Below are positions 1 to 48,787 of a stretch of DNA of 48,787 nucleotides, piece after piece. The position numbers and the translations under genes were made by a program. Numbering within the stretch: position 1 is the stretch's first letter; every line of letters begins with the position of its first letter. The DNA is from Hydrotalea sp. (GTDB lineage Bacteria; Pseudomonadota; Alphaproteobacteria; JASGCL01). The notes under the pieces were generated by a model. The model had not been told where the DNA came from. It did no database searches and saw nothing but the letters and a program-made list of their open reading frames with translations. The DNA is taken from NCBI GenBank assembly GCA_030054115.1, contig JASGCL010000001.1, positions 1-48,787 on the forward strand. The letters are read 5' to 3'.

Positions 1-77
1 ACGCCATGCACCGCGCCGTCATCATGTCCACCGCCGCCACCATCACCGCCGACGATGTGACGCTTTTGGCGCGCTAA
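1..77 (+). CDS. C-terminal fragment, possible sigma-54 AAA+ regulator
   Basis: The window opens inside a plus-strand reading frame that ends at TAA 75-77. The visible tail contains AMHRAVIMS and ends ITADDVTLLAR. The MHRAV segment resembles the end of the AAA+ domain of sigma-54-dependent regulators such as FlbD/NtrC, where a RELENTMHRAV-type helix is common; this is recalled family similarity over about 24 residues. If correct, the protein ends without the usual Fis-type helix-turn-helix. The GC-rich codon use differs sharply from the AT-rich gene that follows. Confidence 0.4.
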   Translation, partial: AMHRAVIMSTAATITADDVTLLAR

Positions 78-104
78 AATCAATACTATTCAGAATATGT
101 TCTT

Positions 105-638
105 ATGCCAGTAAATAAAAAAAATATTAATACCCTTATCACAATAAAGAGTCATGCTTTAGAAGTTCTTAAAGATGACATCAATGAATTAAAAAGCAGG
201 ATAGCTACCGAAACAACCAAATCATATTGGGCATTTGTTTTTACCTTGGGTGCAATATCATTCTTGAAACTTGAATCCATTGCTAAATTATTTTTATTTT
301 ATTTGAACAATATAACTTGTTTTAGTGTTCTATATTTCTTTTGCCTATCTTCGCTTATTTATTTAGGTGGAAAACTATTCTTTCTTTCTATTGATAATAT
401 CAAAAACTCAAAAATTGAAAAAGGATACCCAAATGTTGCTAATATCTCCAGCGTTACAGAAATTAATCATCTTGAATATGTAAATTTATTATTCACAACA
501 TATATTTCTTTTAGAGATGAATTAGAAAAATTATTATCTAAAAAATCAAAAACAGCAAATTACTTATTTGATTTAATAATAAAATTTGCTATATTGCAAC
601 TTATAATAACCCTATGGAGCATCATACATGACCAATAA
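105..638 (+). CDS. AT-rich membrane protein of unknown function
   Basis: A 177-residue protein that I do not recognise. The N-terminal 40 residues are charged and helical, possibly coiled coil. Two hydrophobic segments follow at about residues 41-55 and 60-95, and a third lies close to the C-terminus (about 152-173), so it should be an integral membrane protein with a cytoplasmic helical part. It is much more AT-rich than the preceding fragment and tuf, which suggests horizontal acquisition. Its last 11 bases overlap the start of a 54-residue Asn/Gly/Ser-rich protein (ATG at 628), so the two are probably translationally coupled. The architecture (small membrane protein plus low-complexity partner) recalls accessory or defence modules, but no function can be assigned. 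Confidence 0.75.
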   Translation: MPVNKKNINTLITIKSHALEVLKDDINELKSRIATETTKSYWAFVFTLGAISFLKLESIAKLFLFYLNNITCFSVLYFFCLSSLIYLGGKLFFLSIDNIKNSKIEKGYPNVANISSVTEINHLEYVNLLFTTYISFRDELEKLLSKKSKTANYLFDLIIKFAILQLIITLWSIIHDQ

Positions 639-792
639 TCAAAATAATAATAGTGGCAATAACAACAGTGGCAACAGTGGTGCAAGAAGTCAAGGCACGC
701 CTAGCCAGGGTAGCCAAAGCAACAATGGTGGTAATGCGCAAACACCGATAATAACTCACAGCGTCAGAACCTACGACCGCAAACCGAGGTAA
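628..792 (+). CDS. 54-residue Asn/Gly/Ser-rich small protein
   Basis: ATG 628 is preceded by GGAG at 616-619 with 8 bases spacing and overlaps the stop of the upstream membrane protein in a different frame. The product is low-complexity: runs of Asn, Gly, Ser and Gln fill the first 38 residues, then a more ordered tail ends in THSVRTYDRKPR. There is no signal peptide or hydrophobic segment. A disordered linker with a basic C-terminal motif would fit a partner or effector peptide of the membrane protein, but that is inference. The good ribosome site and the overlap are the main reasons to accept it as a gene. Confidence 0.6.
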   Translation: MTNNQNNNSGNNNSGNSGARSQGTPSQGSQSNNGGNAQTPIITHSVRTYDRKPR

Positions 793-824
793 CCCCAACC
801 GCCCTCTTCTCAACTACGGCAGTT

Positions 825-843
825 TGTGCGCGCATTGCGCACA
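825..843. other. Stem-loop downstream of tRNA-Trp
   Basis: TGTGCGC pairs perfectly with GCGCACA around a 5-base loop. It lies between the stop of the 54-residue gene (792) and the CCA end of the tRNA (851), convergent to both. No T-tract follows on either strand, so it may be a processing or 3' protection signal and not an intrinsic terminator. Confidence 0.45.
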
Positions 844-850
844 TATGTTG

Positions 851-926
851 TGGCAGGGGCGCAGGGAATCGAACCCGGAACCTTCGGTTTTGGAGACCGA
901 CGCTCTACCAATTGAGCTACACCCCT
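851..926 (-). tRNA. trnW: tRNA-Trp (CCA anticodon)
   Basis: On the minus strand a full cloverleaf can be read: a 7-bp acceptor stem (AGGGGTG with CGCCCCT), a D-arm with AGCTCAATTGGTAGAGC, an anticodon loop reading CTCCAAA with CCA at its centre, and a T-arm GGTTCGATTCC. Discriminator G and an encoded 3' CCA (851-853) complete it. It lies downstream of tuf on the same strand, the usual bacterial tuf-trnW order, but secE and nusG, which normally follow, are absent and opposite-strand AT-rich genes are found instead. Confidence 0.97.
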
Positions 927-1119
927 ACAATTTGTCGGGTAATAACCGCCTCCGGCGATGATTACCAAACGCTATTTCAACATGTTGCCCCGAAATAAAT
1001 TCGTGCAACAAAACCCAAGGCGTCCTCGCTTTCCTTAAGGTTACACCATGTCGGTTGATAATCGCAAAGCAACTATCACCAAACACGCTGTTGCTGTAGC
1101 AGAACTGCCCCCAAAAAAA

Positions 1120-1150
1120 AAGCCACCTTGTTAAAAAAACAAGGTGGCTT
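1120..1150. terminator. Bidirectional rho-independent terminator
   Basis: A perfect 13-bp inverted repeat (AAGCCACCTTGTT with AACAAGGTGGCTT) encloses a 5-base A loop. An A-tract lies on the left and a T-tract on the right, so it can stop transcription in both directions. It lies about 105 bases downstream of the tuf stop and is the likely terminator of tuf. Confidence 0.9.
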
Positions 1151-1159
1151 AATTTTTTT

Positions 1160-1224
1160 TGCCCTATCGCTGACGCTGCTTGAGGGCAATTTATCTGCCC
1201 TATCGCTTACGCTGCTTGAGGGCA
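1160..1224. repeat. Two 29-base direct repeats, each a small stem-loop
   Basis: Copies at 1160-1188 and 1196-1224 differ by one base (GCTGACGC against GCTTACGC) and are spaced 36 bases apart. Each begins TGCCCT and ends AGGGCA, so each can fold into a short stem. They sit between the tuf stop codon and its terminator, inside the tuf 3' untranslated region. Confidence 0.8.
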
Positions 1225-1254
1225 GTCTGTGAAATTAAAACAATTTCTTTGGCG

Positions 1255-2445
1255 TTAGGCAAGAACCTTGCTAACCACGCCCGAACCAACGGTGCGGCCA
1301 CCTTCACGAATGGCGAAGCGTAAACCTTCATCCATCGCGATTGGCGCAATCAATTCGACCGTCATTTTTGTGTTATCGCCAGGCATAACCATTTCCGTGC
1401 CCTTGGCCAATTCGACCGTGCCGGTCACATCGGTTGTGCGGAAATAAAATTGTGGACGATAATTGTTCATAAATGGGGTGTGACGACCGCCTTCATCCTT
1501 GGTCAGAATGTAAACTTCACATTCAAACTTGTTGTGCGGTTTAATCGAACCCGTGGCGGCCAAAACCTGACCGCGTTCAACGCCGGTCCGGTCAACGCCG
1601 CGCAACAACGCGCCAATGTTGTCGCCCGCTTGACCGCTGTCAAGCAGTTTGCGGAACATTTCAACGCCGGTAACCACGGTTTTGCTGGTGTCGCGCAAGC
1701 CGACAATTTCGACTTCCTCGCCCACCTTGACTTGGCCACGTTCAACACGGCCGGTCACGACGGTGCCGCGACCTTCGATAGAAAACACGTCTTCAATCGG
1801 CATCAAGAATGGTTTATCAATCGGGCGAGCTGGTTGCGGAATGAATTCATCAACCGCGTCCATCAATTTCAAAATGGCGTTTTTGCCAATTTCGTCATCG
1901 CGACCTTCGAGCGCGGCCAAAGCCGAACCCTTAATAATTGGCGTTTTATCGCCAGGAAAGTTATATTTGGTGAGCAAATCACGAATTTCGACCTCAACCA
2001 ATTCGGCCAATTCGGCGTCATCGACTTGGTCGATTTTGTTCATGAACACCACCAACGCCGGCACGCCGACTTGGCGGGCAAGCAAGATATGTTCGCGGGT
2101 TTGTGGCATCGGGCCGTCGGCCGCGCTGACCACCAAAATCGCACCGTCCATTTGCGCGGCACCAGTGATCATGTTTTTCACATAATCGGCGTGGCCCGGG
2201 CAATCAACGTGCGCGTAATGGCGTTTGCTGGTTTCGTATTCAACGTGGGCCGTGTTAATGGTAATACCACGTTCTTTTTCTTCTGGTGCTTTGTCGATAT
2301 CGGCGTAGCCTTTAAATTCGGCTTGACCCATATCCGCAAGAACCTTGGTGATGGCCGCGGTCAAGGTTGTCTTGCCGTGGTCCACGTGTCCGATGGTGCC
2401 GATATTACAATGCGGCTTATTTCTTTCAAATTTTGCTTTGGTCAT
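1255..2445 (-). CDS. tuf: Elongation factor Tu
   Basis: EF-Tu, the GTPase that delivers aminoacyl-tRNA to the ribosome in the cytoplasm. At 396 residues it is full length. G1 GHVDHGKT is at residues 19-26, G3 DCPGH at 81-85 and G4 NKID at 136-139; the C-terminal beta-barrel domains are complete to the conserved VVSKVLA end. A ribosome site (AGGGAG) precedes the ATG. It is not beside fusA, and tRNA-Trp lies downstream, so it matches the tufB position of genomes with two copies, though a second copy cannot be seen here. The 3' untranslated region carries two short repeats and a strong terminator. Confidence 0.98.
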
Positions 2446-2606
2446 TTTTTTCTCCCTAAGTAAAATTAATTTTTAACAGATAATGATAGTGCACCCAAGC
2501 TCCGCCAGCGTTAACCGGTTAAACTTATCTGCACTTGTGAGTTTGTATATCTGGGCGAGCACACATTATCTGCCTATCGAGTTTTTACCCAAGATATAAC
2601 TATATT

Positions 2607-2635
2607 CCCCTATGACAAAAATACTATCTTGTCAA
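2607..2635 (-). promoter_or_regulatory. Candidate tuf promoter
   Basis: On the minus strand a perfect TTGACA (2630-2635) lies 17 bases before a weak -10 (TAGGGG at 2607-2612), with further AT-rich TATA-like sequence just downstream. It would give a leader of about 150 bases containing a perfect 12-base palindrome TTAACCGGTTAA at 2511-2522. The -35 is convincing; the -10 choice is uncertain. Confidence 0.35.
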
Positions 2636-2650
2636 GCAATAAAATAGCTT

Positions 2651-3067
2651 TTAATGTTTTTTGCTTAAGGCATGACCCGCACAGGGCGACACCAACAATA
2701 ATGGCAACCCCACCCACAAAAACCATGTTGGGTGAATGCCGGGCAACAACACAAAACAATTTATCAAGCCAAAGATAAATAATAAAAACCCTATCGCAAT
2801 AGACAATGACTGCCCCCGCCCGGATAATTTGCAAGCCACGTAACCACCCGCCATGCCACCAAAAAACCAACCCGCCAGCACCATCAGGAACGCCGTCAGT
2901 GGCAACCCATCGGTAAAGGATTTTAACGCCACCATGTCCATTTTATCCATGTCTTGGGGAAAAGGATAAAGCACGTAATTGACAAATTCAAACAATGTCA
3001 TAACGACAAAGGCCACCAGCAACCCAATAAAGATTGCTACAAACCTATTGTGTAAAATATTTTTCAT
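2651..3067 (-). CDS. Small four-helix membrane protein, unknown function
   Basis: About 138 residues from ATG 3067; a TTG six bases upstream is possible but less likely. Four hydrophobic stretches can be seen (about residues 8-33, 56-82, 86-108 and 115-130), separated by short charged loops. The third helix begins after a KLSGRGQS loop. I do not recognise the family. It stands alone between tuf and the choline sulfatase gene, in the same direction as both. There is no clear Shine-Dalgarno sequence. Confidence 0.6.
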   Translation of the reverse strand: MKNILHNRFVAIFIGLLVAFVVMTLFEFVNYVLYPFPQDMDKMDMVALKSFTDGLPLTAFLMVLAGWFFGGMAGGYVACKLSGRGQSLSIAIGFLLFIFGLINCFVLLPGIHPTWFLWVGLPLLLVSPCAGHALSKKH

Positions 3068-3128
3068 AACCAAATTTTAGTTAAAAAGGATATTGTTGTC
3101 AAACATATTTTATTTGATAAAAAAATCG

Positions 3129-4700
3129 TTATGGAAATTTTGGCGGGCGGGGAAAGCGCGACAGGGTGTCAAAACTGGTCAGGTCAAGGTGCGACCGCGT
3201 GTATTCCACGGTGGCGTCGCGGTGCGGTTGGAAATCCCACGCGTAATAATCGCCCAACCGCAACGACGCGTGAATAATCCGCCGCGCATGTTGATTGGCC
3301 AATATCTTTTGCCGCACCGCCTCGACCCCGCCGGCGTCATCCCAATGTTTTTGGGCCAGGGCGCGCATGGTGGTTAATTCCTTTTCATATTTTTTATCGG
3401 TTAGGGCGATGGCCTCCTCGCCGCCGTCCTTATCACTGCATAAATATAATAACTCGGGGTCGCTGGGGGCATAGATATATTTCAAATGCCGGCCGCGCAC
3501 CATCACCATCGGTTCTATCGCCCCCTCGGCGCAATATTCGGTGATGACATAATCGCGGGCGATTTTATTGTCTCTCTTATCGGTCAGCATCGCGGCCAGG
3601 CTAACCCCGTCGACCACATCGGCCAGGTCGCCCCTGTAACCGGTAATATCGTTAAAGGTCGGCAGTAAATCAATCAACGACACCGGCTGTTCCACCACCC
3701 GATGGCCAAATTTTGTCGGTTGATAAAAAACCAACGGCACTTTCGACGGGTAATCAAGGAAGCTCATTTTATACCACAGGCCGCGCTCGCCCAAAAAATC
3801 ACCATGGTCGGACGAAAAAACAATCATCGTGTTATCCAACTGGCCATTTTCTTCCAACACCGCCATAATCTGCGCCACGTAATCATCTATCATCGTGACA
3901 TTGGCGAAGTAGGCGCGACGCGACCGAATAATATCATCGTCGGTAATGTCAACGCGGTCAAGGTCAATCGCCCGTTCCAACCGCAAGGAATGGGGGTCGT
4001 TGTCCAACGTTTTGGGTCGCTTGCTGGTGGGCAGGGGAATCTTCACGTCGTTATATTGGTCCCAATATTGTTGCCGCGCGACATAGGGGTCATGGGGGTG
4101 AATAAACCCGATGGTCAGCAAAAACGGCCGGGCGGTTTTTTCATCGCGCCGCGCCAATTGATACAACGTGCGTTTGGTGTTGGCCAAAACCTCGTCATCA
4201 TATTCAAGTTGGTTGGTAATGGCGGCGACGCCCGATTGTTTCACCGACGACATATTGTGATACCACAGGTCGATACGTTCGCGCGGGTGTTGCCAATCGG
4301 GCACCCAACCGAAATCGGCCGGGTAACAATCGGTGGTCAGGCGACGCTCGAAACCGTGCAATTGGTCGGGGCCGACAAAATGCATCTTGCCCGCCAAAAT
4401 TGTTTCATAACCGGCGAGGCGTGCATAATGAGCAAAGGTTGGCTTCAAGGAATGAATCAAGGCCGAATTATCATAACCATGGTGGTTTTTAACATATTGG
4501 CCGGTCATCACGCCGTAACGCGATGGCGTGCACAGTGGCGACGAGCAATAGGCATTTTGAAAAACTATACCGCCGGCCAACATCTTATCCAAGGTTGGGG
4601 CGATGGTAACCGCGTCCTTATTATAAGCACGCAAGGCCATGGCGGTTAATTGGTCAACCAAAATAAAAACGATATTTGGCTTGTTGGTGGCATTGCTCAT
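3129..4700 (-). CDS. betC: Choline-sulfatase
   Basis: A type I sulfatase of 523 residues that should hydrolyse choline-O-sulfate to choline and sulfate. The active-site signature C-T-P-S-R lies at residues 57-61; its Cys would be converted to formylglycine by a separate enzyme not seen here. The N-terminal metal site is NIVFILVDQ with Asp16, and a second metal motif is SSDHGDFLGERG. The C-terminal part (ARRIIHASLRLGDYYAWDFQ and what follows) matches the choline-sulfatase-specific tail as I know it. AGGAGA precedes the ATG. No betA, betB or choline transporter is adjacent, so the choline formed must be used by genes elsewhere. There is no signal peptide, so it is cytoplasmic. Confidence 0.9.
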   Translation of the reverse strand: MSNATNKPNIVFILVDQLTAMALRAYNKDAVTIAPTLDKMLAGGIVFQNAYCSSPLCTPSRYGVMTGQYVKNHHGYDNSALIHSLKPTFAHYARLAGYETILAGKMHFVGPDQLHGFERRLTTDCYPADFGWVPDWQHPRERIDLWYHNMSSVKQSGVAAITNQLEYDDEVLANTKRTLYQLARRDEKTARPFLLTIGFIHPHDPYVARQQYWDQYNDVKIPLPTSKRPKTLDNDPHSLRLERAIDLDRVDITDDDIIRSRRAYFANVTMIDDYVAQIMAVLEENGQLDNTMIVFSSDHGDFLGERGLWYKMSFLDYPSKVPLVFYQPTKFGHRVVEQPVSLIDLLPTFNDITGYRGDLADVVDGVSLAAMLTDKRDNKIARDYVITEYCAEGAIEPMVMVRGRHLKYIYAPSDPELLYLCSDKDGGEEAIALTDKKYEKELTTMRALAQKHWDDAGGVEAVRQKILANQHARRIIHASLRLGDYYAWDFQPHRDATVEYTRSHLDLTSFDTLSRFPRPPKFP

Positions 4701-4902
4701 TGCATTCTCCTGCTATTATATATGATAGCGCACAATCGCTATTGCGCACGGCATTGCCCCGGTTTTTTTTTAGCAAATCAAGCCCGGCAAAGCAAAAACA
4801 TTCGGCGGTGATTGCTAAAAAGATAAGGGAAAGACGTTGCAAAAAGTAATAAATCAACCTAAGGCGTATTGCAGATAATAATTAAGGAGGGAGTTGTTAT
4901 CC

Positions 4903-6579
4903 ATGACTCAGTTGCATTTTAGGGGCAAAGAGTTTGTTTATAACCATCATTTGTCTGTTCCTTATTCGGAATTGAAACCTGATGCAAAAAAATCTGTCAT
5001 CACAAAGGGTGGGCAACCACGGCTTGACGACAATTTAATAATTCACGGCGATAATTTACGCGCGCTAAAGGCGTTGTTGCCAAGGTATGAAGGCCGCGTG
5101 AATTGCATTTACATCGACCCGCCCTATAACACGGGGAACGAGGGCTGGAGTTACAACGATAATGTGAACATGCCATATCTGAAAGATTGGCTAAGCAATA
5201 ACCCGGTTAATAACGAAGACATGGAACGGCACGAAAAATGGTGTTGCATGATGTGGCCGCGCCTTACCCTGCTTCACCAATTATTGGCCGATGATGGCGC
5301 AATATTTATTTCCATCGACGATAACGAAGTGCATCATTTACGCATGATGATGGATGAAATTTTTGGTGAGGGGAATTTTGTAGAGTTGATTGCCATTGCT
5401 AGCAATCCTAGAGGCAGAGATTATGGCGGTATAGCAAAAATGCACGATTATGTTCTTGTTTATAAAAAAACACAAAATGCTATATTAAATAATTTACCCG
5501 AACCTGATAAAACTTTTCCTTTTAAAGATGAAGATGGAGATTTTGAAACTAGAGAATTAAGGAATAGAAATATAGCTTTTAATATAAATAATCGTCCGAA
5601 TTTATATTATCCATTTTATATCAATCCTAATTCGCATGATAAAAACAATTTATACAAAATAAGCCTTGAGGCCAAAAAAGGATGGGTTGAAATTTTTCCT
5701 AAAGAATCGCAGGGAATTAAAACGGTTTGGAGATGGGGAATAGAAAAATCTAGTAGGTTTATAAATAAAGAAATTGTTGGTAAAAAAATGAAAGAAGAAG
5801 GTCAATGGCAAATTGTAGAAAAGTATAGAGAAAAAAGTAAGATGGCTCGTTCAATTTGGAGTGATAAGGAAGTTAATAATGAAAAGGGAACACTTTTATT
5901 AAAAGATATTTTTAATAAAAAAATCTTTGACTTTCCTAAACCCGCACAGATGATAAAAAATATAATTCAAATTGCAACCAATAAAAATTCCATCATCCTC
6001 GACTCCTTTGCTGGGTCGGGCACCACCGCCCATGCTGTGTTGGCATTGAATAAGGAAAATGGCGGCGACCGCAAATTTATTTTAATCGAATGCGAAGATT
6101 ACGCCGACAACATAACCGCCGAACGGGTGCGCCGCGTGATAAAGGGCGTGCCCACCGCCAAAAATGAAGAAATAAAAAATGGCTTGGGCGGCGAATTTAC
6201 ATTTTGCGAATTAAGCAATCCGATAGATTTTGATAGCTTGCTGGCCGGCAAAGATTTGCCGTCATATAAAGAATTTGCCGGGCTGGTTTGGAATTTGTTT
6301 GCGGCGACTGCCTTTGACGAAAAACAATGCAATGAAAAAGAATTTATTATCGGTGAAAAAGACGGCGAATTGGTTTTTTGTTTTTATAAACCCAATAAAA
6401 ATTTTTTGTTGTCGCATGAATCCTGCCTTAACACCAATCGCATGGAAGAATTAAGCGCACAGCATCCATCAACCAATATCATGATTTATGCCCCAGCATG
6501 TTTTGTGCCGAACGACATGTTAAAAAAACATAATATAAGATTCGCCCCATTACCATTTGCATTGTTTAAATTGGGGTAA
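4903..6579 (+). CDS. mod: Type III restriction-modification methyltransferase (Mod)
   Basis: An N6-adenine DNA methyltransferase of 558 residues. The DPPY catalytic motif (residues 72-75) comes before the SAM-binding FAGSG motif (about 369-373), which is the beta-class order of type III Mod subunits. Start ATG 4903 is preferred over a TTG at 4894 because AAGGAGG/GGGAG at 4884-4893 then has usable spacing. The part between the two motifs, the target-recognition domain, is strongly AT-rich (about 5390-5990), whereas both flanks have the codon use of the surrounding chromosome. This mosaic suggests exchange of the recognition domain. The res gene starts 5 bases after the stop, so the pair forms an operon that both protects host DNA and guides cleavage. 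Confidence 0.95.
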   Translation: MTQLHFRGKEFVYNHHLSVPYSELKPDAKKSVITKGGQPRLDDNLIIHGDNLRALKALLPRYEGRVNCIYIDPPYNTGNEGWSYNDNVNMPYLKDWLSNNPVNNEDMERHEKWCCMMWPRLTLLHQLLADDGAIFISIDDNEVHHLRMMMDEIFGEGNFVELIAIASNPRGRDYGGIAKMHDYVLVYKKTQNAILNNLPEPDKTFPFKDEDGDFETRELRNRNIAFNINNRPNLYYPFYINPNSHDKNNLYKISLEAKKGWVEIFPKESQGIKTVWRWGIEKSSRFINKEIVGKKMKEEGQWQIVEKYREKSKMARSIWSDKEVNNEKGTLLLKDIFNKKIFDFPKPAQMIKNIIQIATNKNSIILDSFAGSGTTAHAVLALNKENGGDRKFILIECEDYADNITAERVRRVIKGVPTAKNEEIKNGLGGEFTFCELSNPIDFDSLLAGKDLPSYKEFAGLVWNLFAATAFDEKQCNEKEFIIGEKDGELVFCFYKPNKNFLLSHESCLNTNRMEELSAQHPSTNIMIYAPACFVPNDMLKKHNIRFAPLPFALFKLG

Positions 6580-6584
6580 CCGCC

Positions 6585-9143
6585 ATGTTTGAACATTTTG
6601 AATTAAAAGAATATCAAACAAATGCCCTTAATTTGTTTGAACATTATTTGGAAAAATTGGCAACTACCCGCGTTGATTATTTGGAACAGCAGGAGAAATT
6701 GGCAAAGGCTGGTGTCAAGGCGACGCTGGACCATGATTGGACCGAAAAAGCATTTAGAGAGGTTTGCAATGAAAAATTCACCGCGCGCAAGGACGCGTTT
6801 GGTTTATCCATACCCGCGGTTTGTTATAAAGTGCCGACCGGTGGCGGCAAGACATTGCTGGCGACCCTGTCGGTGATTAAAATTTTTTACCATTATATCA
6901 ATCAACAAAATGGTTTTGTTTTGTGGATAGTGCCGAACGAAGCAATCTACAGCCAAACATTAAAAACATTAAAAGATAACGAACACCCCTATCGCAAATT
7001 TTTAAACCCAGCGTTCCGTGGCAAGGTTAGAATTTTAACCAAGGAAGATAGAATAACCAGACAAATGGTAGATGAAAATTTGTGCATCATGGTGATGATG
7101 TTGCAATCAAGCAATCGCGAAACGAAAGAAACTTTAAAAGTTTTCAAGGCGCGGGGTGATTATCATGGATTCTTCCCGCTTGAAAGCGATTATCAGGCCA
7201 ACAAATCGTTGTTAGAAAAAATACCAAACTTAGATATTCATGGTAGCAATTTTATACCGATAATCAAAAATTCATTGGGTAATATGTTGCGCATGATAAG
7301 GCCGGTTATCGTGATGGACGAACAGCATAAGGCAACATCTATCAAGGCGACAAAAACATTGGAAACATTTAACCCAAAATTTATTTTGGAATTATCCGCC
7401 ACGCCCCAAGATTATAAATTTGAAAACGGCGCGACGCAATCGCCAAATGAATTGGTTAAAATCACCGGTAGCCAATTATTGCGCGAGGGCATGATTAAAA
7501 TTCCTATCAATGTTAAAGTGAGCAACGATGAGAAATGGCAAGATATTTTACGGCAATCGCTTGATAAATTAAATGATTTGGCAGAAAAATCGAAACAACA
7601 TTTTGCCGATACCAGTCGGATTATCCGACCAATAATGTTGGTGCAGGTCGAGCGCACCGGTGCAGACCAACGCGATGGCAAAGTGATTCATGCCGAGGAT
7701 GCGAAAGAACAGCTATTGAAATTGGGATTAAAAGAGAACGAAATTAAAATAAAATCTGCCAATAATAATGAATTGGAAAACATCGACCTGTTGGCGGCGA
7801 ATTGCGCGGTGCGTGCCATCATTACAAAATCGGCATTGCAGGAAGGGTGGGATTGCCCATTTGCCTATATTTTGGTTAGTTTATCATCGAGCAAAAGCCT
7901 GACCGCCATTACGCAATTATTGGGGCGGGTGTTGCGCCAACCCCATGCGACAAAATCAAAAGTTGAAGAATTAAATCAAAGTTATGTTTTTTGCTTACAT
8001 AAAGAAACCAACGACCTTATCAAAAAAATAAAATCATCGCTGGAAAATGAGGGGCTGGGTGATGTTGCCTATCAAATAAATGTAGCGAATGATGATGATA
8101 ATTCGTTGCTGGAATATATTACAATCAAAAGACGCGATAAATTTAAAAATACAAAAATTGTTTTACCAAATGTTGTTTGGACGGGCGATAAAGAACCGCG
8201 TGCATTGCAATATGAATCTGACATTTTAGCATATATCGATTGGCTAAAAATTGACATGCAGGAAATTGCTAATTTTATTTCGCCTTACAATTCGCAAGCT
8301 CAAAATTATACGATTTCTTTTGGTAATGATTTACTTAAGAATGATACGATAGAGGGCAGGTTGAAAGCAGAAGAATTAAAAAAGGATTTTATAATTTCTG
8401 ATGCGGTGCGCGCCATCAATGACATTATTTTGAATCCATGGGTAGGTTATGAATTGGTCAAGAATTTACAAATCGCCTTATTAAAAAAATGGACAAGGGA
8501 ACAAATTGACACGCAATATTTTAATATCATCAAACAATTTAGAACATCACTGATTAAAAAATCTGATGAACAAGCAGAAATATATTTCAAAGAAAATCTA
8601 AAAAATGGAAAAATAACTTTTCATTTGCGAAGTGATGATTTGCTTGGTTGGAGCATGCCCTATGCAATAAAATCTAAAAAAGATGGAAAGTTAATTTTAA
8701 GAAATGATTCTAAGCCGGTGCAAAATAGTTTGTTCGACAATCCAATTTTTGATGATGGGTTTAATGATGCTGAAGAAGCCGTTGCCGTTATGTTAGATGA
8801 GCAAGTTAACTGGTGGTTTAGAAATTGCGTTGAAGATGGGCATTATCATTTGCAAGGGTGGCGAAAGGAACGAGTCTATCCTGATTTTATATTTTTTCTT
8901 AATAGCGCAAGAAATGAAATTTGTGTGTGGGAAGGCAAGGGTAATCATTTGGCAGGAAATGAAGATACGGAGTATAAGACAAAACTTATGGAAATGGTTA
9001 GCACCAATTTTTCTTTTGAGAGAGTATCATCAATAGGAAAGCTTGATATTGATAGCAGTAACGGCAATAAAGTTTCTTGTAAGATGGTTCTTTATAGCAA
9101 TTTTGAAAAAACACTAAATAATTACGCGCCATCGCCTCTATAA
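6585..9143 (+). CDS. res: Type III restriction endonuclease subunit (Res)
   Basis: An SF2 helicase-nuclease of 852 residues that cleaves DNA when in complex with Mod. Helicase motifs are clear: Walker A PTGGGKT at 84-90, motif II DEQH at 245-248, motif III SATP at 271-274, and motif VI QLLGRVLRQP from 444. The C-terminal PD-(D/E)xK nuclease site reads PD at 766-767 and E-G-K at 783-785. All catalytic residues appear intact, so the enzyme should be active. The last third is more AT-rich than the first two thirds. It has the usual family length and is cotranscribed with mod. Confidence 0.95.
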   Translation: MFEHFELKEYQTNALNLFEHYLEKLATTRVDYLEQQEKLAKAGVKATLDHDWTEKAFREVCNEKFTARKDAFGLSIPAVCYKVPTGGGKTLLATLSVIKIFYHYINQQNGFVLWIVPNEAIYSQTLKTLKDNEHPYRKFLNPAFRGKVRILTKEDRITRQMVDENLCIMVMMLQSSNRETKETLKVFKARGDYHGFFPLESDYQANKSLLEKIPNLDIHGSNFIPIIKNSLGNMLRMIRPVIVMDEQHKATSIKATKTLETFNPKFILELSATPQDYKFENGATQSPNELVKITGSQLLREGMIKIPINVKVSNDEKWQDILRQSLDKLNDLAEKSKQHFADTSRIIRPIMLVQVERTGADQRDGKVIHAEDAKEQLLKLGLKENEIKIKSANNNELENIDLLAANCAVRAIITKSALQEGWDCPFAYILVSLSSSKSLTAITQLLGRVLRQPHATKSKVEELNQSYVFCLHKETNDLIKKIKSSLENEGLGDVAYQINVANDDDNSLLEYITIKRRDKFKNTKIVLPNVVWTGDKEPRALQYESDILAYIDWLKIDMQEIANFISPYNSQAQNYTISFGNDLLKNDTIEGRLKAEELKKDFIISDAVRAINDIILNPWVGYELVKNLQIALLKKWTREQIDTQYFNIIKQFRTSLIKKSDEQAEIYFKENLKNGKITFHLRSDDLLGWSMPYAIKSKKDGKLILRNDSKPVQNSLFDNPIFDDGFNDAEEAVAVMLDEQVNWWFRNCVEDGHYHLQGWRKERVYPDFIFFLNSARNEICVWEGKGNHLAGNEDTEYKTKLMEMVSTNFSFERVSSIGKLDIDSSNGNKVSCKMVLYSNFEKTLNNYAPSPL

Positions 9144-9226
9144 AAAAATCTGGGAGCGGCTAAGGGCATGAGCGCGCTGATTGTTTTGTCAGATAAAAGA
9201 TAATTAACAAAAAACACCACAAATGC

Positions 9227-9255
9227 TTGACTATTTTTTGAAAAAAACCTAACGA
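9227..9255 (+). promoter_or_regulatory. Candidate psd promoter
   Basis: TTGACT (9227-9232) is followed after 17 bases by TAACGA (9250-9255), giving a predicted start near 9262, 20 bases before the psd ATG. The -35 is good and the -10 poor, so this is tentative. Confidence 0.35.
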
Positions 9256-9281
9256 TTTGTCTCAATCAAGTTGTTATTATC

Positions 9282-9962
9282 ATGCGAAAAAAATCTGGCG
9301 GCATCACCGATATCATTGTTCCCATCCACCCGGCGGGTTGGCCGTTTATTATTTTGTTTGCGGCGGTGGCGTTGGGTTCGGCATTCTTAACGCCGTGGTT
9401 GCTTATTATCACCATCCCCCTGACATTATGGTGTATTTATTTTTTTCGCGATCCCGACCGCGTGCCGCCAGCCGATAAAAATTGCATCATCAGCCCGGCC
9501 GACGGCGTGGTGCAAACCGTGGCGATAAAACCCCTGCCCCGCGAATTGCGCGCCATCGCCGGTGCGAAATCCTACACCCGCGTCAGTATTTTTATGAATG
9601 TGTTTAATGTCCATGTTAACCGCATGCCATGCGCCGCGACGGTGGTGTTGAACCATTACCACAAGGGGCAGTTTTTAAATGCATCATTTGATAAAGCCAG
9701 CGATTTAAACGAACGGCAATCGCTGTGGTTAAAAACCAGCCACAACACCAACATCGGGTTGGTGCAGATAGCAGGGTTGGTGGCGCGGCGTATTTTGTGC
9801 AACGCGGCGGCGGGCAGTAAATGGCCGGCGGCGCAACGTTTCGGCATGATAAGGTTTGGCTCGCGGGTCGATGTGTTTTTGCCCGCCAATTATCGGGTGT
9901 TGGTCGCGGTTGGGCAAACCGCCGTGGCCGGCGAAACCCGCTTGGCAGAACTAAAAAAATAG
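9282..9962 (+). CDS. psd: Phosphatidylserine decarboxylase (short, membrane-anchored type)
   Basis: Converts phosphatidylserine to phosphatidylethanolamine at the inner membrane. Length 226 residues, typical of the short alphaproteobacterial form. Two hydrophobic segments (about 19-52) anchor it, then FFRDPDR (54-60) and SPADGVV (71-77), both family motifs. The self-cleavage site is RFGS, with Ser194 becoming the pyruvoyl group of the small subunit. pssA, whose product supplies the substrate, follows 36 bases downstream in the same direction, so the two are probably an operon. Confidence 0.96.
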   Translation: MRKKSGGITDIIVPIHPAGWPFIILFAAVALGSAFLTPWLLIITIPLTLWCIYFFRDPDRVPPADKNCIISPADGVVQTVAIKPLPRELRAIAGAKSYTRVSIFMNVFNVHVNRMPCAATVVLNHYHKGQFLNASFDKASDLNERQSLWLKTSHNTNIGLVQIAGLVARRILCNAAAGSKWPAAQRFGMIRFGSRVDVFLPANYRVLVAVGQTAVAGETRLAELKK

Positions 9963-9998
9963 TCTATAGCAAATATAACAGCTTGGAGGGGATTCCCA

Positions 9999-10841
9999 AT
10001 GAAAAAAGTAACGAAAAAAATGGCGATGAAAAAATCAACAAAATCAACAACAAAAAAATCAGCTGGCAAGCAAAGGCTTGGCCAACAAACCAAAAAGAAT
10101 TATCAAACATTTTTTCAACATTTTTATTGGCCGATTATCATCCCCAGCCTGCTTACCCTGTCGGCAATTTGTTTGGGCCTGTCGGCGATTCGCGCCGTGT
10201 CGGTCGACAGCGATTACGCGGTTGCCATTTTGTTTATTGCTGGCGCGGCGTTGTTGGATAATTTGGATGGTTGGGTGGCGCGCAAATTAAACGCCGTGTC
10301 GCCGATTGGCGCGCAACTTGATTCGCTGGCCGATTTTTTAAATTTCGCCGTCTCGCCGGCCTTCATCATGTATCAATTTAGCCTTTATGAATTGAAACTA
10401 TGGGGTTGGGCGACCACCCTGTTGTTTATCGTGGCCGGTGCCTTTCGCTTGGCGCGGTTCAACACCATGGGCGAAACCGGTTCGGCCAAATGGAAAAATT
10501 TTTTCCAGGGCGTGCCAACCCCCGCCGCGGCCGGCCTGTGCCTGACGCCGTTGGTGCTGTATCTGGTTGATTCTGACAATTTTGAACTGCCGGCAAATAT
10601 CATCGCCGTCTGGTTGGTGGTGGTTGCCTTGCTGATGGTCAGCTCGCTTCCCTCCTACTCGACCAAGGGGATAGCCTTAAAAACCAACGGCCAACGTTTG
10701 CTTGGCGTTGGGTTGTTGCTGGTTGTCGCGGCCGCGTTCTATCATTACCAATGGATGGCGTTGCTCGGTATTCTCGCCCTTTATATCCTGTCGTTGTTTG
10801 TGTCGCCGGTGCATTTTTTTATACTTAGCCGCAAAAAATAA
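9999..10841 (+). CDS. pssA: CDP-diacylglycerol-serine O-phosphatidyltransferase
   Basis: Makes phosphatidylserine from CDP-diacylglycerol and serine. The CDP-alcohol phosphotransferase signature D-x2-D-G-x2-A-R-x8-G-x3-D-x3-D is complete at residues 87-112, and the rest is a series of hydrophobic helices. The first 30 residues are an unusual Lys/Thr/Ser-rich extension that could bind nucleic acid or acidic lipid. GGAGGGG lies 7 bases before the ATG, which supports including the extension. The gene follows psd and precedes a second family member, and together they form a phospholipid head-group operon. Confidence 0.95.
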   Translation: MKKVTKKMAMKKSTKSTTKKSAGKQRLGQQTKKNYQTFFQHFYWPIIIPSLLTLSAICLGLSAIRAVSVDSDYAVAILFIAGAALLDNLDGWVARKLNAVSPIGAQLDSLADFLNFAVSPAFIMYQFSLYELKLWGWATTLLFIVAGAFRLARFNTMGETGSAKWKNFFQGVPTPAAAGLCLTPLVLYLVDSDNFELPANIIAVWLVVVALLMVSSLPSYSTKGIALKTNGQRLLGVGLLLVVAAAFYHYQWMALLGILALYILSLFVSPVHFFILSRKK

Positions 10842-10856
10842 ATCTTCCAAATCATT

Positions 10857-11468
10857 ATGCTTGATCGGTTGGCCAGAAACCTGTTGGATCCGGTGTTGTT
10901 ACGCCTCGCCAAGGTTTTAAAAAAAATCCACCTCAACGCCAACCAACTCTCGTTGCTTGGGTTTTTGCTGAACCTGCCGTTGCTTATCGCCTTATCGCGT
11001 GGCGATTTTTATTGGGCGATGGTTTTTATCTTGCTCAACCGCTTGACCGACGGGCTCGATGGTCTACTGGCGCGGTTATCGGGAAAGAAAAATGCCCTCG
11101 GCGGTTTTATCGACATCAGCAACGATTATGTTTTTTACGGGCTGGTGCCGGTTGGGTTTGCGTTATTCGCCCCCGACCAAAACGCCATGGCGAGCACGAT
11201 ATTATTATTTGGTTTTTTAATGACGGCCGTTTCATTTTTGGCCGCCGCCACGGTGCACGAAAAATTGGCAAGCAAAAAAAATTCGTTCCAAGCCAGCAAA
11301 GGTTTTTTTTATAGTTTCGGCATTATGGAGGGCACCGAAACCATCGGGTTTTTCCTTCTCGCCTGCGCCCTGCCGCAATATTATTCCATCATGGCTTTGC
11401 TGGCGGCGGGGGTTTGTGCCCTAACCGCCCTTGCGCGTTTCATCGGCCTGGCGCGGCTGGTGCGGTGA
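10857..11468 (+). CDS. Second CDP-alcohol phosphatidyltransferase
   Basis: An integral membrane enzyme of 203 residues with the full signature: D65, D68-G69, A72-R73, G82, D86, D90. Several transmembrane helices surround it. It starts 15 bases after pssA. The alcohol acceptor cannot be read from the motif; PgsA-like, phosphatidylinositol-type or other head groups are possible. It is shorter than the neighbouring PssA and lacks the lysine-rich extension. Its presence directly after psd-pssA suggests a role in making another lipid head group. Confidence 0.85.
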   Translation: MLDRLARNLLDPVLLRLAKVLKKIHLNANQLSLLGFLLNLPLLIALSRGDFYWAMVFILLNRLTDGLDGLLARLSGKKNALGGFIDISNDYVFYGLVPVGFALFAPDQNAMASTILLFGFLMTAVSFLAAATVHEKLASKKNSFQASKGFFYSFGIMEGTETIGFFLLACALPQYYSIMALLAAGVCALTALARFIGLARLVR

Positions 11469-11488
11469 TAAAATCGGATATTTTTGTT

Positions 11489-12046
11489 TTAGATTTTCGC
11501 TTCATGCGCCTGATAAATCTTATCGCGCAAACCATCCTGCAAAAAATTTTCATAAAACACACCCTGCGGCGCAAGGGTAATGGTGCGTCGCTCAAGCATA
11601 TTGATTGGCGATTCGCCCCGATTACCGGCGGCCTGTTCGATGGTTACCCGCAAATAATCGCGCGGCCACCAACCGGCAATTTTTTCTGGCCATTCGATAA
11701 CCGCCTGATGGTCGCGATAATAATCAAACAGGTTTAATTCTTCGGCCTCGGTTTCGTTTTTCAAGCGATAAAAATCGCCATGCAGAATCTTCACGCCATT
11801 TTTTTCATAGATATTGATAAGCGAAAAGGTCGGGCTGGTCACGCGAATGTTATTTTCTGCGCCAAGCCACGTCGCCACCACCTGCTTGATAAAATGGGTT
11901 TTCCCCGCCCCCAAATCACCGGCAAACAATAGCGCGAGTGGCGCCGAATCATGCGCCGCGTTTTTTGCGCGCCACAAATCTGCCGCCAATTGCTTGGCAA
12001 ACCCCATGGTATCATTATAGTCGGTAAAAGAAAAAACGCGCGCCAA
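11489..12046 (-). CDS. tsaE: tRNA threonylcarbamoyladenosine biosynthesis ATPase TsaE
   Basis: Partner ATPase of TsaB-TsaD in making the t6A modification of tRNAs that read ANN codons. Walker A GDLGAGKT is at residues 43-50, followed by the family motifs SPTFSLINIY and HGDFYRL. At 185 residues it is slightly long for the family. TTG 12046 is used as start because an in-frame stop lies two codons upstream and the first internal Met is residue 14. It begins 15 bases after ahcY on the same strand; ahcY-tsaE proximity is common in Alphaproteobacteria. There is no tsaB or tsaD in the window. Confidence 0.93.
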   Translation of the reverse strand: MARVFSFTDYNDTMGFAKQLAADLWRAKNAAHDSAPLALLFAGDLGAGKTHFIKQVVATWLGAENNIRVTSPTFSLINIYEKNGVKILHGDFYRLKNETEAEELNLFDYYRDHQAVIEWPEKIAGWWPRDYLRVTIEQAAGNRGESPINMLERRTITLAPQGVFYENFLQDGLRDKIYQAHEAKI

Positions 12047-12061
12047 ATGCTATGCAACAAT

Positions 12062-13354
12062 TTAATAACGATAATGGTCTTTTTTAAACGGCCCGCGTTC
12101 CTTAACCCCGATATAATCGGCCTGTGCCTTGCTCAGGGTGGTTAATTGCGCGCCAAGTTTCCCCAGGTGCAACATCGCAACCTTTTCGTCCAATTCCTTG
12201 GGCAGAACATAAACTTTCTTTTCATAATTTTTGTTGTTGTTCCACAGTTCGATTTGCCCCAGCACTTGGTTGCTGAAACTGGCCGACATAACAAAACTCG
12301 GGTGGCCCATGGCGCAACCCAAATTGACCAAACGCCCCTCGGCCAGGACAATAATTTTTTTGCCGTCCGACATTTCGACTTCGTCGACCTGCGGCTTGAT
12401 ATTATGCCATTTAAAATTGCGCAGTTGGTTGATTTGAATCTCGCTATCAAAATGCCCGATGTTGCAAACAATCGCGCGGTGTTTCATTTGGCGCATATGG
12501 TCGAGCGTGATGACGTCGATGTTACCGGTGGCGGTGACAAAAATATCGGCGCGCGGCGCGGCGTTATCCATGGTAACAACCTCGTAACCCTCCATCGATG
12601 CCTGCAGGGCGCATATCGGGTCAACTTCGGCCACCAGCACGCGGCAACCGGCCTGGCGCAACGACGCGGCCGAGCCCTTACCCACATCGCCATAGCCACA
12701 AACCATCGCGACCTTACCCGCCATCATGACGTCGGTCGCACGGCGAATGGCGTCAACCAAGCTTTCGCGGCAACCATAAAGGTTATCGAATTTCGATTTG
12801 GTAACCGAATCGTTCACGTTAATCGCCGGCGTCATCAATTTGCCGGCCTTGGCCATGTCGTATAACCGCAGAACGCCGGTGGTGGTTTCCTCGGTGATGC
12901 CCTTCACCTCTTTCAAAATTGGGTGGTATGTTGCATCCTCGTGCATGATTTGCGTTAAATCACCGCCGTCGTCCAATATCATATTGCATTGCCAGCCGTC
13001 GGGGCCGGTGATGGTTTGTTTAATAGCCCACCAGAATTCTTCTTCACTCATCCCCTTCCACGCGAATACCGGCACGCCCATTTTTGCCATGGCGGCCGCG
13101 GCGTGGTCTTGGGTGGAAAAAATATTGCAAGACGACCAGCGCACCGACGCGCCCAAATCGATAAGGGTTTCGATTAGCACCGCGGTTTGAATCGTCATAT
13201 GCAAGCAACCGGCGATTTTCGCACCCTTCAAAGGTTTTGATTTGCTATATTCGGCACGCAGTGCCATCAGCCCGGGCATTTCGCCATGGGCAATGTCGAT
13301 TTCCTTCATGCCCCATTCGGCAAGGGAGATGTCTTTTACTTTATAATCAGTCAT
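12062..13354 (-). CDS. ahcY: Adenosylhomocysteinase
   Basis: Hydrolyses S-adenosylhomocysteine to adenosine and homocysteine, recycling the methyl cycle. The 430 residues align over the whole family pattern: [16 protein letters not shown] near 49-64, [13 protein letters not shown] near 179-191, the NAD-binding GYGDVGKG at 220-227, and the C-terminal KKDHYRY. It is cytoplasmic and homotetrameric in known members. The leader of about 60 bases is A/T-rich, and I see no riboswitch-like fold in it. Confidence 0.98.
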
Positions 13355-13415
13355 GTTATTGGCTTAACAATTTTTTTTCTTTTTAGCAATTCTTATTTAC
13401 ATTTTTTTAAGAACT

Positions 13416-14177
13416 TCAGGCTTGATTGGCCTTGCCTGCCGCCTTGCCGACTGCGTTGCCAGCCAGATTGCTGGCGCGGTTGACCGCCAGGCAGAATTTT
13501 TTTATTTTGGCCGGCGATTTTTTCCCCAAAGATTCCTCGACGCCGGTGGAAACATCGACCGCGAAAAATTGCGGCGCGAATTGTTGCACCTGGGCCACCG
13601 CCAACCCAACATTATCGGGTGTTAAACCGCCCGCCAAAAAAAACGGCAATGAGGCATTATAATGGGCAAGCAACGACCAATCAAACACCCGCCCCAACCC
13701 GCCATGGCGTGAATCGTGGTTTGCATCGGCGGGCGTTTTTTTATCGCCGGCGGTATTATTATCCAATAGATTTTTATTTGGTTTGGCGTCGAATAAAAAA
13801 TAATCCACCGCCGGGGTATAATCCTCAAGGCGCGCGAAATCATCGGCGGTTGCTATCGGCATGGCCTTGATAATTTTTTTTCCCGTCTGATTTTTAATCG
13901 CGGCGCACAAATCGGCCGGCTCATCACCATGCAATTGCAGGGCATAGGGGTTTAATTCACGGGCGAGGTATGTCGCCTCATCCAGTGCCGGGTTAACCAA
14001 CAACAACACCGATTTTATTTTTTTGCCGGCCACCGCCAGCAAATGGTTGGCGACGTCGATATCAATATGGCGCGGTGATTCCTCGGCCATCACCATGCCA
14101 AAAAAATCGGCACCGGCATCGATGGCGGCACTAAGCCCAGCCTCATCCTTTAATCCGCAAATTTTTATTTTTGTCAT
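13416..14177 (-). CDS. trpF: Phosphoribosylanthranilate isomerase
   Basis: Third step of tryptophan synthesis, a (beta/alpha)8 barrel. Family motifs are KICGL with Cys7, LQLHGDE, FLAGGLTPDNV and DVSTGVEESLGKK. At 253 residues it is longer than usual (about 205-220). The extra length comes from a hydrophilic insertion after DAKPNK and an Ala/Gly/Lys-rich tail of about 22 residues after the last helix. It overlaps pyrF by 4 bases (ATGA), so the two are coupled. trpB and trpA, which often follow trpF, are not here. Confidence 0.94.
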   Translation of the reverse strand: MTKIKICGLKDEAGLSAAIDAGADFFGMVMAEESPRHIDIDVANHLLAVAGKKIKSVLLLVNPALDEATYLARELNPYALQLHGDEPADLCAAIKNQTGKKIIKAMPIATADDFARLEDYTPAVDYFLFDAKPNKNLLDNNTAGDKKTPADANHDSRHGGLGRVFDWSLLAHYNASLPFFLAGGLTPDNVGLAVAQVQQFAPQFFAVDVSTGVEESLGKKSPAKIKKFCLAVNRASNLAGNAVGKAAGKANQA

Positions 14178-14869
14178 AATGCCCGGTTATTAATCTGTTG
14201 CAAGGTTGCCATCGGGTTATCGCTGGCGCGAAGCCCGCGCCCCATCACCAAATAATCCGCGCCGGCGGCGATGGCATCATGCGGCGTCATGATGCGTTTT
14301 TGGTCGGCCGCATTTGCAACCTCGATTCTTATGCCTGGGCACATCAGAATAAAATCTTGGCCGAGGGTTTTTCGCAACATGGCGGCCTCTCCCCCGCCAC
14401 ACACCACGCCGTCGGCACCCGATTGTTTGGCCAATGCGGCGAGCGATAAAATATAATCGTCCGATTTTTTATCGACCGATAATTGCGCCAGGTCGCCATC
14501 GTCCAAACTGGTCAGCATTGTCACCGCCAGCAATTTTGTTTTTTGGCCAGCGTTTGTGATTGCCCGCTTGGCGGCGGTTATCATCGCCGGCCCGCCGCTG
14601 GCATGGATAGTCATAAATTTGGGCGACAGGGGTAACACCGCCGCCACCGCCTGTTCGACCGTGTTTGGAATATCGTGAAATTTTAGGTCGAGGAACAATG
14701 CCAAGGACGGAAATTGTTTCATCACCGCCACAACGCCGCCCGCGCCATTGGTCATGAAAAATTCTAATCCCAATTTTATCCCCGCTAAACCCGCCTGCAA
14801 TGGGGTTATCATTGCCATCGCCTTATCAACTTGGTCGGTATCAACCGCCAAAAAAACTTTCTTATCCAT
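14174..14869 (-). CDS. pyrF: Orotidine 5'-phosphate decarboxylase
   Basis: Last step of UMP synthesis. The catalytic Asp-Lys-Asp array is in LDLKFHDIPNT (D61, K63, D66), and the phosphate-binding end is MGRGLRASDNP. Length 231 is normal. The stop overlaps the trpF start by 4 bases, and the ATG directly abuts the GST stop codon. The tight packing implies a single operon running from the membrane protein at 15878 through GST, pyrF and trpF. Confidence 0.97.
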   Translation of the reverse strand: MDKKVFLAVDTDQVDKAMAMITPLQAGLAGIKLGLEFFMTNGAGGVVAVMKQFPSLALFLDLKFHDIPNTVEQAVAAVLPLSPKFMTIHASGGPAMITAAKRAITNAGQKTKLLAVTMLTSLDDGDLAQLSVDKKSDDYILSLAALAKQSGADGVVCGGGEAAMLRKTLGQDFILMCPGIRIEVANAADQKRIMTPHDAIAAGADYLVMGRGLRASDNPMATLQQINNRAL

Positions 14870-15496
14870 CTACTTTTGTTTTTCCAAAATCTCTTGGCTG
14901 ATTTTTAACGCCCGATGTTTGGCATCGCGCGCAAAACATTTGGCAATGTATTTTTCAAACAGCTCGGTTTTTTGCACCATGCCCCACATCATGACCCAGT
15001 TGAGGGTGCTGGCCACCGCGACATCGGCCAGGGTAAAATTTTTGCCGGCGATGTAATCGTTGTTTTCTAAGGTTGCGGTTAACAGGGCGACAAAATCGGC
15101 CAAGGGCGGCCAGCCAGATTGCGACGCCGATTCGGCGGTGTCGATTTTGCGGTGCGCATCCATCATCGAGGGTTCCATCACCGATGGCAACAAAAACAAC
15201 CAACGAAAATAACTGCCGCGTTCTTTATCGCCAACTTTTGGCGCAAGGTTTTTGGCCGCAAATTCATCGCCCAAATAAGCCAATATCGCCGCGCTTTCGG
15301 TTATCACCACGCCATCAACCACCAGGGCCGGCACCTTGCCAAATGGGTTTATTTTTAAAAAATCCGGTTTTTTATGTTCCTTTTTCGGCAGGGAATAGGA
15401 TTTCATTTGATAGGGCGCGCCAAGCTCCTCCAATGCCCAAAGGGTGGTTTCGGCGCGCGATTGCGGCGCGTAATGAAAAATAATTTCTTTTGCCAT
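14870..15496 (-). CDS. Glutathione S-transferase family protein
   Basis: A 208-residue cytosolic GST. The N-terminal thioredoxin-like domain contains PQSRAETTLWALEELG and the cis-proline segment GKVPALVVDG with the glutathione-contacting ITESAAIL. The C-terminal helical domain has the N-capping motif FTLADV (about 161-166). The substrate is unknown. It begins 1 base after the small membrane protein gene and directly abuts pyrF, so it is cotranscribed with pyrimidine and tryptophan genes, probably without functional connection. Confidence 0.93.
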   Translation of the reverse strand: MAKEIIFHYAPQSRAETTLWALEELGAPYQMKSYSLPKKEHKKPDFLKINPFGKVPALVVDGVVITESAAILAYLGDEFAAKNLAPKVGDKERGSYFRWLFLLPSVMEPSMMDAHRKIDTAESASQSGWPPLADFVALLTATLENNDYIAGKNFTLADVAVASTLNWVMMWGMVQKTELFEKYIAKCFARDAKHRALKISQEILEKQK

Positions 15497-15497
15497 G

Positions 15498-15878
15498 TTA
15501 ATTCTTTAACAGCGCGTAAAGGCCGTAAAAGATAATCAAATAAGCGGGTATGCCGACCATCGCCCATTTTGAAAAATCAAACCCCATCAACAATATCAAA
15601 ACAACAAAATCCATCGCCAGGTTAATGACAAAGAAACTATTGGCAACCGACGCGGAAAAATCGCCACCCGCCCGCAAGCGCAGGTAAAAAATGGTCGTCG
15701 CAATCACCAACACAATAATAGCAATGATGTGAAGCATATTATCGGCAAGGGCGGTTTCTTTGTCAGCAATTCCCATGACCCGCATGTAAATGCCGCCGGC
15801 AAGAAAGGCCACCGCCCAGGCAACCAGCCCATAGATAAAGCCGAAGAGCGAGAATTGTTCGGTTAAGAATTTTGTCAT
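15498..15878 (-). CDS. Small four-helix membrane protein, unknown function
   Basis: 126 residues with four hydrophobic segments at about 10-34, 45-66, 78-99 and 104-123, joined by short loops. I do not recognise the family. It is the first gene of a tightly packed minus-strand operon with GST, pyrF and trpF. The upstream 157 bases are AT-rich and divergent to the protease gene, so they probably hold both promoters; I could not pick clear hexamers. Confidence 0.75.
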   Translation of the reverse strand: MTKFLTEQFSLFGFIYGLVAWAVAFLAGGIYMRVMGIADKETALADNMLHIIAIIVLVIATTIFYLRLRAGGDFSASVANSFFVINLAMDFVVLILLMGFDFSKWAMVGIPAYLIIFYGLYALLKN

Positions 15879-16035
15879 TTGTTTTATCCTTTCGTAAAAT
15901 TATTATGTTGTTATGTTGTTGCCCATTATTAATAATAAAAGTTTTTCATGGATTTTGCCAGTGCAAATATGGTAATAAAGCATAAAGCGAAATTACAAAA
16001 AAAGCAACCATAACAGCAAAAGATATTATACCTTC

Positions 16036-16839
16036 ATGTCTTTTTTTAAATCATTTCCCAAAACACTTGTTTTTTGGCTGGTGATTATCGCCGCCATCGT
16101 TTGGCTTTTTCCAAAAACCACCGGCTTAAAATTTTCCAACCTCGATTATCGCCGCTCAACCGGCGCAACCCGCCTGGCGGTCGACCCCGCCCAAGCCCCA
16201 TGGAACGCGGTCGGCCGATTGTTGGTGCGCAATAGCAAGGGCAAGGGCGATGCTATATGCACCGCGGTGTTGATTGCGCCGAATAAGATTATTACGGCGC
16301 GCCATTGCTTTATCAACAAAAGCTTCTTCGGCAATAAACCGGTGGCGGCGGGTGATGTTGCCTTTCAATTGGAACGGGGCGGCAAGCTGGAAACCGTGTC
16401 TACCCTGGCGAAAATTTCTTACCCCGATGCTGAATTCCTTGCCAGCCTAAAAGGACAAGGCATGCAAAAAACCGATTACGCCTTCGCCACCCTGACCACG
16501 CCGGTCGACGTAAACAAAATGCGCATCACCCTGCCGGCACTTGCCGCGGCCAGCCCGTCCGCCGGCCAAGCATTATCGCAGGCCGGTTATGGCGTGAACC
16601 GCGAAAAACTTTATGGCGATGTTTGCGCGGTTATCGCCCTCAGCAATTCCATCGTGCAACATAATTGCCTGATTACATTTGGCGACAGCGGCGGGCCAAT
16701 TTTTTATCAACAATCCGGGCAATGGTTTTTGGCCGGCATCAATAGCTATTACGAAGAAATCGGCAGGCTGGTGCAACATGCCTTCGCCGTTGGCCCCGAA
16801 AATTATTATCGGCCGCTACAGGATTTTATCAATCAATAA
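16036..16839 (+). CDS. Membrane-anchored trypsin-like serine protease
   Basis: A 267-residue chymotrypsin-fold (S1) protease. Residues 10-26 form a signal anchor. The catalytic triad can be read as His90 in ITARHC, Asp147 in KTDYAFATL and Ser218 in FGDSGGP. Cys residues near the His (75, 91) and the Ser (197, 211) could make disulfides, consistent with a periplasmic catalytic domain. There is no PDZ domain, so it is not DegP-like. Its end overlaps the convergent ABC permease gene by 11 bases. The substrate is unknown. Confidence 0.9.
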   Translation: MSFFKSFPKTLVFWLVIIAAIVWLFPKTTGLKFSNLDYRRSTGATRLAVDPAQAPWNAVGRLLVRNSKGKGDAICTAVLIAPNKIITARHCFINKSFFGNKPVAAGDVAFQLERGGKLETVSTLAKISYPDAEFLASLKGQGMQKTDYAFATLTTPVDVNKMRITLPALAAASPSAGQALSQAGYGVNREKLYGDVCAVIALSNSIVQHNCLITFGDSGGPIFYQQSGQWFLAGINSYYEEIGRLVQHAFAVGPENYYRPLQDFINQ

Positions 16840-17704
16840 TCGGGTAGAAAAAACGCCGCCAAGATTTTGGCGCGTGGGCGCGGAAATAATCCTTGCGCGA
16901 CAACACAAAAACGAACACCAACAACACCACGCCATATAACACGCCGATGGCGACATTGCCGCAAACCGCCGCCGCCGCCAGCAGGCCCACCACCGCCAAT
17001 AATCGATAGGGCGACCAAGCCGACAAAGCCACCACCACCAGCAACAACCAACCAAGGCCGCTGTTGCTGACCACATCACCGCTGCCCCCCGCCTGGCCCA
17101 TGACGCTGGGGCTGTGGTGAACCATCACCGACATGCCCATGCCCAGGCCTATCAATGCCATGCCAAGCATGTTGACCAGCAATTGTATTTTTTTTATCGG
17201 GTAAAGCGATTGCAAGGCCTGCGGTTCATCGCCCAGGCCGCGAATAATCATGCCCCATTTCATCCGTTGCAGGAAAAACCCGGAAGCCAATAATAATATC
17301 ATCACCATGTAGGGGGCGGCGTAATGCAAGGCAAAGGGCAAATCGTCGCTACCACTGGCCGATGGCTGGTTACCGGCATTGTTAATAACCCGTTGTATCG
17401 CCAGACCGATAAAAAAAACCGCTAGGCCAGATAACACCCAATTGATTTTTATAATAAGCGACAATAAAAAATACAAACCGCCCAACAACATCGCCAACAA
17501 CATCGCCACCACCAAACCAAAAATTATATTGTCGCCATGCAATAAAAAATAATAAACCACCGCGTTGGTCGATAATATCACCCCCTCGACCCCCCATTGC
17601 AATAACCCGACGCGCTGGCACAACAACAGGCCTAGACCCATCAGCCACAGCGGCATCGCCATCGCGATAATGTTCGACCAAAGCAAAAATGCTTGCTCTA
17701 TCAT
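16829..17704 (-). CDS. ABC transporter permease, BMP/nucleoside type (NupQ-like)
   Basis: A 291-residue polytopic protein with about eight hydrophobic segments. The segment LLQWGVEGVILSTNAV resembles the NLGVEGMM-type motif of permeases from BmpA-dependent nucleoside importers. It overlaps the preceding permease gene by 4 bases and is the last gene of the transporter operon. The C-terminus overlaps the convergent protease gene. Its partner ATPase looks catalytically degenerate, so active import is in doubt. Confidence 0.82.
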   Translation of the reverse strand: MIEQAFLLWSNIIAMAMPLWLMGLGLLLCQRVGLLQWGVEGVILSTNAVVYYFLLHGDNIIFGLVVAMLLAMLLGGLYFLLSLIIKINWVLSGLAVFFIGLAIQRVINNAGNQPSASGSDDLPFALHYAAPYMVMILLLASGFFLQRMKWGMIIRGLGDEPQALQSLYPIKKIQLLVNMLGMALIGLGMGMSVMVHHSPSVMGQAGGSGDVVSNSGLGWLLLVVVALSAWSPYRLLAVVGLLAAAAVCGNVAIGVLYGVVLLVFVFVLSRKDYFRAHAPKSWRRFFYPIID

Positions 17705-18828
17705 TTTAATTTCCTTTTCTTTGCCATCGCCTTGGTCGCATCGGGCGACAGGCTTTCTTGCCGCGCGCGTTGCAACATATCGGCCATGTCGATTTCGTAA
17801 TGATATAAAAAATCAATCAACAGCAATAACAAAAATGCCAAGCAACAGAATATCTCAAAAAAACCTTGGTCGAATATCGCTATACCAAGGTTTTTCAGCG
17901 TCGCCACCACCAGCCCAAGCAACAGGCTAATCGCCACCACCCCCAGCGGCGTCATGCGGCCAAGGTAAACCACAATCACCGCCCCCATGGTTAAGACCCA
18001 CAGCGGCGGCAGGAGGTTATCGCCGCCGGCCTGCAACCCATCCCAATTGTCGAGCAAGGCAACCGCGCCGCCGATACCGACCAATCCGCCACCAACCAAC
18101 ATAATAAACCAATAGATCTTTTTTTCCTGTTGACCGGTTTCGACCATCGCGTGGCGGCCATAACCCATCAATTTTAATTGGAAAAAAATAATATGGTAAC
18201 GATGCAACAACATCGCCATAACCCCCACCATCAACGCGTAGAAAAAACCATAATGAAAAATACCAAAAAATACATCTGGCAATAACATATTAATGGCCGT
18301 CAAGGAATCGTCCAGTGGTTGGTTAGGGTCAATCAATTTTGCCGCCGGCGCGAACAACCACCGCGCCGCAATCACCATAATCGCCGAGCTCAAAATCTCA
18401 TGCAGGCCGGTTTGACGCCGCAACAGGCCAATCACCAACGCTATCGCCGAACCACCCACCGCTGACGCCAATATTATCGCCGGCAACAACCAAGCATGCG
18501 GATAGTCGATAGTGTTTTCAATCACGCCAATCGCCATAATCATGCCGCCGACAAATTGCGCCTCGGCCCCCAAATGATAAATACCGGCGCGAAAAGCCAT
18601 GACAATCGCCAAGCCGCAAAATATAAATGGTGTGGCGGCGGTCAGCAACAACAGCAAATTTTCTTTATCGGTAAAAACCTGGGCCAGGGCGACAGCCGCC
18701 TGGCCAAAGCCGATTTGCCACAAGTCCAGCAAGGCAAAAAACAACAACAGGGCAAGGCCGCAGGCAACCACAACCGGCAACCATTGGCGATCCTTCGACA
18801 GGTGATGTTTTTCAATAACGCTTATCAT
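17701..18828 (-). CDS. ABC transporter permease, BMP/nucleoside type (NupP-like)
   Basis: A 375-residue inner-membrane protein with roughly nine to ten helices. The segment GIYHLGAEAQFVGGMI is the hallmark loop (IGAEGQ-like) of BMP-type sugar and nucleoside permeases and would contact the ATPase. It forms a heteromer with the next permease, which overlaps by 4 bases. It starts 3 bases after the ATPase gene. No BMP-family binding lipoprotein is encoded nearby, so specificity cannot be inferred beyond the family. Confidence 0.85.
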   Translation of the reverse strand: MISVIEKHHLSKDRQWLPVVVACGLALLLFFALLDLWQIGFGQAAVALAQVFTDKENLLLLLTAATPFIFCGLAIVMAFRAGIYHLGAEAQFVGGMIMAIGVIENTIDYPHAWLLPAIILASAVGGSAIALVIGLLRRQTGLHEILSSAIMVIAARWLFAPAAKLIDPNQPLDDSLTAINMLLPDVFFGIFHYGFFYALMVGVMAMLLHRYHIIFFQLKLMGYGRHAMVETGQQEKKIYWFIMLVGGGLVGIGGAVALLDNWDGLQAGGDNLLPPLWVLTMGAVIVVYLGRMTPLGVVAISLLLGLVVATLKNLGIAIFDQGFFEIFCCLAFLLLLLIDFLYHYEIDMADMLQRARQESLSPDATKAMAKKRKLK

Positions 18829-18831
18829 GGC

Positions 18832-20598
18832 TTACACCAAGGCGCCCCCCTTCGCCGATTTTTTTGACCTGTTCGCCGCGCCGGTGTTATCCACCTGCGC
18901 CGCGTAACCCACCATCAGGGATTCGATAAAATCCTTGCTTTGCTCCTTCACTTGGTATGGTGGCGATAATAAACCGTTGGCCAAGACATACACCGTATCG
19001 CAAACCGAAAAAATCTCCTCGACATCTTGCGACATGATAATTACCCCGCCGCCTTTTTCCACCAAATCATTGACCAGGCGATGGGTAAAAAGCACCGTGC
19101 CGCGATCGCCACCGACGTAGGGTTCGTAAAGAATAAATGTTTCGGGAATGAGACTCAGTTCGCGCCCGAGGACGAATTTGTGCAGGTCGCTTTGTGATAA
19201 TTCACGAAGCAATTGATGTTGCGGGTGAATCGGCAGGTCGTATTTTTTAATGATATTGTCGGCGATGCCACGAATATAGGTTTTATTGATAATGCCGAAT
19301 TGCTGCCCCTGCGACCGCGCCGCCATAAGGTTCAACACATTGTCAAACACATCCAAATCCTTAATAACCGCCTGTTGCCGCCAATTTTTGGCAACAAAGC
19401 CGATGTGTTTTTTACGCCGCGCCACCACGTCTTTATCGCCAATTGGTTCGACGCCGTGCCATTTTATCATCGCCGGCGCGACCGCAACATCGCCGCGCAG
19501 GGTAGAAAATAATTCATCGCCGCCATTGTGCGGCAGGCCGACGATGCCCATCACCTCCCCGGCGTGCAGGGTGAAATTAATATTCGAAAGGTCGGTGCCA
19601 TGCGCCCCGTGGTAATTTAACCCGTCGACCACCAGCAATTTTTTTTGTGAGTCGATGTAGCTGATGCCGCGCAGTTCTTTTTTTCCATCGTTCAAAATAT
19701 CGACGATTTGTTTTTTGTTTTTTTTCTTCGGGTCAAAATCCATCACCCAACGGCCTTGCTTTATCAGCGTGACCTCATCGGCAATTTTTAAGCCCTCGTC
19801 GATAAAATCGGTGCTGTATAAAATAGCGATCGATTGTTTTTGCCATTGCTTCAGCAGGCGATAAAACTTGCCCTTGCCGTATGATATAATTTGGTTATCA
19901 ACATTGCCAATCAACATAAGGCTAGGGTTGTTAAACAAACAACGCACGATGTTGGCTTCGAAACGCTCGTTGCTTGTCAATTCGCTGACCGGAATATTGG
20001 TGAAAAAATGAAAACCATAAATCGCCATGATGCTGTTGACGCGAAGCAAAATATCGTGCCGTTTGCGATTCAGCGGCAGGTGATAAATTATCGCGATATT
20101 TTCGATAAAGGTTGCGTTGGGCAATAACCCTGGCCCGTTATCCAGCAGGGCAACGTGGTCAAGAACCCTATGGGTTGGTGCGCTGGCCGTTGCCCCAGCC
20201 GTCGTCTTAGCGTCAATTGGTGATTTGGCGGATTTCCCCGCCGATTTTATATTAGCAGTCTGGGGTGGTGCTTTACCGCCCATTTCCATCAACTTGCCCG
20301 ATATGGTTTGCATGGTGTTTTGCACCATATGTTTGGCCGAATCCTTGGCGCGGGATAGGCCTTCGACCAGGCGGGGCGTTGCGCCGTCGAGGCTGGTATC
20401 TTTATTCTGCCAATAAATTGCCCCGCCATCGAATGGGATTTTGCCCGCCAAAATATGAAGCAAGGCGGTGCGGCTGAAGCCAGTATCGCCAAGCAACACA
20501 TGGCATTCGCCGGCGTGAACCGTCATGCTGACCGCCGACAATACCCGCCGATAGCCAAAAAATTTATTAATTTTTTCTAATCGCAATAGCTCCGCCAT
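18832..20598 (-). CDS. Tandem ABC ATPase with degenerate catalytic motifs
   Basis: 588 residues with two ABC domains (about 5-285 and 320-565), the layout of RbsA/NupO-type ATPases. In the first domain the Walker A is G-D-T-G-F-S-R-T (37-44) with Arg in place of Lys, the signature reads LTSNE, Walker B ends LMLIGN without Asp-Glu, and the H-loop has Asp for His (264). In the second, Walker A is GLPHNGGDE, the signature LSQSD and Walker B FILYEP. In normal members the first domain keeps its Walker motifs and the second its LSGG signature. A disordered Lys/Ala/Ser-rich insert of about 65 residues (78-142) lies before the Q-loop region. The frame is intact, so the gene seems kept under selection despite losing ATPase residues. 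Confidence 0.85.
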   Translation of the reverse strand: MAELLRLEKINKFFGYRRVLSAVSMTVHAGECHVLLGDTGFSRTALLHILAGKIPFDGGAIYWQNKDTSLDGATPRLVEGLSRAKDSAKHMVQNTMQTISGKLMEMGGKAPPQTANIKSAGKSAKSPIDAKTTAGATASAPTHRVLDHVALLDNGPGLLPNATFIENIAIIYHLPLNRKRHDILLRVNSIMAIYGFHFFTNIPVSELTSNERFEANIVRCLFNNPSLMLIGNVDNQIISYGKGKFYRLLKQWQKQSIAILYSTDFIDEGLKIADEVTLIKQGRWVMDFDPKKKNKKQIVDILNDGKKELRGISYIDSQKKLLVVDGLNYHGAHGTDLSNINFTLHAGEVMGIVGLPHNGGDELFSTLRGDVAVAPAMIKWHGVEPIGDKDVVARRKKHIGFVAKNWRQQAVIKDLDVFDNVLNLMAARSQGQQFGIINKTYIRGIADNIIKKYDLPIHPQHQLLRELSQSDLHKFVLGRELSLIPETFILYEPYVGGDRGTVLFTHRLVNDLVEKGGGVIIMSQDVEEIFSVCDTVYVLANGLLSPPYQVKEQSKDFIESLMVGYAAQVDNTGAANRSKKSAKGGALV

Positions 20599-20695
20599 GA
20601 CAGAATTAGCTAAGCCTATTCGCGATTATTGGCAAGTCAAAAATCATCGCCGCGTTGTTTAGTCAACCAATGGCATTATTCGCAATTATTCCAGA

Positions 20696-21349
20696 TTATC
20701 CTCTGGCGTCTTTTTCTTCCTCGGTGTTCCTAACCTGGTTGATAAAGTAGCGCAAAATATCCTTGCTGGCGATAGTTTGCCGTGGGGTTTGACCTGGGGT
20801 GATGGTTACTCGTTGCGCCTTTTCTATCATTTTGGTTTTTAAACCATTTTCATTATCCGTCATCTGGGGTTCGCGCTCCAACTTTGGATAATTTACTATG
20901 CCATCGCCATTAAGATTAGTACTGTCTTCTAATTTTTTTGCCAGGGTCATGACCTCGACCAAAATAGCAAGAAAATCAAAAGACAATTTATCACACAGGT
21001 CGCTCATTGTATCGAGAGTCAGGGAGCTTTTACCCGCCATGGTGCGACTCCAGGTTGGTTGGCTGACGCCAACCGTGCGCAATACCAATTGGAATTTTTG
21101 CCTGATAGCTTTGCCGTTTTGACCCGGGGGCGATTTCTGCAAAAGCCTTTGCGTTACCACCTGGCCAAAAATTTGCGACAGAGTGAAGGACACCACCGCG
21201 GGTTCGATAAATAACGCGCGATGTGGTATAGGCGACTCATCGCGATTGGTGCTATCATATAAGTTATCCCCTAAATTGTCCCGTGTTTGGTCCCAAGATG
21301 CGTCCCGCGCTTCATCCCGGCCCGTAAATGCCACGTCATGGTTTTTCAT
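20696..21349 (-). CDS. XRE-like helix-turn-helix protein
   Basis: 217 residues. A helix-turn-helix can be read around residues 82-130, with VSQPTWSRTMAG followed by LTLDTMSDLCDKL, the order seen in Cro/C1-type domains. The flanks are hydrophilic and probably disordered: an Asp/Arg/Asn-rich N-terminus and a charged tail ending in EEEKDARG. It is divergent from hemW, and a palindrome with a central ATTATAAT lies 72 bases before its start, a candidate autoregulatory operator. Its target is unknown; the nearby ABC transporter operon on the same strand is one possibility. Confidence 0.65.
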   Translation of the reverse strand: MKNHDVAFTGRDEARDASWDQTRDNLGDNLYDSTNRDESPIPHRALFIEPAVVSFTLSQIFGQVVTQRLLQKSPPGQNGKAIRQKFQLVLRTVGVSQPTWSRTMAGKSSLTLDTMSDLCDKLSFDFLAILVEVMTLAKKLEDSTNLNGDGIVNYPKLEREPQMTDNENGLKTKMIEKAQRVTITPGQTPRQTIASKDILRYFINQVRNTEEEKDARG

Positions 21350-21420
21350 TGTTGTGTTTCCTTATTAAAAAAGTTTATACTTCCCCAATCCCTTGGTGAT
21401 AAGTCCGCCCCACAACCCAG

Positions 21421-21448
21421 CACCCTATCCTATATATTATAATAGGTG
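21421..21448. promoter_or_regulatory. Candidate operator palindrome in the XRE-hemW divergent region
   Basis: CACC(C)TAT and ATAGGTG arms flank an AT-rich centre that contains ATTATAAT, which is self-complementary and provides a TATAAT-like -10 on both strands. The position between two divergent genes, one encoding a DNA-binding protein, suggests an autoregulatory site. No matching -35 is obvious. Confidence 0.35.
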
Positions 21449-21536
21449 TTTATAATAAAAAAAACAACTACAAATGGCAAGAAACTATTAACTACAAAAA
21501 TCAATAATATAGCATAATCTTCTAAATTACGGCCAT

Positions 21537-22742
21537 ATGAAAAAGAAATTTTTTGCCCTTTACATCCACTGGCCCTATTGCCTGCGGCGTTGCCCCTATT
21601 GCGATTTTAACGCCCATGTGGCGGCGGATAGCGGCCGTAACCAGGTTATGGCCAATGGCTTGTTGCGTCAATTGCAATCTTACCGCCGCCATGAAAAACT
21701 TGGAGGTTACTTCGCGGGCAAAAAAATCAGCAGTGTATTTTTCGGCGGCGGCACGCCATCGCTGATGCCACCCCATCTGGTCGAGGAATTACTAACCACC
21801 GCCAAAAATCTATATGGCTTTACCGACGATATCGAAATCACGTTGGAGGCCAACCCCGGCACGCTGGAGGGGGCAAGCATCTTAAAAGATTTCAAATCGG
21901 CCGGCGTCAATCGCCTGTCGATGGGGGTGCAATCGCTTTACGATGATGCCTTGCAACGATTGGGGCGGATTCACAATGCGGCGGAGGCAATAAAAATTAT
22001 CGAAACCCTGCCGTCGATATTTGACCGTTGGTCGTTCGATTTAATTTACAGCCGCCCGGGCCAAACCATGGCGGCGTGGTTGGGGGAGTTGGAATTGGCC
22101 CTATCCTTTGCGCCATCGCATCTATCGCTTTATCAATTGACCATCGAACCCGGCACCGATTTTTTTCGCCAAGCCAAGGAAAAAAAACTCATCATGCCGC
22201 CCGATGATTTATCGGCCGAGATGTTTGTTACAACCCGCGATGTCATGGCCGCCAATGGTTTGCCCAGTTACGAAATTTCAAACTTCGCACGCGTAAATCA
22301 AGCATCGCGCCACAACCTTACCTATTGGCATTATGGCGATTGGTTGGCGGTGGGGCCCGGCGGAGAGGGCAGGTTAACCCTGCCCCAACCAGATGAGCAA
22401 AATAACGGCGGCAATAATACCCACCAGCAAAAATTTGCGACCAAAAATTTTCGCCTGCCCGATAAATGGGCGACGCAAGTTGTAACCGACAACATCGGCA
22501 TCGAATCCTTCACCGCGATAGAGCCGGCCGACGCGGTGGTGGAAAAAATAATGATGGGCCTGCGGCTGACCGATGGCATTTCTTTGCCGTCTGACCCGCC
22601 AGAAACCTTACCCGAAAACTTCGACCAAAAATGGCAAGATTTGGTCGATGATAATTTGGCCGTTCCCGCCGCCAATCACCATTACCGCCTGACCGAGGGT
22701 GGTTTATTACGCCTAAACAGCGTTATCAATTACTTGACATAA
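21537..22742 (+). CDS. hemW: Radical SAM protein HemW
   Basis: A heme-binding radical SAM protein related to the oxygen-independent coproporphyrinogen oxidase HemN. 401 residues. The cluster motif C-x3-C-x2-C is at Cys15, Cys19 and Cys22 (YCLRRCPYCDF), followed by FFGGGTPSL, LEANPGT and GVNRLSMGVQS. The Cys immediately after CPYCDF that HemN enzymes have is absent (NAH follows), which favours HemW. A low-complexity Asn/Gly-rich stretch lies around residues 286-300. The stop codon lies within the promoter of the following SRP RNA. Confidence 0.95.
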   Translation: MKKKFFALYIHWPYCLRRCPYCDFNAHVAADSGRNQVMANGLLRQLQSYRRHEKLGGYFAGKKISSVFFGGGTPSLMPPHLVEELLTTAKNLYGFTDDIEITLEANPGTLEGASILKDFKSAGVNRLSMGVQSLYDDALQRLGRIHNAAEAIKIIETLPSIFDRWSFDLIYSRPGQTMAAWLGELELALSFAPSHLSLYQLTIEPGTDFFRQAKEKKLIMPPDDLSAEMFVTTRDVMAANGLPSYEISNFARVNQASRHNLTYWHYGDWLAVGPGGEGRLTLPQPDEQNNGGNNTHQQKFATKNFRLPDKWATQVVTDNIGIESFTAIEPADAVVEKIMMGLRLTDGISLPSDPPETLPENFDQKWQDLVDDNLAVPAANHHYRLTEGGLLRLNSVINYLT

Positions 22743-22762
22743 CCGCCAAGCAGTTTTAAATA
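22734..22762 (+). promoter_or_regulatory. Promoter of the SRP RNA gene
   Basis: A perfect TTGACA (22734-22739) within the last codons of hemW is followed after 17 bases by TAAATA (22757-22762). The predicted start, about 22768, coincides with the first paired base of the SRP RNA fold. The -35 box abuts the hemW TAA. Confidence 0.7.
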
Positions 22763-22765
22763 ACA

Positions 22766-22863
22766 GGGGAAGGGTCGTTTATGGGCGATGGTATTGCATA
22801 ACCCGATCAGGTCTGAAAAGAAGCAGTCGTAACAATTATTGTCGGGTCATAAATGATCCTTCA
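22766..22863 (+). ncRNA. ffs: Small signal recognition particle RNA (4.5S)
   Basis: The conserved domain IV appears as ATCAGGTCTGAAAAGAAGCA (22806-22825), with the two internal-loop strands CAGG and AGCA that bind Ffh. The ends close in a 15-bp helix: 22769-22783 pairs fully with 22848-22862 when G-U pairs are counted. The apical tetraloop reads GAAA on a UCU/AGA stem, where GGAA is more usual. About 98 bases, the size of the short bacterial type. Location directly before dnaX is classic for Alphaproteobacteria. Confidence 0.93.
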
Positions 22864-22971
22864 CTTAACCAGCAAAGCCAAGCCCCCCTCATCTTAATGC
22901 TGGGTAAATAAATGGCTTAACAAAAAAAGGGGAGAGAATTTTTATTCCAAAAAAATTTCTAAAAAAGAATA

Positions 22972-24645
22972 ATGTCTGATACATCGCATCTGGTGCTGGC
23001 GCGTAAATACCGCCCCAAGGTTTTTGACGAATTAATTGGTCAAGAGCAATTGGTGCGCGTCCTGCGCAATAGTTTTAAAATGAATAAGGTCGCCCATGGT
23101 TATATTTTAACCGGCGTGCGCGGCGTTGGCAAAACCACGACGGCGCGGATTATTGCCAAAACCTTAAATTGCGAAAAAAATAAAAACAAGGCCGCCGGCG
23201 CACCGATTGAAGACCCGTGCGGCACGTGCGACCAATGTGTCGCCATCGCCGAATATCGTCATGTCGATGTGCAGGAGATGGACGCCGCGTCGAACAACCG
23301 CGTTGACGACGTGCGGGCGATTATCGACAGCGTTGGTTACCGGCCGGTGCTGGGGCAATACCGCGTTTATATTTTGGACGAGGCCCACATGATAACCACC
23401 CAGGCCTTTAACGCCCTGTTAAAAACATTGGAGGAGCCACCGCCGCATTTGATATTTATTCTTGCCACGACCGAGGTGCAAAAAATCCCCGCCACCATAT
23501 TATCGCGGTGCGTGCGGTTTGATTTGCGCCGCGTGTCGGTCGAACAATTAACCGCGCATTTCAAATCGATTTTGCAAAAGGAAAATATCACGATGAGCGA
23601 TTCGGCCATCACCCTTATCGCCCGCGCGGCCGAGGGGTCGGTGCGCGATGGGTTGTCGATGCTCGACCAGGCGATTGCCCTGAACCCGAGCGGCGTGGGC
23701 GAGGACGATGTGTTGGCGATGCTCGGGCTTTCGGATATTACAAAAATTTATCACCTGCTCCACCACCTGATGGCGGGCGATGCCCCGTCGGCCATGGCGC
23801 AATACCACGACTTGATAACATTGGGCGGCGCGCCGGAAATGATTATCGAACAATTGATGGCGGCGGTGCATGTCATGACCAAAATGGCGTTGGACGAAGA
23901 TTATAAAAACACCAACGCCATAAGCGAGACCGAAAAAAACTTAAGCTATGATTTGTTAAAAAAATTATCACTGCCAATTATGGCGCGGGTGTGGCAAATG
24001 TTATTGCGTGGCTTGGGCGAGGTTCGCGTCGCACCCGACGCCATTACCGCGACCGAAATGCTGTTGATAAGGTTGATGTTGGTCGGCGACGCCCCCACCC
24101 CCGACGAATTGATAAAAACCATCAAGGCCAACCCCAATGCGGCGGTTAATAATGCCCCGTCGGTAACGGCATCACCCGAGCCCGCCCCCAGCAACAGCAT
24201 GGCCAATATGGCGACGGAAAAAAAAACAGCTGAACCGGCGATAACGCAATCGCCGATAGAGAATAACCAAACACAAGATAATTTATCGTTTGAGGATTTG
24301 GTGGCGATGGTGGCGCAAAAAAACATGATGCTGGCGACCAACATGCGGTCGAACATCCGCCTTATCGATTATCAATTTCCGGTCGCCGCCAGCAATAGCG
24401 GCGGGGTGGTTACATTCGAAAAAATAAATGATGCGTCGGTTGCGCTGGCCGAGGAATTAAAAAAATACCTGAGCAAAACCACCGACAGCATTTGGCAAAT
24501 CGCGGCGGTGGCGCAACCCGGTATGCCCACGTTGGACGAACGATTATATGAAAAAATTGCCAACAACCAAACCATAAAATTGGCGCGGGAGCTGTTCCCA
24601 GCGGCCAAAATTATCGACCCAAAACTTAACATAAATAAAAAATAA
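22972..24645 (+). CDS. dnaX: DNA polymerase III subunits tau/gamma
   Basis: Clamp-loader ATPase. 557 residues. Walker A GVRGVGKT at 48-55, zinc-binding Cys67, Cys83, Cys86 and Cys89, Walker B LDEAH at 135-139 and the SRC arginine-finger motif (LSRC) follow in family order. The AAA+ and collar domains end near residue 365; a Pro/Ala/Ser-rich linker then leads to the tau-specific tail that binds the polymerase alpha subunit and DnaB. An A9 run at codons 416-418 with immediate stops in both other frames could produce a gamma-length product. The next gene begins 4 bases later. There is no strong ribosome site before the ATG. Confidence 0.97.
   Translation: MSDTSHLVLARKYRPKVFDELIGQEQLVRVLRNSFKMNKVAHGYILTGVRGVGKTTTARIIAKTLNCEKNKNKAAGAPIEDPCGTCDQCVAIAEYRHVDVQEMDAASNNRVDDVRAIIDSVGYRPVLGQYRVYILDEAHMITTQAFNALLKTLEEPPPHLIFILATTEVQKIPATILSRCVRFDLRRVSVEQLTAHFKSILQKENITMSDSAITLIARAAEGSVRDGLSMLDQAIALNPSGVGEDDVLAMLGLSDITKIYHLLHHLMAGDAPSAMAQYHDLITLGGAPEMIIEQLMAAVHVMTKMALDEDYKNTNAISETEKNLSYDLLKKLSLPIMARVWQMLLRGLGEVRVAPDAITATEMLLIRLMLVGDAPTPDELIKTIKANPNAAVNNAPSVTASPEPAPSNSMANMATEKKTAEPAITQSPIENNQTQDNLSFEDLVAMVAQKNMMLATNMRSNIRLIDYQFPVAASNSGGVVTFEKINDASVALAEELKKYLSKTTDSIWQIAAVAQPGMPTLDERLYEKIANNQTIKLARELFPAAKIIDPKLNINKK
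24218..24233 (+). other. Possible slippage site in dnaX (A9 then TGA)
   Basis: Nine A residues (24218-24226) span GAA-AAA-AAA-ACA. A -1 shift gives AAC-AGC-TGA, stopping at 24231-24233; a +1 shift meets TAA at 24242-24244. The product would be about 418-425 residues, close to gamma of other bacteria. Runs of nine A also occur in argB (36706-36714), so the run alone is weak evidence. Confidence 0.4.
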
Positions 24646-24649
24646 AATA

Positions 24650-24979
24650 ATGCTCGGTATAGAAAAATTAATGCAACAGGCCAAGGAGTTGCAAGAAAAA
24701 ATGGCGACCATGGAAAAAAACATGGCGACATGGCAAGAAACCGGCACCGCCGGCGCGGGGGGCGAGGCGGTTCGCGTCACCCTTGACGGCAAGGGCATGG
24801 TTGTGACGGTGGAGATTGACGACGCGCTATTGTCGCCGGCGCAAAAAATTGTGCTGACCGATTTAATAAAAACCGCCACCAACCAGGCATCAGAAAAAAT
24901 AAAAAAACGGGTCGATGCCGAACGTAGCGAATTATTCGGCAACATTCCCATGCCGCCGGGTTTTAAATTGCCGTTTTAA
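24650..24979 (+). CDS. ybaB: YbaB/EbfC family nucleoid-associated protein
   Basis: 109 residues. A dimeric DNA-binding protein of the nucleoid. The N-terminal coiled coil (KLMQQAKELQEKMATME) is followed by the conserved core with GGEAVRVTLDGKGMVV and the C-terminal proline motif MPPGFKLPF. It sits between dnaX and recR, the standard order, with gaps of 4 and 45 bases, so it is cotranscribed with recombination and replication genes. Confidence 0.96.
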   Translation: MLGIEKLMQQAKELQEKMATMEKNMATWQETGTAGAGGEAVRVTLDGKGMVVTVEIDDALLSPAQKIVLTDLIKTATNQASEKIKKRVDAERSELFGNIPMPPGFKLPF

Positions 24980-25024
24980 TTTTTTCTAAAATTTTTAACG
25001 CGGCTTGAATTATGGCAACCACCA

Positions 25025-25687
25025 ATGGCAACCAAGGAACATAGATTATTTGAATTGTTGGCAAAACAATTATCGCGCCTGCCCGGCCTTGGCCCGCGGT
25101 CGGCGCGGCGCGCCCTCCTCCATTTGTTAAATAACCGCGAGGAAGAATTAAGCCCGCTCATCATCAATTTACAAATGGCCTATGACCAGGTTATTAAATG
25201 CCAAGAATGCGGCGCGTTGGATTTTGTCAACCCCTGCATGACCTGCACCGACCCGGCGCGCGACCAAACAAAAATTTGCGTCGTCGAACAAATGAGCGAC
25301 CTGTGGGCTATCGAACGGAGCGGGATTTACAAAGGCCTTTACCACGTGCTGGGTGGCGTCTTATCACCGCTCGACGGCGTGATGCCCGACAACCTGAACC
25401 TGGCGTCATTATTGCCGCGCTGTCGCGACAAAAAAATTGCCGAGGTCATCCTCGCCACCAACATCACGCTCGACGGCCAAACCACCGCGCACTATATTGC
25501 CGAAAATTTGGAACAGCTCGCCCTCGCCCCCAATGTTAATGGCGATGGCGACGAAAACACCGATGGTAATAAAAACGGCCTGACCATCACCCGCGTCGCC
25601 CACGGCGTGCCGGCGGGTGGCGAACTTGATTACATGGACGAGGGAACTTTATTCGCCGCCTTCAAAGCGCGAAAAAAGTTGGATTGA
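25025..25687 (+). CDS. recR: Recombination mediator RecR
   Basis: Works with RecF and RecO to load RecA on gapped DNA. 220 residues. An N-terminal helix-hairpin-helix (LSRLPGLGPRSARRALLHLL), a zinc site C59-x2-C62-x8-C71-x2-C74, then a Toprim domain beginning KICVVEQ and containing GLYHVLGG. An Asp/Asn/Gly-rich insertion (NVNGDGDENTDGNKNG) interrupts the Toprim domain before ITRVAHGVPAGGELDYMD and makes the protein longer than the usual 200. The last 82 bases before the stop are repeated 130 bases downstream. Confidence 0.96.
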   Translation: MATKEHRLFELLAKQLSRLPGLGPRSARRALLHLLNNREEELSPLIINLQMAYDQVIKCQECGALDFVNPCMTCTDPARDQTKICVVEQMSDLWAIERSGIYKGLYHVLGGVLSPLDGVMPDNLNLASLLPRCRDKKIAEVILATNITLDGQTTAHYIAENLEQLALAPNVNGDGDENTDGNKNGLTITRVAHGVPAGGELDYMDEGTLFAAFKARKKLD

Positions 25688-25815
25688 GGCACGCCGCGCA
25701 ACTTTATTTGACGATGTGCTAACGCACATCGCGGGCGTGCCGGCGGGTGGCGAACTTGATTACATGGACGAGGGAACTTTATTCGCCGCCTTAAAAGCGC
25801 GAAAAAAATTGGATT
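25604..25815 (+). repeat. 82-base direct repeat of the recR 3' end
   Basis: Copy 1 (25604-25685) is the end of recR; copy 2 (25734-25815) is 80/82 identical, differing at 25663 (C to A) and 25678 (G to A). Copy 1 ends in TGA and copy 2 in TAA. The 130-base offset is not a multiple of three. The 48-base spacer includes a perfect 8-bp hairpin. Confidence 0.95.
25712..25731. other. Hairpin between the recR repeat copies
   Basis: CGATGTGC pairs with GCACATCG around the loop TAAC. There is no T-tract, so it is not an obvious terminator. It ends two bases before the second repeat copy and may mark a recombination or insertion scar. Confidence 0.5.
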
Positions 25816-25817
25816 AA
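25734..25817 (+). pseudogene. Duplicate C-terminal fragment of recR
   Basis: This copy still encodes GVPAGGELDYMDEGTLFAA and then the KARKKLD end before TAA. A frame leading into it from inside recR is open, but it passes through recR coding sequence out of frame, so it is probably not a separate gene. It may be the remnant of the original recR end or of a second copy. Two substitutions show that the copies have begun to diverge or came from related strains. Confidence 0.6.
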
Positions 25818-25847
25818 CCCTAAGAACCCTAGCCGTGTAAAAAAAAA

Positions 25848-27902
25848 CTACCCCCGCCGCCGCCGTGTGCGGCCACCGCCGCTGGGCGATGCGTCGCCGC
25901 CGGTGCCGGTGGTCATTTTGCGCGGCGGTAATTGCACCGCACCGGCCAGGGCGGGGAAATCATCCACCGAATTGGGTATGCCCATTGCGTTGACAAAATA
26001 TTCTTGGAATTTCGGTTCGATGGCGGTTTCGATTTTTTCCACGCGGCGCACCACCTGTTCAATTTCATGCCGTTTGGCTTGGTTGACCAAGGCAATGCGC
26101 GCGCCGGTGCCGGCGGCATTGCCGACGCCGTTTATTTTGTCCAACGCACAATTGGGAATCATGCCCAATATCAAGGCGTATTTCGGTTCGATATGCGTGC
26201 CAAACGCGCCGGCCAATGCAATGCGGTCGGGGTTTTTTCCCAATTTATCCATCAACAATTTGCAACCGGCGTAAAGCGCGGCCTTGGCCAATTGAATGGC
26301 GCGAATGTCGCCCTGGGTTACCTTAATTTCCGGTTCGTTGTTTTCTGGGTTGCCATGGTGCAAAATATAACTGAATGTCCGGCCGTCGGCGATGATGCGC
26401 GGGTTGCGCGCCGCCATGGCACCATCAATCACGCCGTCGGTGCCGACAATACCGGCCAGCATCATTTCGGCAATGACCTCGATAATGCCACTGCCGCAAA
26501 TGCCGGTCGGGGCAATGTCGTCTTTGGCGTTGTTATCGTCCTTGGGGAAGCCTGGCTCGTCCGACCATTTTTCGCAACCGATAATTCTGAATTTTGGTTC
26601 CAGTGTTTCGCGGTCAATTCGCACCCGTTCAATCGCGCCCGACGCCGCCCGTTGGCCAGACGAAATCTGTGCCCCCTCCAACGCCGGGCCGGTCGGGCTG
26701 GAACATGCCAACAACCGCTCGCGGTTACCCAAAACAATTTCGGCGTTGGTGCCAACATCAACCAATAACGAAATTTCGTCTCGGTTATATGGCTCCTCCG
26801 CCAATATCACCGCCGCCGAATCCGCCCCCACGTGGCCGGCAATACATGGCAGAACATATAATTCCGCAGACGGGTGCAGGGCAAAACCAACATCGCGCGC
26901 CGGCATGGTGATGGCGTGGTTTGTGGCCAATGCAAATGGTGCCCAACCCAATTCGGTCGGGTTGATGCCCAAAAATAAATGGTGCATCACCGGGTTGCCC
27001 ACCACCGTCACCGCAACCACCATTTGCGGGTCAAGGTTAATTTCTTTGCACGCACGCACCGCCAGGTCGTTCAGGGCGAATCGCACCGCCTCGGTCATTT
27101 CTTTTTCGCCACCCTTGTTCATCATGACATACGAAACGCGGCTCATTAAATCTTCGCCGAAACGGATTTGCGGGTTCATGGCCCCGACCGACGACACGAC
27201 ATCGGCCGTTAACAAATTGGTCAAGTGCAACGACATGGTGGTTGACCCCAAATCTATCGCCAGGCCGTAAATCGTGGCGACGTCGCCCGCCCACAAACCG
27301 GCGACCTCCACCCCATTGCGCACCATGGCGGTTACCGACCATTTGCCCTTGCGCAATTCTTCCTGAATGCTGGGCAAGATATGCGGGTTGATGTGTAATT
27401 TTTCTTCGGTGAAACCATGTTGTTCGCACAATGCCGTTATCACCCGTTCGCTGTCGCCCGATGGTTTGTGCATGTCGGGTTCGGTTACATTGATGGCGTA
27501 TAATTTTACATTGGGGTCGGTGGCAATGGCGCGTTTGTCGACCGCCTTACGAATTACTTGGCGGTGGATTTGGCTGTCCTCGGGGATGTCAATCACCATG
27601 TCGCCCTGGAGCGTGCAATTGCACCCCAGGCGGCGTTCGGGTTTTAGGCCTTTTTTATTTTTGTAACGTGCCTCGACATCGTTAAATGGAGACAGGTTAT
27701 TTTCGCCGGCCTCTATCGCGAATTTTGGGAAACTGCCAAAACCGGGTTCGACTTGGCATCGGCCACAAATGCCGCGCCCGCCGCACACCGAATCCAAATC
27801 GACGCCCAAACCGCGCGCCGCCGCCAGAATCGACGTGCCGACCGGGAATTCGCCACGCTTCCCCGATGGCGTAAAAACAATTTTGGCTTTGCTGTCGGAC
27901 AT
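25848..27902 (-). CDS. RACo-like corrinoid-protein activator (2Fe-2S plus ASKHA/DUF4445)
   Basis: 684 residues. The N-terminal plant-type 2Fe-2S ferredoxin domain has C40-x5-C46-x2-C49 and a fourth Cys at 94 or 96. A linker leads to an ASKHA ATPase fold starting at GLAIDLGSTT (about 213-222), with LLVDVGTNAEIVLG and a later LAGAFGTHI. This is the layout of RACo enzymes, which use ATP to reduce inactive Co(II) corrinoid proteins to Co(I). A methyltetrahydrofolate:corrinoid methyltransferase gene lies upstream on the same strand and fits that role. The C-terminus is a Gly/Arg-rich tail ending RRRRG, like that of the methyltransferase. AAAGGAG, the probable ribosome site, lies inside the end of the preceding gene. 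Confidence 0.9.
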   Translation of the reverse strand: MSDSKAKIVFTPSGKRGEFPVGTSILAAARGLGVDLDSVCGGRGICGRCQVEPGFGSFPKFAIEAGENNLSPFNDVEARYKNKKGLKPERRLGCNCTLQGDMVIDIPEDSQIHRQVIRKAVDKRAIATDPNVKLYAINVTEPDMHKPSGDSERVITALCEQHGFTEEKLHINPHILPSIQEELRKGKWSVTAMVRNGVEVAGLWAGDVATIYGLAIDLGSTTMSLHLTNLLTADVVSSVGAMNPQIRFGEDLMSRVSYVMMNKGGEKEMTEAVRFALNDLAVRACKEINLDPQMVVAVTVVGNPVMHHLFLGINPTELGWAPFALATNHAITMPARDVGFALHPSAELYVLPCIAGHVGADSAAVILAEEPYNRDEISLLVDVGTNAEIVLGNRERLLACSSPTGPALEGAQISSGQRAASGAIERVRIDRETLEPKFRIIGCEKWSDEPGFPKDDNNAKDDIAPTGICGSGIIEVIAEMMLAGIVGTDGVIDGAMAARNPRIIADGRTFSYILHHGNPENNEPEIKVTQGDIRAIQLAKAALYAGCKLLMDKLGKNPDRIALAGAFGTHIEPKYALILGMIPNCALDKINGVGNAAGTGARIALVNQAKRHEIEQVVRRVEKIETAIEPKFQEYFVNAMGIPNSVDDFPALAGAVQLPPRKMTTGTGGDASPSGGGRTRRRRG

Positions 27903-27905
27903 TTA

Positions 27906-29210
27906 TTATAACGCTCCTTTTTCCTTTTTTATTTGTTTTTCAAATTCTTTTATCTGATTAAAAACTTCTTCAATATCATCGGTCGCAACCCATTCATAAA
28001 GAGATTGATAATGGTTATGAATCATTGTTTCGATTTCGATATTAAATGGTGTTTGATAAGCTTTCTCTAATGTAAAACCTCGCTTCGGATCGCTGGTTTG
28101 ATAATTGTTTAAGCGCGCTTTAGGATCTTTTGCAACGCCAACCTTTAATTGGCCTTTATAAGCTTTATTAGAAATAATGTAAATATAACCTGCAATCGCA
28201 CCACCTGCACCACCATCGGTTCTTTTTGGCGGCGCGGTGCTATCGTGGATTTCTTTATTCCAATCCATAATTGTATGTTTTTCTTTGTTTAACCGTTCCT
28301 TTACCAACTCATAGGCTTTATAACTAACATCAATGCCAACCCAGCGGCGACCCAACCGTTCAGCCGCCACACAAGCGGTAGCGCAACCACAAAACGGGTC
28401 AAGCACCATATCACCTTCATTGCTACTAGCCTTAATAATCCTTTCCAACAAAATAAGAGGCTTTTGCGTTGGATAACCCGTGCGCTCTTTCGCCGTTGAG
28501 CCAATGGGTGGAATCTCCCACCAATCGCCTGTTTTAACACCTCGGCTTTCATCTTCAAGAAAAACTTTATACCTATTTCCCTTGACAGTATGCCATCGCC
28601 ATCTCTTGCCGGTTTCTTCGTCTGTATAACCATAATCTTTTTTTATCCACTCGCCGTAGGGATCGTATTGTGTATTAAAAACAGGAGCATCTGACTTAGC
28701 ATAATATAAAATAATATCATGTAGCTTTTGGAATTTGTTTGCTACCGCCGTCCAGCGTTTATAAGCCCAAATAACCTCATTTCTAAAATTCTTTTCACCG
28801 AAAATACAATCCAGCACCAATTTTAAATAATGGCTCATCGTTGGATCGCAATGTAAATAAACACTGCCCGTTTCTTTTAACACGCGATGAATTTCTATCA
28901 ATCGAATGGCCATATAAACACAATAGCAATAATTATATTTATTGCTGAATTCTTTTATACCCAGCAATAAAGAATAAAGCTGATAATTCTCGGCCTCGAT
29001 TTCTTTAACCCACTCATCCTTAACATCTTCCTCGCTAAAAATATCTCGGAACTCAGCACCTTCAGCACTACTTCCTATCGGCGCGGTAAAAATTTTCTTT
29101 TTATTAAAAGGCGGGTCAAGATAAACTAAATCTATGCAATTTGAATTAATGCCACGCAATATATCGATATTATCATGACAAAAAACAGTGCGATTTTTTA
29201 CATTCAACAT
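27906..29210 (-). CDS. DNA adenine methyltransferase fused to a GIY-YIG-like domain
   Basis: 434 residues from ATG 29210, chosen because AGGA lies about 10 bases before it; a TTG at 29228 is less likely. Residues 1-325 are a beta-class methyltransferase: DPPF at 32-35 precedes DPFCGCAT at 271-278, with TGYPTQKP between them as in known N6-adenine or N4-cytosine enzymes. From 341 onward, GYIYIISN, LKVGVAKDPKARL and a later FNIEIETMIHNHY resemble GIY-YIG nucleases of the T5orf172/Mug113 type, with Arg366 and a downstream Glu in suitable places. It is strongly AT-rich and lies between two genes of a corrinoid operon, so it looks recently acquired. The stop is 3 bases before the RACo-like start. 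Confidence 0.88.
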   Translation of the reverse strand: MLNVKNRTVFCHDNIDILRGINSNCIDLVYLDPPFNKKKIFTAPIGSSAEGAEFRDIFSEEDVKDEWVKEIEAENYQLYSLLLGIKEFSNKYNYCYCVYMAIRLIEIHRVLKETGSVYLHCDPTMSHYLKLVLDCIFGEKNFRNEVIWAYKRWTAVANKFQKLHDIILYYAKSDAPVFNTQYDPYGEWIKKDYGYTDEETGKRWRWHTVKGNRYKVFLEDESRGVKTGDWWEIPPIGSTAKERTGYPTQKPLILLERIIKASSNEGDMVLDPFCGCATACVAAERLGRRWVGIDVSYKAYELVKERLNKEKHTIMDWNKEIHDSTAPPKRTDGGAGGAIAGYIYIISNKAYKGQLKVGVAKDPKARLNNYQTSDPKRGFTLEKAYQTPFNIEIETMIHNHYQSLYEWVATDDIEEVFNQIKEFEKQIKKEKGAL

Positions 29211-29284
29211 AATTTGGATTCCTAGCAACTTTCGCCATTATATAAAAGGAATTTTTATAAGTCATGCAACGAAGCGCAGAAACA

Positions 29285-29476
29285 TTATTTAAACAGCGAC
29301 CAAAAACTAACGGTGGTGCGTTTGTAAATCTTGTTATAAATATACCTCTTAGGATTGGTAACCCAACCATAACCGCGGGGCATTTTTAAACCCGCGCGAT
29401 TAACAATTTGTCTTTTTATCGACATCCGCGCCGCCAACATTTTGCGCGGCGATGGTTTTCTAATACCGAATTTCAT
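29285..29476 (-). CDS. 63-residue basic protein, unknown function
   Basis: The sequence starts MKFGIRKPSPRKMLAARMS and ends with PKRYIYNKIYKRTT and a short hydrophobic tail. It is very rich in Lys and Arg. From memory, similar short proteins with an initial KFGIRxPSxxK motif and a final NPKxxxYNKxYxxTT motif occur in Firmicutes and phages; I could not check this. It starts 21 bases after mtgA on the same strand and is followed by the methyltransferase-GIY-YIG gene, so it may be part of the same insertion. Function unknown. Confidence 0.65.
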   Translation of the reverse strand: MKFGIRKPSPRKMLAARMSIKRQIVNRAGLKMPRGYGWVTNPKRYIYNKIYKRTTVSFWSLFK

Positions 29477-29497
29477 TTTTTAACAAATCCCCCTCTA

Positions 29498-30397
29498 CTA
29501 CCCCCGCCGTCTGCGACTGCGGTCACTGCGGCCACCCTCGCTACCGGCCACGGGTGGTTCGCGGAATTTGGTAATCCACGCCGCGCAATTTAAATCGGTG
29601 CCGGCGATAACATCGGCCGACGCAATGCCGAGCATTTCCTCGGGGTGCAATGGATTCATAATGGCCGACGTCATGCCCGCGCCAATCGCCATCGACAAAA
29701 ATGTCGCGTTCAGCGCATGGCGGTTCGGCAGGCCAAAGCTGATGTTCGACGCGCCGCAAGATGTATTGACCTTTAATTCCTCGCGCAGGCGACGGATGAG
29801 CTTCATCGCCGCTTGCCCCGCCTGGCCCAATGCACCAATCGGCATGACCAGCGGGTCGATAAGCACGTCAGACGCCGGAATGCCAAAATCCATGGCGCGG
29901 TGGACGATTTTTTTTGCAACCTCGAACCGCACGTCGGGGTTTTCGGAAATGCCGGTTTCGTCGTTCGAAATACCAATCACCGCGCAATTGTATTTTTTCA
30001 CCAATGGCAAGACGACCTCCAATCGTTCTTCCTCGCCCGTTACCGAATTTAACAACGCCTTACCCTTATAAACCGATAGGCCACGTTCCAACGCCGCCAC
30101 AATGGAGGAATCGATAGCAAGCGGCAGGTCGGTCATTTCTTGGACCAATTGAATCGTTTTTGCCAAAATCGCCGGTTCATCGGCCAACGGAATACCGGCA
30201 TTGATGTCGAGCATATGCGCGCCGGCCGCAACCTGGGCTTCGACGTCCCTTATCACGGTTTCGAAATTGCCTTCCTTCATCTCGGCGGCCAATTTTTTGC
30301 GCCCGGTGGGGTTAATGCGCTCGCCGATAACGACGAATGGCACGTCAAAACCAATGGTGATTTTTTTCCGGTCGGAGCTGATGATGGTATTGGTCAT
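29498..30397 (-). CDS. mtgA: Methyltetrahydrofolate:corrinoid methyltransferase
   Basis: 299 residues forming a pterin-binding TIM barrel of the dihydropteroate synthase/AcsE type. Motifs: VVIGERINPTGRKKLA near the start, AHMLDINAGIPLADE, LAIDSS, LLNSVTGEEER, NTSCGASNISFGLPNR and NPLHPE. Such enzymes move the methyl group between methyltetrahydrofolate and a corrinoid protein, for example in glycine betaine or methylamine demethylation. The RACo-like gene downstream would keep the corrinoid partner active, but the corrinoid protein itself and any MttB-type methyltransferase are not in this window. The C-terminal SEGGRSDRSRRRRG tail lies beyond the barrel and resembles that of the RACo-like protein. 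The gene symbol is by analogy. Confidence 0.88.
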   Translation of the reverse strand: MTNTIISSDRKKITIGFDVPFVVIGERINPTGRKKLAAEMKEGNFETVIRDVEAQVAAGAHMLDINAGIPLADEPAILAKTIQLVQEMTDLPLAIDSSIVAALERGLSVYKGKALLNSVTGEEERLEVVLPLVKKYNCAVIGISNDETGISENPDVRFEVAKKIVHRAMDFGIPASDVLIDPLVMPIGALGQAGQAAMKLIRRLREELKVNTSCGASNISFGLPNRHALNATFLSMAIGAGMTSAIMNPLHPEEMLGIASADVIAGTDLNCAAWITKFREPPVAGSEGGRSDRSRRRRG

Positions 30398-30582
30398 GAT
30401 TTTTGGGGGTATCCTTTGGTTGTAAAAAATATAGTGGGTTAATTTCCCTTATACGATAAAACCAACAAAGACAAGCGGGATTTTTCGTCAACCAACCCAC
30501 CATAAAAAAGCAAAAAATAGTTACGCCACGCGGGTCGCGGCCATGGTTAGCGAGAGCTTACCACAGCCAAAAAATTTTCTGA

Positions 30583-30610
30583 TTGCAATTTTATAAAACC
30601 ATGATATGCT
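30583..30610 (+). promoter_or_regulatory. Promoter of the two-cupin gene, probably leaderless
   Basis: TTGCAA (30583-30588), 16 bases, then TATGCT (30605-30610). Transcription would start about 7 bases after the -10, at 30617, which is the A of the start codon. No Shine-Dalgarno sequence lies upstream of the ATG. Confidence 0.5.
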
Positions 30611-30616
30611 AAGCAA

Positions 30617-31387
30617 ATGGTTGATATTATCCCCCTCAATTTTTCAGACATGGCCGCGCCCAGCCATGATGTGTTGGACAATGACGGCGAAAAATTATTT
30701 TCGGTGCGGTCGGGCAAACCCGGCGAAACCGACACTTGGGTGCCACACGAACATAAAGAAATGGGAATCTTGGCGGGTTTTTGGGCCTGCACCGAATCGG
30801 ATAATAATATTAATTATAAGGAATGGGAGTATTTCCATTTTTTAAAGGGTGAAGCGATAATCACCAACCAAGCCGGCCAATCATGGACGGTGAATGAAAA
30901 ATCGGCGGTGATTGTGCCGAAGGGATTCCGTGGCCGTTGGCAAACCACCAAGGAAATTTTAAAAAAATTCGTTATCATTGCGCCCGACAAATCGCTGGCC
31001 GAAAATTACGACCCAAATAAAATTATTATCGTCGGCGAACAATCGCCCGATTTGCCAACCCCCGATGTCGAAGCAACACCGGCCGATAAATTAATTCCCG
31101 GCACCGGCACCATGGGCACCAAAACATGGGATTTTTACCACGACGACAATGTGGTCACCATCGATTGCGGCCTGTGGGGTTGCGAGGTTGGTAAAAAAAA
31201 TACATTTCACGAGGGGTATTGGGAATTTTGCCATCTCCTGCGCGGCGCGGCGACATTAACCAACGACGCCGGCAAATCATGGTCTTTCAAGGCGGGCGAT
31301 GGTTTTATCGTGCCCCCCAATTTCAAGGGCACATGGCACACCACCGCGGACTTGCTGAAGGAATATGTTATTATAACACCGCGGTAG
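30617..31387 (+). CDS. Protein with two DUF861-type cupin domains
   Basis: 256 residues. Two copies of the same barrel can be read: one with YKEWEYFHFLKGEAIITN, then VIVPKGFRGRWQTT and KKFVII; the other with HEGYWEFCHLLRGAATLTND, then FIVPPNFKGTWHTT and KEYVIITPR. This spacing matches the cupin_3/DUF861 family, small metal-binding barrels sometimes linked to ureidoglycolate and amine metabolism. Only some of the usual metal ligands are visible, so catalysis is uncertain. It is divergent from mtgA, and the promoter predicts a leaderless mRNA. Confidence 0.85.
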   Translation: MVDIIPLNFSDMAAPSHDVLDNDGEKLFSVRSGKPGETDTWVPHEHKEMGILAGFWACTESDNNINYKEWEYFHFLKGEAIITNQAGQSWTVNEKSAVIVPKGFRGRWQTTKEILKKFVIIAPDKSLAENYDPNKIIIVGEQSPDLPTPDVEATPADKLIPGTGTMGTKTWDFYHDDNVVTIDCGLWGCEVGKKNTFHEGYWEFCHLLRGAATLTNDAGKSWSFKAGDGFIVPPNFKGTWHTTADLLKEYVIITPR

Positions 31388-31392
31388 GGCAT

Positions 31393-32016
31393 ATGCTTAG
31401 TAGCACTTATTTAGATAATCTAAATTTGAAAGCGTCCGACATTGAGATGCTTTCGGCAAGAATGCGGCATAAATATAATTTTAACCACGCAGAACAGGCT
31501 ATAGAAAAAGCGAAAAGTAATCTCAGCGATGAAAATTTAATTGAAGCCTTTTGTGAAATCCAAGCTTGGGGAGGTAAAGACGCTTGGCGACACAAAGGTA
31601 AATGGATGAACACAAAAACTCTAGCGACTTATAAGCAATTAATAAATGCTATTGCAAATGTTCTAAATCACAATGGCTATTATAACTATGCATCTATATT
31701 ACCACCTGAAATAAAAATAAATGGTTTGGCTATATCTTATCATTCTAAACATTTAAAATTTATTGATAACAATTTTATTGTTTATGATAGCTACATTAGT
31801 CAGAAAATTGGAGATAAGGGAGAAACTTTAAACGGATATAAATTTTTTCATCAATGGTGTTTAAAAAAAGCAAAAAAAGAAAATGTAATGATTCATGAAT
31901 TAGAAGAAGCAATTTGGGAAAAAATATTTGAAACCAACTCAAGTCCTCGTTATGAATGCCCTCGGGATACTCTAAAAAAGCAAATAGATGAGTTCAGAAA
32001 AGCAGTTGGCCTCTAA
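31393..32016 (+). CDS. AT-rich protein of unknown function
   Basis: 207 residues from ATG 31393, 5 bases after the cupin gene stop. A longer frame running back into the cupin gene exists but overlaps real coding sequence, so I reject it. The protein is hydrophilic and helical, with a segment LKFIDNNFIVYDSYISQKIG that recalls the 'K-x-L-x-F-x(5)-F-x-I-x-D-S' element of helix-hairpin-helix glycosylase-like proteins of some defence families; this is a weak hint. There is no signal peptide or membrane segment. Its composition is foreign to its neighbours, suggesting a single-gene acquisition. Confidence 0.7.
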   Translation: MLSSTYLDNLNLKASDIEMLSARMRHKYNFNHAEQAIEKAKSNLSDENLIEAFCEIQAWGGKDAWRHKGKWMNTKTLATYKQLINAIANVLNHNGYYNYASILPPEIKINGLAISYHSKHLKFIDNNFIVYDSYISQKIGDKGETLNGYKFFHQWCLKKAKKENVMIHELEEAIWEKIFETNSSPRYECPRDTLKKQIDEFRKAVGL

Positions 32017-32036
32017 CTAGCCCACAACCGCACCAC

Positions 32037-32384
32037 CTACAACGCCGCGCCGTCGTATTGGTTTACCGTGACCGATTTTTCGTCAAGTCCGTCAACGCAA
32101 TGCAGGTTGATGGCATAGGTTTTCGCGCCGTTATGTTCCGCCTCCGACCATGGCGACACACCGCATTCTTTGCAAAAAAAATGGTGGATGGTTTTTTTGC
32201 CAAATTGGTAATCTTTCGTCTCGGTAGTTTTTTGCACCGCAACCTTATCGCTGGTGCGAAAAACCAACATCGAACCCTTTCGCCGGCAAATCGAACAATT
32301 GCACGTTATCGCCTGCTCCCCCGCCGCCATGTCAAATTCAATTTTTAAACCGCCGCAATGGCAAGATGATGTGTGTTTGGTCAT
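32037..32384 (-). CDS. GFA/CENP-V family zinc protein
   Basis: 115 residues. Cys pattern: C8-x-C10-G, C28-x-C30-x2-C33 and C71-x2-C74-G, typical of the glutathione-dependent formaldehyde-activating (GFA) fold with two structural or catalytic zinc ions. Many members act on thiol adducts; the specific substrate is unknown. Formaldehyde detoxification would fit an organism that demethylates amines, but gene order gives no direct support. A small single-gene unit convergent with the AT-rich gene at 31393. Confidence 0.9.
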   Translation of the reverse strand: MTKHTSSCHCGGLKIEFDMAAGEQAITCNCSICRRKGSMLVFRTSDKVAVQKTTETKDYQFGKKTIHHFFCKECGVSPWSEAEHNGAKTYAINLHCVDGLDEKSVTVNQYDGAAL

Positions 32385-32474
32385 TTTTTTTCTCCTGTTT
32401 TTTTTATGCTATAATATTCTTGTAAGGGAGGCAATAAAAAAATTCACCCTCGTTTACCCTCCCCACGCGCGCCC

Positions 32475-34550
32475 TTACGCAATCAAATCCAACCATTCCT
32501 GCTCACTCAAAATTTTGATGTTAAGTTTTTTTGCTTCGTCGGCTTTTTTGCCAGCATCTGCCCCCAGCACAACATAGTCGGTGTTTTTTGAAACCGCACT
32601 GCCAATTTTTGCCCCCAAACGTTCGGCCATCGCCTTGGCCTCCTGCCGACTGAATTTTTCCAAACTACCGGTGAACACAATCACCTTGCCCGACAATTTC
32701 CCACCCGCCACCACCGCGTGTTTTTCAATCGTCACCACGCTGGCCAATTCGCCCAAACGTTCGCCATTGGTGGTTAATTCGCGCACCACGGCACGCGCCA
32801 AATCATCCCCAACGCCTTCTATATCGTCCAGCTCCATCACCCATTGTTCGGCCGATGCAGAATCTTTTTTTGCCGCCGAAATTTTCGCCGCAAGGTTTTC
32901 ATAATCACCAACATGCCGCGCTAATAATTTTGCCGTTTCGCGGCCAATCTGCGGAACGCCAAATGCGTAAATCACACGATACAACGGCAATGTTTTTCGC
33001 GCCGTTATCGCCGCCCAAATATTGTTCCACGATAATTCTCCAAACCCGTCAAGGTTTTTTATCTCGTCGGCATAACGGTCAAGCCGATAAATATCGGCCA
33101 GGGTTTTTAAAAAACCCATGGCGTAAAATTTTTCGATTTGCTTTTCGCCAAACCCCTCAATATCCAACGCGTCGCGCGTCGTCGCGTGGATAAGCCCGCC
33201 AACAATTTGCGCGCGACAATTTGCTCGATTAACGCATTTCCGCGCCGCCTCGCCCGCAATTCTTTTTGTCTCGCCACCACACACCGGGCATTGGTGCGGG
33301 AATGAAAATTTTTTCTGCGCGGCGGTGCGGTATTTCATGTCGACCTCGATAACTTGCGGAATAACATCGCCGGCGCGTTTTACCCGCACGCGGTCGCCCG
33401 GGCGAATATCTTTGTCGACAATGTAATCTTCGTTATGCAACGTCGCCCGCGCCACCATCACGCCGCCGATGTTGATGGAGTCCAATTCGGCGACCGGTGT
33501 CAACACGCCGGTGCGGCCAACTTGCACCGTGATATCGCGCAATATGGTTTCGGCAATTTCGCCCGGGAATTTGTGCGCAATGGCAAAGCGCGGCGCGCGC
33601 GCCGAAAAACCCAATCGCCCCTGCAATCCCCTATCGTTTAATTTATAAACCACGCCGTCGATATCAAATGGCAATTCGGGGCGATGCTCCTCTATCTGCC
33701 GGTAATAATTTATCAAATCATTTTCGTCTCTGCATAATTTGGCCGGCGCGCTGATGGTGAAACCCCAATCCGCCAATTGTTGCCGCAATTTTTCTTGGCT
33801 GGTGAAATCTTTTCCGGTCATAAAACCAATTTCATAAGCAAAGAATTGCAATTGCCGGCTGGCGGTAATGGTTGTATCCAATTGCCGCAAACTACCGGCC
33901 GCCGCGTTGCGCGGGTTTGAAAATGGGTTTTTGTCGGCCGATTCCTGCACGCGGTTGATGCGCATAAATTCGGCGCGGGTCAGGTAAACCTCCCCCCTTA
34001 TTTCAATTTTTTCGGGGAACGGCGCGGGCAAGTTTTTGGGGATATTCTTAAGGGTCAAAAAATTGGCCGTAACATTTTCCCCCACCGACCCATCGCCGCG
34101 CGTTGTCGCCACCGACAATGCGCCATTGTCGTAAAGCAAGCTCATCGACAATCCGTCGATTTTTGGCTCGGCGATAAATTCCAACGGCGCGCCATCGGGC
34201 AATTTTAAAAACCGGCGGATAGAGGCAAAAAAATCTGCTATCTCGCTTTCTTCAAATATATTATCCAACGACAACATCGGTTGCAAATGCCGGCTTTTTT
34301 GGAATCCCTCCTTCGGCGGTGCGCCGACCACCGATGAAAATAACGGCGCATCCTTGATGTTTTTTAACAAAGGATATTGCGCTTCTAAATCATCGCGGCG
34401 TTTTTTTAATTGGTCGTATTCATCATCGTTAATTTCAGGCGCGGCGTCCTGATAATATAATTGATTGTGCCGCGCCAATTCTTGATTGTATTTTTTATAT
34501 TGCGCCAGCACCTCGGCGGGGATAGATTTTTTTGCCATGTTTTTTGCCAT
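32475..34550 (-). CDS. ligA: NAD-dependent DNA ligase
   Basis: Seals nicks in replication and repair. 691 residues. The adenylation Lys is K130 in the E-P-K-I-D-G motif; the N-terminal Ia domain, OB fold, four-Cys zinc finger (CPVCGG and later CVNRANC), helix-hairpin-helix region and C-terminal BRCT domain (GKVIVFTGSLEKFSR to the end) are all present. AAAGGA lies close before the first ATG (34550); a second ATG 12 bases further on is an alternative start. A glycosylase gene for pyrimidine dimers lies directly upstream on the same strand. Confidence 0.98.
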   Translation of the reverse strand: MAKNMAKKSIPAEVLAQYKKYNQELARHNQLYYQDAAPEINDDEYDQLKKRRDDLEAQYPLLKNIKDAPLFSSVVGAPPKEGFQKSRHLQPMLSLDNIFEESEIADFFASIRRFLKLPDGAPLEFIAEPKIDGLSMSLLYDNGALSVATTRGDGSVGENVTANFLTLKNIPKNLPAPFPEKIEIRGEVYLTRAEFMRINRVQESADKNPFSNPRNAAAGSLRQLDTTITASRQLQFFAYEIGFMTGKDFTSQEKLRQQLADWGFTISAPAKLCRDENDLINYYRQIEEHRPELPFDIDGVVYKLNDRGLQGRLGFSARAPRFAIAHKFPGEIAETILRDITVQVGRTGVLTPVAELDSINIGGVMVARATLHNEDYIVDKDIRPGDRVRVKRAGDVIPQVIEVDMKYRTAAQKKFSFPHQCPVCGGETKRIAGEAARKCVNRANCRAQIVGGLIHATTRDALDIEGFGEKQIEKFYAMGFLKTLADIYRLDRYADEIKNLDGFGELSWNNIWAAITARKTLPLYRVIYAFGVPQIGRETAKLLARHVGDYENLAAKISAAKKDSASAEQWVMELDDIEGVGDDLARAVVRELTTNGERLGELASVVTIEKHAVVAGGKLSGKVIVFTGSLEKFSRQEAKAMAERLGAKIGSAVSKNTDYVVLGADAGKKADEAKKLNIKILSEQEWLDLIA

Positions 34551-34565
34551 CGATTCCTTTGCCGT

Positions 34566-35033
34566 TTATTTACCATTTTTTTCATACCAAGCAAAGAATA
34601 TTGCTTGGTCTTTATAAGATAATGGTTTTTCCTTTATCCGCGTAGCTATCCGCTCGGCATTGATTTTTATTTCTTGCGGCTTGGGGCGATAGGCAACAAA
34701 AAAATTCTTGCCAAGTTTTTTGTCGCGCAACAACAATGCAAAACGTCGTTGGTTTTTGTCGTATGATTCTTTATCCACCGTCATGCCGCGCCTGGTCATT
34801 TCTTTCGCCAGCACCGCAAACCGCCGTTGCAAAAACGGAATTTTATCATACCAAAAATAAACATGCCCCTTGCCCAAAATATAACTGCCGACAATATTTT
34901 GTTTAATCACCGCCGGCGTTTTTTGCCGCAAGGTTTTTTGTAAATAGGGCGCCAGCCGTGGCAGTTCGGTAAATTCCGCCACCAAATGCCGATTGGTCAG
35001 GTAACGCGGCGGAATGATATTGATACGCGTCAT
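34566..35033 (-). CDS. Pyrimidine dimer DNA glycosylase (T4 endonuclease V family)
   Basis: 155 residues. The N-terminus MTRINIIPPRYLTNRHLVAE closely parallels T4 DenV (MTRINLTLVSELADQHLMAE). The start was set at ATG 35033 because the family uses the alpha-amine of Thr2 as nucleophile; a longer frame would bury it. Glu23, the second catalytic residue, is present, as are Arg3, His16 and Arg26, and LGKGHVYFWYDKIPFLQRR matches LGAGHVTFFYDKLEFLRKR. It would remove UV-induced cyclobutane dimers by base excision. It stops 15 bases before ligA, so repair incision and ligation may be coexpressed. Confidence 0.93.
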   Translation of the reverse strand: MTRINIIPPRYLTNRHLVAEFTELPRLAPYLQKTLRQKTPAVIKQNIVGSYILGKGHVYFWYDKIPFLQRRFAVLAKEMTRRGMTVDKESYDKNQRRFALLLRDKKLGKNFFVAYRPKPQEIKINAERIATRIKEKPLSYKDQAIFFAWYEKNGK

Positions 35034-35176
35034 GTTGTTCTGGCCCACTATATACATATTTTTCGGCGATAGAAAAGCTAAGCATCGTGCCGCAAAAAAT
35101 ATTAATCGCGATTCATAAATTTACAACTAGGATTTTCTATTTGACTTGATTGACCGCTTTGCTTATAAATTCAACT

Positions 35177-36535
35177 ATGTTCATCCCTGATAATGCAAAT
35201 CCGCTACCCAACGAATTCCGTGGTAAGAAGCCTGGCTTTTTATCTGGTGCCTACCAACTTACCGACCGCGAAACCTATTACCAGGCATCGGCGACGAAAT
35301 ATCCGGCCTTCCCCATGTTGCGCGGCGATAAAAAATGCGACGTGGTGGTGGTGGGCGCGGGTTACGCTGGCTTGTCGGCGGCTATCGAACTGGCGCGCGC
35401 CGGTGTTAATGTTATGGTGGTCGAGCAAAGCAAGGTTGGCTATGGTTGTTCTGGCCGCAACGGCGGGCAACTTATTCGCGGTTGGCACTGGGAACAAAAA
35501 GATATCGAAAAACATTACGGCAAAACCGTCGGCGACATGGCATGGGCCATCGGGGTTGATTCGGCCAAATTGGTGAAGGATAGAATCAAAGAATTTAATA
35601 TCGACGCCGATTACAAGGCCGGTTGGAATTACGCGCCTATCACGCAAAAGCAAGACCGCTACCTGCAGGAGGTTATCGAGGCACTTGCCAAGCGCAACTA
35701 CACCATTAAATACCACGCCAAGGAGACGGTGCATAAAAAATTGGCGACAAGCCGCTATATTAGTTTTGGCGAGGATAAAAACTCTGGCCACCTCCACCCG
35801 TTAAAGCTGACCATCGGTTACGCCCTGGCGGCGAAAAAATTGGGGGCGCAGATTTTTGAATTCACGCCAGCGGTTGATTTAGACATGGACCGCGGTATCG
35901 TCACCACGCCGTTCGGCACCATCACCGCCGATACCATATTGCTGGCGGGCGGGGCTTACCTCAATTGGAAACGGCGATTGGTAAAAAAACTTTACCGCAC
36001 CGTCATGCCGGTTGGCAGTTACGTCGTCGCCACCGAACCATTGCCCGATAAATTAAACCCGGTGCTCGATGACCAAGCCTATTGCGATTTAAATTGGGCG
36101 TTGGATTATTTCCGCATGAGCGCGGATAACCGCATGTTGTTCGGCGGCCGCGCGACATACAGCACGCTGGAACCGCAAGATGTAAAATCGTGGATGAAGC
36201 CGCGCATGGTCAAGGTCTTCCCCCAATTGAAGGATGTGAAAATCGATTACGCCTGGGGCGGCTTGATTGATATAACCATGAATCGCATGCCCGACATGGG
36301 TTTCTTAACCGATAAAACAATTTATGTTCAGGGGTTTTCGGGCCAGGGCGTCAACATGGCACCTATCTGCGGTAAAATTTTGGCCGAAACCATTTTGGCG
36401 GCGAAGCGTGGCGAGAAGCAACGGCAATTTGAAATGATAAGAAAATTTAACCATCGCCCATTCCCGGGCGGCATGTTGCGCACACCATTGTTGGTGTTGG
36501 CCATGGCCTATTACCGCTTAAAGGACAAAATTTAA
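35177..36535 (+). CDS. FAD-dependent amine oxidase, PuuB/OrdL-like
   Basis: 452 residues from ATG 35177 (a TTG 27 bases upstream is possible). A GxGxxG dinucleotide site lies at about 60-65 (VVVVGAGYAGLSAAIELARAG), then CSGRNGGQLIRGW, typical of DadA/OrdL-type oxidoreductases such as gamma-glutamylputrescine oxidase. The C-terminus has YVQGFSGQGVNMAPICGKIL, the second FAD-contacting motif. It probably oxidises a secondary or modified amine, but the exact substrate is unknown. An omega-aminotransferase and a PotD-like binding protein about 6-8 kb away would fit polyamine use. Confidence 0.88.
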   Translation: MFIPDNANPLPNEFRGKKPGFLSGAYQLTDRETYYQASATKYPAFPMLRGDKKCDVVVVGAGYAGLSAAIELARAGVNVMVVEQSKVGYGCSGRNGGQLIRGWHWEQKDIEKHYGKTVGDMAWAIGVDSAKLVKDRIKEFNIDADYKAGWNYAPITQKQDRYLQEVIEALAKRNYTIKYHAKETVHKKLATSRYISFGEDKNSGHLHPLKLTIGYALAAKKLGAQIFEFTPAVDLDMDRGIVTTPFGTITADTILLAGGAYLNWKRRLVKKLYRTVMPVGSYVVATEPLPDKLNPVLDDQAYCDLNWALDYFRMSADNRMLFGGRATYSTLEPQDVKSWMKPRMVKVFPQLKDVKIDYAWGGLIDITMNRMPDMGFLTDKTIYVQGFSGQGVNMAPICGKILAETILAAKRGEKQRQFEMIRKFNHRPFPGGMLRTPLLVLAMAYYRLKDKI

Positions 36536-36543
36536 ACACCGCC

Positions 36544-37485
36544 GTGGGTAGCAACGCCGACACGATTGCAATGGCGATGGATGCGGCGCTTGCCCTGCTG
36601 GGGGATTTGGGGATTCCGCCGGCCGAGGCCGAACCATTTTTTGAACAACACCACAATCAAACCATCGTTATAAAATTGGGCGGCAATATTTTTACCGGCG
36701 GCGATAAAAAAAAAGAAAATGATTTTATAAAAACATTTGCGCGCGACATTGTCTTATTAAAAAAAATCGGCATCAACCCCATCATCGTCCACGGCGGCGG
36801 GCCAGCCATCGACAAAAAATTGCAACAGGCCAATATCGCGGTGCAATTTGTTAAGGGACTGCGTTACACCGACACCGCCACCATGAACATCGTCGCCTCG
36901 GCCATGGCCGATATCAATTATGAATTATGCCGCGCCGTGGAATCGGCGGGCGGCGCGCCATTGCCGCACCCCGATAATTTGGTGCTGGCCGAAAAATTGA
37001 CAACCCCCGACCGCGGCGATTTGGGCTGGGTCGGAAGACCGGTCACCATCGCCGGCAATGCGGCCGATGAATTATTGTCAACCGCCACCATTCCAATTTT
37101 ATCGCCGATTGGTTACGACCGCGCCGGCAATAAATATAATATCAACGGCGATAATTTTGCCGGCTTCATTGCCACCGCCCTGCAGGCCGAACGTTTTTTA
37201 TTAATGACCAATATTGCCGGCCTGTTGGATAAAAACAATAAGCTGATTAGTCAAATCACCGCCGCCCAGGCGCGTGCCCTTATCACCGATGGCACCATCA
37301 GCGGTGGCATGATACCAAAAATCGAAACCGCCATCGCCACGGTGCGCCAGGCCGACCAGGCCGGGACAAATATAGTGACAAATACAGGCGCCAAGGCGGT
37401 GGCGATTATCGACGGCCGCGCACCCCACGCGGTGTGGCGCGAGCTTTTCGCCGCCAGCGGCAATGGCACGCTTATCACGCGCTAG
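36544..37485 (+). CDS. argB: Acetylglutamate kinase
   Basis: Second step of arginine synthesis: phosphorylates N-acetylglutamate. 313 residues with the GTG start at 36544; ATG codons at 36571 and 36577 would give more usual lengths, and no ribosome site decides. Amino-acid-kinase motifs: IVIKLGGN, INPIIVHGGGPAID, MTNIAGLLD and GGMIPKIETA. A Lys-rich A9 stretch (36706-36714) encodes part of the first loop. It is convergent with ruvA, the two stops being only 4 bases apart, and it follows the oxidase by 8 bases. Confidence 0.95.
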   Translation: MGSNADTIAMAMDAALALLGDLGIPPAEAEPFFEQHHNQTIVIKLGGNIFTGGDKKKENDFIKTFARDIVLLKKIGINPIIVHGGGPAIDKKLQQANIAVQFVKGLRYTDTATMNIVASAMADINYELCRAVESAGGAPLPHPDNLVLAEKLTTPDRGDLGWVGRPVTIAGNAADELLSTATIPILSPIGYDRAGNKYNINGDNFAGFIATALQAERFLLMTNIAGLLDKNNKLISQITAAQARALITDGTISGGMIPKIETAIATVRQADQAGTNIVTNTGAKAVAIIDGRAPHAVWRELFAASGNGTLITR

Positions 37486-37489
37486 CCCC

Positions 37490-38116
37490 TTACCGACTGC
37501 TGAGTAGCCCGAGGGCCAGTGGCAATAGATCTTCGACCTTTTTGTTTTTATGCTCCTCGGCCTGCAATAATTTTATCACCAGCGGGTAGGCTTCGCTTTT
37601 TTGGAAGCCGAGTTTTTGCAACGCCGCCATCACCTCGGCCATCACGCTGTCACCCTGCGCCGATAATGGCGCACCAACCGGCGCAGAACCATCGCCTGCC
37701 TCGCCATCGCCCATTTGTTTGGTTATTTTATCTTTTAATTCCTGAACAATCCGCCCCGCCAATTTTTGGCCAACGCCGGGCGTTTCGGTTAAGCGGTCGG
37801 CGTCGCCCGATAAAATCGCCATCGTGATATCGCGCGGCGATAATGTATCCAAAAACGCCAGGGCGGTTTTGTTGCCCACCCCCTGCACCGTGGTCAGGGT
37901 GTTAAAACATTTTTTTTGCGCCGCCTGCTCGAACCCATATAATTGAATGGCATCCTCGCGCACGATGGTTTCGATAAAAAAACTCGCCACCTGGCCGATG
38001 GTGCAATTGGCCAAACTGCGTTTGGGCACAAACACCAAATAACCAACGCCGTTTACATCCAACACCAAATTGTTATCGGCCATCGACAGGACGCGGCCGG
38101 TTAAAAAAGCAAACAT
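37490..38116 (-). CDS. ruvA: Holliday junction DNA helicase subunit RuvA
   Basis: 208 residues. The OB-fold N-terminus (FAFLTGRVLSMADNNLVLDV, with GVGY) is followed by tandem helix-hairpin-helix motifs (LTTVQGVGNKTALAFLDTL and LTETPGVGQKLAGRIVQEL) and the C-terminal domain that contacts RuvB (ALQKLGFQKSEA). A Gly/Ala/Ser-rich linker sits between them. ruvC and ruvB, which usually flank it, are absent. Confidence 0.97.
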   Translation of the reverse strand: MFAFLTGRVLSMADNNLVLDVNGVGYLVFVPKRSLANCTIGQVASFFIETIVREDAIQLYGFEQAAQKKCFNTLTTVQGVGNKTALAFLDTLSPRDITMAILSGDADRLTETPGVGQKLAGRIVQELKDKITKQMGDGEAGDGSAPVGAPLSAQGDSVMAEVMAALQKLGFQKSEAYPLVIKLLQAEEHKNKKVEDLLPLALGLLSSR

Positions 38117-38215
38117 GAAAAAATCCTAAAGCGAATCGCGGCAAACGGCAAGTGGCGATTATCAACCATGTTTTATATATTTTTACTTATATTTACATTA
38201 AAATAATAATTTCCA

Positions 38216-38244
38216 TTGACTTTTGTTATAATAAATAGTAGTAT
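38216..38244 (+). promoter_or_regulatory. Candidate promoter for the small exported peptides
   Basis: TTGACT (38216-38221), 17 bases, TAGTAT (38239-38244), within a very AT-rich stretch that also offers TATAAT (38227-38232) and TATAGA (38242-38247). Transcription would begin near 38251, about 47 bases before the first peptide. Confidence 0.4.
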
Positions 38245-38297
38245 AGAATAATAAATATCATTATTAATTCATTTTGTTTTTGAAGGGACATCAAACA

Positions 38298-38429
38298 ATG
38301 AAAAAATCATTCCTGCTCGCCGTTGCGGTTCTAACGGCCACCATCATCACCGCCAATATCAGCAACGCCCGCCCGTCGCCGGCCGCGGTGGCTAAACTGA
38401 TTGCACATATTCACAAGACATCAAAATAA
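38298..38429 (+). CDS. 43-residue exported peptide
   Basis: ATG 38298 follows GAAGGGA with suitable spacing. The product begins with a clear signal peptide: KK, then a hydrophobic core (FLLAVAVLTATIITA) and a likely cleavage after ISNA at residue 24, leaving a mature part of about 19 residues, basic and His-containing (RPSPAAVAKLIAHIHKTSK). I know no family for it. It lies 41 bases before a second small exported protein with a similar leader, and the pair ends at a strong terminator. It could be a secreted peptide, signal or toxin-like molecule; nothing decides. Confidence 0.65.
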   Translation: MKKSFLLAVAVLTATIITANISNARPSPAAVAKLIAHIHKTSK

Positions 38430-38470
38430 GGCGTTGCAATAACCTCTATTCTGTGAGGGGATATCAAAAA

Positions 38471-38707
38471 ATGCTAAAAATATTGTTACGCGCCATCGCC
38501 ATGCCACCAGCGATGGTGGTCATTATCCTGCTTGGCAGTTTGATGGACGATGTTGCCGGTAATGCCAGCGCGCGCACCAGCGAACCCAACAATGACGTTG
38601 TTTACGTGCGTATAAAACCATCTAATCAATCGAACATAAAGGATAATAATAAGGAAGCGATGACGGAATACCCGCGACCTTCTACAATCATTCGTGGCGG
38701 TCGTTGA
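38471..38707 (+). CDS. 78-residue exported protein, unknown function
   Basis: Start ATG 38471 is preceded by GAGGGG with 10 bases spacing; a GTG at 38453 would lie upstream of that site, so I exclude it. Residues 1-28 are hydrophobic (LLRAIAMPPAMVVIILLGSL) and end near a signal-peptidase-like NASA-RT boundary. The mature part is hydrophilic, Asn/Lys/Ser-rich, and ends RPSTIIRGGR. The sequence around its start (GGGATATCAAAAAATG) closely resembles that of the preceding peptide (GGGACATCAAACAATG). No known family recognised. Confidence 0.65.
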   Translation: MLKILLRAIAMPPAMVVIILLGSLMDDVAGNASARTSEPNNDVVYVRIKPSNQSNIKDNNKEAMTEYPRPSTIIRGGR

Positions 38708-38724
38708 AACCTATCATTTCAAAC

Positions 38725-38757
38725 AAAAAAAGCGGTTAGCAATAACCGCTTTTTTTT
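38725..38757. terminator. Bidirectional rho-independent terminator
   Basis: AGCGGTTA pairs with TAACCGCT around GCAA, flanked by A6-7 on the left and T7-8 on the right. It serves the exported-peptide genes on the plus strand and fabH on the minus strand. Confidence 0.92.
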
Positions 38758-38766
38758 GCGCGCTTT

Positions 38767-39747
38767 TTAGCCCCAACGCAACAACGCGCCGCCCCAGGCG
38801 AAGCCGCCGCCCAGCGCGCTCATCGCCAATAATTGGCCAGGTTTAAATTTTTTGTCGTCGTTTGCCATGCTCATCGCCACCGGAATGGTCGCCGCCGATA
38901 TATTGGCATGTTCGTGCACCGTGGAAATTACCTTGGCGCGGTCCATTTTTAATCGTTCGCACACCGCGTCCATAATGCGCGAATTGGCCTGGTGCGGAAT
39001 ATACCAATCGATATCGGCGACGGTTAAATCGGCGTCGGCCAAGCATTGTTCGACAATTTTGCCCATTTTATCGACCGCGTAACGAAAAACATCTTGCCCC
39101 TTCATTTTGACCTTGCCCACCGTGCCGGTTGACGATACCCCGCCATCGACAAATAATTTATCGCGTTGTCGCCCGTCGCCATCGATCTTGCAATTGATTA
39201 TGCCTGGCTGATTCTTATCACTACTATCTTTTTCACCATGAAGGATAACCGCGCCGGCACCATCGCCAAACAAGACATAGGTGGCGCGGTCGGTGGCGTC
39301 AATAATTTTGCTGTTAACATCGGCACCAACCACCAAAATATTTTTTGCCGCCCCAAGCATAATCGATTGGTTGGCCAAAAACAGCGCATAGGTAAAACCG
39401 GCGCACACCGCCTGGACGTCAAAAAATGGCCCGGGCGAAATGCCCAACGCCGCCTGGACCAAACCGGCGGTCGCGGGATAGGTATCGTCGGGGGTCGATG
39501 TCGCCACCACCACCATGTCAATATCGCCTGCCGCCACGCCGGCGGTTTTGATAGCCGCGGTGGCGGCGGCAATCGCCATGTCGGAACATTTTTCGCCATC
39601 GGCGACAAAATGCCGCTTCTTAATGCCGGTGCGTTGAAATATCCATTCGTCCGACGTATCCAAACTGGCCGGCAAATCATGGTTGGTAATGACGCGCGCC
39701 GGCAGGTAGTGCCCAACCCCGACAAGGCGTGTTTTTTTTAATTCCAT
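38767..39747 (-). CDS. fabH: 3-oxoacyl-[acyl-carrier-protein] synthase III
   Basis: Initiates type II fatty acid synthesis by condensing acetyl-CoA with malonyl-ACP. 326 residues. The catalytic triad appears as Cys115 (VQAVCAGF), His in WYIPHQAN and Asn in EHANISAAT. The N-terminal DTSDEWIFQRTGI and C-terminal GGGFAWGGALLRW are family standards. A hydrophilic stretch GEKDSSDKNQP interrupts the middle, within normal variation. It lies 24 bases after plsX on the same strand. Confidence 0.97.
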   Translation of the reverse strand: MELKKTRLVGVGHYLPARVITNHDLPASLDTSDEWIFQRTGIKKRHFVADGEKCSDMAIAAATAAIKTAGVAAGDIDMVVVATSTPDDTYPATAGLVQAALGISPGPFFDVQAVCAGFTYALFLANQSIMLGAAKNILVVGADVNSKIIDATDRATYVLFGDGAGAVILHGEKDSSDKNQPGIINCKIDGDGRQRDKLFVDGGVSSTGTVGKVKMKGQDVFRYAVDKMGKIVEQCLADADLTVADIDWYIPHQANSRIMDAVCERLKMDRAKVISTVHEHANISAATIPVAMSMANDDKKFKPGQLLAMSALGGGFAWGGALLRWG

Positions 39748-39771
39748 CGCGCCACCATTATGCTCATTTTT

Positions 39772-40806
39772 TTAACTATCAATTCTTTCTAGATTCCGTT
39801 TTACATTATTCACAATATGTTTGCTAACCAATTCGTATGCCAATTGAATCGCCGAACGAAACGCCACATGGTCAGACGAACCATGGCTTTTCACCGCGAT
39901 ATTATTAAGCCCGAGCAATGGCGCGCCGTTGTAAAGCCGTGGGTCCAAAAAATCGCGAAGTTTTTTTAATTCGTGGCGCGCCAACAAATAACTAACCCGC
40001 GTCCGCATGTCGGCGGAAAAACTCTGCTTTAATTTATTGTTCACCAGGCGGCCAATCCCCTCGGCGGTTTTCAACACTACATTGCCGACAAAACCATTGG
40101 TCACGCAGACATCAACCGTGCCCTTGGCGATATCATCGCCCTCGATAAATCCATAGTAATTAATTTTATCAAATGGTTTTGCCTTTTGTTGCAAGGCCTC
40201 GGCGGCTTTTTGTAAAAAATCAAATCCCTTGCTTTCCTCGCTACCAACATTCAGAATGCCAACGCTGGGGTTTTTAATGTTAAAATGAATCTTGGCAAAT
40301 TCACTGCCAAGCAAGGCAAATTGGCATAATTCTGCCGCGCTGTTTTCTAAATTCGCCCCAAGGTCAAGGACACATGTCCAACCGCGCATTGTCGGGAATG
40401 ACCCGCAAATCGCCGGTCGGTCAATACCCTTGATACGTTTAAAACCAAACATCGAAAAGGCCATCAGCGCGCCGGTGTTGCCGGCCGAAATAACCGCATC
40501 GGCGTGGCCCATGGCGGTTTCCTGCACCGCTATCGCCATCGAACTATTTTTGCCTATCCTTACCGCGGCCGATGGGCGTTCGTCATTTTTGATAATATCC
40601 TTGGTGTGAACGACATGCGATTTTTGGCGCAACAATTTGTATTTTGTCAGGTAGGGTTTTATTTTTGCTTCATTGCCCACCAGCAGAAAAAAAACATTGT
40701 TATTTTTTTTTAGAAATTTTTCGCAAGCCACCAACGACGCATCGGGGGCGTTATCGCCACCCATGACATCGATCGCCAAGATAACCTCGCCTGATTTTCT
40801 TATCAT
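39772..40806 (-). CDS. plsX: Phosphate acyltransferase PlsX
   Basis: Makes acyl-phosphate from acyl-ACP for phospholipid synthesis. 344 residues. AIDVMGGDNAPDASLVACEKF opens the Rossmann-like fold (shown in part here), followed by SAGNTGALMAFSMF, LDLGANLENSAAELCQFA, NVGSEESKG and NGFVGNVVLKTAEG. A cytoplasmic, membrane-associated enzyme. It stands between rpmF and fabH, the classic order in many bacteria. Confidence 0.97.
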   Translation of the reverse strand: MIRKSGEVILAIDVMGGDNAPDASLVACEKFLKKNNNVFFLLVGNEAKIKPYLTKYKLLRQKSHVVHTKDIIKNDERPSAAVRIGKNSSMAIAVQETAMGHADAVISAGNTGALMAFSMFGFKRIKGIDRPAICGSFPTMRGWTCVLDLGANLENSAAELCQFALLGSEFAKIHFNIKNPSVGILNVGSEESKGFDFLQKAAEALQQKAKPFDKINYYGFIEGDDIAKGTVDVCVTNGFVGNVVLKTAEGIGRLVNNKLKQSFSADMRTRVSYLLARHELKKLRDFLDPRLYNGAPLLGLNNIAVKSHGSSDHVAFRSAIQLAYELVSKHIVNNVKRNLERIDS

Positions 40807-40910
40807 AATATCTTGTGGATGGAAAAACGAGCAAGTTTTTTTAAGTAATAATAATGCTGGGTTAGTTTAGCCGTTATTAAAAATTATAACAGCAACCTCC
40901 CACACCATGG

Positions 40911-41096
40911 CTACTCTGCTGTGTTTGGCGCAACAACCTCTCGGTCGCCGTAATGACCACATTGGGTGCAAACATGGTGCGGTAATTTGCTTTCGCCACA
41001 ATTTTTACATACCCCCGCGTTTTTGCCGGAGATAGCAAGGTGCGACCGGCGCATTTGGCGGCGCGATGGGCTGGTTTTTCTTTTGGGGACGGCCAT
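40911..41096 (-). CDS. rpmF: Large-subunit ribosomal protein L32
   Basis: 61 residues, very basic. [19 protein letters not shown] is the typical N-terminus, and a four-Cys site (CKNCG and CTQCG) would bind zinc. AGGA lies before the ATG. First gene of rpmF-plsX-fabH; a TATAAT on the minus strand at 41202-41207 could be its -10, but no convincing -35 accompanies it. The 211 bases upstream hold nothing else that I recognise. Confidence 0.98.
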
Positions 41097-41201
41097 TTTT
41101 TTATTCCTATTTTATTTTAGTATTTTTACAACGCTAGGGTTAATTTTTAATAACCATCGCAACCCTAACAAACAAAAATCAAAATGGCAAGAATTTTTTG
41201 C

Positions 41202-41207
41202 ATTATA
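41202..41207 (-). promoter_or_regulatory. Possible -10 box for rpmF
   Basis: TATAAT on the minus strand about 106 bases before the rpmF start codon. The sequence 17 bases upstream does not resemble a -35, so this rests on the hexamer alone. Confidence 0.25.
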
Positions 41208-41307
41208 ATTTACAAAACTTGAGGGCGCGATAATCATTCGCCTGACCGGTTTGGGCTTTCCGTGCGGCGATAGCGGTTATTTTAAAAACTAAGTTTCCTG
41301 AAAAAAA

Positions 41308-42498
41308 TCACCGCCCCAAGATATCTTGGTAATCATGCACCCAGCGGCTGTATGGCACGCAAGGTTCAGGTTTACCGCAATCTTGCACCGGCGTGGTGGT
41401 CAAGACAATGTTTTTAAATTGGTAAAACCCATTGCGGCGGCAACCATCCTCACCCAGCAATTTATTGCCACGGCAAGCGGCCGGCACGGCCGGCACCGCG
41501 CCAAACCACGCCGCCAAATCGCCCTGCAACTTCGGGCTTATCGAATGGTTTAACCATGCGTAGGCGCAATCGACATTTTTTGATTTGCTATGCAACATCG
41601 TGGTGTCAACCCAACCGGTCGATCCCTCGCGCGGGATAGTATAATCAAATTCGGCCGATTTTTTGCCCCGTTGCAACAGGTTGACTTGGAATTGCCAGGA
41701 GGATGAGGCCACCGTGCCCTCGTTCGCGAAATCGTCTATCTGCGTCATTGGGTTGCCCCAATAATGGCCGATAATTTTGCGTTGCGCCCGCGCCTGGGCC
41801 AGGGTTGCCTGATATTGTTTTTCGGTCAGGTAATAGGGGTTGTCGATTTTTAATTCGGGATGACGTTTTTTCACATAGAGCGCAACATCCGCCAGGTAAA
41901 TCGGGCTGATGTAGGCCGAGACCCGCCCCTTGTTCGATTTGCCGTCGGGCAAGGTTTGTTCGTCAAACACCACCGACCAACTGGTGGGCGGGGTTTTAAA
42001 AACCTTTTTATTATAAAGCAAAACTATCGGCCCCCACATGAATGGCACGCCGTAATGCACCATCGTGCCATTTTGCTTCACCGTGTCCCATGGTTGGTTT
42101 TCCAATCTTTTGTCGATGGTTTTCCAAGCGGTGATTTTGCTGATGTCTATCGGTTGCACCACGCCGGCGCGTATCATGCGCACCGACGCATCGCCCGACG
42201 CAGTCACCAAATCGAAACCACCCTGATTCATCAAGGTTACCATTTCGTCCGACGAGCTGGAGATTTTTACATTAACCTTGCAATTGGTATCTTTTTCAAA
42301 TTGGGTTAGCCAATCAAAATCTTTGTTGTTCTGGCCACGCTCCATATAGCCAGGCCAGGCAATGATATTGACCTGCCCCGCCTTAGCAAGCGATTCGGTC
42401 GGCAAGCTAGAAAACAGCGTAAATGCGCCGCAGGCCAGCCAGCCCACCAACCTATCCACCCTTTTTTTATATGCAGAGACGGAAACCCGTAACGCCAT
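41308..42498 (-). CDS. PotD/PotF-like ABC substrate-binding protein
   Basis: 396 residues with an N-terminal signal sequence (hydrophobic around 18-32, cleavage near SLAKA-GQ). The mature start VNIIAWPGYMERG, followed by FEKDTNCKVNVKISSSSDEM, matches polyamine- and putrescine-binding proteins, as do GVPFMWGPIVLLYNKKVF and WQFQVNLLQRGK. Six Cys residues in the mature part could form disulfides. No permease or ATPase is adjacent. The stop of the upstream omega-aminotransferase is 5 bases from its start, so both are transcribed together, which supports an amine substrate. Confidence 0.87.
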   Translation of the reverse strand: MALRVSVSAYKKRVDRLVGWLACGAFTLFSSLPTESLAKAGQVNIIAWPGYMERGQNNKDFDWLTQFEKDTNCKVNVKISSSSDEMVTLMNQGGFDLVTASGDASVRMIRAGVVQPIDISKITAWKTIDKRLENQPWDTVKQNGTMVHYGVPFMWGPIVLLYNKKVFKTPPTSWSVVFDEQTLPDGKSNKGRVSAYISPIYLADVALYVKKRHPELKIDNPYYLTEKQYQATLAQARAQRKIIGHYWGNPMTQIDDFANEGTVASSSWQFQVNLLQRGKKSAEFDYTIPREGSTGWVDTTMLHSKSKNVDCAYAWLNHSISPKLQGDLAAWFGAVPAVPAACRGNKLLGEDGCRRNGFYQFKNIVLTTTPVQDCGKPEPCVPYSRWVHDYQDILGR

Positions 42499-42503
42499 GT
42501 TTA

Positions 42504-43832
42504 TTATTCCAATGTTTTCAGAATATCGCCCAGCATTGTAACTATCTGGTCGATTTCTTTCTTTTCGATAATCAACGGCGGCGACAGGGCAATGATATCG
42601 CCGGTAGTGCGAATCAATAAACCCTTGTCAAACGCCTTCAAGAAGGCGGAGAAGGCGCGTTTGGTCGGCTGGTCCTTCATCGGTTCCAACTCGACCGCAC
42701 CAACCAACCCGAGGTTGCGAATGTCGATAACATGGGGCATGCCCTTCAAGCTATGCAGGGCATTTTCCCAATAGGGGGCAAGGTCGCGCGCCCGTTCAAA
42801 CAATTTTTCCTCGCGGTAGGTTTCCAACGTCGCCAGCCCGGCCGCCGTGGCCACCGGGTTGCCGGAATAGGTATAACCATGGAACAGCTCAATCATATGT
42901 TCGGGACCTTTCATGAAAGCATCGTAAATATGTTTTTTGCATATCACTGCCCCCATCGGGATAACGCCGTTGGTCAAACCCTTGGCGGTTGTCACCATGT
43001 CGGGTTCGACGCCGAAATAATCGACCGCGAAGGGCGACCCCAAGCGGCCAAAGCCGGTGATGACCTCATCAAAAATCAACAAGATGCCATGTTTGGTGCA
43101 GATGTCGCGCAGTTTTTGCAGGTAACCCTTTGGCGGAATCAACACGCCGGTCGAACCGGCCATGGGTTCGACAATCACCGCGGCGATGGTATCGGCTCCA
43201 TGCAAGGTAACAATCCGTTCTAAATCATCGGCCAATTCGGCACCATGTTGCGGCACGCCCTTGCTAAAGGCGTTCTTCGCCAAATTATGGGTGTGGGGCA
43301 AATGGTCAACGCCGGTTAATAACGTGCCAAAAAATTTGCGGTTGTTGACGATGCCGCCGACCGAAATACCGCCAAAATTAACGCCGTGGTAACCGCGTTC
43401 GCGACCAATCAACCTTGTGCGCCCGCCCTCGCCGCGCATTTTGTGATAGGCCAAGGCAATTTTCAGCGCGCTTTCCACCGATTCAGAACCCGAATTGGTG
43501 TAGAAAGCATAATCGTAACCTTTTGGGAACATCGACACCAATTGCGATGACAATTCAAAAATTTTCGGGTGGCCCATTTGAAAGGCCGGGGCGTAATCCA
43601 ACTCGGCGACTTGTTTTTGCACCGCTTCGGTAATTTTTGGCCGGCAGTGACCAGCGTTCACGCACCACAGGCCAGCGGTTGCGTCAAGCACCGTGCGGCC
43701 GTCGTCGGTTTTGTAATACATGCCAGATGCCGAAACAAACAAACGTGGTTTTTGTTTGAACTGACGGTTGGCGGTAAATGGCATCCAAAATGCCTCTAGG
43801 TCATTTGGTTTTAATGCGGTGGCGGTTGTCAT
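42504..43832 (-). CDS. Class III omega-amino acid/polyamine:pyruvate aminotransferase
   Basis: 442 residues. The PLP lysine is K284 in TTAKGLTNG, with DEV at 255-257 stacking on the cofactor. The N-terminal LEAFWMPFTANRQFK and the segment GLWCVNAGHCRP are typical of beta-alanine or omega-amino acid:pyruvate transaminases, while related enzymes use putrescine or taurine. GAGGGGG is its ribosome site. Coupled to a PotD-like binding protein gene, it probably deaminates imported polyamine or related omega-amino compounds. Confidence 0.9.
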   Translation of the reverse strand: MTTATALKPNDLEAFWMPFTANRQFKQKPRLFVSASGMYYKTDDGRTVLDATAGLWCVNAGHCRPKITEAVQKQVAELDYAPAFQMGHPKIFELSSQLVSMFPKGYDYAFYTNSGSESVESALKIALAYHKMRGEGGRTRLIGRERGYHGVNFGGISVGGIVNNRKFFGTLLTGVDHLPHTHNLAKNAFSKGVPQHGAELADDLERIVTLHGADTIAAVIVEPMAGSTGVLIPPKGYLQKLRDICTKHGILLIFDEVITGFGRLGSPFAVDYFGVEPDMVTTAKGLTNGVIPMGAVICKKHIYDAFMKGPEHMIELFHGYTYSGNPVATAAGLATLETYREEKLFERARDLAPYWENALHSLKGMPHVIDIRNLGLVGAVELEPMKDQPTKRAFSAFLKAFDKGLLIRTTGDIIALSPPLIIEKKEIDQIVTMLGDILKTLE

Positions 43833-43959
43833 GTTTTTTTCCCCCTCGGTGAAAAAGTAATTAAAAAAAATTATCCGCCATCATGCTACGAAACATAAAA
43901 AATGTCAATAACTTGTGGTGGTGAAAATGTTTTTTTGTGGATAAACGTTTGTTGCGCTT

Positions 43960-45159
43960 TTACACCAAATTTTCTAGCCACGTGGCGTCCTGTTGCTTGC
44001 TGGCAAGAAATTGTTGGATGGTGTTTTTAATATCATCCAAGTTTTCCACCTTCCCCACCAATTGGATAATGGCGCGCAGTAATTCCTGCAACAACGTAAA
44101 ATGCGCTGGGTAATATTGCCGGCTGTAATTTAAAATATCATTGAGCAAGCCGCTGACAATCTCGGTTTTTATTTGCAGGGGCATTTCTTTTGTTAAAACC
44201 TCATCCTGCAACAATTGCCAAAATAATTTATGATTTTCCGCCCGCTCTATCCCCCACAGCAACGAGCCGATGATATAACGCGCGAAGGTTAATCGCTCGT
44301 TTGGATTCTGGGCAATATCCAAAATATCGAGCCCCGGCGGGGTTTCGCGGCCGGCCAAAAAATCGGGCTGGCCCGCAATACGCGCCAGATGCGATTTTGA
44401 CGCGGCGATGGCGCAGGTTGCCTTCCACAGCGGCACGCGGTTGGCCGAATTATCACCATGCACAATATGGTCGACCAACACATCGGGCAGGTGCGTCATG
44501 CCGCCACCAATACCATCACCAAGGGCGTAAAGGCGAAAAAAAAGATCCATATCCTCCGCCACCGGCAGGGCCGGATGATAACCACCAATTTTTCGCAACG
44601 CCGCCATGCGAACAAAAAACACCAGATGCGTCGATGGCATCGACCCCCTCATCACGATTTCCTTTATTCGTTCGGGGGCGTTGGGGTAATGAAGCGTGGT
44701 TTCGCGCGCGCCACTTAAATAATCCGATGCCGCCTGGCGCGCCATCGTGGCATTTTCCGGCACCATTAAATTCACGACCTTCATCGCCGCGCCGACCATG
44801 GTGAAGCTGGGGTTGGCCTCCATAAAATCAAATTGCTGTTGCATGCGGTTGGGATAGGAAATATCCTCGGCGTCCTGCACCATCATGTATTTACCGCGGG
44901 CAATGCTGAGGCCGGCGTTGCGCGCCCGCGCAATGCCGGCGTTTTGGTTTAAAAACACCGCGCGGATTCTTGCGTCCTCCTGCGCCGCCTGTTTTATAAC
45001 CTCGGTCGAACCATCGGTCGAACCATCGTCAACGATGATAAATTCAAAATCCTGAAATGTTTGATTCAATATCGAACCAATCCCATTGGGCCGCAAAAAT
45101 TTGCCGCCGTTGTAAACGCTCATCACCACCGACACGGCCGGCGTTTTTTCGTTGCTCAT
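43960..45159 (-). CDS. Family 2 glycosyltransferase
   Basis: 399 residues. A GT-A fold with SVVMSVYNGGKFL at the start, the nucleotide-binding VDDGSTDGS (Asp44, Asp45) and a DxD-like DAED at 96-99, plus AEDMDLFFRL as the likely catalytic-base region. The last 120 residues are helical and could bind partners. Sugar and acceptor are unknown. It overlaps the GT8 gene by 4 bases (ATGA), so the two are translationally coupled; they probably act in one surface-glycan pathway. Confidence 0.9.
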   Translation of the reverse strand: MSNEKTPAVSVVMSVYNGGKFLRPNGIGSILNQTFQDFEFIIVDDGSTDGSTEVIKQAAQEDARIRAVFLNQNAGIARARNAGLSIARGKYMMVQDAEDISYPNRMQQQFDFMEANPSFTMVGAAMKVVNLMVPENATMARQAASDYLSGARETTLHYPNAPERIKEIVMRGSMPSTHLVFFVRMAALRKIGGYHPALPVAEDMDLFFRLYALGDGIGGGMTHLPDVLVDHIVHGDNSANRVPLWKATCAIAASKSHLARIAGQPDFLAGRETPPGLDILDIAQNPNERLTFARYIIGSLLWGIERAENHKLFWQLLQDEVLTKEMPLQIKTEIVSGLLNDILNYSRQYYPAHFTLLQELLRAIIQLVGKVENLDDIKNTIQQFLASKQQDATWLENLV

Positions 45160-46196
45160 ATTTTTTTCACCTGCAAATTATACATTTTGTTCAGCTCAAA
45201 TTGATTCATCACCTCATCAAACCACGGGGTTTCGACCAGGCTGTTAAAAAATTTATCGGTGTGGATGATATCATTACGCTTCCATGGTTTCCACGGGCCG
45301 GCGAAATGGATAATTTTTGGGCTGTTGCAGGCCGACACATATTCCGCCACCAATTGCTTGTCGACATGTTTTTCAACATGGCCGGCAAACAGCGGCGTGG
45401 TTAAAAAAGCATGCAGGTTCCAAATCGGCGATAGTTGCAAGCAATGGGTTAGCAGATGTTTGTTCAAAATATCCTGGTCAAGGTAAACATAGCCCCTGCC
45501 GATTTCGCCCAAAATACCATCCACCAGATTCAATTCCCACATTTTTTTTACATCAAACAACATCACGCCGGCATTGACATAATCGCCCCAATTGTTGTCG
45601 ATGCCCAGGTATTTTTTAAGATACTCGCGCCATGTCATGGCATTGTCTTGCTCGCCGCCATCGACCAGCATGTTCATAAACGGCCTGACCGGCACCTTGA
45701 CCTCGGTCGCAACACAATTGGCGTAAACCGGCAAATCGCGCGACGCGGCAATGGCGCACCCTTTCATATCCATCGTAAAAAGTTCCGATATGTCGCCGGC
45801 GGCGATAAGGTCAGAATCGACGTAAAGCACGCGGTCAAGATTTTTCATAATCAGCGGCAACAGCAACCGAAACATCGTGCCGCGCGTGCCACCCAGGTTT
45901 TTTTCATTCAAGACCAGCAATTCATTGCGGCAATCCAAAAAGGCAATATTGTTTTCGACGTTATTTGTGTTGCGCAATTTGCCAAATTGTTCCATCTGTT
46001 GGCGCGTCACCGACCCATCATGGACTATCACCACGTTCAAAAAAAAATTGGGGTTGAGGTGTTTTAAAAACGTCGCCACCGCCAAACCGGTGAAGGCCAC
46101 GTATTTTTGGTCGGTGGCGAAAAACAAATTGACCAGCGGTTTGTTGGTGGCTGGCCTTGGTTGCACCAAGGATGGGGTTTGTAATTGATAAACCAT
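45156..46196 (-). CDS. Family 8 glycosyltransferase
   Basis: 346 residues from ATG 46196 (TTG 46211 is an alternative). The N-terminal NLFFATDQKYV, the DSD motif at 127-129 (VLYVDSDLIA), NAGVMLFDVKKM, YLDQDILN and IIHFAGPWKPW form the retaining GT8 pattern of LPS glucosyl- and galactosyltransferases. It is cytoplasmic or peripheral to the inner membrane. It overlaps the GT2 gene and follows the TPR-GT9 gene by 32 bases. Confidence 0.92.
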   Translation of the reverse strand: MVYQLQTPSLVQPRPATNKPLVNLFFATDQKYVAFTGLAVATFLKHLNPNFFLNVVIVHDGSVTRQQMEQFGKLRNTNNVENNIAFLDCRNELLVLNEKNLGGTRGTMFRLLLPLIMKNLDRVLYVDSDLIAAGDISELFTMDMKGCAIAASRDLPVYANCVATEVKVPVRPFMNMLVDGGEQDNAMTWREYLKKYLGIDNNWGDYVNAGVMLFDVKKMWELNLVDGILGEIGRGYVYLDQDILNKHLLTHCLQLSPIWNLHAFLTTPLFAGHVEKHVDKQLVAEYVSACNSPKIIHFAGPWKPWKRNDIIHTDKFFNSLVETPWFDEVMNQFELNKMYNLQVKKI

Positions 46197-46228
46197 CTTT
46201 GAAAAAATCAAAAAAAATTGGGGGCTGG

Positions 46229-47890
46229 TTATTTTTTATCGTTTAGCAGTTTTTCCAACAACCGCTCGATAACCTTATCCCACGCGCCGGGCGCGTCGCA
46301 CCGCACCACCGTCGCGGTCGGATACCATGGGCAGGGGTGGGTGTCCTCCGCCTTGCCCAGCCCCAGCCGCCAATCGGCGGCGTAGGGCGCCATCACCCAC
46401 GCAGGCTTCCCCAGCGCACCGGCGACATGCATGACCGCCGAATCGATGGTAATCACCAAATCCATTTCCTGCACAAGCCTTGCGGTGTCGGCGAAGTTTT
46501 TAAGGTAAGGCGATAGGTCGAGCAAGGCGGCCTCCATCCCCAGCTCGACAATTTCTTTGGCCTTCTCGCCAACTTGCAGGGAATAAAAATCGCAATCCTC
46601 GGCATCCCACAGGGGGAGCAGGGTTTTTAACCCCGGCAGGGAGCGCAGGGAATTATCGTTACTGCTGACATTCGACGACCATGCAATGCCGATTTTTCGC
46701 CGCCCGGGCACCACCTGCAACAATGGTTTTGACAATGCTGTTTTGGCCGGCTCGCCAGTTAGGCTCGCGGGCGGCGCAACCCCAAGATAGGCAAATGGTT
46801 TTTTCTGGGCATAGGGGATGGTATCGATGGTCAATTGCAAATGATGCGGCAGGCTACCCAACCGCACCCAATAATCAAATACCGGCGTCGTAACACCGCG
46901 CGCAATCACCTCGATATCTTTTGTAATGGGCGATGATTGCATCAATTCGACCAGGGTCGGGTAAACCTCCAACAGCAATTTTTTTGCCCCCTGTTTTTTT
47001 GCCATCGCCAAAAAATCGGGCAGGAGACGCGAAAATTGAATCACATCGCCAAACCCCTGCTCGGCCGATATTAAAATAACTTTATCTTTCAGCGATTCCT
47101 TGCCGCGCCACAAATTACTATCTTGGTGGTGCGCCAGCATCGCCCAAATCGGCTGGCTGAATAATTTTATGGTTGGGTCGTTACGCACCTCGTAATATTC
47201 GAAACCTTTTTTATAATCCCCCGCCTTGAGGTAGGTAAAAATTCGGTGGCGATAAAATTTTCCCTGCACCGGGGCCATTGCCTCGGGCGGTAGTTTTTCC
47301 ATGATGGCGATGATATCGAGGGCTTTTTTCACCTCGGCCTTGCTGGTCGCCATGTCGCGGTAAAGGGCAATTAATTCGACGCCGGCCTCGGCAATTTGCG
47401 TCGGCGATGATTGCTTCGCGGCAATCACCCATTCAAAATCAGCCACCGCCTCGGTCAGCATTTCCAATTTATTGGCGATGCGCCCACGGTTCAAGTGCGC
47501 CGAAACATGGTCGGGTTGCAACCACAGGAGGCGCGTCGTGTGGAGGTAAGCCGCCTCGTATTTTTCCAACTGCACCGCACACAGGCCGAGGTGTTCCCAC
47601 AAAAATGGCGTTTGGTCGGAAAGCAATGCCGCCTGGGACAGGGCGTCAAGCCCAACCTGCCACTGCTTTTGCTGGATGGCGTTCATGCCCTGATTGACCA
47701 ATTCCTGCAACTTCATCAGCATGGGATTGTTTGCGTTATTGCCCCCTGCGTTTGTCATGGGATTCGTCCCCGGATTCGGCATGGGGTTGCCGGCGTTGTT
47801 GCCCGTACCCGATTGCCCCCCACCGCCAATATTTGGCACATTGAGGATAAAGGTCGCGGGGTTGCTGGTTGCATTATTATCCCGCGCCAT
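46229..47890 (-). CDS. TPR protein with GT9-like glycosyltransferase domain
   Basis: 553 residues. The first 57 are low-complexity, rich in Asn, Gly, Pro and Met, with NPMPNPG/NPMTNAG-like repeats. TPR helices follow (about 58-250), then a C-terminal domain with ISAEQGFGDVIQFSRLLP, IGIAWSSN and DTARLVQEMDLVITIDSAVM near a final AGALGKPAWV. That is the heptosyltransferase-like GT-B arrangement found in many TPR-glycosyltransferase fusions, often acting in surface glycan or flagellin modification. First gene of the glycan operon. The acceptor is unknown. Confidence 0.88.
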   Translation of the reverse strand: MARDNNATSNPATFILNVPNIGGGGQSGTGNNAGNPMPNPGTNPMTNAGGNNANNPMLMKLQELVNQGMNAIQQKQWQVGLDALSQAALLSDQTPFLWEHLGLCAVQLEKYEAAYLHTTRLLWLQPDHVSAHLNRGRIANKLEMLTEAVADFEWVIAAKQSSPTQIAEAGVELIALYRDMATSKAEVKKALDIIAIMEKLPPEAMAPVQGKFYRHRIFTYLKAGDYKKGFEYYEVRNDPTIKLFSQPIWAMLAHHQDSNLWRGKESLKDKVILISAEQGFGDVIQFSRLLPDFLAMAKKQGAKKLLLEVYPTLVELMQSSPITKDIEVIARGVTTPVFDYWVRLGSLPHHLQLTIDTIPYAQKKPFAYLGVAPPASLTGEPAKTALSKPLLQVVPGRRKIGIAWSSNVSSNDNSLRSLPGLKTLLPLWDAEDCDFYSLQVGEKAKEIVELGMEAALLDLSPYLKNFADTARLVQEMDLVITIDSAVMHVAGALGKPAWVMAPYAADWRLGLGKAEDTHPCPWYPTATVVRCDAPGAWDKVIERLLEKLLNDKK

Positions 47891-47999
47891 GATATTTTTA
47901 AGGCAATATTTTTACGTAATTTATGCGAAATTTTTTTGTGAGGATTTTTTTATAGGCGTGCTGATGGGCGCGCCCTCCGTTGGATAATCGTTGATGGTG

Positions 48000-48710
48000 T
48001 TATTGCAATATTCTTTTTTTGACACCGCCCCAGAAACCGACTTTTTTGCTGTCAACACGGTTGCTCTGGTCTTTGATGTCCATCTCGAGCAATGCAACCA
48101 ACAGCTCAAACCGCTCGTGGGTATTTTTTGCCTCCAACAAAGCTTGCTTCTCGGCCGGCGAAAATGGGAAGGTTGTCATCACCACAAACAGAATTTTTTC
48201 ATCATCCAATTTTTCAAAATCATCGTAATTGACATCCTTTTCAAAACGCTCCAAATAGCGCGACAGGAGGGTGAAAAAATTCTTGCGGTCGGTGATGCGG
48301 AAATTGTCGTTCAACAAATCACGTATATATTGCTTGCGTTGAAAGGTAAAACGGCGATAGCCACGCTTCATCGCCTTTTCCTTGCCCGGCACCAGCCGTT
48401 GCAACCCCATCGCCGTGATGCGGTAACGGCTGGGCGAATTCTCGTCAAACAACACGACCTTACACAGGGTGGCAACATTGTAAAGCGACGGGAATTTCCC
48501 CTTGCCGCCACTGACGACCTCCTCCCCCTTCTCGTGCCCCAAACTATCGCCTTTTGGTTGCACCATGATAAGGTAACGGCCGTTTTTTAACACATCCTCA
48601 AGCATTGCCACGTAACGCGATTCAAATACGGTTAAGGGAAACACCGCGCCAGGGGGAATGATGACCCCGCTTAAAGGAAACACCGGTAGAATGTTGGGAA
48701 TTGCGGACAT
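48000..48710 (-). CDS. LON substrate-binding-domain protein
   Basis: 236 residues. The N-terminal pattern LPVFPLSGVIIPPGAVFPL with FESRYVAMLEDVL is the PUA-like LON domain found at the start of Lon protease; there is no AAA+ or protease domain. Residues 115-205 are helical, the last 25 basic. In other Alphaproteobacteria such proteins lie beside thioredoxin genes; no thioredoxin gene is visible here. It ends 109 bases before the TPR-GT9 gene. Function unknown, possibly an adaptor. Confidence 0.9.
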   Translation of the reverse strand: MSAIPNILPVFPLSGVIIPPGAVFPLTVFESRYVAMLEDVLKNGRYLIMVQPKGDSLGHEKGEEVVSGGKGKFPSLYNVATLCKVVLFDENSPSRYRITAMGLQRLVPGKEKAMKRGYRRFTFQRKQYIRDLLNDNFRITDRKNFFTLLSRYLERFEKDVNYDDFEKLDDEKILFVVMTTFPFSPAEKQALLEAKNTHERFELLVALLEMDIKDQSNRVDSKKVGFWGGVKKRILQ

Positions 48711-48787
48711 TTTGCTTCGTATCTCTTATCTATGGTGGTTATACTACATGATATTAAATAACATGGCAACGAAAATAAAAAAGCAGA

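What the first reader, a model, noticed from the sequence alone, without database searches (positions are those of the whole stretch)
5390..5990. Foreign target-recognition domain inside the type III methyltransferase
Bases 5390-5990 of mod are strongly AT-rich with long A/T runs, while the DPPY side and the FAGSG side have host-like composition. This is what recombinational replacement of the recognition domain would leave, so DNA specificity probably changed recently.
Basis: partly seen in the sequence, partly recalled or inferred. Interest (0 to 1): 0.5.

Follow-up and report, generated by a model that had tools for sequence, protein, structure and literature searches.

The report
Swapped recognition domain in DNA methyltransferase
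A bacterial defence enzyme that marks DNA carries a target-reading middle part of different ancestry from the rest of the protein, a known way for such enzymes to change which DNA sequence they recognise; low G+C alone does not prove it, because most relatives show that too.

Summary
The AT-rich block is real. Composition alone is weak evidence: 97 of 104 relatives have an AT-shifted recognition domain (TRD), while their equally variable C-terminal domain does not. Independent ancestry evidence supports the swap. The closest flank relative (L010, another alphaproteobacterial MAG) is 88%/79% identical on the two sides but has an unrelated TRD; blastn identity stops at 5371 and resumes at 5951. 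The window's TRD is closest to TRDs of plasmid-borne Bacillota Mods (52%, 49%) whose flanks belong to another subfamily. Trees and AU tests agree. 'Recent' is not shown: the pair's flanks differ at about half of four-fold sites, no nearer relative was found, and which of the two changed is unproven. En-bloc TRD replacement in type III Mods is published, including a 28% GC domain between 40% GC sides (PMC3311624). New member of a known kind.

The parts
4903..6579 (+). mod, type III methyltransferase (558 aa from ATG 4903; the listed ORF starts at TTG 4894 = residue 1 in my numbering)
   Evidence: PF01555 E 2.5e-33; PADLOC MTase_III E 4e-151; relatives begin at the ATG
5116..5127 (+). DPPY catalytic motif IV (residues 75-78)
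   Evidence: translation; invariant in 32 aligned Mods
5404..5988 (+). AT-rich block = TRD cassette by composition (residues 171-365); 2-lnL limits: left residue 153-187, right 342-367
   Evidence: GC3 scan
5372..5950 (+). TRD cassette by ancestry: nucleotide identity to L010/L040 ends at 5371 and resumes at 5951; TRD resembles Bacillota plasmid Mods and Mbo45V
   Evidence: blastn; segment identities; profile match to 7dsu E 3.6e-29
6007..6021 (+). FAGSG AdoMet-binding motif I (residues 372-376)
   Evidence: translation; alignment
6585..9143 (+). res, helicase-nuclease partner (852 aa)
   Evidence: PF04851 E 5e-15; PADLOC REase_III E 8e-168
7950..9143 (+). second AT-rich stretch, C-terminal half of res (GC3 0.28 against 0.45 before it)
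   Evidence: one-breakpoint scan; GC3 drop ranks 1 of 71 res genes

Best explanation
This is the Mod subunit of a type III restriction-modification pair. Its recognition cassette (about residues 160-350, between the DPPY side and the FAGSG side) has a different ancestry from its catalytic flanks. Shown: flanks and cassette have different nearest relatives; the breakpoints from composition and from identity coincide within tens of bases; the cassette belongs to a TRD type also found in Mods of another subfamily on Bacillota plasmids, in gammaproteobacteria and in Mycoplasma (Mbo45V; the source organism is recalled). Inferred: an AT-rich cassette was swapped in by recombination at the conserved catalytic-motif sequences on either side, and the enzyme now methylates, and Res restricts, a different sequence from its L010 sister. 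The date and the direct donor are unknown.
For: Window vs L010: residues 46-165 88%, TRD 26% in a forced alignment (blastp E 0.25, not alike), residues 346-440 79%; blastn blocks 4918-5371 at 77.8% and 5951-6209 at 74.6%, nothing between. TRD vs L. salivarius plasmid Mod 52% and Exiguobacterium 49%, with flanks of 50-51% (46-165) and 37% (346-440), and 21% and 18-23% at the two ends. Flank tree: window+L010 99/97; TRD tree: window in a set of six with Lsal3, Exig, Lmali, L122, L149, 98/95. AU: TRD data reject window+L122 (p 3e-5) and the flank subfamily as a clade (p 2e-13); flank data reject window+Lsal3+Exig (p 3e-10). L010's TRD type is the common one in the subfamily (L110 55%, dozens at 30-45%), which favours the window as the changed copy. 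GC3 break at 5404-5988.
Against: Low GC3 in the TRD is a family trait (97 of 104), so it does not date or prove import here. Three of the nearer flank relatives (L122, L123, L124) carry distant members of the same broad TRD type, so an older gain with loss in L010 is not excluded; in the TRD tree without L031 the window+Lsal3+Exig grouping itself is weak (58/26). No donor above 53% identity was found. Clades for AU tests were named after seeing the trees. res shows a similar AT shift with no matching ancestry conflict found.
Confidence: 0.85

Rival explanations
1. The window kept an old TRD and L010 is the copy that was replaced; the mod's specificity did not change on the window's own branch.
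For: L122, next nearest in the flank tree, shares the broad TRD type at 49%.
Against: TRD data reject window+L122 as a clade (p 3e-5); L122's TRD pairs with L149 of another subfamily (98/95); L010's TRD type is the commonest in the subfamily.
Confidence: 0.25
2. No swap: TRDs simply evolve fast, and AT-rich codons in this domain are a domain-level property (expression, folding or DNA-level selection).
For: 97 of 104 relatives have lower codon-corrected GC3 in the TRD, also in AT-rich hosts (mean 0.25 vs 0.33); conserved TRD columns are as low as variable ones.
Against: Fast evolution would not make the TRD resemble other subfamilies' TRDs better than its own sister's, nor leave sharp edges in nucleotide identity.
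Confidence: 0.08
3. The whole mod-res operon is foreign, with patchy AT-content inherited from its source; the TRD block is part of that patchiness.
For: mod 37.7% and res 37.1% GC against about 51% in host genes; L010's mod lies next to an ORF that reads like acetolactate synthase, a different place.
Against: Explains the operon but not the TRD-flank ancestry conflict. Both can hold: an imported operon with a swapped TRD.
Confidence: 0.15

Closest known systems
modA alleles of Neisseria and Haemophilus (Gawthorne et al. 2012, PMC3311624; abstract, sections 9, 11, 12 and found passages read)
   Same: En-bloc exchange of the type III recognition domain between Mod backbones and across species (matches of 50-73% identity to other genera); modA12 has a 28% GC domain between 40% GC sides.
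   Different: Those are phase-variable genes in strains with many close alleles, so exchange is seen between near-identical flanks; here flanks of the nearest pair are 79-88% identical. Phase variation was not examined here.
Type III TRD movement between non-orthologous Mods in Helicobacter pylori (work cited as ref. 19 in PMC3983042; only passages of PMC3983042 read)
   Different: Here across phyla and seen from single genomes rather than within one species.
Mbo45V Mod (PDB 7dsu), M.EcoP15I (4zcf) and the Mod 6k0w
   Same: Fold of the whole Mod (VIA Z 31-33, rmsd 6.6/3.7/12.4, aligned 379/327/466 for 6k0w_B/7dsu_B/4zcf_A); the Mbo45V TRD is a relative of the window's TRD (profile E 3.6e-29).
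   Different: By sequence the whole protein is closer to its own subfamily than to these; recognition sequence of the window's enzyme unknown.

Membership tests
Type III Mod (beta-class amino-methyltransferase) | Motif order DPPY, then TRD, then FxGxG, in one protein | tested here: met
   DPPY residues 75-78, FAGSG 372-376 with the TRD between; domain order as read for EcoP15I in PMC4490356
Type III Mod (beta-class amino-methyltransferase) | Sequence and fold of type III Mods | tested here: met
   PADLOC MTase_III E 4e-151; 7dsu, 6k0w, 4zcf best by sequence and fold
Type III restriction-modification system | Adjacent res with helicase motor | tested here: met
   res starts 5 bases after mod; ResIII E 5e-15, REase_III E 8e-168; PTGGGKT and DEQH visible in the translation
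Type III restriction-modification system | PD-(D/E)XK nuclease site at the end of Res | not tested
   no call made for it
TRD exchange between Mod backbones | TRD and flanks with conflicting trees | tested here: met
TRD exchange between Mod backbones | Sharp identity edges at the conserved motifs beside the TRD | tested here: met
TRD exchange between Mod backbones | Changed methylation motif | not testable with these tools
   needs long-read methylome data
Phasevarion-associated mod | Simple-sequence repeat tract giving ON/OFF switching | not tested
   only runs of A or T were listed, longest 7; tandem repeats were not searched

The most novel reading that the evidence does not exclude
Recognition domains of this type III Mod family form a shared pool that moves across phyla and keeps a domain-wide AT shift at synonymous sites in hosts of every G+C content, so that codon use alone marks the exchangeable cassette in nearly every member (97 of 104; 102 of 105 against another reference). 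Either donors are mostly AT-rich mobile elements, or AT-rich DNA in the cassette is itself selected.
Probability: 0.35. Interest if true: 0.5.

Novelty: new member of a known kind. Interest (0 to 1): 0.33.

Why it matters
It is a clear cross-phylum example of how a restriction-modification system gets a new DNA specificity by changing one cassette while keeping its catalytic frame. It also carries a warning for genome readers: an AT-rich centre in a mod gene is the family norm and should not by itself be read as recent import. The TRD-limited synonymous AT shift across the family is a testable general pattern.

Tried and rejected
Viral contigs as donor: a P0001 scan gave 3 loci, a TRD scan gave none, and a TRD-alignment scan gave 9 loci at 23-28% identity; none is a close donor. 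Phages: 1 of 50,697 records matched the TRD, at 33%. Plasmids: 26 of 72,556 records matched, best 53%. Genomes: 7 of 398 phylum genomes had a TRD match at E 1e-12, the window's own genome among them.

Amino-acid make-up as the cause of low GC: rejected for the third position; it adds in part here (GC1/2 drop 0.071 against a mean of -0.002, sd 0.026, in 82 relatives). Low conservation as the cause of low GC3: rejected, since conserved TRD columns are as low (-0.162) as variable ones (-0.157) and variable flank or C-terminal columns are not (-0.037, +0.038). Swap in res: identity falls in its C half against all 11 relatives compared, as is usual for this gene, and no ancestry conflict was seen; its AT shift is left unexplained.

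Rows dropped: the TRD tree used 27 of 42 blastp rows; duplicates (L147, L007, L009, L148, L154, L153) and weak matches (L116, L045, L050, L042, L060, L041, L047, L011, L056) were left out, and L010 was put in the flank tree only because its TRD is not alike. L031 was left out of the AU tests as a long branch. L040, L054, L071, L121 and L087 were left out of the large alignment as duplicates or fragments; L144 and L145 were second stretches of loci already in. Three window ORFs (105-638, 20696-21349, 27906-29228) were left out of the host codon table. AlphaFold model: mean pLDDT 76, pTM 0.65, used only for fold, not for TRD boundaries. No paper was found for the word Mbo45V.

Full report
What is there. 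The window holds a two-gene operon, mod (ORF from TTG 4894, likely start ATG 4903, to 6579) and res (6585-9143), between a sulfatase-like gene and a phosphatidylserine decarboxylase-like gene (names from reading the translations, not from a search). mod is a type III methyltransferase and res a type III restriction subunit. The gene lies in a 1.68 Mb, 91-contig genome.

The observation. GC is 0.433, 0.285 and 0.424 in 4894-5389, 5390-5990 and 5991-6579. A two-breakpoint scan of third codon positions finds residues 171-365 (5404-5988), 2dlnL 56.0 against at most 22.3 in 200 simulations of the same protein with uniform codon use. Given the amino acids, GC3 is 0.14 observed against 0.44 expected from mod's own catalytic flanks and 0.51 from 33 host CDS. 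The flanks are near host-like (z -2.3 and -1.1), but mod's last 120 codons (z -4.1) and res (z -5.2, -2.8 and -12.0 for its three parts) are AT-shifted against the host, so the operon as a whole looks acquired. A/T runs are also common 3' of the block.

How unusual is it? I aligned the window's Mod with relatives from genome contigs, class genomes and viral contigs. In 97 of 104 relatives codon-corrected GC3 is lower in the TRD than in the protein's own flanks (mean -0.134; 60 with z below -3). The C-terminal domain, also variable, shows no such drop (mean +0.068, 18 of 102 negative). The window is 5th of 105 by z and 6th by size. The drop occurs in conserved and variable TRD columns alike and hardly in variable flank columns, and in hosts from AT-rich to GC-rich (TRD GC3 = 0.74 x flank + 0.01, r 0.80, n 104). 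The window lies 2.4 residual standard deviations below that line. Thus an AT-rich centre is the family norm; the window is an extreme case. The rows are related to each other, so these counts are not independent trials.

Ancestry. The nearest flank relative is L010 (= L040, a 3.5 kb contig of an alphaproteobacterial MAG): residues 46-165 88%, 346-440 79%, but the TRDs are not detectably alike (blastp E 0.25). blastn gives two blocks, 4918-5371 and 5951-6209, and nothing between. The window's TRD finds its best matches in Mods on Bacillota plasmids, Ligilactobacillus salivarius 52% and Exiguobacterium 49%, while those proteins' flanks are 50-51% (residues 46-165), 37% (346-440) and about 20% at both ends. 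In sliding 20-residue windows identity to L010 falls from 0.85-0.90 to 0.2 around residues 152-165 and returns around 345-365; identity to the L. salivarius Mod stays higher inside, and GC3 falls and rises at about the same places.

Trees. The flank tree (28 rows) pairs the window with L010 (99/97). The TRD tree (27 rows) puts the window with Lsal3, Exig, Lmali, L122 and L149 (98/95), and other cross-subfamily groupings appear, such as L122+L149 and Bbad with L039/L049/L150/Kaer. AU tests without the long row L031: TRD data reject window+L122 (p 3e-5) and the flank subfamily (p 2e-13); flank data reject window+Lsal3+Exig (p 3e-10), window+L122 (p 4e-4) and the six-row TRD clade (p 6e-74). Clades were named after the trees were seen, so the p-values are optimistic. 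Across the family, of 16 pairs with flank identity of 0.85 or more, 11 have alike TRDs (E below 1e-15 over more than 100 residues), 3 (window-L010, L041-L044, L042-L044) do not (E above 1e-5), and 2 lie between.

Direction and age. L010's TRD type is the common one in the subfamily (L110 55%, dozens at 30-45%), which favours the window as the changed copy, but other flank neighbours carry distant members of the window's TRD type, so direction is not settled. Window and L010 agree at a fraction of 0.57 of 21 four-fold sites in residues 46-165 and 0.52 of 25 in 346-440. That is an old divergence and only an upper bound on the swap's age. 'Recent' is therefore not shown.

Mechanism. In EcoP15I the TRD is an insert between the DPPY-side and AdoMet-side motifs of the methyltransferase domain (PMC4490356, passages read). 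Here the edges lie in the conserved stretch before motif VIII and at the FPKP/motif X stretch (placing of the motif numbers recalled, their order as read in PMC4490356). Recombination at such conserved stretches is the mechanism reported for type III TRD movement between non-orthologous Mods (passage of PMC3983042), and en-bloc TRD replacement, with a 28% GC domain between 40% GC sides in modA12, is described in PMC3311624 (sections read; GC passage). The window is best read as another case, across phyla. Changed specificity is inferred, not shown.

Novelty. The kind of event is known. What I did not find in print is the family-wide, TRD-limited synonymous AT shift; the searches were (listings only, except the papers named above), in a library that lacks most subscription journals.

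Noticed in passing
window 7950-9143: C-terminal half of res is AT-rich (GC3 0.28 against 0.45 before it); the drop is the largest of 71 res genes compared, without an ancestry conflict seen.
   Followed up: partly
L155 197-6110: Ligilactobacillus salivarius plasmid NZ_CP020859.1 has three mod genes in tandem before one res, with different TRDs: a possible multi-specificity array.
   Followed up: no
L164 1162-3110: In another L. salivarius plasmid (NZ_CP027645.1) the corresponding region is annotated as two shorter methyltransferase genes, perhaps a broken or fused mod.
   Followed up: no
window 105-638: 177-aa ORF of 25.5% GC at the contig edge, no match in Pfam, NCBIfam or PADLOC at E 0.001.
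   Followed up: no
window 27906-29228: A second DNA methyltransferase gene of low GC (0.376) among host-like genes; its C-terminal part looks like a separate domain.
   Followed up: no
own genome, 11 places: Eleven N6/N4 methyltransferase matches in a 1.68 Mb genome, including another type III-like Mod on contig C22 (L031/L183), also with low TRD GC3 (0.23).
   Followed up: partly
relatives of mod, 104 loci: TRD-limited drop of synonymous GC across the Mod family, absent from the C-terminal domain.
   Followed up: partly
L041, L042, L044: Poribacteria Mods with 87-88% identical flanks have unlike TRDs (L044 against L041 and L042), a second likely swap.
   Followed up: no

Follow-up and report, generated by a model that had tools for sequence, protein, structure and literature searches.

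ABC transporters are defined by their use of ATP, and the presence of one degenerate site is common among them. The NupO/RbsA type already has one; both RbsA and NupO of B. subtilis carry one degenerate site each in a published analysis (PMC11466899). The closest described systems to the locus reported here are the NupNOPQ-type (BMP) nucleoside importers, which share with it a fused tandem NBD protein, two different PF02653 permeases and the order of the genes. Alphaproteobacterial operons of this type run ATPase-permease-permease-BMP, and some of them adjoin xanthine dehydrogenase genes. Fused tandem NBDs are likewise found in the RbsA/CUT2 sugar ABC ATPases (RbsA, AraG, XylG, MglA). ABC proteins that are not pumps are also known, as CFTR is a channel and SUR is a channel regulator.

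Layout and family assignment of the three-gene unit

The window (the whole stretch of DNA that was analysed, 48,787 nucleotides) encodes a three-gene unit at 16829-20598 on the minus strand in the order ATPase-permease 1-permease 2. The features of the unit and its surroundings are as follows.

18832-20598, minus strand: tandem ABC ATPase, 588 aa, of NupO/BMP-type fold with the catalytic residues gone from both domains (open reading frame and PF00005)
17701-18828, minus strand: permease 1, 375 aa, PF02653, with 46 of 105 conserved columns retained
16829-17704, minus strand: permease 2, 291 aa, PF02653, with 31 of 90 conserved columns retained
20696-21349, minus strand: possible upstream operon partner, 217 aa, its stop 97 nt before the ATPase start
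20170-20352, minus strand: A/K/S/T-rich insert of 61 residues (ATPase residues 83-143, by alignment), absent from relatives

The ATPase frame, predicted to be intact, indeed runs from ATG to stop (20598 down to 18832) with 0 internal stops. Its stop lies 3 nt from the start of permease 1, and permeases 1 and 2 overlap by 4 nt. In relatives the BMP binding protein adjoins permease 2; this spot is occupied here by a gene for a trypsin-like secreted serine protease (assigned by motifs; 16036-16839), which converges on the end of the operon and overlaps permease 2 by 11 nt.

PF00005 matches the ATPase in two stretches and PF02653 matches both permeases. The program hhalign pairs the ATPase with 11 intact relatives across 492 columns (27% identity, probability of 100%), and by this comparison it is a tandem NBD protein of the NupO/RbsA kind. 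The presence of two different permeases points to the NupO (BMP) branch, and the unit appears to descend from a BMP/NupO-type importer composed of a tandem NBD protein and two different permeases. RbsA/CUT2 profiles score at most 135 bits, lower than the 162 bits of the ATPase model of the 'putative B6' ABC transporter, itself a BMP-type system, whose models (NF047928-NF047930) are the top NCBIfam models for all three proteins. The scores nonetheless fall far under the curated equivalog cut-offs (162 against 670, 63 against 400 and 18.6 against 465 bits), so that the unit is not assigned to that equivalog.

Two hallmarks of a BMP/NupO-type importer are thus in place, namely two NBDs fused in one chain and two different PF02653 permeases beside the ATPase in the expected order. 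In contrast, the one competent composite ATP site, intact in relatives, is lacking, as is a PF02608 binding protein. Relative to the NupNOPQ-type systems, whose ATPases are about 24-30% and permease 1 proteins about 26-33% identical to the window proteins, the unit is without a catalytic site and a BMP binding protein, retains less than half of the conserved permease columns and carries the 61-residue insert. It differs from the RbsA/CUT2 ATPases, which have one degenerate site (PMC11466899), in that both sites are gone and in having a different permease pair.

ATP-site motifs of the tandem ATPase

The ATPase was aligned with 26 relatives from the same class, and motif columns were counted where they are conserved in at least 90% of the relatives, with the motif set defined by us. 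The first domain of these relatives carries GENGAGKST (Walker A), the Gln of the Q-loop, LSVGEQQR, DEPTSVLT and ISH, while the second domain carries G.AGNGQ, LSGGNLQK and QPTWGVD (HPTWGVD also occurs). Across the family, Walker A/B of the first domain and LSGG of the second together make up the one competent composite site, the other composite site being degenerate throughout. The corresponding positions of the window ATPase, all on the minus strand, read as follows.

20464-20490, minus strand: first-domain Walker A, residues 37-45, GDTGFSRTA in place of GENGAGKST
19957-19980, minus strand: first-domain signature, residues 207-214, LTSNERFE in place of LSVGEQQR
19885-19908, minus strand: first-domain Walker B/D-loop, residues 231-238, GNVDNQII in place of DEPTSVLT
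19807-19815, minus strand: first-domain H-loop, residues 262-264, STD in place of ISH
19513-19539, minus strand: second-domain Walker A-like stretch, residues 354-362, GLPHNGGDE; the Lys is also absent across the family (G.AGNGQ)
19177-19200, minus strand: second-domain signature, residues 467-474, LSQSDLHK in place of LSGGNLQK
19105-19137, minus strand: second-domain Walker B-like stretch, residues 488-498, FILYEPYVGGD, where relatives have QPTWGVD or HPTWGVD

The Walker A Lys is replaced by R43 (codon CGC at 20470-20472), the Q-loop Gln by D147, the Walker B Asp-Glu by G231-N232 (LMLIGN) and the H-loop His by D264. In total, 19 of the 22 first-domain motif columns are changed and 3 are retained. 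The replacements call for no fewer than 31 base changes, of which Lys to Arg43 alone accounts for three, and are explained neither by sequencing errors nor by a recent point mutation. A recent knock-out was likewise rejected, as the motif changes are too many. The first-domain losses (R43, LMLIGN without Asp-Glu, no LSGG and no H-loop His) and the LSQSD in place of the usual signature in the second domain had been read from the sequence in the original prediction, and the alignment bears them out. The family comparison made there also holds, as relatives keep first-domain Walker A, B and H motifs and second-domain LSGGN, and PMC11466899 agrees on the degenerate sites. With the competent site lost on both of its faces here and the second site degenerate family-wide, both composite sites look incapable of ATP hydrolysis.

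A sequencing, assembly or binning artefact was considered as one alternative. The genome is a 91-contig draft, but the gene is surrounded by ordinary genes within a 152-kb contig, and its many coordinated multi-base changes occur without a frameshift and with a composition like that of its neighbours. The multi-base changes and ordinary composition led us to reject an artefact, the chance of which we regard as negligible. An unusual ATP-using transporter also has to be considered, in which Arg43 and other residues bind or hydrolyse ATP weakly, or which works with a binding protein from another family. The P-loop retains G37 and G40 together with a basic residue, E492 is found in the second-domain Walker B, and a binding protein of some other family may be encoded at a remote site. 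However, the protein has lost the Lys of Walker A, the Asp-Glu of Walker B, the Q-loop and H-loop residues and the LSGG on the opposite face all together, with no alternative catalytic set visible, making this explanation improbable.

Within the set of relatives covered, the double loss is confined to this lineage. A wider clade sharing the loss of ATPase motifs was not found, as intact motifs are present, where read, in all 26 ATPases of the alignment and in 28 of the 29 additional operons. Among the 29 loci retrieved through permease 1, an adjacent LSGGN was recovered by pattern in 25 and by alignment in 3 more, while the last (G232) has the permeases and the BMP protein with no ATPase beside the permeases within a 13-kb stretch. 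The best matches in 385 genomes of the class and 399 genomes of the phylum are about 30% identical, and no near relatives were detected among the genome contigs searched with the ATPase and with permease 1. Viral contigs gave 0 matches to an alignment headed by the window ATPase and one partial match to the alignment of intact relatives, and the plasmid search returned matches only to relatives at about 24% identity.

Constraint, divergence and missing partners

The pattern of loss within the ATPase is uneven. Outside the first-domain motifs, 26 of 51 other conserved columns are retained compared with 3 of 22 within them (Fisher p=0.004, a value that is indicative only as the motif set was chosen by us and the relatives share ancestry), and the second-domain motif columns (9 of 19 retained) are no different from the rest of the ATPase. 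Faster loss of the first-domain motifs is expected if the fold stayed constrained after catalysis was given up, whereas a drifting gene would lose both kinds of column alike, and the unevenness thus argues against drift. Nonsense changes make up about 5% of the amino-acid-altering single-base changes available in the three genes, so that 1254 codons drifting as fast as the motifs (about 2 replacements per site) would be expected to have taken on about 125 nonsense changes, compared with 0 observed. The GC content of the ATPase at codon positions 1, 2 and 3 (0.54, 0.35 and 0.59) is like that of the adjacent HemW, DnaX and PyrF genes. There is no stop or frameshift in the three genes, and neither a disrupted frame nor a lost coding signal marks them as pseudogenes.

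The divergence extends to the permeases, for which retention was counted on a leave-one-out basis over columns conserved in 28-29 relatives. Permease 1 retains 44% of these columns and permease 2 retains 34%, compared with at least 85% for each relative, and the ATPase overall retains 41% of its conserved columns. HemW, a control from the same window, retains 87 of 97 (90%), indicating that the divergence of the permeases is not general to the genome. The permeases still have hydrophobic segments and some of the core motifs (EIL.S, LGR, GVEG). By these counts the whole complex is remodelled and not the ATPase alone, and the original description of both permeases as well formed holds for their intact frames and hydrophobicity, but not for their conserved residues.

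A partner is also missing. No binding protein is found next to the unit, as had been noted originally, and PF02608 (the BMP binding protein) gave 0 matches in the genome, which is 95.5% complete, whereas the same search was positive in 6 of 14 control genomes. This absence and the loss of conserved residues across the complex speak for a decaying relic that lost its binding protein and is drifting to a pseudogene with a stop not yet gained. However, the at least 31 motif base changes indicate an old loss and yet all 1254 codons are stop-free, the codon-position composition is normal and the gene spacing tight, and a larger share of the conserved columns survives outside the first-domain motifs than within them. 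A relic is thus an unlikely explanation, and neutral decay is judged unlikely from the open frames, the codon-position composition, the 3-nt gap and 4-nt overlap maintained over 1254 codons and the uneven motif loss. The relatives proved intact, the circumstance in which relaxed selection had been suggested as a challenge to the original prediction, but relaxed selection alone does not fit with 0 stops in 1254 codons, normal composition and uneven loss.

The permeases might instead be energised by another ATPase such as LivF or LivG, with the tandem protein as a regulatory or vestigial subunit. Intact single-domain ABC ATPases do exist in the genome, including those of a Liv operon with PF02653 permeases, and in 13 other ABC ATPases readable by script Walker A and B are intact in every case and the signature in 12, the exception being a LivG-like protein. 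However, the only PF02653 proteins in the genome are the two window permeases and a LivHM pair that has its own LivG/LivF and binding protein, so that the Liv ATPases adjoin their own permeases. No second, stand-alone NupO-type ATPase was found in the genome (the next-best match spans 88 residues, E=1.6e-9), which lends no support to the possibility raised earlier that another ATPase gene serves these permeases, and the coupling of the three genes favours the tandem protein as their partner. We therefore consider service by another ATPase quite improbable.

Possible roles of the complex

We favour, as the likelier account overall, that the unit has been kept as a non-hydrolytic membrane complex derived from a BMP/NupO-type importer, and the complex is probably put to an ATP-free use, its role being inferred. 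When both Walker A motifs of P-glycoprotein are mutated, the protein loses catalytic activity and stays in a single conformation (PMC4846820), and by analogy the complex described here should not cycle. With hydrolysis lost at both sites it could not cycle as a pump, and the NBD pair would act as a structural base holding the permease pair in one state, such that the complex would then be a passive conduit or a locked ligand-binding sensor or receptor. CFTR and SUR offer a general precedent for an ABC complex turned channel or sensor, but both remain under ATP regulation with one or more nucleotide-binding sites retained, and common descent at the subfamily level is not implied.

Choosing among channel, sensor and scaffold goes beyond sequence alone, and the unit is described from one genome. 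As a tentative first preference we suggest a passive conduit, followed at a small distance by a sensor or receptor, which is more doubtful, with some other scaffold ranked third and unlikely. A more far-reaching account, that an importer with both sites dead by evolution became an ATP-independent conduit or ligand sensor whose NBD protein is the base for two remodelled permeases, is similarly put forward as a possibility only. The many conserved residues missing from the permeases would also be compatible with weak constraint on the complex. The original proposal of a non-hydrolytic complex survives in its core, the loss of hydrolysis within an intact frame that shows signs of constraint, but not in its assumption of normal permeases, which have diverged as much as the ATPase. 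A single-sequence AlphaFold model of the ATPase had a mean pLDDT of 30.5 and was not used. The 217-aa upstream protein gave only a very weak helix-turn-helix match (E=0.058); it may form a sensor-regulator pair with the complex, which we regard as a lead and not a finding.

If the unit is maintained with neither site intact, an NBD pair can be retained for structure alone, and the locus would provide a natural test of ABC permeases without ATP. It also urges caution, as domain matches alone could mislabel such operons as nucleoside importers.

The insert had been placed at residues 78-142 with a length of 65 residues, and a use of it by the complex had been suggested as a possibility. Its presence is confirmed with the revised boundaries given above, but a special role finds no support, as linkers of this A/K/S/T-rich kind seem to occur in other proteins of the genome. 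Similar extras include about 50 disordered-looking N-terminal residues in an LptB-like ATPase and a 12-residue loop in HemW. Extra polar N/D/A/T-rich stretches, possibly a genome-wide habit, also appear to be present in several conserved proteins, namely in TrpF and RecR loops (by eye), the HemW loop, the LptB-like N-terminal extension and an adjoining RpoN-like protein (window positions 13416-14177, 21537-22742 and 25025-25687; L071 positions 1273-2196).

Elsewhere in the window, a DNA methylase (PF01555) and a ResIII/DEAD helicase (PF04851) at 4894-9143 are probably a type III restriction-modification pair and adjoin phosphatidylserine decarboxylase genes. The region 25848-30397 encodes a large ferredoxin/ASKHA-type activator protein (684 aa, assigned by sequence) near a pterin-binding methyltransferase (29498-30397), and a second DNA methylase with a T5orf172 domain (27906-29228) lies between the two.
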